Shown here: positions 1 through 41,284 of the stretch, in pieces
Position numbering within the stretch: the stretch's first letter is position 1
Layout of the letters: every line of letters starts with the position of its first letter
NCBI GenBank assembly: GCA_007121025.1
Contig: SKMO01000007.1
Coordinates: forward strand, 1-41,284
Source: Bacillota bacterium
Lineage (GTDB): Bacteria > Bacillota > TC1 > UBA5767
DNA length: 41,284 nt
Reading direction: 5' to 3'
Program-made: the position numbers and the translations under genes
Notes under the pieces: model-generated
What the model saw: only the letters and a program-made list of their open reading frames with translations
What the model was told of the DNA's origin: nothing
The model's database searches: none

Positions 1-878
1 TGATTGTGTATCTAGATGGGAAGTATGTGCCGGAGGAACAGGCGGTGGTGTCCGTATTCGATCACGGACTGCTCTATGGAGACGGGATTTTCGAGGGAAT
101 CCGGGCTTACCATAACCGGGTCTTCAAGATGGACGAACACATTGACCGTTTGTTTGAATCCGCCAAGACCATCATGCTGGACATCGGTCTGACCAAAGCG
201 GAAGTCACCGACGTGGTCTTGGAGACCATGCGCCGCAACAATCTGAGACAGGGGTATATCCGCCTGGTGGTGACCCGGGGCAAAGGGGACCTGGGACTGG
301 ATCCCAATCGCTGTCCCAAGGCCTGTGTGATCTGCATCGGGGCCAATATCCAGCTTTACCCGGAAGAACTCTACCAGAAGGGGCTGAAGATCAACACCGT
401 GGCCACCCGCCGGAACATTTCGGAAGGGGTCAATCCCCGGGTGAAGTCCCTGAACTACATGAACAACATTCTGGCCAAAATCGAGGCGGTCCGCATGGGC
501 TGTCCGGAAGCCCTGATGCTCAACAATGAAGGATACGTGGCAGAGGCCACCGGGGACAACGTGTTCCTGGTGAAAAAGGGTGTTCTGATCACGCCTCCGA
601 TCCATGCAGGCATTCTGGAGGGGATCACCCGGAACACGGTGATCGACCTGGCCAGAGAGCGGGGCATCGAGGTCCGGGAGATGCTCTTTACCCGGCACGA
701 CGTCTACAATGCGGATGAGTGCTTCCTGACCGGTTCGGCCGCCGAGGTCATTCCGGTGGTGGAGGTGGACGGCCGCCAGGTGGGCGAAGGGGTTCCCGGA
801 TCCATGACTATGGAACTCAACAGTGCGTTCCGGGCCCAGACGGAGATCGATGGTCCCGTGATCTTCCCGGAAGAATAA
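1..878 (+). CDS. ilvE: Branched-chain amino-acid aminotransferase (5' edge, start codon cut by window)
   Basis: PLP-dependent fold-type IV aminotransferase that interconverts Val, Leu and Ile with their 2-oxo acids, using glutamate/2-oxoglutarate, in the cytosol. The N-terminus carries the family's YLDGKYVP motif, followed by [16 protein letters not shown]. The Schiff-base lysine is the K of [10 protein letters not shown] (about residue 147 counted from the GTG at 6). The C-terminal part has [15 protein letters not shown] and the [10 protein letters not shown] cofactor-binding loop. An internal GTG at 6 would give 290 aa. However, the window begins with TGATTGTG, so a preceding A outside the window would give ATG-ATT-GTG, that is M-I-V-Y-L-D-G, the usual IlvE start. 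The gene is therefore probably complete but loses its first base here. It is first in view of the ilv-leu operon and ends 10 nt before ilvD. A D-amino-acid aminotransferase is the alternative within the fold; context favours IlvE. Confidence 0.93.
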
Positions 879-888
879 GGAGAAAAAG

Positions 889-2550
889 ATGAGAAGCGAC
901 CGCGCGAAACTTGGGGTGTCCAAGGCCCCCCACCGGTCCCTGTTCAAGGCAAGCGGACTGACCGACGAGGAAATCCGCCGCCCGATCATCGGGATCGTCA
1001 ACTCACAAAACGATATCGTTCCGGGGCACATCAACCTGGACAAGATTGCCGAAGCCGTGAAAGCCGGCGTCCGGATGGCCGGAGGGACTCCCCTTCAGTT
1101 TCACACCATTGCGGTGTGTGACGGGATCGCCATGAACCACACCGGGATGAAGTATTCCCTGGTGAGCCGGGAACTGATCGCCGACACGGTGGAAGTGATG
1201 GCCACGGCCCATCCCTTCGACGCACTGGTGTTCATTCCCAACTGCGACAAGGTGGTCCCCGGCATGCTGATGGCCGCGGCCCGGCTGAACCTGCCGAGCA
1301 TTTTTATCAGCGGGGGGCCCATGCTGGCCGGTGTCCACAAGAAACGCAAGCTGAGCCTGTCGGACATGTTTGAAGGTTCCGGAGCCGTGGGGGCCGGGAA
1401 CATGACCGAAGAGGAACTGGCTGAATGGGAGAACATTGCCTGTCCCACCTGCGGTTCCTGCTCCGGCATGTTCACGGCCAATTCCATGAACTGCCTGACC
1501 GAGGCCATCGGACTGGGACTTCCTGGAAACGGATCGGTGCCCGCCGTCTATTCGGAACGGATCCGTCTGGCCAAGACCGCCGGCATGCGGATCATGGACA
1601 TTCTGGAGATGGATCTGCGGCCCCTGGACATTCTGACGCAAGAGGCGTTCCGTAACGCCGTGGCCGTGGACATGGCCCTGGGGTGTTCCACCAACACGGC
1701 GCTTCACATCCCGGCGATTGCCCATGAGGCGGGGCTTGACGTGGGGTTTGATCTGTTCAATGAAATTTCCAAGGTGACGCCCCAGATCTGCAAACTGGCG
1801 CCTGCGTCCGAACAACACATGGAAGACCTGTACGGCGCCGGCGGTGTTCAGGGCGTGGTGAAGGAACTGGCAGACGCCGGGCTGATCAACGTGGACCTGC
1901 CCACCGTGAGCGGAACCGTTCGGGAAAACCTGGAAAAGGCCCGCATCACCGACCGGGAGGTCATCCGGCCGGCCTCTGATCCGTACAGTGCGGACGGGGG
2001 ACTGGCCATTCTCTGGGGGTCCCTGGCGCCGGAAGGTTCCGTGGTGAAAAAGGGTGCTGTGGCATCCGAAATGATGGTCCATGAAGGGCCGGCCCGGGTG
2101 TTCGAGTCGGAAGAAGAGTGCTCCCTGGCGATCAACCGCAAGGAGATCCAGCCCGGAGACGTGGTGGTCATCCGCTATGAAGGACCCAAGGGTGGGCCGG
2201 GGATGCGGGAAATGCTGGCCCCTACGGCCGCCATTGCAGGCATCGGGCTGGACAAGGAAGTGGCTCTGATCACAGACGGGCGCTTTTCCGGAGCCACCCG
2301 GGGGGCATCCATCGGGCACGTGTCACCGGAAGCGGCGGAAGGCGGCCCCATTGCCTTTGTCCGCAACGGCGACCGGATCCGCATCGACATCCCGAATCAC
2401 CGGATGGATCTTCTGGTGGACGACAAGGAAATGGAAAACAGACGCATTGGGTGGACGCCGAAGGAACCGGAGATCAAGACGGGCTACCTGAAACGGTACG
2501 CTAAGATGGTGACCTCGGCCAATACAGGAGCGGTGTTCAATGATGAATAA
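889..2550 (+). CDS. ilvD: Dihydroxy-acid dehydratase
   Basis: Fe-S dehydratase that converts 2,3-dihydroxy-isovalerate and 2,3-dihydroxy-3-methylvalerate to the 2-oxo acids of valine and isoleucine. It has 553 aa, normal for the family. Visible cluster ligands are C119 in NCDKVVPG and the cysteines of [11 protein letters not shown] (C185, C188, C191). The N-terminal segment reads [14 protein letters not shown]. The Gly in VPGH matches the E. coli type with a labile [4Fe-4S] cluster, not the plant/cyanobacterial type that has a third Cys there and a [2Fe-2S] cluster; this type assignment is inference from that residue. The C-terminal [14 protein letters not shown] motif is intact. The start ATG follows AAGGAG at good spacing. 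The stop overlaps the start of ilvB by 11 nt, which indicates translational coupling. Confidence 0.97.
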
Positions 2551-4234
2551 ACAGACAATGACCGGGGCGGAGATTATTCTGGCTGCTCTGGAGGCAGAAG
2601 GGGTTGACACGGTGTTCGGTTACCCCGGCGGCGCGGTGCTGCCGCTTTACGACGCCCTTTACCACAACAAGAACATCCGGCACGTGCTGACCCGTCACGA
2701 GCAGGGCGCTGCGCACGGGGCAGATGGCTATTCCCGCTCCACCGGCCGTCCCGGTGTGGTGATTGCCACATCGGGACCCGGGGCCACCAACCTGGTGACC
2801 GGTCTGGCCAACGCCCAGATGGATTCGGTTCCCCTGGTGGCGATTACCGGGCAGGTGGCCCGGGGCCTTCTGGGCAAAGATTCCTTTCAGGAGGCCAACA
2901 TTTCCGGGATCACCATTCCCATCACCAAGTACAGCTATCTGGTGAAGCGGGTGGAAGACCTGGCCCGGGTGATCCATGAGGCGTTTCACATTGCTCAAAG
3001 TGGCCGGCCCGGCCCGGTGCTCATCGACATTCCCAAGGATGTGACCACCGAACGGGCGGAATTTGTGTATCCGCCCGTCATGGATCTTCCCGGTTATGGA
3101 ACTTGCCCGGCACCGGATGAGGGCGAAATCGCCCGTGCCCTGGAACTGATCCGGCAGGCCCGGCGGCCCATTCTGTTTGTGGGTGGCGGTGTGCGAAACG
3201 CCAAGGCGTCCCCGGAGGTCCGCCGGATGGCAGACATTCTGAAGGTCCCGGTGATCTACACGCTGATGGGCAAAGGGGTGGTTCCCGACAACCATGAACT
3301 GAACGTGGGCATGGTGGGCATGCACGGAACGGCATACGCCAATTACGCCATGAGCCACTGTGATCTGATCATCGGGGTGGGTGTCCGCTTCGATGACCGG
3401 GTGACCGGTGATCTGGGCTCATTTGCCCCGGATGCCAAGGTGATCCATGTGGACATTGACGCAGCGGAAATTGGGAAAATTGTTTCCTGCTGTGCCCCGG
3501 TCCACTGTGACGCGAAAAAGGCGGTCGGCCGGATGGTGGAACTGCTTGAAGAAGACCCCAACCTGCCGGACATCACGGCCTGGCATGACCGGGTCACCGA
3601 CTGGAAGAAAGACCATCCGCTGGTCTTTGACCAGGCTCCCGACGGGATCATTAAGCCGCAGTTTGTGGTGTCCCGTCTCAGTGCCCTGACCGAAGGCAAA
3701 GCCTACGTCAGTACGGAAGTCGGGCAGAACCAGATGTGGGCCGCCCAGTACTTTCAGACCGATGCTCCGGAAAAATTCGTGACGTCCGGCGGCCTGGGAA
3801 CCATGGGATTTGGCCTGCCGGCCGCCATGGGCATGCAGGTGGGGCTTCCCGGTGACGTGGTGGTGGCCGTGGCCGGCGACGGCTCCATCCAGATGAACAT
3901 TCAGGAACTGCAGACCATTCGCGAAAACAATCTGCCGGTGATCATTGCCATCCTGAACAACCGGCAGCTGGGCATGGTCAAGCAGTGGCAGGAACTGTTT
4001 TTTGACCAGCGGTATTCCCACACCCTGATCGAGGGTCAGCCGGATTTCGTGAAACTGGCGGACGCTTACGGGATTCCCGGCCGGAGGGTGGTCTCTCCGG
4101 GGGATGTGGACGAAGCCATCCGGGAGGCGCTGGCCTCCGGAGGGCCGTATTTGCTGGACTTTGTCGTGGATTCGGCGGAAAACGTGTACCCCATGGTACC
4201 GGCCGGCGGATCACTGAGCAACATGCTGAAATAG
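2540..4234 (+). CDS. ilvB: Acetolactate synthase large (catalytic) subunit, first copy
   Basis: ThDP- and FAD-dependent acetohydroxyacid synthase that condenses two pyruvates, or pyruvate and 2-oxobutyrate, in the first common step of Val/Leu/Ile synthesis. It has 564 aa. The catalytic Glu is E54 in [13 protein letters not shown]. The central FAD domain has [14 protein letters not shown]. The ThDP/Mg motif is [12 protein letters not shown] followed by [17 protein letters not shown]483 in that segment corresponds to the E. coli AHAS II Trp464 that favours 2-oxobutyrate and is a herbicide-contact position. This copy therefore looks like a standard biosynthetic enzyme. The start is ATG 2540 (or the adjacent ATG 2543) after CAGGAG inside the end of ilvD. 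It is followed after 13 nt by the regulatory subunit gene. Confidence 0.96.
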
Positions 4235-4247
4235 GGAGGTGCAGATC

Positions 4248-4748
4248 TTGAAACACACGTTATCCGTACTGGTGGAAAACAAGCCCGGGGTACTGACCCG
4301 GATCGCCGGACTGTTTGCCCGGCGGGGATACAACATTGATTCCCTGGCGGTGGGCAAAACTGATGATCCCGATGTGTCCCGGATGACCATTGTGGTCAGC
4401 GGTGATGAAATCGTCATTGAGCAGGTCTGCAAACAGCTGAACAAGCTGGTGGATGTCATCAAGATTACGGACATTACAGACCGGGAATACGTCAGCCGGG
4501 AAATGATCTTTATCAAAGTCAACTGCCCGGATTACACCACCCGGGCGGAAATCATGCAGTTTGTGGACATCTTCCGGGGCCGGGTGGTTGACCTGGGCAA
4601 GGACAGCATGATCATCGAGGTGACCGGGGACGAAGGCAAGATTAATGCGATTGAAAGCGCACTGCGTCGCTTCGGCATTCGGGATTATGTCCGGACCGGA
4701 ATGATTGCCATGCTCCGCGGTCCCAAAGACCAGCGGCAGAACCGGTAG
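4248..4748 (+). CDS. ilvN: Acetolactate synthase small (regulatory) subunit
   Basis: ACT-domain regulatory subunit that activates the large subunit and confers feedback inhibition by valine. The N-terminal ACT domain reads HTLSVLVENKPGVLTRIAGL and then RRGYNIDSLAVG. The Gly of KPGVLT and the Asn of GYNIDS are at positions that in E. coli IlvH are needed for valine sensitivity, so a valine-sensitive enzyme is expected (inference). A C-terminal domain of about 80 residues (FIKVNCPDYTTRAEIMQFVDIFRGRVVDLG) completes the IlvH-like type. I chose TTG at 4248: GGGAGGT at 4234-4240 lies about 7 nt upstream, and the resulting LKHTLSVLVENKPG matches the usual family start. An in-frame GTG at 4239 overlaps that ribosome binding site and is unlikely. 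The gene sits between two large-subunit genes, so it could serve either or both. Confidence 0.94.
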   Translation: MKHTLSVLVENKPGVLTRIAGLFARRGYNIDSLAVGKTDDPDVSRMTIVVSGDEIVIEQVCKQLNKLVDVIKITDITDREYVSREMIFIKVNCPDYTTRAEIMQFVDIFRGRVVDLGKDSMIIEVTGDEGKINAIESALRRFGIRDYVRTGMIAMLRGPKDQRQNR

Positions 4749-4759
4749 GGGGGGAAACC

Positions 4760-6454
4760 ATGAAAATGACAGGAGCCCAGAGTCTTCTGAAGATTCTGGA
4801 AGAACAGGATATAAAGGTCATCTTCGGCTATCCCGGAGGTGCGGTGCTGCCGATCTATGATGCGCTGCTGGAAAACCAGAATGTCCGTCACGTGCTGACC
4901 CGCAATGAGCAGGGAGCCGCCCATGCGGCGTCCGGGTATGCCCGGATTACCGGCAGAGCCGGGGTCTGTCTGGCGACATCGGGTCCCGGAGCCACCAATC
5001 TGGTGACCGGGATTGCCACGGCCTATATGGATTCGGTACCCCTGGTGGCGATTACCGGACAGGTGGCCACTCCCATGATCGGGACCGATGCGTTTCAGGA
5101 AGTGGACATCACCGGGATCACCATGCCGATCACCAAACACAATTATCTGGTGAAAGACGCAAGAGAACTGCCCCGGGTGGTGGCGGAGGCGTTTCACATT
5201 GCCAACACCGGCCGGCCCGGTCCGGTGTTGATCGACATCCCCCGGGATGTCGCAGAGGCCACGATCGACTATGAGGGCCCCATCAGCATCAATCTGCGGG
5301 GATACAAACCCACAGTCAAAGGACACAAAAGCCAGATTAAAAAGGCGATTCGAATGATCCAGGACGCCCAAAAACCGGCGATTCTGGCGGGCGGGGGCAT
5401 CATGTTCGCCGAAGCCTCCGAAGAATTGCAGAAGCTGTCCGAGCTTCTGGGCGCACCGGTGGCCACGACCCTCAATGGGTTGGGGGTTTTTCCGGAAACG
5501 TCACGGCTGGGGCTGGGAATGGTCGGGATGCACGGCCGGCCGGCCGCCAATTACGCGATTTCCAACTGTGACCTGCTGATCAGTCTGGGGGTTCGTTTCG
5601 GCGATCGGGCCACAGGATCCCTGAAAAAATTTGCCAAGAACGCCAAAGTCATCCATGTGGACATCGATCCGGCGGAGATTGGGAAAAACGTTCCGGTGGA
5701 AATGCCGATCGTCGGGGATGCCCGCAGCATTGTCAGTGAGATCCTCAAAGAGATGGAGCCACAGCGAAACGACCAGTGGGTGGACCAGATCCTTGAATGG
5801 AAGCAGAAGCACCCCATGCGCAAGCAGTATGGAAGCGGGGACAATTTAAAGCCCCAGCTGATCCTGGAAACACTGGGCAACCTGACCCGCCACAAGGCCA
5901 TTGTGGCCACGGACGTGGGGCAGCACCAGATGTGGACCGCCCAGCACTATGGCTTCGACCGGCCCCGGTCCTTTGTGTCTTCCGGGGGACTGGGAACCAT
6001 GGGCTATGGCCTGCCGGCAGCGGTTGGGGCCCAGATGGCTGATCCGGAGGCCCTGGTCTGCTGTGTGACCGGTGACGGTTCGTTTCAAATGAACCTTCCG
6101 GAGATGGCCACCGCCATGGAACAGGGGCTGCCCATCAAGATCATTCTGATGAACAATTCCGCATTGTCTCTGGTCAAACAGCTTCAACATTTCCAGTGCG
6201 GGGAACGGTATTGCAGCATTGACTTCACGGCCAATCCGGATTTCGGAATGCTGGCCAGAGCTTACGGGGTGGAAGCCCTGAAAATTGAAACAAATGAAGA
6301 GATTGAGCCGGTGCTCAGACAGGCCCTGGAAAACGGGAAGATGACATTGGTTGAATGCATGGTCAGCGCCCGTGAAATGGTGTATCCATTTGTTCCGGGC
6401 AAGAAAGGGCTGGACGAGATGGTCGTCTTCAGAAAGGAGGGCAACGATGAGTAG
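4760..6454 (+). CDS. ilvB: Acetolactate synthase large subunit, second copy
   Basis: Second full-length (564 aa) ThDP-dependent acetohydroxyacid synthase large subunit in the same operon. The catalytic Glu is E50 in [13 protein letters not shown]. The FAD-domain motif is [14 protein letters not shown] (RFDDRVTG in copy one). The ThDP motif is [12 protein letters not shown]. The active-site segment differs: [20 protein letters not shown] replaces [20 protein letters not shown], so L475 stands where copy one has W483. In E. coli AHAS II, changing this Trp to Leu lowers preference for 2-oxobutyrate, so this copy may favour pyruvate plus pyruvate (inference). The C-terminal [15 protein letters not shown] is like biosynthetic AHAS and unlike catabolic AlsS. 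It starts 11 nt after ilvN with GGGGGG upstream, and its stop overlaps the leuA start. Confidence 0.93.
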
Positions 6455-7976
6455 TGACAACCGGGTGTTCATTTTCGACACCACACTGCGCGACGGGGAA
6501 CAGGCTCCGGGCATGAGCATGAACATTAATGAAAAACTGGAGGTTGCCCACCAGCTGGAGCGGTTGGGTGTGGACGTGATGGAAGCGGGTTTTCCCATCG
6601 CGTCCGACGGGGATTTTGAAGCCGTGAAAACCATTGCCCGGGAAGTCCAGGGGCATGCGACCATTGCCGGGCTGGCCCGGGTCAAGGAAGGGGACATTGA
6701 ACGGGCCGCCGAGGCGTTGCAGTACGCCAAACGAAGCCGGATTCACACGTTCCTGGCCACGTCGGACATTCATATGAAGTACAAGCTCAACATGACAGAA
6801 CAGCAGGTGTTGGACAACATCTACAAAGGGGTGAGTTACGCCAAAACCCTGGCCGATGAAGTGGAGTTTTCCCCGGAAGACGGGTCCCGGACCCGGCTGG
6901 AGTTCATGATCCAGGTGGTCCGTACGGCCATCGAGGCGGGAGCCTCTGTGATCAACATTCCGGACACTGTGGGTTACGCAACCCCCGAAGAGTTCGGGGC
7001 CTTTATCCGGAACATCCGGGAAGGGGTGGGGGACATGAAAGGGGCGATCCTTTCTGTCCACTGCCACAACGATCTGGGACTGGCCGTGGCCAATTCCCTG
7101 TCGGCCATTGTCAATGGAGCCCTTCAGGTGGAATGCTCGGTCAATGGCATCGGGGAACGGGCGGGCAACGCCGCCCTGGAGGAACTGGTGATGGCCCTTC
7201 TGACCCGCAAAGACTACTACGGCAAAGAAGTGGGGATCCGGACGGAAGAAATCTACCGCACCAGCAAAACCGTCAGTTCGACCACCGGCATGAGCCTGCA
7301 GTGCAACAAGGCCATTGTGGGCAAGAACGCGTTTGCTCATGAGTCGGGCATTCACCAGGACGGGGTGCTCAAAGAGCGGTCCACCTATGAGATTATGGAC
7401 CCCAAGAAGCTGGGCATACACACAGAAAATCTGGTGCTGGGCAAACACTCCGGACGGCATGCGTTTGCCGACCGGATCAAGCAGCTGGGCTTTGAGCTGA
7501 ATACGGAGGATCTGAACAAGGCCTTCAAGCGCTTCAAGGATCTGGCAGACAAGAAAAAAGAGATCAATGATCTGGATCTGGAAGCCATTGTGACCGATGA
7601 AATCCGGCACATACCGGAGAAATTCACCCTGGCCTACTCCCAGATTTTCACCGGCTCCAAACTGGTGCCTACGGCGACCATCGGGCTGCAGATCGAGGGT
7701 GTTGACGAACTTCAGGAGGCCGCAGCCTTTGGCGACGGACCCATTGATGCCGTCTTCAAGGCGGTGGACAAGCTGACCGGCATCGAAGGAACACTGGAGA
7801 GCTACTCCATCGACGCGGTGACCGGAGGACATGACGCCATGGGCGAAGTGGTCGTCCGCCTGGGGTACGGGGACACCAGCTTTGTGGGACGGGGCGTGTC
7901 CACCGACGTGATCGAAGCCAGCGCGAAAGCGTACATCAATGCGGTGAACAAAATCTGTTTTGAACTGAAGAAATAG
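6447..7976 (+). CDS. leuA: 2-isopropylmalate synthase
   Basis: First committed enzyme of leucine synthesis: acetyl-CoA plus 2-oxoisovalerate gives 2-isopropylmalate. The N-terminal TIM barrel has the metal/substrate motif [13 protein letters not shown] and the metal-binding [13 protein letters not shown], with [19 protein letters not shown] after it. The [19 protein letters not shown] segment and the C-terminal LeuA dimerisation/leucine-regulatory domain (ending [28 protein letters not shown]) are all present, which gives 509 aa, the normal size. The start chosen is ATG 6447, preceded by AGGAGG at 6435-6440 and overlapping the ilvB2 stop codon; the open frame extends upstream to 6351 but has no such signal. 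Leucine feedback inhibition is expected from the intact regulatory domain (inference). The CimA gene at the end of the operon is its paralogue. Confidence 0.96.
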
Positions 7977-7991
7977 AAGGAGAATCGACCA

Positions 7992-9272
7992 ATGGGGAAT
8001 CAAGCAAAGAGAGCCATGACCATTACAGAAAAGATTTTGGCGGCCCATGCGGGACTGGACGAGGTCCGTCCCGGACAGCTGATCAACGCCAAACTGGACA
8101 TTGTGCTGGGAAATGACATCACGGCACCGGTGGCCATCAATGAATTTGAAAAGGCCGGGGCCAAGGTGGTTTTTGACAAGAGCAGGATCTGTCTGGTGCC
8201 CGACCATTTCACACCCAACAAGGACATCCAGTCGGCAGAACAGGTCAAAAAGGTCCGGGAGTTTGCCCGGGCGCACGACATCGAACACTTTTTTGAACTG
8301 GGCCGGATGGGGGTGGAACACTGCATTCTGCCGGAACAGGGGATTGTCGGTCCCGGGGACGTGATTATCGGGGCGGATTCGCACACCTGCACCTATGGCG
8401 CCCTGGGGGCGTTTGCCACCGGTGTCGGTTCCACCGACATGGCTGCCGGCATGATCACCGGGGAGGCCTGGTTCAAGGTGCCAGAGTCCATCAAATTTGT
8501 GTTCAAGGGCGAACTGCAGCCCTGGGTGAGCGGCAAGGACCTGATCCTGTACGCCATCGGGGACATCGGGGTGGACGGAGCCCGGTACATGGCCATGGAA
8601 TTCACCGGACCGGTGATCGACGGGCTGTCCATGGACAACCGGTTCACCATGTGCAACATGGCCATTGAGGCCGGCGGGAAAAACGGGATCATCAAGGCGG
8701 ATGACATCACCAAAGAGTACATCAAAGACCGCTTTACCAGAGAGCCGGTCTACTATGAAAGCGATCCGGACGCCCAGTATGCCCGGGTGATCGAATACGA
8801 TTGCTCACAGATTGAACCCCAGGTGGCCTTTCCCCACCTGCCGGAGAACACCCGGCCCATCAGCCAGGTGGGCGACGTGCCCATTGACCAGGTGGTGATC
8901 GGATCGTGCACCAACGGGCGGATCGAAGACCTTCGGGTGGCGGCCGAGATCCTGAAAGACCGGAAAGTCGATCCCACCATCCGGGTCATTGTGATTCCCG
9001 GGACGCCGAAAATTTATAAGGAAGCCATGCACGAAGGGCTGTTCGACATTTTTCTGGATGCCGGAGCCATTGTGAGCACCCCAACCTGTGGCCCCTGTCT
9101 GGGAGGACACATGGGGATCCTGGCCGACGGAGAGCGGGCGGTGACCACCACCAACCGCAATTTCATCGGGCGGATGGGACACCCTGGAAGTGAAGTGTAC
9201 CTGGCCAGCCCGGCGGTTGCTGCGGCCAGCGCCATTGCAGGCAAAATTGCCGGACCCAAGGAGGTGCTTTAA
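7992..9272 (+). CDS. leuC: 3-isopropylmalate dehydratase large subunit
   Basis: Aconitase-family Fe-S subunit that isomerises 2-isopropylmalate to 3-isopropylmalate together with LeuD. Its 426 aa make it the shorter LeuC form seen in archaea and clostridia, shorter than the roughly 466 aa proteobacterial form. Cluster cysteines are visible in [13 protein letters not shown] and in [36 protein letters not shown] is the substrate/cluster region. The start ATG 7992 follows AAGGAG at 7977-7982; an internal ATG 8028 ([13 protein letters not shown]) matches the core family start but lacks as good a site. Given cimA downstream, it probably also handles citramalate to beta-methylmalate for isoleucine (inference). 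It ends 1 nt before leuD. Confidence 0.96.
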
Positions 9273-9273
9273 G

Positions 9274-9771
9274 ATGATTCTGGAAGGAAACGCCTGGACG
9301 TTTGGCGACGATGTGGACACAGACCAGATCATTCCCGCCCGGTACCTGACCTCTTCGGATCCGGGGGAACTGGCGAAATACGCGATGGAGGATGCCCGCA
9401 GCGGCTTTGCCAGCCTGGTGGGTGAGGGCGACATTATTGTCGCCGGCAAGAACTTTGGCTGTGGGAGTTCCCGGGAACACGCGCCCATCAGCATCAAGGC
9501 CGCGGGGATTTCCTGTGTGATTGCCCCGTCGTTTGCCCGGATTTTCTACCGCAATGCCATCAACATTGGGCTTCCGATTTTTGAGTGTGCCGATGCGGCG
9601 GGGGCCATCGAAGAAGGCGACCGGATCCGGGTGGACGCGGAATCCGGAGAGATCACCAATGTGAGCAAAGCGCAGACCTATCAGGCAGAGCCGTTTCCTG
9701 AATTTATGCAGGAGCTGATCAAGGCAGGCGGTCTGATCAAGTACATCGTGAAGAACCGGATGGAGAAATAG
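9274..9771 (+). CDS. leuD: 3-isopropylmalate dehydratase small subunit
   Basis: Swivelling-domain partner of LeuC. The 165 aa product begins [21 protein letters not shown], where the [13 protein letters not shown] motif is diagnostic. It continues with [21 protein letters not shown], the loop that contacts substrate, and the family sequence [17 protein letters not shown]. The short length matches the short LeuC form next to it. The start ATG 9274 is placed 1 nt after the leuC stop, with AAGGAGG at 9259-9264 inside the end of leuC; the open frame continues upstream within leuC but only this start fits. It is expected to be shared between the leucine and citramalate routes. Confidence 0.96.
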
Positions 9772-9782
9772 GGGGTATGGAC

Positions 9783-10865
9783 ATGCATAAAATCGCAGTG
9801 CTTCCGGGAGACGGCATCGGGGCGGAAATCGTCCCGGTGGCCCTGACAGTCCTGGACAAGATCAGCCAGATGTATGGCTATTCCTTCCAATACACCCACG
9901 CCCTGGTGGGCGGCGCGGCCATCGATGAGACGGGCGTTCCCCTGCCGGAGGAGACACTGGCCCTGTGCAAGGCGTCGGACGCCATCCTTCTGGGGGCGGT
10001 GGGCGGACCCAAGTGGGACCACGGCCCGGCCCATCTGCGGCCGGAGGTGGGGGCGCTTCTGCCCCTTCGCAAGGAACTTCAGCTGTTTGCCAATGTGCGC
10101 CCGGCTGTCCTGTTTCCGGCACTGGCTGATGCATCGACCCTGAAGCGGGAAGTGATCGAAGGGGTGGACATCCTGACCATGCGGGAGCTGACCGGAGGGA
10201 TCTACTTCGGGAAGAAAACCCGTGAGGATATCGAGTATGGCCAGAGGGCCGTCGATGAAATGGCCTATACCACAGCGGAAATCGAACGGATCGCCCGGTT
10301 GGCCTTTCAGGTCGCCCGGACCCGGCGCAACAAGGTGACCAGTGTTGACAAGGCCAACGTCCTTGAGTGCTCCCGGTTGTGGCGTGAGACGGTGATCCGG
10401 CTTCATGAGGCGGAATACGCCGACGTGGAGCTGGAGCACATTTACGTGGACAATGCGGCTATGCAGCTGATTCTGCGGCCGGCGTCCTTTGATGTGATTG
10501 TGACCGGGAACATGTTCGGTGATATTTTGACCGACCAGGCTTCGGTGCTCACCGGGTCCATCGGCATGTTGCCGTCTGCTTCTCTGGGAGGGGATGTGGG
10601 CATGTACGAGCCGGCCCATGGCTCTGCGCCGGACATTGCCGGGCAAAACAAGGCCAATCCCATTGCGACCATTCTGTCGGTGGGCATGATGCTTAAGTAC
10701 TCGTTCGGGTACGATGAGGCGGCCGCCCGGGTTGAAGAGGCGGTCCGCACGTATCTCGACCGTGGATACCGGACACCGGACATCATGCAGCCGGGAATGA
10801 CACTGGTGACCACAGAAGAGGCGGGAAGCCTGATCTGTGACATACTGGAGGAAGTGACCGAATGA
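9783..10865 (+). CDS. leuB: 3-isopropylmalate dehydrogenase
   Basis: NAD-dependent oxidative decarboxylase of the isocitrate dehydrogenase family; it forms 2-oxoisocaproate and, in organisms with CimA, also oxidises beta-methylmalate to 2-oxobutyrate. It has about 360 aa. Motifs are [11 protein letters not shown] at the N-terminus, the [15 protein letters not shown] segment, the metal-binding [19 protein letters not shown], and [19 protein letters not shown] for NAD binding. Two ATG codons are possible, 9777 and 9783. The GGGGG ribosome-binding stretch ends at 9775, so 9783 (7 nt spacing, giving [11 protein letters not shown]) is preferred. Its end overlaps the cimA start by the ATGA arrangement. 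Confidence 0.96.
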
Positions 10866-12442
10866 AAAAAATTGTGACCTACGATACCACTCTGCGGGAC
10901 GGCACCCAGGGCGAAGGCGTCAGCCTGTCGGTTCAGGACAAACTGAAGATCGCCCACAAGCTGGACCAGCTGGGGATCGATTACGTGGAAGGGGGCTGGC
11001 CGGGATCCAATCCGAAAGATCTGGAATTTTTCCAGATGATGCAGGATGTGGAGCTGAAGCACGCACGGCTTTCGGCTTTTGGATCCACCCGACGTCCGGG
11101 GGTCGCCCCTGAAGAGGACGCCAATCTCAATGCGTTCATTGCATCGGGAGCCCAGACCATCACGATCTTCGGGAAAACCTGGGACCTGCATGTGACGGAC
11201 GCCCTGAAGGTTCCGCTTGAAGAAAATCTGGCCATGATCCGGGAGTCGGTGGCCTACCTGCTGTCCAAAGGCAAAGAAGTGTTTTACGACGCAGAACATT
11301 TCTTTGACGGCTACAAAGCCAATCCGGCCTACGCGCTGCAGACCCTGCAGGAGGCCCAGAACGCCGGGGCGTCCGTGGTGATTCTGTGTGACACCAACGG
11401 GGGAACCCTTCCCGGGGAAATCACAGAGATCATGGAGGCGGTCAAAGAGGTGATCACCGTGCCCCTGGGCATTCACTGTCACAACGACAGTGAGCTGGCG
11501 GTGGCCAACACACTGGCGGCCGTACAGGCGGGGGCCACTCAGGTTCAGGGGACCACAAACGGACTGGGCGAGCGGTGCGGAAACGCCAACCTGATGAGCG
11601 TCATTCCCAATCTGCAACTGAAGATGGGGTATGACTGCATCGGGGACAACATCCAGCATCTGACGGATGTAGCCCGTTACGTCAGTGAGATTGCCAACCT
11701 GGTCATGCCCAACTCCCAGCCGTTTGTGGGGCAGAGTGCGTTTGCCCATAAAGGGGGCATCCATGTCTCCGCGGTGCTGAAAAACCCGAAAACCTATGAG
11801 CACATGGAACCGGAATCGATTGGAAACAAACGGCGGGTGCTGGTCAGTGAACTGGCCGGTGCGGCCAACCTGAAGTACAAGGTGCAGGAACTGGGGCTGG
11901 ATTTCCCCGATGACAAAAGCGCCCAGCAGAAAATTATCCGTCGGGTCAAGGAGATGGAGCATGCGGGTTACCAGTTTGAAGGGGCGGAAGGCTCGTTTGA
12001 ACTGCTTCTGAAAAAGGAAATGGGCCATTTTGAGCCCGGCTTTGAGCTGGATTCTTTCCGGGTGTCCACCGAGAAACTGGGGCAGAACAAGGTCTACTCG
12101 GAAGCCACGGTGAAGATCCGTGTGGCGGATCAGGTCATGCATACAGCAGCCGAAGGAAAAGGACCGGTCAATGCCCTGGACAACGCCTTGCGTAAAGCCC
12201 TGACCCAGGTGTATCCGGATGTATCACAGATGCACCTGTCCGACTATAAGGTTCGGGTCCTGGATGCCAATGAGGCCACCGGTGCGGCGGTCCGGGTTCT
12301 TCTGGAATCCCAGGATGAAAACGCCTCCTGGGGAACGATTGGGGTGTCGACAGACATCATTGAGGCCTCCTGGCACGCACTGACCGATTCCATCAGCTAC
12401 AAGCTGATGAAAGACAAAGACCGGGACCGGAAGTCCGAATAA
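10862..12442 (+). CDS. cimA: (R)-citramalate synthase
   Basis: LeuA-family enzyme of 526 aa that condenses acetyl-CoA with pyruvate to citramalate, the entry of the threonine-independent isoleucine route. The barrel begins [23 protein letters not shown], and [11 protein letters not shown] follows; TQGEGVS and [10 protein letters not shown] are typical of the CimA branch, where LeuA has EQAPG and EAGFP. The metal motif [16 protein letters not shown] is intact. The C-terminal regulatory domain ends [26 protein letters not shown], so control by isoleucine is plausible (inference). The start overlaps the leuB stop (ATGA) with GGAGGAAG just upstream. LeuCD and LeuB immediately upstream would carry citramalate on to 2-oxobutyrate. 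It is the last gene of the operon. Confidence 0.93.
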
Positions 12443-12467
12443 CCCGCAATATAAAGTCATCGTCCAG

Positions 12468-12505
12468 CCGGGTCTCTTTGTTTCCCTGGAAGCAGAGAGG
12501 CCCGG
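12468..12505 (+). other. Bulged hairpin after cimA (possible operon end)
   Basis: CCGGGTCTCT at 12468-12477 can pair with AGAGA-GG-CCCGG at 12494-12505, leaving a two-base bulge. No T tract follows, so it is at best a weak terminator or an mRNA 3'-end stabiliser. The rest of the 253-base gap between cimA and the flavoprotein gene holds only the promoter and hairpin listed separately; I saw no small gene in it. Confidence 0.35.
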
Positions 12506-12559
12506 AGTCGTTTGCAGAGTGAGAATCGGCCTCCGTTCAGCAGGCTCCCGGAGGGATCC

Positions 12560-12588
12560 TTGCATCTGGCCGGGGATTGGGTTAAAAT
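12560..12588 (+). promoter_or_regulatory. Sigma-A-type promoter for the flavoprotein gene
   Basis: TTGCAT at 12560-12565 and TAAAAT at 12583-12588 are separated by exactly 17 bases, close to the vegetative consensus. It would start a transcript with a leader of about 100 nt before the ATG at 12696. This separates the flavoprotein and membrane protein genes from the ilv-leu operon. Confidence 0.6.
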
Positions 12589-12621
12589 ACACTCGGCAGT
12601 TTTTCACCGTCTTCCCAGGAT

Positions 12622-12643
12622 TTACCGGCCGTTTGGCCGGTAA
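12622..12643. other. Perfect inverted repeat in the flavoprotein leader
   Basis: TTACCGGCC at 12622-12630 and GGCCGGTAA at 12635-12643 form a perfect 9-bp stem with a GTTT loop. There is no T tract on either side, so it is not an ordinary intrinsic terminator. It lies between the 12560 promoter and the ATG at 12696, so an operator or a leader hairpin is possible. Confidence 0.5.
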
Positions 12644-12695
12644 GTACAAGTATGGTTAAAAAAATGCCGAAATCTATGTCAAGGAGAGGAAGACG

Positions 12696-13271
12696 ATGAA
12701 AACACTGGTTTTTTATGGTTCTGCCCGGAAAAACGGACACACGAAAAAGATGCTCGACTACTTGCTGGAACAGTTGGGGGACTCCCCGGAAGAGGTGACC
12801 GTCATCGATGCTTACCGGTCCGGAATCGGGCCGTGCATTGATTGCCGGTACTGCTGGAAAAAGCGGGGCTGCTCGGTCAAGGACCCCATGCAGGAGGTGT
12901 ATCCGCTGATCGATGAAGCAGACCGGATCATTCTGGCGGCACCCATGTATTTCTTTTCGATCCCCGGCCCGTTAAAGTCGGTGGTCGATCGCTGCCAGGT
13001 CTATTGGGCCAGCCGGGTCCGCGGTGACCGGCCGGAGGAATACCAGAAGATTGGGGCAGCCCTGTTCGTGGGTGGGGCTCCGGCGTTTGACGATCAGTTT
13101 GATGCCGGGGAGATTCTGGCCAAGCACTGGCTAAACGATCTTCGGGCCCGAAACGTGGGCATGGTGACGTTTCCCGACTCGGATCAGGATTCCATTGCAG
13201 AAAATGCGGAGATCCGGGCACAGCTGGACAAGCTTGCTCTTGAACTGAAAAATGCCCGTCCGGTGGAGTAG
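12696..13271 (+). CDS. Flavodoxin-fold NAD(P)H:FMN reductase / iron-sulfur flavoprotein-like
   Basis: A 191-aa flavodoxin-like protein. The N-terminal FMN phosphate loop is FYGSARKNGHT, and AAPMYFFSIPGPLKSVVDRC is the typical second flavin-contact segment of the NADPH-dependent FMN reductase family. A compact cysteine motif follows the first strand-helix: C47-x2-C50-x2-C53-x5-C59, which fits the C-x2-C-x2-C-x4-7-C pattern of archaeal/clostridial iron-sulfur flavoproteins (Isf) that bind [4Fe-4S]. Electron transfer in the cytosol is likely; the substrate is unknown. AAGGAGAGG precedes the ATG. It has its own promoter and is followed after 27 nt by a membrane protein gene. A second flavoprotein with identical cysteine spacing lies at 30586. 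Confidence 0.82.
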   Translation: MKTLVFYGSARKNGHTKKMLDYLLEQLGDSPEEVTVIDAYRSGIGPCIDCRYCWKKRGCSVKDPMQEVYPLIDEADRIILAAPMYFFSIPGPLKSVVDRCQVYWASRVRGDRPEEYQKIGAALFVGGAPAFDDQFDAGEILAKHWLNDLRARNVGMVTFPDSDQDSIAENAEIRAQLDKLALELKNARPVE

Positions 13272-13298
13272 ACGGATCGGGAGAACGGAAGTGGTGCA

Positions 13299-14069
13299 AT
13301 GAAACTGAAGTTGATCAAGGGGCTGGCCTGGCTCGCCCTGACGGGGCTTCTTGCAGCTTTGTCGCGGTGGGACGCCGGATTTCTGGTGTTCCCGGTCTTT
13401 GGGGAGAATCTGCGGATCAGTCCGGGACTGGCCCTGGTCCCTTTGCTGGGGATTGGATTCGGGCCGCTGGCCGGAACAATGGGCGCATTGGCCGGGGGAT
13501 ACCTGGCGCAGGTTTGGGTTCCGCAGACAGCGTTTGCCGGGGAGTGGACATTCGCAGGGGCGGCACTGACAGCTCTGATCTGTGGCCTTTTGGTGAAACG
13601 AAACTGGATCGGGGCGTTTCTGGCGGGAATGCCTGCCGTCGTCCTGTGGCTGGTATTAAGCCGCGGACTTCCGGCAGCAGTGTTCACCCTGGTGTTTGTG
13701 ACAAACTTGTTGGTGACCACGGTGCTGGCCGGCATTTTTGGAACCGATTTTATGGGGGGGCCCGGACCGCTGTACCGACTGGTCGGTTATCTGCTGGTGG
13801 TTTGGAGTGGATTATCCGGGGGGTTGCTGGCCCTGGCCGGTCTGTCCGCCGGGTACTACACGCTTCCGGAATACATGTGGGACGGGGTGGCCCTCTACCA
13901 GTTTTTGCGGTTTCTGTTTCAGTTCTCCGGACTGGCCCTGATTCCGGTCTGGCTGGGTCGTATGGTGATTCCCCGGTTTTTCCGCAGGGAGGGAGACCGT
14001 TTGTTTCCCGACCGGGACAATCCGGTCACCGGGATTCTGAATGGGCTCCGCAGATCGTTCAAGAAATAA
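13299..14069 (+). CDS. Integral membrane protein, ECF-transporter S-component-like
   Basis: Very hydrophobic 256-aa protein with about six to seven predicted membrane segments. The segment LRISPGLALVPLLGIGFGPLAGTMGALAGGYLAQ resembles the region in ECF-type S components (substrate-binding membrane subunits for vitamins, queuosine precursors and similar) where a proline-containing helix is followed by glycine-rich helices. A charged tail (RFFRREGDRLFPDRDNPV...RRSFKK) ends the protein. No ECF ATPase or T component lies nearby, as is usual for group II S components, which use a shared energising module. The assignment is by look of the sequence only; an unrelated small membrane protein is possible. 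It is apparently co-transcribed with the flavoprotein upstream and closed by the terminator at 14072. Confidence 0.5.
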   Translation: MKLKLIKGLAWLALTGLLAALSRWDAGFLVFPVFGENLRISPGLALVPLLGIGFGPLAGTMGALAGGYLAQVWVPQTAFAGEWTFAGAALTALICGLLVKRNWIGAFLAGMPAVVLWLVLSRGLPAAVFTLVFVTNLLVTTVLAGIFGTDFMGGPGPLYRLVGYLLVVWSGLSGGLLALAGLSAGYYTLPEYMWDGVALYQFLRFLFQFSGLALIPVWLGRMVIPRFFRREGDRLFPDRDNPVTGILNGLRRSFKK

Positions 14070-14071
14070 TC

Positions 14072-14107
14072 ATGTCCAGACCCCTGGAGGGTCTGGATGT
14101 TTTTTTG
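14072..14107 (+). terminator. Intrinsic terminator after the membrane protein gene
   Basis: CCAGACCC at 14076-14083 pairs with GGGTCTGG at 14089-14096 around a 5-nt loop, and the stem can extend by T-A and G-T pairs. It is followed by ATGTTTTTTTG, a good T tract. It closes the 12560 transcription unit. Confidence 0.88.
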
Positions 14108-14157
14108 CTCTTCGGCAGGAGATTTTGTCTTGCTGTCGAAAACAATAAAAGAGCAAG

Positions 14158-14173
14158 GTGAAAACGATTTCAC
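14158..14173. promoter_or_regulatory. LacI-type operator upstream of LacI regulator 1
   Basis: GTGAAAACGATTTCAC is a near-perfect palindrome around a central CG, the hallmark of LacI/GalR-family operators. It ends 21 bases before the ATG at 14195, which suggests autoregulation. Related sites lie at 18662, 20624, 24440 and 25721. Confidence 0.7.
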
Positions 14174-14194
14174 TTCAGGAAATGAGGAACGCGC

Positions 14195-15244
14195 ATGCCA
14201 AAACAGAAACGCTCTGTGACCATCACAGAAGTGGCAAACCGGGCGGGGGTGTCCATCTCCACGGTGTCCCGGGTGCTGAACAAGCCCCATATTGTCCGGG
14301 CGGACACCCGGGAGCGGGTGCAGGAAGCCATCGAAGAGATGAATTTTATTCCGGATCCCATGGCCCGCGGTCTGGGTTCCCGGAATATCCGGACGGTTGC
14401 TGTGGTGGTGCCAAACATCATCAATTCCAGCATGGCGGAGATTGTTCGCGGGGCGACTGAAACGCTTCGGGAACATCATGCGGACACGCTCCTGTTCAAT
14501 TCAAATGAAGACCCTGAAGTGGAACTTCGGCACTACCAGTATCTGACCGAGAACATGATTCATGGCGTCATTTTCATCACACACTGTGGTGCGGACGTCG
14601 ATTTTGGACGGATCGCCGGTTCCATGCCGGTGGTGCTGGTGGACCGGGAGGAAACCCATCCACGGGTGGACACATTTATTGTTGACGATCAACAGGCGGT
14701 GGACATACAGTATCAGTACCTCAAAGGCCTTGGGCATGAGCACATCGGCATGGTGGCCGGAAACCGGATGACCATGGGGGCCCAGCGAAGGGTCCGCCAT
14801 TTTCGCCGGGTTCTGGAAGAAGATGGCCGGGTTCTGGAAGAAGGCCGGATGATCGCTTACTGCCCCTGGACCATGGAAGGGGGCCGGGATGGCTTTCTGG
14901 AACTGATTGACAAGATGCCCGAAGTCACTGCGGTGATCTGCAACAATGATATTCTGGGTCTGGGAGCGCAGGGTGCGGCCTATGAACACCGAATCCGCAT
15001 ACCCGAGGACATTTCGGTGATCGGTGCAGACAACTGCACGGAAAGCGCATACCTGGCGCCGTCTTTGACCACGCTGAATTACCCCAGTTATGAGATCGGC
15101 CGGCGCTCGGCAAACGCGGTGATTGAGCGGTTTGGCGACATGAACCGGGCTGGTGGGATGGTCAAACTCCCGGTGCAGCTGATGGAACGAAAGTCCTGTG
15201 GTCCCCCCAGAAAAGGGCCGCTGACTGCAAATATAAGCAGATGA
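14195..15244 (+). CDS. LacI/GalR-family transcriptional regulator 1
   Basis: A 349-aa repressor-type protein. The N-terminal helix-turn-helix reads VTITEVANRAGVSISTVSRVLNKP, followed by the hinge helix region DPMARGLGSRN. The remaining ~280 residues form a periplasmic-binding-protein-like effector domain (VAVVVPNIINSSMAEIVRGA, then NEDPEVELRHYQYL, HGVIFIT, DFGRIAGSMPVVLVDREE, and VICNNDILGLGAQGAA). The effector is unknown. It is strikingly similar along its length to the LacI regulator at 18709, with shared blocks such as DFGRIAG-MPVVLVDREE and VDTFIVDD, so the two are recent paralogues. A LacI-type operator sits just upstream. A strong bidirectional terminator follows. It opens the catabolic region. 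Confidence 0.93.
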   Translation: MPKQKRSVTITEVANRAGVSISTVSRVLNKPHIVRADTRERVQEAIEEMNFIPDPMARGLGSRNIRTVAVVVPNIINSSMAEIVRGATETLREHHADTLLFNSNEDPEVELRHYQYLTENMIHGVIFITHCGADVDFGRIAGSMPVVLVDREETHPRVDTFIVDDQQAVDIQYQYLKGLGHEHIGMVAGNRMTMGAQRRVRHFRRVLEEDGRVLEEGRMIAYCPWTMEGGRDGFLELIDKMPEVTAVICNNDILGLGAQGAAYEHRIRIPEDISVIGADNCTESAYLAPSLTTLNYPSYEIGRRSANAVIERFGDMNRAGGMVKLPVQLMERKSCGPPRKGPLTANISR

Positions 15245-15249
15245 ACGAC

Positions 15250-15294
15250 AAAGGCAGGCGCCAATGAACATACTGTTCATTGGCGCCTGCCTTT
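15250..15294. terminator. Bidirectional terminator between LacI 1 and the URO-D-like gene
   Basis: A perfect 21-bp inverted repeat (15250-15270 and 15274-15294) has a three-base loop; the arms begin AAAGGCAGGCGCC. TTTTCC follows on the plus strand and the A-rich arm gives a short T tract on the minus strand. It lies between convergent genes and fits both. Confidence 0.9.
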
Positions 15295-15378
15295 TCCATG
15301 GCTTGCTTCTGCCGGGAATTCTTGAATCCCGGCAGGGGGTGTTGTTCTGATTCTTATCACAGAGACCGGTCATTCTCC

Positions 15379-16629
15379 CTAAGTCCATAGATCCGCCAGT
15401 TCTTCGCGGACAATCTGTACGGCCCTTGCCGGCTTTTCCGGATGGCCGCCCAAATCATAGACATCCCGAAAAGAAAATTCCAGCCGACAGCCTTTTGCAC
15501 GATGGATGGTTTCCCGGATGTGCTTCCGGAACCCATCTTCGTCCAGATGACCGCCCAGGCCCACGAACAGGGGGCTGGGCTTGCGGTGGTAGATCACAGA
15601 GCTTCCCCGAAGACGCTCGCCCATAAAGGCCTCATCACACCAGGGAGAGATGGACACTTTCCGAAGCCCGGGAAGCCGGCTGACGCAACGGTCCCAGATC
15701 AGATGAACCGGCTCACAGCAACCGTAGTTCAGGCGCCCGAACGGTTCCGCCAGACGGCGGTAGTGGGGGAAAAAGAAGGTTTCATACATGGCCGGGGACA
15801 CGGTGACGGTTTCCTGGGAATCCATGTAGAACCACATATCCTGAAGACCTGTCGGGGTCCCGGGTTTTCCCTGGGGCAGTTCATCCGTAAATCCAAATGT
15901 TCCTTGATTAACAAAGAAGTCATCGTTGTTGGGAATCAGCAGTCCATTTTTCTCCAGCCACTGGTAATACCGGAGATACTCATCGGTGATCCGGCCCATC
16001 AGGCGGGAAAACGGTTCAGGATGATCCATCAGGGCAAACAGCATGGCTTCCATCCCCATGAGCATCACGACATTCTGTGTCAGCGAGGCCCCCAGATATC
16101 CGGTCTTCAGCCGAACGGGCAAAATGTCTCCCAGGACATCTTGTACCATGTCGATTTTTTGGTCAATGGCCCTCCGGTCCACAGACCACTGACTGGGGGC
16201 AAGAGTCTCCACATCGCGTTCCAGGTTCCGGATCAGCGGAAGAAAATGCTGTCCCAGACCTTCTTGTCCGTTTTCATCTGCGTGAATAATCTGTGGCGGC
16301 ATGTTGAAAAGTTGGAAATCGATATGCCAGGTCAGATCAAAGGTGCCCGGCACGACCCGGTCATCCTGAATCATCTCGTGATTCAGCATGGCCCGGCGAA
16401 GGGTTTTTTCCATCCAGCGGCCTTCCTCGGAGATACAGGCCAGGGGTGGGAGAAGCTGTTCTTCGCAGCTTCTTGTTTCGAAATGGATCATGGGTTGATT
16501 GCTTTTCAGATCGTTATGCAAAGTCCAGGCTGTCCGTCGTTCTTCCATTACAGGAAGGGCGCTGTATGCCCGTTGCTGTTGGGCCAATTCTCTCAGAAAT
16601 TTGCGCTCTTTTTCAGGGATTGCTGCCAT
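15379..16629 (-). CDS. URO-D/MtaA-family methyltransferase (putative substrate:corrinoid methyltransferase)
   Basis: A 416-aa protein of the uroporphyrinogen-decarboxylase-like fold. The family includes methylcobamide methyltransferases MtaA/MtbA, CmuA and the MtvB-type O-demethylase methyltransferases. Supporting features are the C-terminal barrel layout, LNYGCCEPVHLIWD (C304, C305, E306) where related enzymes place zinc/thiol ligands, VSISPWCDEAFMGERL, and FVGLGGHLDEDGFRKHIRETIHRAKGCRLEFS. True HemE function is unlikely: there is no haem context, and the N-terminal 100 residues are unlike HemE. With the corrinoid protein at 17890 and the MeTr-like enzyme at 19768 it would be the component that takes a methyl group from the substrate (inference). 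The ATG at 16629 has AGGAAAGGTGG upstream; a TTG at 16668 is also open but has no clear site. It is divergent from the AraC regulator. Confidence 0.75.
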   Translation of the reverse strand: MAAIPEKERKFLRELAQQQRAYSALPVMEERRTAWTLHNDLKSNQPMIHFETRSCEEQLLPPLACISEEGRWMEKTLRRAMLNHEMIQDDRVVPGTFDLTWHIDFQLFNMPPQIIHADENGQEGLGQHFLPLIRNLERDVETLAPSQWSVDRRAIDQKIDMVQDVLGDILPVRLKTGYLGASLTQNVVMLMGMEAMLFALMDHPEPFSRLMGRITDEYLRYYQWLEKNGLLIPNNDDFFVNQGTFGFTDELPQGKPGTPTGLQDMWFYMDSQETVTVSPAMYETFFFPHYRRLAEPFGRLNYGCCEPVHLIWDRCVSRLPGLRKVSISPWCDEAFMGERLRGSSVIYHRKPSPLFVGLGGHLDEDGFRKHIRETIHRAKGCRLEFSFRDVYDLGGHPEKPARAVQIVREELADLWT

Positions 16630-16679
16630 TGATCGTTCCACCTTTCCTGACGCACGGTCTTTTTTCAATATATTGCGAT

Positions 16680-16724
16680 TATACGCTATATAAAATCCTT
16701 TAAAAATAGATTATTATGCGTATA
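16680..16724. promoter_or_regulatory. AT-rich divergent control region with inverted TATACGC sites
   Basis: The gap between the URO-D-like gene (minus) and the AraC gene (plus) is sharply AT-rich against its GC-rich surroundings. TATACGC at 16680-16686 is repeated in inverted orientation as GCGTATA at 16718-16724, 38 bases apart centre to centre. This is a plausible pair of half-sites for the adjacent AraC regulator and contains candidate -10 elements for both directions. Individual -35/-10 boxes are not clear enough to assign. Confidence 0.45.
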
Positions 16725-16796
16725 TACTATGATTTATTGCTATTTAACTGGTCGCGGCTGATGGCGTCCACTGTTTGAGAAGCGGAGGCGTTACGT

Positions 16797-17738
16797 ATGG
16801 AGGCAACGCGTTTTCAGGACAAGCACGGTCATTCCTTTTACATTCCCCGTGATGTGATTCAGCAGGAGCAGTCCAATCCTTTTCTGAAGAATCTGGTGGT
16901 GACCAAGCTGGGCTTCTATGAGCGGGCAGCCCAGCACGGCATCTTCCGGCCCGCCTGTTCAGAGCATATCCTCATCCTGTGCATGGCAGGCAGGGGAGAA
17001 GCCCAGTGGGCCGGGCAAACACTTCCCGTGACATCCGGCGATCTGGTTGTTTTGGCGCCTGGCGCTCCCCACCGCTACCAGGCGGATCCGCAGGATCCGT
17101 GGACCATCCACTGGGCCCATCTGGTGGGGGAAGGCCTTGCGGAACTGTTGCATCTGGCGGGCATCGGTCCCCGGCGTTTCGTCGTGCCGCTGAAAGATCC
17201 CGGCGAAGGGGTACAATTCATGGAGTCGGCCTTGCAAACCCTGCGGGCTGGTTACAGTACGCCGCAACTGCTGTATGCCTCAGCGTTGCTGCAATCCTTT
17301 CTAAGTTCCATCTCCGGAGGAATCCTTCGTCCCGGTTTTCCGGGGACCACCCCGTCCTCTGCCTCCGGACCGGTGGAAGTCGTCCTGACGCATATGCTGG
17401 AACAGGTGGACGCTTCGTTGACCCTGGACGATTTTGCCGGAGAGGCGGCCATGTCCCGCTACCACTTTTCCCGGGTTTTCAGAGAGCAGACCGGTTACAG
17501 TCCCATGGCCTACTTCACCCGTCTGAAAATCACCAGAGCCTGTGACCTGCTGGACACAAGCAGCCTGACCATTCGTGACATCAGCGAGCAGTTGTCGTTT
17601 GACAATCCCCGATATTTTTCTCAGGTGTTCCGTCGGATCACCGGGATGTCACCCCGGCAGTATCGAAGCCTGAAGCTCCCATTGGACTCATGGGCACCGG
17701 ATGTTCGAGACAACTCCTGCAGAAGGCTGACGTACTGA
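16797..17738 (+). CDS. AraC-family transcriptional regulator (cupin sensor)
   Basis: A 313-aa AraC/XylS-type regulator. The N-terminal ~170 residues form a cupin-like ligand-binding half (ILILCMAGRGEAQWAGQTLPVTSGDLVVLAPGAPHRY). The C-terminal ~100 residues hold two helix-turn-helix motifs: LTLDDFAGEAAMSRYHFSRVFREQTGYSPMAYF, then LTIRDISEQLSFDNPRYFSQVFRRITGMSPRQYR. It is transcribed away from the URO-D-like methyltransferase gene, which it probably activates in response to the substrate (inference). AGCGGAGGCG precedes the ATG. It is the only AraC protein in the window and adds a second layer to the LacI control seen around it. Confidence 0.92.
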   Translation: MEATRFQDKHGHSFYIPRDVIQQEQSNPFLKNLVVTKLGFYERAAQHGIFRPACSEHILILCMAGRGEAQWAGQTLPVTSGDLVVLAPGAPHRYQADPQDPWTIHWAHLVGEGLAELLHLAGIGPRRFVVPLKDPGEGVQFMESALQTLRAGYSTPQLLYASALLQSFLSSISGGILRPGFPGTTPSSASGPVEVVLTHMLEQVDASLTLDDFAGEAAMSRYHFSRVFREQTGYSPMAYFTRLKITRACDLLDTSSLTIRDISEQLSFDNPRYFSQVFRRITGMSPRQYRSLKLPLDSWAPDVRDNSCRRLTY

Positions 17739-17830
17739 ACGCCCGGGTGCTTATGCGACACAGGAGCCTTCCGACAAAGCCGTATCGTGTCGAGGGCCCT
17801 TTGACACCGGAAGCACTTTCGCTGCGTCCG

Positions 17831-17859
17831 TTGCCCGCCGGGAGTGGAGGTGTTAAAAT
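17831..17859 (+). promoter_or_regulatory. Sigma-A-type promoter for the corrinoid protein gene
   Basis: TTGCCC at 17831-17836 and TAAAAT at 17854-17859 are spaced by 17 bases. The start point would fall near 17866, which leaves a leader of only about 25 nt before the ATG at 17890. Confidence 0.5.
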
Positions 17860-17889
17860 GAACAGAGTGTTGAAAATGGAGGGATGAAT

Positions 17890-18525
17890 ATGGCGGATTA
17901 CACAGCATTGCAGGAAGCGCTGATCGAAGGTGATGAAGACGGTCTGTTGGAGGAAGTGGACACTCTGCTTGATCAGGGGGTTGCACCGGTGGAGATCATT
18001 GCCCAGGGCATGATGGGCGCCATGGAAGTGGTCGGGGCGCGGTTCAGCACCGGAGAAATGTTTGTTCCCGAAGTGCTGATGTGCGCCAATGCCATGAATT
18101 TGGCCGTGGACCGGCTCCATCCGCTTCTTGAAGGCGTCCCGGTGTCACGTAAAGGCAAAGTGGTCATCGGAACGGTCAAAGGGGATCTCCATGACATCGG
18201 CAAGAATCTGGTGGCCATGTTTATGGATGTCAGTGGTTACGAAGTGGTCGATCTGGGAACCGATGTGTCCCCGGACGCGTTCTTGCAGGGAATTCAGGAA
18301 GGGGCCCAGATTGTGGCCATGAGTGCCCTGTTGACCACCACCATGCCGGTGATGGGGCAGGTTGTCCGGACCCTGGAAGAACAAGGACTGCGGGATCGGG
18401 TGAAGGTGATCGTCGGAGGGGCTCCGCTCTCACAGGGGTTTGCCGATGAGATCCGTGCGGACGGGTATTCGAAAGATGCTGCCGGAGCCGTCCGCCTCTG
18501 TGCGGAGTTGCTGGCGGGAGCTTAA
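17890..18525 (+). CDS. Corrinoid (cobalamin-binding) methyl-carrier protein
   Basis: A 211-aa two-domain corrinoid protein of the MtaC/MtbC/MtvC type. Residues 1-85 are the helical cap (ALQEALIEGDEDGLLEEVDTLLDQGVAPVEIIAQGMMGAMEVVG, then FVPEVLMCANAMN). The Rossmann B12 domain follows, with the base-off signature GDLHDIGKN (lower-axial histidine H101), then SALLTTTMPVM, and VIVGGAPLS. It carries the methyl group on cobalt between the substrate methyltransferase and the pterin methyltransferase. The start at ATG 17890 leaves GGAGGG at 17878-17883 as its ribosome binding site; the in-frame ATG 17884 directly abuts that site. It has its own promoter and is followed by a terminator-like hairpin. 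No corrinoid reductive-activation protein (RamA/MtvE type) is encoded in the window. Confidence 0.95.
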   Translation: MADYTALQEALIEGDEDGLLEEVDTLLDQGVAPVEIIAQGMMGAMEVVGARFSTGEMFVPEVLMCANAMNLAVDRLHPLLEGVPVSRKGKVVIGTVKGDLHDIGKNLVAMFMDVSGYEVVDLGTDVSPDAFLQGIQEGAQIVAMSALLTTTMPVMGQVVRTLEEQGLRDRVKVIVGGAPLSQGFADEIRADGYSKDAAGAVRLCAELLAGA

Positions 18526-18542
18526 GGACCCAATGAAAGCAG

Positions 18543-18616
18543 AAAACCGACGGTGCAGAATCGTGTGATGACCGGGGGGGGGCACATGACCCTTCGGTTT
18601 TTGCATTTTTTTTTGA
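18543..18616 (+). terminator. Probable terminator after the corrinoid protein gene
   Basis: AAAACCGA at 18543-18550 pairs with TCGGTTTT at 18594-18601 around a long loop that contains a run of eight G. It is followed by TTGCATTTTTTTTTG, a strong T tract. The long loop lowers confidence in the exact structure. Confidence 0.6.
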
Positions 18617-18661
18617 ATTAGGCAGGAGATGTTTGATGGGCAGCGAAACATTAGGTGCAAA

Positions 18662-18690
18662 TTGAAACCGATTTCAGAATTCGATTTCAG
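18662..18690. promoter_or_regulatory. LacI-type operator(s) upstream of LacI regulator 2
   Basis: TGAAACCGATTTCA at 18663-18676 is an imperfect palindrome around CG. A second half, TCGATTTCAG, follows at 18681-18690, so tandem or overlapping binding is possible. The site ends about 20 bases before the ATG and is nearly identical to the operator in front of LacI regulator 1. Confidence 0.65.
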
Positions 18691-18708
18691 AAACAGGAGT
18701 GTGAGGTC

Positions 18709-19746
18709 ATGAAACAAAAACGTCAGGTGAACATCCGGGATGTGGCCAGGCAGGCAGGGGTATCACCGTCCACGGTGTCCCGGGTGATGAACAACCCCAC
18801 GATTGTCCGTGCGGAGAAACGGGATCTGGTGCTTCGGGCAATCCGGGAACTGGGGTTCATCCCTGACCCGACGGCCAGAACACTGGGGGCCAGAAGCATG
18901 CGCACGGTGGCCATCGTGGTGCCAAACATCATCAATTCCTGCATGGCGCAGATTGTCCGGGGGGCCATGGACGTGTTCCGTGCCCACCACATGGACGTGC
19001 TGCTTTTGAATTCCGACGAAGATCCGGAGATGGAAAGCCGGCATTACCAGTATCTGACAGAGAGCATTGTTCACGGTGTTGTGTTCATCACCAATTGCGG
19101 TGCAGACGTGGATTTTGGCCGGATCGCCGGGCGGATGCCGGTTGTTTTGGTGGACAGAGAGGAATCCCATGAGCTTGTGGACACGTTTATTGTGGATGAC
19201 CGGCAGGGGGTGCGGACGCTGTATCGCCATTTGTGGGAGCAGGGACACCGGAAAATCGGGCTGTTAAGTGGGAATCTGCAGACCCCCAGTGCCAGGCGGC
19301 GCCGTGATGCGTTCAGGGAAATGGTCGGGGAATCCGGCCAGCAATGGCAGGAAAGCGCGGTGGAAAGCAGTCCGTGGACAATGGAAGGCGGAAGGGATGC
19401 TTTTGGACGGCTCCTGGACAGACGAAACGATCTGTCGGCACTGATTTGTTGCAGTGACATACTGGCCATGGGAGCCCTTGGTGAGTCTTATCGTCGTGGC
19501 ATCAGGGTCCCGGACGACTTGGCCATCACAGGCTTTGATGATTTCCCGGAAGGTCGTCACACGGTTCCCGAACTGACAACCCTGGCGTATCCTCATGAGG
19601 ACATCGGCCGGCGTTCTGCCATGGCTGTGATCCGGCGGTTTTCGGATATGGACCGGCCGGGGCGTTTCGAGCTGCTTCCCTTGGCGCTTCAGGTGCGCGG
19701 ATCCAGCGCGCGCCCGAAGAAAGATGAAAATGATGCGTACCTATGA
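18709..19746 (+). CDS. LacI/GalR-family transcriptional regulator 2
   Basis: A 345-aa LacI-type regulator. The helix-turn-helix is VNIRDVARQAGVSPSTVSRVMNNP and the hinge region is DPTARTLGARSMR. The effector domain parallels regulator 1 closely (VAIVVPNIINSCMAQIVRGAM, DEDPEMESRHYQYLTES, DFGRIAGRMPVVLVDREES, VDTFIVDDRQG). The start is ATG 18709 with AGGAG at 18695-18699; the reading frame is open further upstream to 18655 but that stretch contains the operator. It precedes the MeTr-like methyltransferase by 21 nt and is probably co-transcribed with it. Near-identical operators upstream of both LacI genes suggest cross-regulation (inference). Confidence 0.92.
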   Translation: MKQKRQVNIRDVARQAGVSPSTVSRVMNNPTIVRAEKRDLVLRAIRELGFIPDPTARTLGARSMRTVAIVVPNIINSCMAQIVRGAMDVFRAHHMDVLLLNSDEDPEMESRHYQYLTESIVHGVVFITNCGADVDFGRIAGRMPVVLVDREESHELVDTFIVDDRQGVRTLYRHLWEQGHRKIGLLSGNLQTPSARRRRDAFREMVGESGQQWQESAVESSPWTMEGGRDAFGRLLDRRNDLSALICCSDILAMGALGESYRRGIRVPDDLAITGFDDFPEGRHTVPELTTLAYPHEDIGRRSAMAVIRRFSDMDRPGRFELLPLALQVRGSSARPKKDENDAYL

Positions 19747-19767
19747 TGAGACAAGGAGAATGAAGAC

Positions 19768-20598
19768 ATGTATGTGATTGGAGCTGTGATCAACACCAGC
19801 GTCCCCGGTGTGAACGATGCGTTTGAGAAAAAAGATGCGAAAAGAATTTTGGGATGGGCCCGGGACATGGTGGAACACGGAGCGGGCATGCTGGCCATTA
19901 ACTGTGGGGACCGATTGTCCACGGAGCCTGACGACATTGAGTGGGTGTTTCAGGTGATTCAGAAAGAATTGCAGATCCCCTTGTGCATCGATTCCCCCAA
20001 TGCGGAGGCCCACCGGGCCGGACTGAGGGTACACAACAACGACTTTGGACGACCAATGGTCGATTCAATCACCCTGGAACAGGACCGAATCAAGGCCATC
20101 ATGCCGCTGGTCCGGGAGCACAACGCACTGCTGACGGCCATTCTCCACGACGAAAGAGGAATGCCTACCTGCCCTGAAGACCGTCTTTCCGTGATGCCAA
20201 AGATGGAAGAAGTCGTTGAAGAATATGGCATTGCCCGTGGGGATGTGTATCTGGACAACATGGTGTTTCCGCTGTCGGTGAGTTCAGAGCATGCGAAAAC
20301 ATATTTGGAAAGCATGAAGCTGGTCAAACAGCATTACCCGGCGTACAAGGCCATTTGCGGACTGAACAATATTTCGTATGGACTTCCCCGGGAAGATCTT
20401 CTGGATGCAGCATTTGTCACAGCATGTGCAGTATGGGGCCAGGAGGCGGTGTTTATTGAATTGTCCGGTGCCACGGCAGCATTCCTGAAAACCGTTCACT
20501 GCTTGACGGGAGAGGACGATTACTGCATGGCCTACCTGCGTGCATACCGTTCCGGGGCGCTTGATGTGTTTACAAGTGAAGCGGTTAAACCGATTTAG
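19768..20598 (+). CDS. MeTr-like pterin-binding methyltransferase (methylcorrinoid:tetrahydrofolate)
   Basis: A 276-aa TIM-barrel protein of the dihydropteroate-synthase-like MeTr family (AcsE, MtvA, MtgA). Residues equivalent to those that bind the pterin in MeTr are present: D75 in CIDSPNAEAHRAGL, D163 in VYLDNMVFPLS, and N200 in CGLNNISYGLP. The length matches MeTr (about 262 aa) and is far shorter than MetH. It would transfer the methyl group from the corrinoid protein at 17890 to tetrahydrofolate (inference from family and context). The N-terminus MYVIGAVINTSVPGV and the region CGDRLSTEPDDIEWV are typical. AAGGAGAATGAAGAC precedes the ATG. The Wood-Ljungdahl AcsE itself is an alternative, but no acs/CODH genes are here and its place next to a LacI regulator suggests a catabolic role. 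Confidence 0.88.
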   Translation: MYVIGAVINTSVPGVNDAFEKKDAKRILGWARDMVEHGAGMLAINCGDRLSTEPDDIEWVFQVIQKELQIPLCIDSPNAEAHRAGLRVHNNDFGRPMVDSITLEQDRIKAIMPLVREHNALLTAILHDERGMPTCPEDRLSVMPKMEEVVEEYGIARGDVYLDNMVFPLSVSSEHAKTYLESMKLVKQHYPAYKAICGLNNISYGLPREDLLDAAFVTACAVWGQEAVFIELSGATAAFLKTVHCLTGEDDYCMAYLRAYRSGALDVFTSEAVKPI

Positions 20599-20623
20599 GC
20601 GCACATGGTGGCACAGGATTTTG

Positions 20624-20661
20624 TTTGAAAAGGTTTTCAAAAACGGGTTTTCCGATATAAT
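20624..20661 (+). promoter_or_regulatory. Promoter with LacI-type palindrome upstream of the RibD-like gene
   Basis: A perfect -10 box TATAAT lies at 20656-20661. The expected -35 position overlaps an 18-base palindrome, TTTGAAAAGGTTTTCAAA (20624-20641), whose arms are perfect complements around GG. The core TGAAA-N4-TTTCA matches the operators in front of both LacI genes, so repressor binding would block RNA polymerase. It drives the RibD-like and first amidohydrolase genes. Confidence 0.65.
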
Positions 20662-20704
20662 GTGGGTAAGAAGAAATTTTCACAAATCGGGAGGAGTATG
20701 AAGG

Positions 20705-21709
20705 ATGGAAATGATCAAAATGAATTTCCCGGCGGCAGCCATGAAGATGAACGTGGTCAGCCGGGATGAGGACACACTGAATGCGTTGAAGGCGCAGTCC
20801 AGGGAAGAACGGACACCACAGAAAATTCTGGATGTGTACGATGAGTTGTTTTTTCCGCCGGCACCAGAAGACCGGCCGTATACCTTTGGTTCCATTGTGC
20901 TGTCGATGGATGGGAAAATGGCGTATGAAGACGATCCTCAGGGACCGCTGATTGCCGCCAAAAATCTCCGAAACCTGGAAGGCGGGTTGTGCGATTTCTG
21001 GATACTCAATGTGCTCCGGGCCTATGCAGACGGTGTGATCATTGGGGCAGGAACCATTGCCGCCGAACCGTTGATGATTTCCAATTGTTTCGACCCCGAA
21101 CTGGTCCAGGCCCGTTACGAAGATTTGGGAAAGACCACAGAAGCCCCTGTCAATGTGGTCGTCTCGTTTGACGGAACGGACATTCCACTGGGACATGGCA
21201 TTTTCACAACGGAAGGACTTGAAGTGGCCATCGGCACGTCACCGGAGGGCGGACAGTACCTGAAGGAGCATTTCCGGCAGGAACACATTCTGTTTGGCCC
21301 TTATGCTTCGGTTGAAGAGGTGGACATGGCGGAAATCCGGCGCATCCGCGAAGAGCGGCCGGCGGCGATCCCCATTTATCTTACCGGAACAGGGAAGCGT
21401 CCGGACTCGACGGTTCTCTTGTACATTCTCCGGAAACTGGGTCTGGAAAAACTGGTGATCGAATCGCCTTCCTATATGTGGCATCTGATGAGCAAGGAAG
21501 CCATGGATGAGATGTTTATCAATTATTCGTCGGTGTTTGCGGGCGGGAAGATCGCACCGGGTGTGTTCCACAGCTTTTCGGTGGACGCGCATCCCCATGC
21601 AGACATCCTGACTCTTGCCGTCCATAAGCACCAGTTTCTGTTTACCCGCCAGAAGCTGTTGTACGGTCTGGTTGAGGATAATCCGGTTCGCGACGAACGG
21701 ACAATGTAG
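20705..21709 (+). CDS. RibD C-terminal-like (DHFR-fold) reductase
   Basis: A 334-aa protein whose core (about residues 58-270) has the RibD C-terminal/dihydrofolate-reductase-like pattern. Motifs are GSIVLSMDGKMAYEDD, the cofactor loop VIIGAGTIAAEPLMIS, VNVVVSFDGTDIP, and ESPSYMWHLMSKEAMDEMFINYSSVFAGGKIAPG. The deaminase domain of bifunctional RibD is absent; an N-terminal stretch of about 55 residues replaces it. NADPH-dependent reduction of a heterocycle or pterin-like substrate is the family expectation; riboflavin synthesis is unlikely since no other rib gene is present. It is preceded by GGGAGGAG with 8-nt spacing and by an operator-controlled promoter, and is followed after 98 nt by an amidohydrolase, probably in one transcript. 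It could reduce the ring before or after deamination (inference). Confidence 0.78.
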   Translation: MEMIKMNFPAAAMKMNVVSRDEDTLNALKAQSREERTPQKILDVYDELFFPPAPEDRPYTFGSIVLSMDGKMAYEDDPQGPLIAAKNLRNLEGGLCDFWILNVLRAYADGVIIGAGTIAAEPLMISNCFDPELVQARYEDLGKTTEAPVNVVVSFDGTDIPLGHGIFTTEGLEVAIGTSPEGGQYLKEHFRQEHILFGPYASVEEVDMAEIRRIREERPAAIPIYLTGTGKRPDSTVLLYILRKLGLEKLVIESPSYMWHLMSKEAMDEMFINYSSVFAGGKIAPGVFHSFSVDAHPHADILTLAVHKHQFLFTRQKLLYGLVEDNPVRDERTM

Positions 21710-21807
21710 CACATGGCCATGCCCACTTCCGGAAAGACGGTATGTCCGGTGGGGCGGCGAACACAGATTGAAGGCAGTGGCGCTTAAGGCCAAGAGGAGG
21801 TAGACCA

Positions 21808-23223
21808 ATGGAAAGAATCAGCTTGCTGATCCGCAATGGATATCTGGTGACCATGGATGACGAACGCCGGGTGATACCGGAGGGCTATCTGGCCATCCGG
21901 GACGACCGGATCATTGATGTGGGAGAGATGGCGGATCTGAAAGGCCAGTACCAGGCAGACCGCGTGATTGATGCCAGCAACCGGTTCGTGTTCCCGGGAT
22001 TCATCAACACCCACTCCCACCTGTTCCAGGGCGCCATGAAGGGACTGGGCCGGGACAAGGGGCTGTTTGAATGGCTGGACAGTTCGGTGCGGTTTGCTCT
22101 GCACGAGACCGGCTATGAGGAAGTCTACACAGCAGCCCTGCTGGGCTGCATTGAAAACATCCGATCCGGGTCGACCATGGTTTTGGATTACCATTATGCA
22201 CACGCCAAGGAAGCCGGGCTGGACGATGCCGTCATGCAGGCGTTCGAGGAGACCGGGATTCGGGGCCTGCTGGGCCGGGCGCACACCAATGTCAGCCAGA
22301 TGCCTGATGGGGCACAGTGCCCCAGAGTGGAAACCGAAGAACAGTTCTTTGACGACGTGGAGCGTCTTCAACAGAAGTACGAAAACCATTCCCGGATCGG
22401 TGTATGCATGGCCCCGGGAATCATCTGGGATCTGTCGGAAGAAGGGTACCGGCATTGCCGGACACTGGCAGACAAATACGGGATGATCACCACCATGCAC
22501 ACACTGGAAACCAAGGATGACAATCAGTTCACTCAGGAACTGTATGGAAGCAACACCATGCCCTTCCTGGCCAAAACAGGCGTGCTGGGACCGGATTTTC
22601 TGGCGGTCCACTGTGTGGACATGGATGAAGAGGATTTCCGGATTTTCAAAGAGTATGACATCAAGGTGTCCCACAATCCGGTGTCCAACATGATTTTGGC
22701 CTCCGGAGTGGCTCCGGTCCCCCGGATGCTCGATCTGGGCCTGACCGTCTCACTGGCCACGGACGGGTCGGCGTCAAACGACACCCAGGACATGATGGAG
22801 GTGCTCAAGACAACGGCTCTCATTCATAAATGCCACTTGAAGGACCCCACGGTGATCAGTGCCAATGAAGTGGTTGAAATGGCCACCCTGGGCGGGGCGG
22901 CAGCATTGGGGCGTGAAGAAGACCTGGGAAGCCTGGAGGCCGGCAAAAAAGCGGACTTCTGGCTGATGAATCCCCGGACCGCCCGGTGTGTACCGGTTGC
23001 CGACCCGGTTGCTGCGCTGGTCTACCATGCATCTCAGGGCAATGTGGAAACCACCGTGGTGGATGGACGGGTGGTCCTGGATGAAGGGCGCATCACAACC
23101 GTCGATGAGGAAGCGGTCTTTGACCGGTTGCAGGAAGTCGCATGCAATCTTCGAAAACGGGTGGGACTGGGCAATACCCAGTGGGGACACAGAGTCTTCG
23201 TTCCCCCGTTTGTCAAACCATAG
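21808..23223 (+). CDS. ATZ/TRZ-type amidohydrolase 1 (putative heterocycle deaminase)
   Basis: A 471-aa metal-dependent amidohydrolase of the cytosine-deaminase/TrzN/8-oxoguanine-deaminase/SAH-deaminase branch. The beta-sandwich starts LLIRNGYLVTMDDERRVIPEGYLAI. Metal and catalytic residues are all visible: H69 and H71 in INTHSHLFQGAMKGLG, H231 and E234 in MHTLETKDD, H268 in AVHCVDMD, and D319 in LATDGSASNDTQDMME. The C-terminal sandwich ends in GSLEAGKKADFWLM and TTVVDGRVVLDEGRI. It probably hydrolyses an exocyclic amino or other leaving group from a purine-, pyrimidine- or triazine-like ring; the exact substrate cannot be read from sequence. It has a strong site (AAGAGGAGGTAGACC) before the ATG and a perfect terminator after the stop. 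Confidence 0.88.
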   Translation: MERISLLIRNGYLVTMDDERRVIPEGYLAIRDDRIIDVGEMADLKGQYQADRVIDASNRFVFPGFINTHSHLFQGAMKGLGRDKGLFEWLDSSVRFALHETGYEEVYTAALLGCIENIRSGSTMVLDYHYAHAKEAGLDDAVMQAFEETGIRGLLGRAHTNVSQMPDGAQCPRVETEEQFFDDVERLQQKYENHSRIGVCMAPGIIWDLSEEGYRHCRTLADKYGMITTMHTLETKDDNQFTQELYGSNTMPFLAKTGVLGPDFLAVHCVDMDEEDFRIFKEYDIKVSHNPVSNMILASGVAPVPRMLDLGLTVSLATDGSASNDTQDMMEVLKTTALIHKCHLKDPTVISANEVVEMATLGGAAALGREEDLGSLEAGKKADFWLMNPRTARCVPVADPVAALVYHASQGNVETTVVDGRVVLDEGRITTVDEEAVFDRLQEVACNLRKRVGLGNTQWGHRVFVPPFVKP

Positions 23224-23229
23224 GGAGAG

Positions 23230-23266
23230 AAACCGCCGCTTTCGGGAGGGAAAGCGGCGGTTTTCT
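23230..23266 (+). terminator. Intrinsic terminator after amidohydrolase 1
   Basis: AAACCGCCGCTTTC at 23230-23243 and GAAAGCGGCGGTTT at 23250-23263 form a perfect 14-bp stem with a 6-nt loop, followed by TTCTGTTC. It begins only a few bases after the stop codon. Confidence 0.88.
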
Positions 23267-23318
23267 GTTCGAGGTGGCCATGTCGGTTGTGACACGGGGA
23301 CTGTTTTGGTTCAACGGA

Positions 23319-23347
23319 TTGCAATTCGACAAGAGGAAGCGTACAAT
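23319..23347 (+). promoter_or_regulatory. Sigma-A-type promoter for the alcohol dehydrogenase gene
   Basis: TTGCAA at 23319-23324 and TACAAT at 23342-23347 are spaced by 17 bases and lie about 40 bases upstream of the ATG at 23387. No clear LacI-type palindrome overlaps it. Confidence 0.65.
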
Positions 23348-23386
23348 AAAAACAGATAGACGTATATACAAGTTGGGAGGGTCAAT

Positions 23387-24379
23387 ATGAAAGCATTGGT
23401 AAGAGTGGGAAACGGTCCCGGGGAATTTGCACTCCAGGAACTGGAAGAGCCCCGGGTCCTTCCGGGGACTGTCAAGCTGAAGGTGGCGTATGCGGGAATC
23501 TGTGGAACAGATCTCCACATGTATGAGGGAAAGATGGATCTTGATGTGCCTGTGGTTCTGGGGCATGAGTTCAGCGGGACCATAGAAGAAATCGGCGATG
23601 GCGTCGATGGGTTTTCGCTTGGTGAACAGGTGACCGCAGAACACACGTTTCATGTGTGTGGTTCCTGTGAATACTGCCGGGACGGCCGGTACCAGCTGTG
23701 CGAAAAGCGGGTCTCTGTCGGGTTTGAAGAACAAGGTGCATTCGCCCAGTACGTTCTGGTGAGCCCGGACTACATTCACCGGCTTCCGGAGGGCGTGTCT
23801 CTCCGGGAGGGAGCGATGACCGAGCCTCTGGCCTGCGCGGTTCACGGAGTGGAGCTGGTCAATCCCCAGGCGGGAACCCGCAGTCTGGTGGTCGGGCCGG
23901 GTCCCATCGGCATTCTGACCGGTCTGGTATTGAAGGCTTACGGCTGCCGGGTGGACATTGTGGGAACCCCGCAGGACGCCCGCCGGCTGGAAGCGGCAGC
24001 CGGCATGGGGTTGTCTGTGGTCACGCCGGAGGACCTTGAACTGAGTCGGGGATACGATTTGGTTGCCGACTGTTCGGGGGCGGCAGGGGGAATCAACGCC
24101 GCACTCCAGGCCGTGAAAAAAGGAGGGGAGATCCTCCAGGTCGGCATCGCCGGAAAACCGGTGACCATCGATTACGATACCGTGCTGTTCAAGGAGCTGA
24201 GAGTACAGGGAACGTTTACCCATGTGTATTCCAGCTGGGAGCGCTCCCTGCGGTTGGAGAAGGAAGGGCTGGTCGATGTGAAGGGCCTGCTGGGAGATGA
24301 CCGGTCGCTGGACGACTGGCACGACGCGTTTGAAACCCTCAGGCGGCAGGAAGCCATGAAAATCCTGTTCAGGTTTTAA
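23387..24379 (+). CDS. Zinc-dependent medium-chain alcohol/polyol dehydrogenase
   Basis: A 330-aa MDR-superfamily NAD(P)-dependent dehydrogenase resembling threonine/sorbitol dehydrogenases. Catalytic zinc ligands are C39 in AGICGTDLHMY and H60-E61 in VLGHEFSGTIEEIG. The structural zinc loop is present with four cysteines in HVCGSCEYCRDGRYQLCEK. The Rossmann motif is VVGPGPIGILTGLVLKAYG, followed by VADCSGAAGGINAAL. The substrate is unknown. It has its own promoter and sits between the amidohydrolase and the importer receptor genes, so it may oxidise an alcohol or sugar part of the imported compound (inference). GGGAGGGTCAAT precedes the ATG. Confidence 0.9.
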   Translation: MKALVRVGNGPGEFALQELEEPRVLPGTVKLKVAYAGICGTDLHMYEGKMDLDVPVVLGHEFSGTIEEIGDGVDGFSLGEQVTAEHTFHVCGSCEYCRDGRYQLCEKRVSVGFEEQGAFAQYVLVSPDYIHRLPEGVSLREGAMTEPLACAVHGVELVNPQAGTRSLVVGPGPIGILTGLVLKAYGCRVDIVGTPQDARRLEAAAGMGLSVVTPEDLELSRGYDLVADCSGAAGGINAALQAVKKGGEILQVGIAGKPVTIDYDTVLFKELRVQGTFTHVYSSWERSLRLEKEGLVDVKGLLGDDRSLDDWHDAFETLRRQEAMKILFRF

Positions 24380-24433
24380 TCCGCAAAAAGTTGCAGAAAA
24401 AAGAAGGAATCCTCCATATGAGGTCGAATACTC

Positions 24434-24465
24434 ATTTCCGGGAAACGTTTTCATTTCCCGGAAAT
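24434..24465. promoter_or_regulatory. Operator nested in a perfect inverted repeat upstream of receptor gene 1
   Basis: ATTTCCGGGAAA (24434-24445) and TTTCCCGGAAAT (24454-24465) are a perfect 12-bp inverted repeat around CGTTTTCA. The left arm and the loop together make GGGAAACGTTTTCA (24440-24453), a LacI-type site with central CG. A possible promoter lies just upstream (TTGCAG at 24391, CATATG at 24415, 18-base spacing), so bound repressor would block the start of transcription. The same element occurs upstream of receptor gene 2. Confidence 0.6.
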
Positions 24466-24491
24466 CGAGAGGAAGAATAGGGAGGAAAGGC

Positions 24492-25541
24492 ATGAACATG
24501 AAAAAAATGTTGGTATTTGGTTTGGTGCTGTTGTTTGCGTTGATGGCGGTCGGGTGCGCACCGCCTGCCGAGGAGCCGGCGCCTTCGGCGGATGGTAACG
24601 GAGATGTTCCGCCTGCTGAGGACGCTGTCCGGGTGGCCCTGTGTACCTCCGGACCGATTACAGACGGTGGATGGAACACGCTGGCCTATGAAGGGCTGAT
24701 CAGCATTCAGGACGAGTATGGCTTTGAGATTGCCTACACCGAAAACGTGGCACAGGATGATCAGCTGGGTGTTGTCCGCGATTACGCCAGAGCAGGATTC
24801 GATGTGATTATCGGACATGGCTTTGAGTGGGGTGACACCCTGGCCGATGTGGCCGGTGAGTTCCCGGATGTGTGGTTTGCTCAGACCGGCGGCAATTCCG
24901 GAGGAACGCATGCAAACCTGACGTCCGGTGAATTCAGAACCGGAGATCCCGGTCATGTTGTGGGGGTTCTGGCAAGTGAGCTGACCCAATCGGGCATCGT
25001 CGGTTTCGTTGGGGCGATGGAAATTCCCACGATTGCCGAGGAAGTCATGACAGCGAGGGCGACTGTGGAAAGCTATGGTTACACCATGGTTGTGGGCTAT
25101 ACCGGTTCCTGGACCGATGTGGCCGCGGGATATGAGGCTGCTGTAGCTCAGATCGCAGAAGGTGCCGACGTGATCATCGGAATCGGGAACGCGGCTGACG
25201 GCGGCGCGATTCAGGCCAGTGAGGAACGTGGCGGTGATGTATGGTACATTGGCTGGACGGGCGACCTGAACCATCTGTCACCGGATGTGATAGCCACCTC
25301 AATGGTACAGGACGTTGGCGCCGTCATGAGAGAGTTTGTCCGTCAATACCTGGAGAGTGAAACAGGCCGTTACGAAAGGTTCGGACTTGCGGAAGGCATG
25401 ATGTATCTGGGCACCTGGGCAGAGGGCGTTCCTGCTGAGGCAAAGCAAATCGCTCTGGACGTACAACAGGAGATCTTCGACGGGGACCTGACCAGAGAGA
25501 CAATCTTTGACCGGCTTGGGCTGGATCCCATTATCAATTAA
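24492..25541 (+). CDS. BMP/PnrA-family ABC transporter substrate-binding lipoprotein 1
   Basis: A 349-aa secreted lipoprotein. The signal peptide MNMKKMLVFGLVLLFALMAVG ends in the lipobox AVGC, with C22 to be lipidated. An acidic, proline-rich linker follows to about residue 46. The BMP (basic membrane protein / PnrA) domain begins VRVALCTSGPITDGGWNTLAYEG and contains GHGFEWGD, WFAQTGGNSGG, GFVGAMEIPTIAEEV, GIGNAADGGAIQ and WYIGWTGDLNHLSPDVIATS. Known members bind purine nucleosides or related compounds, which suggests a nucleobase- or nucleoside-like ligand (inference). It is nearly the same protein as the one encoded at 25777, most differences lying in the signal, the linker and the C-terminal 70 residues. 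A LacI-type operator lies upstream and a hairpin follows. Confidence 0.93.
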   Translation: MNMKKMLVFGLVLLFALMAVGCAPPAEEPAPSADGNGDVPPAEDAVRVALCTSGPITDGGWNTLAYEGLISIQDEYGFEIAYTENVAQDDQLGVVRDYARAGFDVIIGHGFEWGDTLADVAGEFPDVWFAQTGGNSGGTHANLTSGEFRTGDPGHVVGVLASELTQSGIVGFVGAMEIPTIAEEVMTARATVESYGYTMVVGYTGSWTDVAAGYEAAVAQIAEGADVIIGIGNAADGGAIQASEERGGDVWYIGWTGDLNHLSPDVIATSMVQDVGAVMREFVRQYLESETGRYERFGLAEGMMYLGTWAEGVPAEAKQIALDVQQEIFDGDLTRETIFDRLGLDPIIN

Positions 25542-25567
25542 GAAAGATCAACATTTCATAACAGAAA

Positions 25568-25603
25568 TCAGGCTCCTTTCCGGGTTTCCGGAAAGGAGCC
25601 TGA
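25568..25603 (+). terminator. Strong hairpin between the two receptor genes
   Basis: A perfect 16-bp stem (25568-25583 with 25588-25603, arms beginning TCAGGCTCCTTTCC) has a GTTT loop. No T tract follows, so it may be a factor-assisted terminator or an mRNA 3'-end stabiliser for receptor gene 1. Confidence 0.6.
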
Positions 25604-25713
25604 CACAGCATTAACGTGACAGGAAAGCAGTTGCTGTGAAATGAGCGTAAAAATATCTTATGATTTTTTTGAGAATTTAAAGGAGATCGCGGGCGGGTAG
25701 CGAATAATAAAGC

Positions 25714-25749
25714 TGTGTGAGAAAAACGTTTTCATAACACTCTCACACA
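25714..25749. promoter_or_regulatory. Operator nested in a perfect inverted repeat upstream of receptor gene 2
   Basis: TGTGTGAGA (25714-25722) and TCTCACACA (25741-25749) form a perfect 9-bp inverted repeat. Between and overlapping the left arm is GAAAAACGTTTTCA (25721-25734), a LacI-type site with central CG that shares AAACGTTTTCAT with the site before receptor gene 1. The flanking repeat arms are unrelated in sequence between the two genes, but the architecture is the same. Confidence 0.6.
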
Positions 25750-25776
25750 AGACTTGCGAACGGGGAGGTAAAGAAA

Positions 25777-26823
25777 ATGAGTCTGAAGAAGTTAATGGTC
25801 CTGGGGTTGGTGCTGCTTTTCGCTTTTGTTGCGATCGGTTGTGCTCCCGCTGCGGACGAGCCTGCACCACCTGCAAATGGTGATGATGATGCACCACCTG
25901 CTGACGATGCTGTGCGTGTTGCTCTGTGTACTTCCGGTCCGATCACGGACGGTGGATGGAATACCCTGGCCTATGAGGGCCTGGTCAGCATCCAGGATGA
26001 ATATGGATTTGAAATTGCCTACACTGAGAATGTGGCTCAGGACGACCAGGTTGGCGTGATCAGAGACTACGCCAGAGCCGGGTTTGACGTGATCATCGGC
26101 CACGGCTTTGAGTGGGGCGATGCCATGACGACGGTTGCAGCTGATTTTCCGGATATCTGGTTTGCCCAGACTGGTGGAAACTCCGGCGGGACCTATCCAA
26201 ACCTGACGTCCGGTGAATTCAGAACCGGAGATGCCGGCCACGTGGTTGGAACGCTGGCTGCAATGCTGACAGAGTCTGGTATTGTTGGTTTCGTTGGCGC
26301 GATGGAAATCCCAACGATCGCTGAAGAAGTGATGTCTGCCAGAGCAACTGTTGAGAGCTACGGCTACGAAATGGTTGTTGGTTACACAGGTTCCTGGACA
26401 GACGTGTCTGCCGGCTACGAAGCCGCGATGGCACAGATCGAAGAAGGCGTTGACGTCATCATCGGTATTGGGAATGCTGCAGATGGCGGTGCCATCCAGG
26501 CTTCTGAGGAAAGAGGCGGCGACGTTTGGTACATTGGCTGGACCGGCGATCTGAACCACCTGTCTCCGGACATCATTGCTACTTCCATGACGGAGGACGT
26601 TGGCGCTGTCATGAGAGAGTTTGTTCGGATGTGGCTCGATGGAGAAGAAGGCGAATACAAGCAGTACGGGATTACTGAAGGCATGAAGTATCTGGGCACA
26701 TGGGCTGACGGTGTTCCTGCTGAGGCTAAAGAAGCCGCTCTGGAAGTTCAGCAGCAGATTATCGACGGCGACCTGACCAGACTGCAGATCTTCGAAAACC
26801 TGGGCATTGAGCCTCTGATCTAA
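25777..26823 (+). CDS. BMP/PnrA-family ABC transporter substrate-binding lipoprotein 2
   Basis: A 348-aa lipoprotein, tandem paralogue of the one at 24492. The lipobox is AIGC with C22, followed by an Asp/Pro-rich linker (DEPAPPANGDDDAPPADDAV). The BMP domain shares long identical blocks with copy 1, including TSGPITDGGWNTLAYEG, GAMEIPTIAEEVM and GIGNAADGGAIQASEERGG. It uses many more T- and A-ending codons (GTT, GCT, AGA) than copy 1 and the surrounding GC-rich genes, which suggests a codon bias for high expression or a different history. The differences (for example HANL versus YPNL after the GGNSGGT block) could alter ligand range. GGGGAGGTAAAGAA precedes the ATG. A terminator separates it from the transporter genes, which would let the receptor be made in excess. 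Confidence 0.94.
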   Translation: MSLKKLMVLGLVLLFAFVAIGCAPAADEPAPPANGDDDAPPADDAVRVALCTSGPITDGGWNTLAYEGLVSIQDEYGFEIAYTENVAQDDQVGVIRDYARAGFDVIIGHGFEWGDAMTTVAADFPDIWFAQTGGNSGGTYPNLTSGEFRTGDAGHVVGTLAAMLTESGIVGFVGAMEIPTIAEEVMSARATVESYGYEMVVGYTGSWTDVSAGYEAAMAQIEEGVDVIIGIGNAADGGAIQASEERGGDVWYIGWTGDLNHLSPDIIATSMTEDVGAVMREFVRMWLDGEEGEYKQYGITEGMKYLGTWADGVPAEAKEAALEVQQQIIDGDLTRLQIFENLGIEPLI

Positions 26824-26858
26824 CGCACACAGTTAAGAATGATGCAAGAAACGGGAAG

Positions 26859-26895
26859 AAAAAGCTTCTCTCCTTAAGGGGAGAGAAGCTTTTTT
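26859..26895 (+). terminator. Intrinsic terminator/attenuator before the ABC ATPase gene
   Basis: AAAAAGCTTCTCTCC (26859-26873) and GGAGAGAAGCTTTTT (26880-26894) form a perfect 15-bp stem with a 6-nt loop, ending in a T tract. Because no clear new promoter is seen before the ATPase gene at 26926, partial read-through is likely, which gives more receptor than transporter. Confidence 0.88.
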
Positions 26896-26925
26896 AACCG
26901 TCATTCAGGTTAGGGGGGATGTTAA

Positions 26926-28470
26926 GTGGAGACGGTATTAAAGTTAGAAGGGGTGACCAAAGTCTTTCCGAAGGTCGTCGCCTGTGACAGTATCGACCTG
27001 GATCTCCGAAAAGGGGAGGTTCATGTATTGCTGGGGGAAAACGGGGCCGGCAAATCGACACTGATGAATTGCATATATGGGATGTATACACCCACAAGCG
27101 GACGCTTTTATGTAAACGGCGAAGAAGTGCACATTCACAACAGTGAACAGGCCATTGAACTGGGGATTGGAATGGTCCATCAGCATTTTATGCTGGTTCC
27201 GCAGTTGACTGCGGCTGAAAACATTATTCTGGGGTTGAAATCTGACAATGAGCCATTGCTCAATCTTGAACAAGCGGAAAAGAAAATCAAAGCATTATCC
27301 GATAAATATCGTTTTGGCATCGATCCGAAGGAGAAAATCCGTAACATGGCTGTGGGCATGCAGCAGCGGGTTGAAATTCTGAAACTTCTCTACCGCAAAG
27401 CGGAGATTCTGATCCTGGACGAGGCGACGGCTGTGCTGACGCCGCAGGAAGCGCAGGAACTCTTTCAGGTGGTCCGGCAGCTGACCAAAGAAGGAAAGTC
27501 TGTCCTGATGATCACGCATAATCTGGAAGAAGTGATGAGCCTTGCCGACCGGGTGACGGTCCTTCGGGACGGGAAGGTGGCCGGCAAGGTAAACCGTGCG
27601 GACACCACTCCCCGGGAACTGGCCAACCTGATGGTGGGCCGGGACGTGCTGTTCGACTTCAAAACCACGGATGAAGAACCGGGAGACGTTCTTCTGGAAG
27701 CGGAAAATCTGACCGTCATTGACGACCGGAAAATTCCACGGGTCAAAAACGTGTCCTTCCAGGTCCGGGCAGGCGAGGTGTTTGCCATTGCCGGTGTGGA
27801 CGGAAACGGACAGATCGAGCTTTCGGAGGCCCTGACCGGGCTTCGCCCGTTCAAACAGGGCCATGTTTCGATCAAGGGGAAGAAGTACACCAAACTCAAA
27901 GTCCGTGAAGCCTATGAACATGGGGTCTCGCACATCCCTCAGGATCGGCAGAAAACAGGGTTGGTGATGGAGCTGTCCATCAAGAAGAACATGATCCTGA
28001 CGGACAACTACCGGGAACCCTACTCCAAACGGGGGATCATTGACTACAAGAAGGTGACCGATCATGGGACCAAAATGGTCGGTGAGTATGACGTGCGCAC
28101 ACCCAGCTGCGAAGTTCCGGCAAAGGAACTGTCCGGTGGAAACCAGCAGAAGGTCATTCTGGCCCGTGAACTGTGTCGTGAACCGGACGTGCTGGTTGCG
28201 GTTCAGCCCACCAGAGGACTGGACATCGGCGCCATTGAATTCGTGCGCCAGAAGATTCTGGACCAGCGGGCCCGTGGTGCAGCTGTGATTCTGGTATCCA
28301 CGGAACTGGATGAGATTTTCCAGGTGGCCGACCGGATCGCCGTGATGCATGAAGGAGAGTTTATGGGCGTCGTCAAAAATGGGGAAGTGACAGTGAACGA
28401 AATCGGTCTCATGATGGCCGGTACCCGCAAGGAACAGGCAGTGTCCCAAACAGAAGGCGGGGTGGAATAA
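26926..28470 (+). CDS. ABC transporter ATP-binding protein, duplicated (BMP/nucleoside-type importer)
   Basis: A 514-aa protein with two fused ABC domains, as in RbsA- and YufO/NupA-type importers. Domain 1 has an intact Walker A (GENGAGKST, residues 37-45), a degenerate signature VGMQQRVEIL and Walker B ILILDEATAVL. Domain 2 has a degenerate Walker A (GVDGNGQIEL, no GKST), a canonical signature LSGGNQQKVILARE and a Walker B region LVAVQPTRGLDIGA; this asymmetry is normal in the family. It energises uptake through the two permeases immediately downstream. The start codon is GTG at 26926 with GGGGGG at 26913-26918. The spacing to the next gene is 2 nt. Confidence 0.94.
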   Translation: METVLKLEGVTKVFPKVVACDSIDLDLRKGEVHVLLGENGAGKSTLMNCIYGMYTPTSGRFYVNGEEVHIHNSEQAIELGIGMVHQHFMLVPQLTAAENIILGLKSDNEPLLNLEQAEKKIKALSDKYRFGIDPKEKIRNMAVGMQQRVEILKLLYRKAEILILDEATAVLTPQEAQELFQVVRQLTKEGKSVLMITHNLEEVMSLADRVTVLRDGKVAGKVNRADTTPRELANLMVGRDVLFDFKTTDEEPGDVLLEAENLTVIDDRKIPRVKNVSFQVRAGEVFAIAGVDGNGQIELSEALTGLRPFKQGHVSIKGKKYTKLKVREAYEHGVSHIPQDRQKTGLVMELSIKKNMILTDNYREPYSKRGIIDYKKVTDHGTKMVGEYDVRTPSCEVPAKELSGGNQQKVILARELCREPDVLVAVQPTRGLDIGAIEFVRQKILDQRARGAAVILVSTELDEIFQVADRIAVMHEGEFMGVVKNGEVTVNEIGLMMAGTRKEQAVSQTEGGVE

Positions 28471-28472
28471 TC

Positions 28473-29552
28473 ATGACTGAAAAGAAAATTGACATGCAAA
28501 AACGGATCCGCCAGGAAAAGCTGATCAACATCTTTTCGCCGGTGGTGGGTGCAGCCGTCGGCTTGATCCTTGGATCACTGTTCATCCTGAGTCAGGGCGT
28601 AAATCCCCTGCATGCGTATTACTTTCTGATCCAGGGCGCATTCGTTGGCGTGGACTCCTGGGCCAACACACTGCTCAACATGATCCCCCTGGGCCTGACC
28701 GGTCTGGCGGTGGCCCTGTCCTACAAGGCGGGTGTCTTTAACATTGGGGCCGAGGGGCAGATGTATCTGGGTGCCATCGCCGCGACCATCGTGGGCACGC
28801 GGTTTTCCGGACTGCCCATGGTCTTGCATATCGGTTTGGTGATGATTCTGGCGGCGGCGTTTGGCGGAGCCTTTGCCTTCCTGCCGGGGTACCTGAAAGC
28901 TTACCGGGGCATCAATGAGATTGTTGTCACGATGTTGCTGAACTATGTGGCGGTTTACTTTTTGAGTCTGCTGGTGCAGGGGCCGCTCAGAGAAGCGGGA
29001 ACATTCTATCCGCGTTCTGAGAGACTGCTTGATTCGGCCATCCTGCCGTTTTTCCCGGGCACCTATCTGCATATCGGGGTGCTGGTCGTCCTGGTTTTCG
29101 CGGTTGTGATGTTCTGGGTGTTCCAGAAAACGACCACTGGATTTAATATCGAAGCGTCCGGATACAACCCCAGGGCACTGGAATACGCCGGGATCAATGT
29201 CAAAATGCTGATTACCAAAACCATGGTGGCCTCCGGTGCCATTGCCGGCATCGCCGGCGCGGTGGAAATCATGGGTGTGCACCGCCGGTTGATTGAGAAT
29301 TTTTCTGTGGGGCTGGGTTACGATGCGATTGCTGTCGCCCTGTTGGCCAACCTCAATCCACTGGGTGTTCTGGTGTCCGCCACGTTCTTTGGAGGACTGC
29401 GGGCGGGGGCCAACACCATGCAGATCAACACGGGGATCCCAGTGTATTTCGTGCTGATGGTCCAGGCGTTCGTGATTCTGTTTGTGGTGGCGTTCCAGTC
29501 CGGTCCGCGGATCTGGAAATTGATTAAAAGGAGGGTGGCACAAAATGGATAG
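28473..29552 (+). CDS. ABC transporter permease 1 (BPD_transp_2 type)
   Basis: A 359-aa inner-membrane permease with about nine to ten hydrophobic segments, of the family used by ribose/branched-chain and BMP-type nucleoside importers. The characteristic GLAVALSYKAGVFNIGAEGQMYLGA segment and YRGINEIVVTMLLNYVAVYFL are present, followed by GYNPRALEYAGINVKM and a C-terminal PVYFVLMVQAFVILFVVAF. The N-terminal ~25 residues are charged and cytoplasmic. It overlaps the second permease by 8 nt. Together the two form a heterodimeric channel. Confidence 0.93.
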   Translation: MTEKKIDMQKRIRQEKLINIFSPVVGAAVGLILGSLFILSQGVNPLHAYYFLIQGAFVGVDSWANTLLNMIPLGLTGLAVALSYKAGVFNIGAEGQMYLGAIAATIVGTRFSGLPMVLHIGLVMILAAAFGGAFAFLPGYLKAYRGINEIVVTMLLNYVAVYFLSLLVQGPLREAGTFYPRSERLLDSAILPFFPGTYLHIGVLVVLVFAVVMFWVFQKTTTGFNIEASGYNPRALEYAGINVKMLITKTMVASGAIAGIAGAVEIMGVHRRLIENFSVGLGYDAIAVALLANLNPLGVLVSATFFGGLRAGANTMQINTGIPVYFVLMVQAFVILFVVAFQSGPRIWKLIKRRVAQNG

Positions 29553-30486
29553 ACTGTTAGCTGCTCTGTTTTCCCCGGATTTTCTGGGGCAGAGTCTGCG
29601 TTTTGCCACGCCGCTGATCCTGGCCGCCATGGGCGGGGTTGTGAATGAGCGCTCCGGTGTCCTGAACCTGGGACTTGACGGGATGATGCTGGTGGGTGCG
29701 TTTTCCGGATTCACCGTGGCGTACTTCACCGGAAGCCCGTGGATGGGTCTTTTGGTGGCCATCCTTCTGGGGATCCTCATGGCGCTGTTTCACGCATTTG
29801 CTGCTGTGACCCTGGTTCTGAACCAGGTGATTGTGGCCGTGGCCCTGAACATGTTTTCACTGGGAGTCACAAGCTCGCTGTTCCGGCTGTTGTTCAGGGA
29901 TTCCACGGCGGCTCTTCGTTCACCGGGATTCGCTCCGATTCCCTGGCCGCAGTGGCTGCAGGACATTCCCTTTATCGGGGTTATCCTGTTCAGGCATACC
30001 ATATACACCTACATCGCCATTCTGACCGTTCCGTTTCTCTGGTGGGTCTTCTTTAAGACCACCTGGGGGCTGAAGCTGCGTTCCGTGGGAGAATACCCCA
30101 AGGCAGCTGCGACCATGGGGGTCAATGTCTCCAAGGTACGGTATCTGGCGCTGATCTGGGCGGGCGCGTTTGCCGGTATGGCCGGTTCGTCCCTGTCCAT
30201 CACCAATCTGCGGACGTTCACCGATGACATGACGGCAGGCCGGGGATTCATTGCGTTTGCGACCATTATTTTTGGCCGGTTCCATCCGATCGGTGCCGCT
30301 TTAGGGGCCCTGTTCTTTGGAATGGCCACCGGTCTTCAGCTGAGGGCGCAGGCCATTGGCCTGAACATCCCGTATCAGCTTCTGATCATGTTCCCGTACC
30401 TGGTGACCATCGCTCTGCTGATCTCCATGGGACGGGCCTCTGTCCCGGGCGGATGGGGAACGCCATACTTTCCGGACGAGGAATAA
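29545..30486 (+). CDS. ABC transporter permease 2 (BPD_transp_2 type)
   Basis: A 313-aa inner-membrane permease, partner of the one at 28473. It begins with the family pattern LRFATPLILAAMGGVVNERSGVLNLGLDGMMLVGA and has TLVLNQVIVAVALNMFSLGVTS, GEYPKAAATMGVNVSKVRYLAL and TAGRGFIAFATIIFGRFHPIGAALGALFFGMA, with about eight to nine membrane segments. AAGGAGGG lies within the end of permease 1, nine bases before the ATG, which indicates translational coupling. It ends the importer gene set; a Fe-S flavoprotein and an amidohydrolase follow. Confidence 0.93.
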   Translation: MDRLLAALFSPDFLGQSLRFATPLILAAMGGVVNERSGVLNLGLDGMMLVGAFSGFTVAYFTGSPWMGLLVAILLGILMALFHAFAAVTLVLNQVIVAVALNMFSLGVTSSLFRLLFRDSTAALRSPGFAPIPWPQWLQDIPFIGVILFRHTIYTYIAILTVPFLWWVFFKTTWGLKLRSVGEYPKAAATMGVNVSKVRYLALIWAGAFAGMAGSSLSITNLRTFTDDMTAGRGFIAFATIIFGRFHPIGAALGALFFGMATGLQLRAQAIGLNIPYQLLIMFPYLVTIALLISMGRASVPGGWGTPYFPDEE

Positions 30487-30541
30487 CAGGGCGTCTTGTG
30501 TATTGACGAAAACCGCATCAGGCAATAAAATAAGGAAAACG

Positions 30542-30570
30542 GAAGAGGAGGCGCATGCTTCCTCTTCTTT
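30542..30570 (+). terminator. Possible weak terminator after the importer genes
   Basis: GAAGAGGA (30542-30549) and TCCTCTTC (30560-30567) form an 8-bp stem with a 10-nt loop, followed by TTTCG. The short T run and the flavoprotein ribosome binding site only 8 bases further on suggest it is partial at best. Confidence 0.4.
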
Positions 30571-30585
30571 CGTCGAGGAGGAAAA

Positions 30586-31212
30586 ATGGTCAACATATTG
30601 GGTCTGTCGGGCAGTCCGCGTAACGGGGGCACCGAATATGCCGTCTTGGAGAGCCTGCGGGAGGCACAGGCTACCGGTGGAGTGGAGACAACCTTTGTGA
30701 CACTGCGGGGAAAAGACATTCGTCCGTGTCTGCACTGTGATCACTGCGTCCGGCATGGCAGCTGCATCCACAACGACGATGCGGCAGGGGTGATTGACGC
30801 CATGTTCGGGGCCGATGGGATCGTGATCGGTTCGCCCGTGTACGACATGGGGATTTCGGGACAGCTGGCCTGCCTGTTCAACCGTTTCCGGTCAAGAGAC
30901 CGGGAATTGTGTGCGGATCCCCGGCCCTTTGCCAGCAAGGTGGGGGGCGCGATAGCCTGTGGTGGTTCGCGAAACGGTGGACAGGAAATGGCCGTGAACA
31001 CCATCCTGAATTTTTGCCTGACCCAGGGGATGATCGCTGTAGGAGCAGGCTGCTGGGAAAACGCCGGTGGGTACGTGTTTTCCAATGATCTGGGGAAATG
31101 GGATGAGGACCATGACCCGCCGGGAACAGCCGGAGCCAGACATGTGGGGCAGAGAGTGGCGCGGCTTGCAAGGATACTGGAGGCGAATCCAACAGGCATG
31201 GTCCTGAGATAG
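30586..31212 (+). CDS. Iron-sulfur flavoprotein-like NAD(P)H:FMN reductase family protein
   Basis: A 208-aa flavodoxin-fold protein. The FMN loop is GLSGSPRNGGTEYA, and GSPVYDMGISGQLACLFNRF is the second flavin-contact region. The cysteine cluster C48-x2-C51-x2-C54-x5-C60 has the same spacing as in the 12696 protein and fits [4Fe-4S]-binding iron-sulfur flavoproteins. It lies between the importer and the second amidohydrolase, so it may supply electrons to a reduction of the imported compound or to reactivation of the corrinoid protein (inference). GAGGAGGAAAA precedes the ATG. Confidence 0.83.
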   Translation: MVNILGLSGSPRNGGTEYAVLESLREAQATGGVETTFVTLRGKDIRPCLHCDHCVRHGSCIHNDDAAGVIDAMFGADGIVIGSPVYDMGISGQLACLFNRFRSRDRELCADPRPFASKVGGAIACGGSRNGGQEMAVNTILNFCLTQGMIAVGAGCWENAGGYVFSNDLGKWDEDHDPPGTAGARHVGQRVARLARILEANPTGMVLR

Positions 31213-31250
31213 GTGAATGAAAACGAGTTAAACCGAAGGAGGCAGACACA

Positions 31251-32588
31251 ATGAAACGATATGAACACGGAACGATTCTGGCCATGGACCAGAAGGGAAC
31301 CATCATCCACGACGGGACCCTGGTCGTGGACGGAGGGCAGATTGTCGCCCTTGGAACAACGGCTGACATGGCCCAGGCGTATCCACAAGCTCAACGAGTC
31401 CAGTTGGGCGGGAAACTGGTTCTGCCCGGACTGATCAACAATCACTTTCATCTGGCCCAGACCATGTTCCGCGGACTGGCCGATGATATGGTTTTGGAGC
31501 CTTGGCTGTTTGGGCGGATCTGGCCGTTGCAGTCGGCCCATGACACCGAGACATTTCTGGCCGGAGCCAGATTGGCCATGCTGGAAATGAGCAAGACAGG
31601 AACCACAACGTTTGTGGAATCCATGGTCATTCATTATGGACTGGAAGCGTTGTTCGAAGAGGTGTCCAGAACGGGCCTGCGGGCGCGACTGGCCAAAGTC
31701 GTGATGGAACCCATGGCAGGGAGCGCTCTTCCCCCGGCCCTGACGGAAACACTGGAGGGCAGTCTGGCTGAAGCACGAAGCTGCAGACGCAAAGTTACAG
31801 ATGCGGACCGTGTGGACATCTGGCTGGGGCCCCGCTGGACGGGCATGTACAACCCCGGACTGATTGAGGCGGTCAACGATGCTATGGATACAGACGGCTT
31901 CGCGTCGACCATGCATTTTGCAGAAAGCCCGGAGGACGTGGAACGCATCCTTCAGGACGGGTATCTTACCCCGGGCGATTTTCTGCAACGAACGGGCATG
32001 CTGGAGCGGAATTATCTCCTGATTCACTGTCCCTGGCTGGGAGAGGGCGACCTGGACCGGTTGGCGCGGGGCCGGGCCACAGTGGCCCATTGTCCGGTAT
32101 CCGCCATGAAGGGGTCCATGGGATACGCTGATATTCCCGGAATGCTTGAGCGAAACATCGCTGTTGGCATCGGGACGGACGCGCCTGCCTGCAACAATAC
32201 CAGCGATCTGCTGGCGGAGATCAAAACCGCAGCCCTGCTGCACAAACACCAGACGGGGCGCCCGGACGTTTTGCCGGCTGCCCAGGCACTGGCCATGGGG
32301 ACCCGGATCGGGGCGGCGTCCATTTTTGCAGGCGATACCCTGGGGACACTGGCTCCGGGGAAGAAAGCGGATTTCATCACCTTGGCGCTCGATTGGGCGG
32401 CCCCCATGCCGGAAGGCAATCTTCCTGCAGCAGTGGTGTATGCTCTGTGCGGACGGGATGTGTGTGACGTGTATGTGGATGGAAACGCAGTGGTTCGCCA
32501 GGGAGAGAGCTTGATCTATGACGAAGAACGGATCCAGCGAGAGGCCAGACAGGCTCTGGAAACCCTGTTGAAACGGGCTGACCTCTAG
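31251..32588 (+). CDS. ATZ/TRZ-type amidohydrolase 2 (putative heterocycle deaminase)
   Basis: A 445-aa metal-dependent hydrolase related to TrzN/AtzA-type and guanine/SAH deaminases. Metal and catalytic residues are present: H65 and H67 in LINNHFHLAQTMFRGLADD, H222 and E225 in MHFAESPED, H259 in LIHCPWLGEGD, and D310 in GTDAPACNNTSDLLAE. The closing sandwich has GTLAPGKKADFITLALD and DVYVDGNAVVRQGESL. It is clearly different in sequence from amidohydrolase 1 at 21808, so the two probably act at different steps or on different substrates. GAAGGAGGCAGACAC precedes the ATG. A possible operator half-site, TGAAAACGA, lies at 31218-31226. The gene ends at a bidirectional terminator. Confidence 0.87.
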   Translation: MKRYEHGTILAMDQKGTIIHDGTLVVDGGQIVALGTTADMAQAYPQAQRVQLGGKLVLPGLINNHFHLAQTMFRGLADDMVLEPWLFGRIWPLQSAHDTETFLAGARLAMLEMSKTGTTTFVESMVIHYGLEALFEEVSRTGLRARLAKVVMEPMAGSALPPALTETLEGSLAEARSCRRKVTDADRVDIWLGPRWTGMYNPGLIEAVNDAMDTDGFASTMHFAESPEDVERILQDGYLTPGDFLQRTGMLERNYLLIHCPWLGEGDLDRLARGRATVAHCPVSAMKGSMGYADIPGMLERNIAVGIGTDAPACNNTSDLLAEIKTAALLHKHQTGRPDVLPAAQALAMGTRIGAASIFAGDTLGTLAPGKKADFITLALDWAAPMPEGNLPAAVVYALCGRDVCDVYVDGNAVVRQGESLIYDEERIQREARQALETLLKRADL

Positions 32589-32611
32589 CCTTTGCCAGAG
32601 AGATAAAACAG

Positions 32612-32654
32612 AGAGCACCGGGGCCTTTCCTGATGAAAGGCGCCGGTGCTCTTG
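32612..32654. terminator. Bidirectional terminator between amidohydrolase 2 and the DUF881 pair
   Basis: AGAGCACCGG (32612-32621) pairs with CCGGTGCTCT (32643-32652), and an inner GCCTTT/AAAGGC stem extends it with one G-G mismatch. It lies between convergent genes. T tracts are short on both sides. Confidence 0.75.
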
Positions 32655-32680
32655 ATAATGGGCATCCCGTGGGGTGTTCG

Positions 32681-33367
32681 TCAGTTCCTGAAGGCCCGGT
32701 AGAAGTCTGCATCAGAAGACCGGGGAATCATCACGGTTTCCCGGGTAGTGACGATGGGGAAGACACCATAGCTGTTCAGGATATCCACGACCCCGCCAGT
32801 GATGGTCAGGCCGTTTTGCAGGTTTTGACTGTTGCCGATGGCCTTGACCACGATGGGGTAGGAAATGGGGGTGCTGTTCACAGTGATGAAATAATCTGTG
32901 GAGAAGACCCCCTGACCGATGTACGTTCTTGAGGTGAACCGGATGTCATTGATGGAAATCGCTTCCGCGCCGCTGTTCCACAGCTCGTTCACAAGATCCA
33001 GCAATTCCAGATGAATAATCGGTGTGCTGGCATCGATGGTGACCTGGAGTCCCTCGCCCTGAACATCGGTGTCTCCATTGAATTTCCGGATGTTGCGAAG
33101 CTCATTCTGGATACTCTCCATGGTGGTCAGGTCCTCGAATACCTGTGACTCCAACAGTTCCTGTTCCTGCCTCAGATTAAACAGTTCGGCCCGGAGGGAC
33201 ACCGATTTTTCATTGAGTCCCCGCCACAGGATGACCAGGTTTTCCTGGCTCTGGGTTTCCAGAGAGGTCAGGTATTCTGAACGGGTTACCGCCTGACTGG
33301 CAACAATCAGTCCAATGACAAAAAAGCAGAAGGTCAGCATGGCGATCCACGAATTCTGTGTTTTCAT
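32681..33367 (-). CDS. DUF881 family membrane-anchored protein (second of pair)
   Basis: A 228-aa protein with one N-terminal membrane segment (WIAMLTFCFFVIGLIVASQAV), then a coiled-coil stretch (about residues 35-95, rich in E, L, R, Q), then the DUF881 domain (GEGLQVTIDAS, LLDLVNELWNSGAEAISINDIRFTSRTYIG, YPIVVKAIGNSQNLQNGL). The domain is common in Gram-positive bacteria near division or cell-envelope genes; its function is unknown. Its start overlaps the end of the upstream DUF881 gene by 4 nt, so the two are co-translated. Confidence 0.88.
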   Translation of the reverse strand: MKTQNSWIAMLTFCFFVIGLIVASQAVTRSEYLTSLETQSQENLVILWRGLNEKSVSLRAELFNLRQEQELLESQVFEDLTTMESIQNELRNIRKFNGDTDVQGEGLQVTIDASTPIIHLELLDLVNELWNSGAEAISINDIRFTSRTYIGQGVFSTDYFITVNSTPISYPIVVKAIGNSQNLQNGLTITGGVVDILNSYGVFPIVTTRETVMIPRSSDADFYRAFRN

Positions 33368-34170
33368 TGGGATTCACCCCCAATGTCCAGAGAGGGATCC
33401 ATGAACGCAGCAGGAGCGGTGGACGTGTTTTCAGCCGGTCTGTAAGGCTCCATAATGCTGGGCGTGTAGTTTCCCCGGTAACGGGGGATCTCCACCACGT
33501 CCGGCGTGTTGTAGGTGACCGGGAACTCCCGGCTGATCAGCAGCTGGTATTCTTCAGCGTTGCGAAGGACGTTTTCCAGGGTCAGCGGGTCCCCGACCAG
33601 TGAGATTTCATAGGGCGGAGACAGCCGGGTGTCGTTGACCAGGACCACCGTGCCGACACACCGGATGTTCGAGCCGGTGACCAGCCGCTGTCCGTTGATC
33701 GAGACTGCCTCTGGTCGGGCGGCCTTCAGTTCGTTAATCAGGTATAACAGGGTTTTGTCGTGAATCAGGTAGTCGTTTGGATTGAAGGCAGGACCAAGCG
33801 CTCGCTTGGCGGCCTCTGCCTTGGCAACATTGTCATTGAGCACAACCACAAGGCCTGGGCCCTCGATGGGCGACAGACCGGCGAAAATCCGATTGTTTTC
33901 CAGGTTGGTGCGCATCGTGGTCAGCCGGCCCACATCTTCAGACAACAGATCCCGCTGGTCGTCAATGACTTGCCGGATTTCTTCAATGGACGTTTCCAGC
34001 TGGTCAATCTCGGCTTCCTGACCGGTGATCACGTCCACCAGATCAGCGGTTCGTCCTCCGTCCTGCTGCTGTTCAGTCTGCCTGGCGGCTTCCAGTCCGA
34101 TCAGTGAGACCAGCGTATATCCCAGAATGACTGTGCCGACCAGGATGCTGATCATAAAATTTTTTCTCAT
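33364..34170 (-). CDS. DUF881 family membrane-anchored protein (first of pair)
   Basis: A 268-aa paralogue of the neighbouring DUF881 protein. It has an N-terminal membrane anchor (MRKNFMISILVGTVILGYTLVSLIG), a coiled coil (about residues 35-90, QEAEIDQLETSIEEIRQVIDDQ) and the DUF881 domain (GPGLVVVLND, LLYLINELKAARPEAVSINGQRLVTGS, YEISLVGDPLTLENVLRN). A Pro/Ser-rich C-terminal tail of about 50 residues is extra compared with its partner. The ATG at 34170 has GAGGGTGG upstream; a TTG at 34185 is also in frame but unlikely. It is divergent from cdaA, so it may share a control region with c-di-AMP synthesis. Confidence 0.88.
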   Translation of the reverse strand: MRKNFMISILVGTVILGYTLVSLIGLEAARQTEQQQDGGRTADLVDVITGQEAEIDQLETSIEEIRQVIDDQRDLLSEDVGRLTTMRTNLENNRIFAGLSPIEGPGLVVVLNDNVAKAEAAKRALGPAFNPNDYLIHDKTLLYLINELKAARPEAVSINGQRLVTGSNIRCVGTVVLVNDTRLSPPYEISLVGDPLTLENVLRNAEEYQLLISREFPVTYNTPDVVEIPRYRGNYTPSIMEPYRPAENTSTAPAAFMDPSLDIGGESQ

Positions 34171-34185
34171 TATTTCCACCCTCAA

Positions 34186-34302
34186 TTGGTTTATGCACCT
34201 GTTTATATTATATAATAGATTTAACGTAAAATCCTGCTTTTCAGTCAGGTATTGAAACGATCACAAATACTGTGACCGGAAGAATGCCAAAACGGGGGAA
34301 AC
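34186..34302. promoter_or_regulatory. AT-rich divergent promoter region between the DUF881 pair and cdaA
   Basis: This 117-base gap contains a very AT-rich block at 34201-34225 with TATAAT at 34211-34216 on the plus strand and ATTATA at 34207-34212 (a minus-strand TATAAT). A plus-strand -35 candidate, TTGGTT at 34186-34191, is 19 bases away, longer than ideal. The two -10 boxes overlap, so the transcripts could compete. Confidence 0.4.
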
Positions 34303-35130
34303 ATGTTCATTTCCAATCGCCTCCTGCCGGGAACGCCAGCGGGATGGATCCTCATGCTGATCGACATTTCCATCGTATCGTTTATTCTGTACAAAGGAAT
34401 CCTTTTGATCGAAGGCACCCGGGCGGTGCAGCTGGTCAAGGGGCTTTTTGTGATTGTCCTGTTTTCCTTCTATAGCAATTTCCTTGGCCTCCGGACCATC
34501 AACTGGCTTCTGGGAAGGCTGGAGCTGGTGATTGCAGTGGCTCTCCCGGTGGTCTTTCAGCCGGAATTGCGCCGGGCTCTGGAACAATTGGGCAAAGGCA
34601 AAATGTTTGCCCGTTCGGTCAGTGTTCTGGGGGCTGAAGATATGGCCCATCTGATCAATCAGGTGACCCACGCGGTCATGGAGTTGTCAGAAGAAAAAAC
34701 CGGTGCACTGATTGTGGTTGAGCGGGAAGTGGGGATCAATGATTATATCGATACAGGAGTCAAACTGGACGCCATGGTCAGCAGCGAACTCCTGGTCAAC
34801 CTGTTTGTGGAGAACACACCGTTGCATGATGGTGCCGTGATCATCCGGGGTGACCGGGTGATTGCTGCCGGTTGTTTTCTGCCGCTGTCGGACAACCCCT
34901 ATCTGAGTTCCAAACTGGGGACCCGCCACCGGGCAAGTCTGGGGATTTCCGAAGTTTCAGATGCGGTCACCGTCGTGGTTTCTGAAGAAACGGGGACAAT
35001 CTCCCTGTCACAGGGAGGAAAGCTGACCCGGTACCTGGATGAACAGTCCCTGAAAAAACAGCTGGAGAACATCCTGCTGACAAACACCTATAACGGGACC
35101 ATGGGATTCTGGAAAGGAAGAGACAAGTGA
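34303..35130 (+). CDS. cdaA: Diadenylate cyclase CdaA
   Basis: Membrane-bound c-di-AMP synthase (two ATP to c-di-AMP), 275 aa, the usual length. Three N-terminal membrane segments (WILMLIDISIVSFILYKGILL, LVKGLFVIVLFSFY, LVIAVALPVVFQPE) precede the DAC domain. Catalytic motifs are D176-G177-A178 in PLHDGAVII and R208-H209-R210 in GTRHRASLGISEVSDA. GELRRALEQLG-type sequence (here PELRRALEQLGKGKMF) links the parts. GGGGGAAAC precedes the ATG. It is followed at once by its regulator cdaR and, after an FAD protein, by glmM, whose product is known to bind and inhibit CdaA in Firmicutes. Confidence 0.96.
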   Translation: MFISNRLLPGTPAGWILMLIDISIVSFILYKGILLIEGTRAVQLVKGLFVIVLFSFYSNFLGLRTINWLLGRLELVIAVALPVVFQPELRRALEQLGKGKMFARSVSVLGAEDMAHLINQVTHAVMELSEEKTGALIVVEREVGINDYIDTGVKLDAMVSSELLVNLFVENTPLHDGAVIIRGDRVIAAGCFLPLSDNPYLSSKLGTRHRASLGISEVSDAVTVVVSEETGTISLSQGGKLTRYLDEQSLKKQLENILLTNTYNGTMGFWKGRDK

Positions 35131-36053
35131 TGGGCCGCAAACTGTTTGCAAACAATACCGCATATAAACTGGGGGCCATTCTGTTTGCTGCGGCCTTGTG
35201 GATTTGGGTGGGGGTGCAGGACAACCCCATGGACAACAAGGTGCTGTTGGTCCCTGTCGAATACACCAATCTGTCTTCCGGCCAGATGCTGGTTTCAGCG
35301 GAGCAGTTTGTCAATGTTCGGGTTGAGGGGCGAAGAGGGGATCTGGAATTGATAACCTCACGGGACGTCACAGCCACGGTGGATCTTTCGGAGGGACAAC
35401 CGGGAGATAACGCCCTTCAGGTAAGGGTTCGTCCACCGTCTGAAGTGCAGGTCATCGATGTCAATCCGGGAACCGTTGATGTGGTTTTGGACAGCGTGGA
35501 AACGGTGCAATGGCAAGTGGAGCCGGTGATCACCGGAACACTGGCAACCGGTTACGTCCACTTGGATCCCCGGATTGAACCGGCTGAAGTCCTGGTGGAA
35601 GGGCCTGTGAGGCTTCTGGACCGGTTGGAGTCCGTGGAGGTGGACATCCGGCTGGATGGGGACAGTACGTATCAGCGGACCCTTCCGCTGCGGGCGTTTG
35701 ACGATCAGAGGCAGGACATCACCGATTTGCTGCGATTCTCCCCATCTGACGTGGCTGTCAGACTTCCCATCTACGCCAGAGGCCGGCTGGTGGAAAAACC
35801 GGTTCATGTGCCACTGGTCGGATCTCCCCGGACCGGCTTCAAGGTGGTGGCGGTTGATTTGGACCCCCGGTTTGTGGTTGTCACCGCGGAGACCCTGGCC
35901 GTCAGGGATGTTCTGGCGTTTCCCACTGAACCGTTAAACATCAGTGGGGCGGATGAGACGTTTTCAGAAACCGTGCGCATCGATACGGGCACTCTGCCAC
36001 TGGTGGTCACACCTTCAGAGGTCACAGTGGTCGTGGTCATTGAACGGGAATAG
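35130..36053 (+). CDS. cdaR: CdaA regulatory protein (YbbR-domain)
   Basis: A 307-aa extracytoplasmic protein anchored by one N-terminal membrane segment (KLGAILFAAALWIWVGVQ). About three YbbR repeats follow; each has the pattern of a short strand block, for example VEYTNLSSGQMLVSAEQFVNVRVEGRR, IEPAEVLVEGPVRLLDRLESV and LDPRFVVVTAETLAVRDV. It interacts with CdaA and modulates its activity. The start at ATG 35130 overlaps the cdaA stop (TGATG); a GTG at 35127 is one codon earlier. The gene ends 9 nt before the FAD protein gene. Confidence 0.92.
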   Translation: MGRKLFANNTAYKLGAILFAAALWIWVGVQDNPMDNKVLLVPVEYTNLSSGQMLVSAEQFVNVRVEGRRGDLELITSRDVTATVDLSEGQPGDNALQVRVRPPSEVQVIDVNPGTVDVVLDSVETVQWQVEPVITGTLATGYVHLDPRIEPAEVLVEGPVRLLDRLESVEVDIRLDGDSTYQRTLPLRAFDDQRQDITDLLRFSPSDVAVRLPIYARGRLVEKPVHVPLVGSPRTGFKVVAVDLDPRFVVVTAETLAVRDVLAFPTEPLNISGADETFSETVRIDTGTLPLVVTPSEVTVVVVIERE

Positions 36054-36062
36054 GGGGACACA

Positions 36063-37655
36063 ATGTATAAGCTGGAAAATTTGAAAACACCAGTCGATTA
36101 TCCACCTTACGATCTGCCGGATCTGGTGGTCAAAAGGCTCAATATTCCCCGGGAAGTATTGGAGAGTGTGCGCATTTTGCGACGCTCCCTGGATGCCCGG
36201 AAAAAGCCTGATCTGGTGTATGTCTATACATTGGCGCTGGCCCTGAACAATGATGCACTGGGGAACACGCTGGTCCGGAAAGGGAAAATCAGCCGGTATA
36301 CGGAACCATTGTACCCAATGTTGGAAGAGGGGTCCGAAAAGGCCGCTCACCGGATTGTGGTCGCAGGAACGGGCCCGGCCGGCCTTTTTTGCGGTTATCT
36401 CCTGGCTGAATACGGCTACCGCCCTCTGTTGATCGAACGGGGGGGAGCCATGGCGGAGCGGGTGCACAAGGTGGAGACGTTCTGGCGAGAGGGTGTACTT
36501 GATTTGCGCTCCAATGCCCAGTTTGGAGAAGGGGGCGCCGGAACGTTTTCCGATGGGAAACTGACCACCCGGAGCCGGGATGAACGGGTTTACAAGGTGC
36601 TGCAGACGTTTATCGAAAATGGGGCCCCCGAAGAGATTGCCTACCTGGCCAAACCCCACCTGGGAACAGACCGCATCCGGCGGATCGTGGTTCAGATGCG
36701 TCACCGGATCGAAGAGCTGGGGGGAGAGTTTCTTTTTGACTGTCAGCTGACCGACCTGAAAACCTGTAATGGGCAGATCACGGAAATCGAAGTAGAGAGG
36801 GAAGACCGGATTCCAGTATCGGCCCTGGTCATGGCCACCGGGCATTCGGCCCGGGACACCTACCGGATGCTGCAGCGTGTTGGGGTGCAGATGGAACAAA
36901 AACCGTTCGCAGTGGGTCTAAGAATTGAACATCCGCAATCGATGCTCGATGCAAACCAGTACGGAGACCAGGCCTTGGCACATCGCCTGGGGGCAGCAGA
37001 GTATAAACTGACCTGGCGGGATGAACCAACCGGTCGTGGCGTCTATTCGTTTTGCATGTGTCCGGGAGGGGAAATCATTGGTGCCGCTTCGGAACAGGGA
37101 CGACTCTGCACCAACGGTATGAGCCACTCCGGGCGTTCCGACGTCCGGGGCAATGCAGCGCTGGTGGTCACCGTGAAACCGGACGATTTCCCCGGAGAGG
37201 ACCCCTTGGCCGGGGTGACCTTCCAGGAAGCACTGGAGGAAAAAGCGTACGCCCTGGGGGGTGGGGGATTCTATGCTCCCGCACAGAGGGCTTCGGATTT
37301 CCTGGCCGGAACAGACACACCCAACGGGCTGGTGAGCAGTTACCGCCCCGGTGTTCGGGCAGCCAATCTGCGCGTGTTGTTTCCCGGTGAACTCACCGAT
37401 GCCCTGGTCCGCGGTCTGGAGGCTTTTGACCGGCAGATTCCCGGATTCGGTGGTTCTGAGGCTCTTTTGGTCGGGGTGGAAAGCCGCACGTCCAGTCCTC
37501 TGCGGGTGGTCCGGAAAGACGGCTTGGCCAGTGAAACGTTGGGCAACCTCTATCCGGCCGGTGAAGGGGCTGGTTATGCCGGAGGAATTGTCAGCGCAGC
37601 GGTAGACGGACTCAAAGTGGCAGAACAGATCATCAAACGTTACAGGAGGACATAA
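36063..37655 (+). CDS. FAD-dependent dehydrogenase, COG2509-like
   Basis: A 530-aa flavoprotein. About 95 N-terminal residues ([32 protein letters not shown]) are typical of the uncharacterised COG2509 group. A Rossmann dinucleotide fold follows with [28 protein letters not shown] (G102-x-G104-x2-G107). Then come [19 protein letters not shown], the second NAD(P)/FAD region [15 protein letters not shown], and the C-terminal [23 protein letters not shown] that contacts FAD. The reaction is not known. It is inserted between cdaR and glmM in one transcript, with 1 nt to glmM, so a link to cell-wall precursor synthesis or merely shared expression is possible. Confidence 0.9.
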
Positions 37656-37656
37656 G

Positions 37657-38991
37657 ATGGGGACATTATTTGGAACGGACGGTGTCCGTGGCGTGGCCAA
37701 CCGGGATCTGACCCCGATGCTGGCCTACCGGCTGGGCCGTGCCGTCGCGGAAATATTGGTGGAAAACGCTGAAGAACCGGTGATCACCATTGGAAAAGAT
37801 ACACGGATTTCCGGTGACATGCTGGAATCAGCGCTCATTGCCGGGATCACCTCCCGGGGGGTGGATGTCTACCGGCTTGGTGTTCTGCCCACACCGGCCA
37901 TTGCGTATCTGACCAGACACCTGAAAGCGGATGCCGGAGCGGTAATCTCGGCATCGCACAATCCGTACGAAGACAACGGGATCAAATTTTTTAACCGGTT
38001 CGGGTACAAGCTCAGTGATGAAATTGAAGAGAAAATTGAGCAGCTGGTCCTGGGGAAGGAGGATGAACTGCCCTTTCCAGAAGGCAAGGAGATTGGACAG
38101 ATCGTTCATTTCGAACAGGCCAAAGAGGTGTATGGGGATCATCTGGTCCGCCATTTTTCCGGGTCGCTGACCGGGAAACGGGTCGTCGTTGACTGTGCGA
38201 ACGGTGCGGCCAGCGATGTGGCTCCCTCTGTTCTGAAGGCGTTGGGAGCAGAAGTGATTGCCATACACAACCAGCCAAATGGCGTGAACATCAATGATGG
38301 GTGCGGTTCCACGCATCTGGAGCACTTGAAAGAAGAAGTGATCCGGCACAAGGCAGACCTGGGGATAGCCCATGACGGAGATGCAGACCGGATGCTGGCG
38401 ATTGATGAAACCGGAGCAGAAGTGGACGGGGATCAGATCCTGGTGATCTGTGGCAAGGCGTTGGCAGAGGCGGGAAAACTCAGCGAGAACACGGTGGTGG
38501 TCACCGTGATGAGCAATATGGGCTTGAAGAAGGCTTTTGAGGAAATCGGCGTGAACGTTCTTGTCACCAAGGTGGGAGACCGTTACGTTCTGGAAGAGAT
38601 GCTCCGAAGCGGGGCCTGTCTGGGAGGAGAACAGTCCGGACACATCATCTTTACGGAGATGAACACCACCGGGGACGGGCTTTTGTCCGCTCTGATGCTT
38701 CTTGAAGTGATGGTCAAAAAAGGACTTCCGCTCTCTGATCTGGCCCAACAGATGCAGGTGTTTCCGCAGGTCCTGGTGAACGTCCGGGTGGCAGACAAGG
38801 AAGAGGCGATGAGCAATCCGGCTTTTCAACAGGCCATATCCCGGGTGGAGGAGGAGTTGGGGACGGAGGGCCGTGTACTTGTGCGGCCATCCGGAACGGA
38901 GCCGAAGATCCGGATTATGGTGGAAGGACTGGCCGACATTGAGAAGCTTGACGAGATGGCCCGGGCTCTGATGAAAATCATCTCTGCCTGA
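37657..38991 (+). CDS. glmM: Phosphoglucosamine mutase
   Basis: Converts glucosamine-6-phosphate to glucosamine-1-phosphate for UDP-GlcNAc and peptidoglycan synthesis. It has 444 aa, the usual length. The N-terminus is [28 protein letters not shown]. The phosphoserine is S100 in [18 protein letters not shown]. The Mg site is [10 protein letters not shown], the substrate loop is [10 protein letters not shown], and the phosphate-binding loop is [27 protein letters not shown] precedes the ATG. It is followed by a terminator and then by the separately controlled glmS, which supplies its substrate. Confidence 0.97.
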
Positions 38992-39015
38992 ATTCTAACC
39001 AAACACAGACAAATC

Positions 39016-39046
39016 AAAGGCTCCCGGTGGCCCACCGGGTGCCTTT
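39016..39046 (+). terminator. Intrinsic terminator after glmM
   Basis: AAAGGCTCCCGGT (39016-39028) pairs with ACCGGGTGCCTTT (39034-39046) with one T-T mismatch, around GGCCC. The T run is short (TTT). It separates the cdaA-glmM unit from glmS. Confidence 0.75.
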
Positions 39047-39108
39047 GGTCTACCCAATAAAGCAATAATATGTTACTATGGGCGGAGTATGCGAAGACCA
39101 CTTATCAA

Positions 39109-39245
39109 GCGCCTGACCCCTTGGGGTGACGAGGAGAAGGATGATCGATTGTTCGGCGGATGTCCTTCTGGCCTGCTGCGGCCACAGGTTGTGACAAAAC
39201 CGGCGGGTAACCGCCGGGACAAAACAGAACTGGCAGCCTTCGCAG
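39109..39245 (+). ncRNA. glmS ribozyme (glucosamine-6-phosphate-activated)
   Basis: The leader of glmS carries the conserved core of the self-cleaving glmS riboswitch. AAGCGCCTGAC at the 5' end has the cleavage site expected between A39108 and G39109. TGACGAGGAGAAGGAT (39127-39142), ATCGATTGTTCGGCGGATG (39144-39162) and TCCTTC pair as in known examples. A P4-like hairpin, CCGGCGGGTAACCGCCGG, follows, then GACAAAACAGAACTGG. With glucosamine-6-phosphate bound, the RNA cleaves itself and the glmS message is degraded, which gives feedback control. The 3' boundary is approximate. AT-rich sequence at 39060-39079 probably contains the promoter, but no box pair is convincing. Confidence 0.93.
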
Positions 39246-39266
39246 GAAAACAGGGAGGAAAAATGT

Positions 39267-41087
39267 ATGTGCGGAATTGTTGGTTACATCGGAATGCGCC
39301 AGGCCGGTGACATCCTGCTGGATGGTCTGGAAAAACTGGAATACCGGGGTTATGACTCCTCGGGGATCGCCGTGATGGAGGGGGGCGCCATCTGCCTGGT
39401 TAAGGCGGTTGGCCGGCTCAGTGAACTGAAAAGCCGTCTGAACGGAAACGGCCCTGCAGGGACACTGGGGATCGGGCACACCCGCTGGGCAACCCACGGG
39501 AAGCCCTCAGATGAGAATTCCCACCCACACGCAGGAAACACGGACCGTTTTGCCGTGGTGCACAACGGGATTATCGAGAATTATGGCCGGTTGAAAAGTC
39601 GGCTGATTGAAGAGGGGCACGTTTTTCGGTCGGAGACAGACACAGAGGTTCTGCCCCACCTGCTGGAGGATTCTTACGACGGGGATTTCCTGCAGGCAGT
39701 CCGCAAGACCGTCAGTCAATTGGAAGGCTCTTATGCGTTTGCAGCCATCTCCAGTGACAACCCACAGGAGATCATTGCGGTTCGCAAGGACAGTCCGTTG
39801 GTTGCGGGCATTGGAGACGGGGAAATTTTCCTGGCGTCAGACATCCCGGCAGTGTTGAAATATACCCGGAGCATCATGATTTTTGAGGATGGGGAAATGG
39901 CCCGGATCACTCCAGAAGGGGTGGAGGTCTACAACGAGGATGGCGCCCGGATGGACAAGGATATCCAGCAGATTGACTGGGACATTGAAGCCGCGGAAAA
40001 GGGGGGCTTTCCCCACTTTATGATCAAAGAGATCTTTGAACAGCCACAGGCGGTCCGAAAGACCCTGGCCGGTCGAATTTCCGGAACGAGAGTCAGTCTG
40101 AATCTGGATTGGTCAACGGACGAAGCCCGCGCCATCAACAAGGTTGCTGTCATTGCCTGCGGAACGGCCTGCTATGCGGGTATGGTGGGACGGAGCATTT
40201 TTGAACAGCTCCTGCGCATCCCTGTCTCCGTTGATGTGGCCAGTGAGTTCCGCTACATGAATCCGATTGTGGACGAACAGACCCTGGCGCTGGTGATCAG
40301 TCAGTCCGGGGAAACGGCAGACACGCTCGCCGGTCTGCGGGAAGCCAAAGCCCGGGGAGCCCGGGTGGTGGCCATCACCAATGTGGTCGGATCATCGATT
40401 GCCCGGGAGGCCGATCAGGTGCTATATACCCAGGCAGGACCGGAAATTGCGGTGGCGTCCACCAAGGCCTACGTGACCCAGTTGGTGGGGATCTATCTGC
40501 TGGCTCTTTATCTGGGCGTGTTGCGGGGATCAGTCACCCGGGAGCTTGAAGCCCAAATCCTCGACGGTCTGGAGGCGCTTCCCCAGGCCATTGAAGATGT
40601 GTTGGACCGTGCAGGGGAAATTATTGAAATGGCCGATCGGATCAAAGACAAAAACAACGTCTTTTTCATTGGGCGGGGAGTTGATCACACGGCGTCTCTT
40701 GAAGGAGCCCTCAAACTCAAGGAAATCTCTTACATCCATGCGGAAGCCTACGCAGCCGGTGAGCTCAAACACGGGACCATTGCCTTGATTGAACCGGGAG
40801 TTCCGGTGATTTCATTGGCGACCCAGGGCCATCTACTGGACAAGATGGTCAGCAACATCAAAGAAGTCAAAGCCCGTGGGGCAGAGATCTATGGGTTTGG
40901 CTTTAACGAGGGCAGGGAAATCCGGGAAGAATCAGACCAGTTTTTTCAGCTTCCGGAGTCCCTGCGGATCCTGGCTCCGGTGGTGACGGTGATTCCCCTC
41001 CAAATGCTGGCATACTATGTCTCAGTGGCTCGGGGAAATGACGTGGACAAACCGAGAAATCTCGCAAAATCCGTCACGGTGGAGTAG
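39267..41087 (+). CDS. glmS: Glutamine--fructose-6-phosphate aminotransferase (isomerizing)
   Basis: Makes glucosamine-6-phosphate from fructose-6-phosphate and glutamine, the first step to UDP-GlcNAc. It has 606 aa. The N-terminal glutaminase domain starts MCGIVGYIGMRQAGDILLDGLEKLEYRGYDSSG, where Cys2 is the nucleophile after Met removal, and has GHTRWATHGKPSDENSHPH and HNGIIENY. Two SIS sugar-isomerase domains follow (VAVIACGTACYAGMVG and VISQSGETADTLAGL; then NNVFFIGRGVDHTASLEGALKLKEISYIHAEAY with GELKHGTIALIE). The C-terminus ends DKPRNLAKSVTVE as usual. The start is ATG 39267, with GGGAGG at 39252-39257. It is controlled by the ribozyme upstream. Confidence 0.98.
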   Translation: MCGIVGYIGMRQAGDILLDGLEKLEYRGYDSSGIAVMEGGAICLVKAVGRLSELKSRLNGNGPAGTLGIGHTRWATHGKPSDENSHPHAGNTDRFAVVHNGIIENYGRLKSRLIEEGHVFRSETDTEVLPHLLEDSYDGDFLQAVRKTVSQLEGSYAFAAISSDNPQEIIAVRKDSPLVAGIGDGEIFLASDIPAVLKYTRSIMIFEDGEMARITPEGVEVYNEDGARMDKDIQQIDWDIEAAEKGGFPHFMIKEIFEQPQAVRKTLAGRISGTRVSLNLDWSTDEARAINKVAVIACGTACYAGMVGRSIFEQLLRIPVSVDVASEFRYMNPIVDEQTLALVISQSGETADTLAGLREAKARGARVVAITNVVGSSIAREADQVLYTQAGPEIAVASTKAYVTQLVGIYLLALYLGVLRGSVTRELEAQILDGLEALPQAIEDVLDRAGEIIEMADRIKDKNNVFFIGRGVDHTASLEGALKLKEISYIHAEAYAAGELKHGTIALIEPGVPVISLATQGHLLDKMVSNIKEVKARGAEIYGFGFNEGREIREESDQFFQLPESLRILAPVVTVIPLQMLAYYVSVARGNDVDKPRNLAKSVTVE

Positions 41088-41176
41088 GAAAAATGGGAAT
41101 TGTACACCTTTTTTGAGCAGAGATATGATTAAGCATAAATCGGATCGGAAATTTACAATCAATCATATATTGCTTG

Positions 41177-41220
41177 CGATCACCCCTTGGGATATGATTA
41201 TTTTAAGGGGTGATCGTTTT
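41177..41220 (+). terminator. Intrinsic terminator after glmS
   Basis: CGATCACCCCTT (41177-41188) and AAGGGGTGATCG (41205-41216) form a perfect 12-bp stem with a 16-nt AT-rich loop, followed by TTTTG. The remaining bases to the window edge (41221-41284) show no gene I can support. Confidence 0.85.
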
Positions 41221-41284
41221 GTCCAAGCAAAAAAGAACGTCATCTGAATAAGAGAACAGGTCGAGAGGCGGGAACGCCCGGACA

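Follow-up and report, generated by a model that had tools for sequence, protein, structure and literature searches.

The leaders of the two receptor genes are best explained, with somewhat better than even confidence, by three elements acting together: a sigma-H (Spo0H) promoter, an mRNA stem-loop that stabilises the transcript, and LacI as a roadblock near +10 to +15. In the window, which is the whole 41,284-nucleotide stretch of DNA that was analysed, each receptor gene would be transcribed from its own sigma-H-type promoter, and an inverted repeat would form a stem-loop right at the 5' end of its mRNA. Initiation or escape of the sigma-H polymerase may be blocked by one of the LacI-type proteins, or by both, for as long as an inducer is lacking; this inducer is probably a nucleoside- or pterin-like ligand. 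The stem-loop would most likely stabilise the 5' end of the mRNA jointly with the hairpins located downstream of each receptor gene, with the result that the cell would make more receptor than permease. For such a stabilising role the arms would merely have to pair, and their sequence could therefore drift. The promoter motif, the candidate operators, the repeats, the synteny and the absence of the operator where LacI genes are absent could be recognised in the sequences; from these we infer the start sites, repressor binding, mRNA stabilisation and the ligand.

Sigma-H-type promoters before the receptor genes

Receptor 1 (24492–25541, + strand) was identified as a BMP/PnrA-type substrate-binding lipoprotein (Pfam Bmp, 6.4e-42), and receptor 2 (25777–26823, + strand), a lipoprotein of the same type, was 81% identical to it. 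Both genes were preceded by a predicted promoter of sigma-H type, a feature absent from the first-pass annotation. The promoter of receptor 1 (AAGGAATCCTCCATATGAGGTCGAAT, 24404–24429) and that of receptor 2 (AAGGAGATCGCGGGCGGGTAGCGAAT, 25680–25705) were located on the + strand in the form AAGGA-N17-GAAT, and the former was assigned by motif match and by the presence of sigH in the genome. Both agreed with the sigma-H form, which consists of a -35 AGGA, a -10 GAAT and a spacer of 17–18 nt. The available text of PMC12456013 gives the Sporomusa sigma-H promoter as AGGA and GAAT with a 17–18 nt spacer, the form carried by 322 start sites, and the accessible part of PMC7438776 describes C. difficile sigma-H promoters of similar form. 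The sigH gene (TIGR02859) could be detected above the curated cut-off in all four family genomes.

Leader comparison revealed AAGGA-N14-GTCGAAT to be common to the leaders of orthologous BMP genes. This strict pattern had eight exact matches in the four family genomes, seven of them just upstream of BMP genes, and the reversed pattern had none. A looser pattern, AAGGAW-N16-GAATA, produced 49 matches compared to 13 for its reverse; of the 49, no fewer than 12 were located before BMP genes, 30 being judged with their locus and the remainder by position only. For leader scoring, 88 loci yielded 56 recovered leaders, of which 54 were long enough; the other loci were dropped, as the short coding stretch fetched for them had no usable match. 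A score of at least 10.5 was reached by 10 of the 54 BMP leaders against 0.28 expected from shuffles, and a score of at least 10 by 14 against 1.34, while the motif was not seen in the other 40 at score 10.

One sigma-H-type site precedes an hpf-like gene, and hpf of B. subtilis is a sigma-H target according to the available portion of PMC12421865. Sigma-H-type sites in G000 to G003 (loci L129–L158) were also located before genes for SHMT, a corrinoid protein, the FAD subunit of a molybdopterin dehydrogenase and an amidohydrolase, besides the hpf-like gene. An expanded metabolic sigma-H regulon in this family is possible. A simple scan for sigma-70 promoters detected only weak 9-of-12 matches, one of them upstream of receptor 2 (25636–25664), with which an additional sigma-A promoter may be compatible.

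Inverted repeats, putative LacI-family operators and leader folding

Direct reading and a script confirmed the perfect repeats of 12 bp before receptor 1 and 9 bp before receptor 2 that had been described by the first-pass annotation. The first repeat, IR1 (24434–24465), consisted of the left arm ATTTCCGGGAAA (24434–24445) and the right arm TTTCCCGGAAAT (24454–24465) around an 8-nt loop, CGTTTTCA. The second, IR2 (25714–25749), consisted of the left arm TGTGTGAGA (25714–25722), which was also recovered by folding, and the right arm TCTCACACA (25741–25749) around an 18-nt loop, AAAACGTTTTCATAACAC; all arms are given for the + strand. The chance level of such repeats was determined using 20 order-2 Markov simulations of the window with loops of 3–30 nt. 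Arms of at least 12 bp occurred in none of the 20 simulations, which places IR1 far from chance. Arms of exactly 9, 10 and 11 bp occurred 4.45, 1.05 and 0.25 times per simulated window on average, and IR2 alone was within chance for its arm length, although its location directly after a promoter was improbable by chance. Within the 45 nt following the promoter, shuffling gave p values of 0.01 for IR2 and 0.005 for IR1, the latter being the floor of the test.

The shared 12-mer AAACGTTTTCAT had two copies in the 2.23-Mb genome, one at each repeat, and the arms of IR2 were unrelated to the arm motif of IR1, in agreement with the earlier description of a core that is kept between unlike arms. The same description placed the core inside both repeats. 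This is true of IR2, where the 12-mer lies entirely within the loop, but not of IR1, where it (24443–24454) overlaps the left arm by 3 nt and the right arm by 1 nt.

The core had also been called an operator, and the comparison with the rest of the cluster points the same way: it is a putative, half-degenerate LacI-family operator, and related sites occur before the LacI-type regulators of the same cluster. The sites of receptor 1 (GGGAAACGTTTTCA, 24440–24453) and receptor 2 (GAAAAACGTTTTCA, 25721–25734) matched TGAAAnCGnTTTCA at 10 of 12 positions, with a perfect right half and a poor left half. An exact even palindrome with a central CG was located before both LacI-type genes, as TGAAAACGATTTCA (14159–14172) before regulator 1 (14195–15244, + strand; 57% identical to regulator 2) and as TGAAACCGATTTCA (18663–18676) before regulator 2 (18712–19746, + strand). 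A search for TGAAAnCGnTTTCA with at most one mismatch revealed six genome sites, compared to 1 on each strand count for the control pattern. Three of the six were on the 41-kb contig, namely those before the two LacI genes (14159 and 18663) and an operator-like site, TGAAAAGGTTTTCA (20626–20639), before the RibD_C-like gene. An exact site was also present on contig C154 before another RibD_C-like homologue. Even palindromes with a central CG, together with autoregulation, are usual among LacI-family local regulators as far as the available text of PMC4052901 describes them.

Even palindromes of LacI type, with 5 or 6 of 6 positions paired and CG or TA at the centre, were counted within the 45 nt after the promoter in 21 leaders, comprising the 19 of the stem test described below and two more (U, V). 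They could be observed just after the promoter in 5 of the 21 leaders against 0.62 expected, and four other offsets gave 0–2. The two operator sites of the window scored 4 of 6 pairs and stand outside these five, one of which carries a hairpin rather than a likely operator. Another LacI-type site, GAAACTAGTTTC, was located directly after the sigma-H-type promoter in the BMP leaders L045 and L046, with a LacI gene near the receptor. The longest perfect inverted repeat of the window, with 21-bp arms and a 3-nt loop, was located past LacI gene 1 (15250–15294).

The axes of operator and repeat were 3 bp apart in IR1 (24446.5 and 24449.5) and 4 bp apart in IR2 (25727.5 and 25731.5); therefore, the repeat is not merely a longer operator. 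The first-pass annotation had suggested that a second regulator may read the arms, in which case the outer repeats would be its DNA sites, and we regard this as unlikely. The IR1 arms are near-perfect 13-bp palindromes, and since each is odd (ATTTCC[C/G]GGAAAT), IR1 could be read as a pair of 13-bp sites that flank the LacI operator at a centre-to-centre distance of 19 bp. A genome search that allowed up to one mismatch also located the arm motif 22 times, compared to none for the reversed pattern. However, the exact other copies that were examined (C24 and C183) lay inside coding sequence, and 12 of the 14 motif loci examined, all but those of the window and C140, lay under a long ORF, even if some of these ORFs are unproven as genes. 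The C140 copy adjoins a terminator-like hairpin, and the unrelated arms of IR2 also argue against a common arm-binding protein. The IR1 arm motif resembles a CodY box; this candidate was rejected because no match to CodY (TIGR02787) was found in the genome, which is 87% complete. The reading of the arms as regulator sites is thus given little weight, and a dedicated local regulator would be a slight possibility.

Transcription from sigma-H promoters usually starts 6–8 nt past the -10 GAAT. The left arm of IR1 starts 5 nt past the -10 element, and relative to the predicted starts IR1 would begin at about -2 to +1 and IR2 at about +2, with the operators centred at about +10 (receptor 1) and +15 (receptor 2). 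Because transcription is predicted from the promoter spacing to begin at the left boundary of each repeat, the repeats would be 5'-terminal mRNA stem-loops. The RNA of IR1 folded as the repeat predicts at -16.2 kcal/mol (z -1.48; 20 of 200 shuffles were equally good), and the IR2 leader RNA did so at -15.7 kcal/mol (z -2.45). Such a strong leader stem could also belong to a terminator, an attenuator or a translation switch, but this is very improbable on the evidence of the leaders. No T run was present after either repeat, and the ribosome binding sites (GGGAGG at 24480 and GGGGAGG at 25762) were located 12–14 nt outside the stems and remained unpaired with them in the folds. Rfam scans of window positions 23000–27000 and of the relatives' BMP leaders gave no credible match in the leaders. 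A riboswitch or other known RNA was rejected on this basis; in the relatives, the T-box, TPP and group II intron matches lay elsewhere than in the leaders read, and the microRNA matches were attributed to chance.

The operon in relatives and stem-loops across the receptor family

A scan of named records returned members of the family, none of them closely related to the genome of the window (53% identity at best). The genomes G001 and G003 carried the operon with the gene order of the window, namely corrinoid protein, RibD_C-like (two copies in both genomes), amidohydrolase, alcohol dehydrogenase, BMP, ATPase, permeases and FMN reductase, at 51–73% identity. No LacI gene could be found in their 15-kb operon stretches, the best matches genome-wide being 35% (G003) and 31% (G001) identical, and the LacI operator was absent from their operon leaders. 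These leaders keep TTTAAAGGA, CGAAT, AGACT and ACGGGGAGGTAAAG of receptor 2, and at the position of the inverted repeat they have a hairpin whose arms differ and whose loop is a tetraloop, GUGGAC-AAUG-GUCCGC in G003 and GUGGGC-UAAA-GCCCAC in G001.

Compensatory change in relatives had been proposed as a check on the arms. All three substitutions between the G001 and G003 stems keep the pairing, A-U being replaced by G-C on both sides and U-G by U-A, and the G003 stem has one extra outer pair that G001 is without; this agreement is suggestive only, because two sequences yield few events. In the syntenic leader of AS08sgBPME_225 (L189), which has the promoter (spacer 18), a LacI-type site, TGTAAACGCTTTCA, and a LacI gene in the cluster, no clear hairpin was found (stem p 0.61).

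The leaders that were folded had been selected for carrying the promoter motif. In the first stem test, 18 were folded and G003:C136 was dropped, its folded stretch being identical to that of G003:C4; the 17 distinct leaders had a mean fold z of -1.24, and 5 of them reached p<0.05. In the second test, the best stem was measured in 19 sigma-H-type BMP leaders, i.e. the 17 and two added ones (S, T). Here 3 of 19 reached p<0.05 and 7 of 19 reached p<0.1, with a Fisher value of 0.0012 compared to 0.0075 (+60), 0.038 (+30) and 0.048 (-150) at the control offsets. The hairpin trend across the 19 leaders was weak, and these statistics indicate that the hairpin occurs in some leaders only, most strongly in this operon, and is not general.

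The suggestion of the first-pass annotation that shape rather than arm sequence is selected therefore stands in a narrower form. It finds support in this operon among some members of the family, because G001 and G003 keep the promoter and a pairing hairpin with other arms where the operator is absent; it does not extend to AS08sgBPME_225 or, beyond the weak trend, to the 19 leaders. The place after the promoter likewise fits a stabilising stem-loop. The weak trend and the leader without a clear hairpin would also suit the view that only promoter and operator matter, the repeats being functionless by-products of leader evolution. We find this rather doubtful, since a 12-bp perfect repeat arose in none of the 20 window simulations and two relatives have hairpins at the same place with pair-preserving changes.

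Several other BMP leaders were of note. A second BMP copy in G003:C136 (L047, 5490–6322) follows alcohol dehydrogenase fragments and has a near-identical leader, as if derived from a partial operon duplication. The paralogous BMP leaders L063 and L076 (G003:C107) share GAGAAACTGTGCANNNTGCACGGACACAAA with their outer pairing in a different register, and L036 (G000:C129, 235–407) is a long leader that extends from a sigma-H-type promoter to the BMP gene and contains CUGAUGAG; neither case had an Rfam match. We take the CUGAUGAG stretch of L036 to resemble hammerhead ribozymes.

Relation to known systems and content of the gene cluster

The combination of sigma-H promoter, LacI roadblock and stabilising stem-loop was judged to make the leaders of the window a new variant built from known parts. 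Its predicted promoters resemble the expanded sigma-H regulon of Sporomusa sphaeroides KIAC, an anaerobe with metabolic sigma-H genes beyond sporulation, in AGGA/GAAT and the 17–18 nt spacer. Compared to that regulon as described in the available text (PMC12456013), the targets here would be BMP-type receptors, with the promoter followed closely by a LacI operator and in some cases also by a hairpin, and they are predictions only. As in the LacI-family local regulons covered by the accessible part of PMC4052901, central-CG even palindromes occur before the regulator genes and the adjoining transport operon, whereas the putative receptor operators are half-degenerate and overlap a longer inverted repeat with another axis. 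The stabilising effect is drawn by analogy, as a 5' hairpin can stabilise Bacillus mRNA in the available portion of PMC3997798. The B. subtilis aprE leader stabiliser treated there is similarly a 5'-end stem-loop upstream of the ribosome binding site, but here the loop and part of the stem contain a predicted DNA operator.

A more specific form of this explanation is possible, and we put it forward tentatively. Each repeat may be a dual element that acts as DNA in the form of a LacI operator against the sigma-H promoter and as RNA in the form of a 5' stabilising stem-loop, the loop having been enlarged for the operator in the LacI-pair lineage, so that the arms would co-vary freely while the operator is held. 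In that case, sigma H would couple receptors of purine or pterin type to starvation, LacI would couple them to substrate, and the hairpin would couple them to mRNA lifetime. The predicted arrangement would link a sporulation and transition-phase sigma factor to a large solute-receptor family among clostridia of an uncultured family, and local LacI repressors would act just past the start. If the hairpin also sets mRNA lifetime, this would be a compact case in which a single stretch of 30 bp evolves both as DNA operator and as RNA structure, and in which compensatory change could be distinguished from operator conservation.

The receptor genes are followed by genes for an ABC ATPase and then two permeases. 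A 16-bp hairpin without a + strand T run is located after receptor 1 (25568–25603) and may be a 3' end or a stabiliser, and a 15-bp terminator-like hairpin with a T run is located in the gap that separates receptor 2 from the ABC ATPase gene (26859–26894); a hairpin could be observed in the BMP–ATPase gap of several relatives too. These receptor-closing hairpins and the separate promoters would fit a receptor in excess over the permease, by analogy with known ABC operons. Upstream of the receptors, the cluster contains the two LacI-type genes and genes for a B12-binding corrinoid protein, a pterin-binding methyltransferase, a RibD_C-like protein, an amidohydrolase and a zinc alcohol dehydrogenase. 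Across 17884–24379 and 31251–32588, the corrinoid protein, the pterin-binding methyltransferase, the RibD_C-like protein, deaminase-type amidohydrolases and the alcohol dehydrogenase occur together with the BMP transporter, a gene set that points to degradation of a methylated compound resembling a purine or a pterin.
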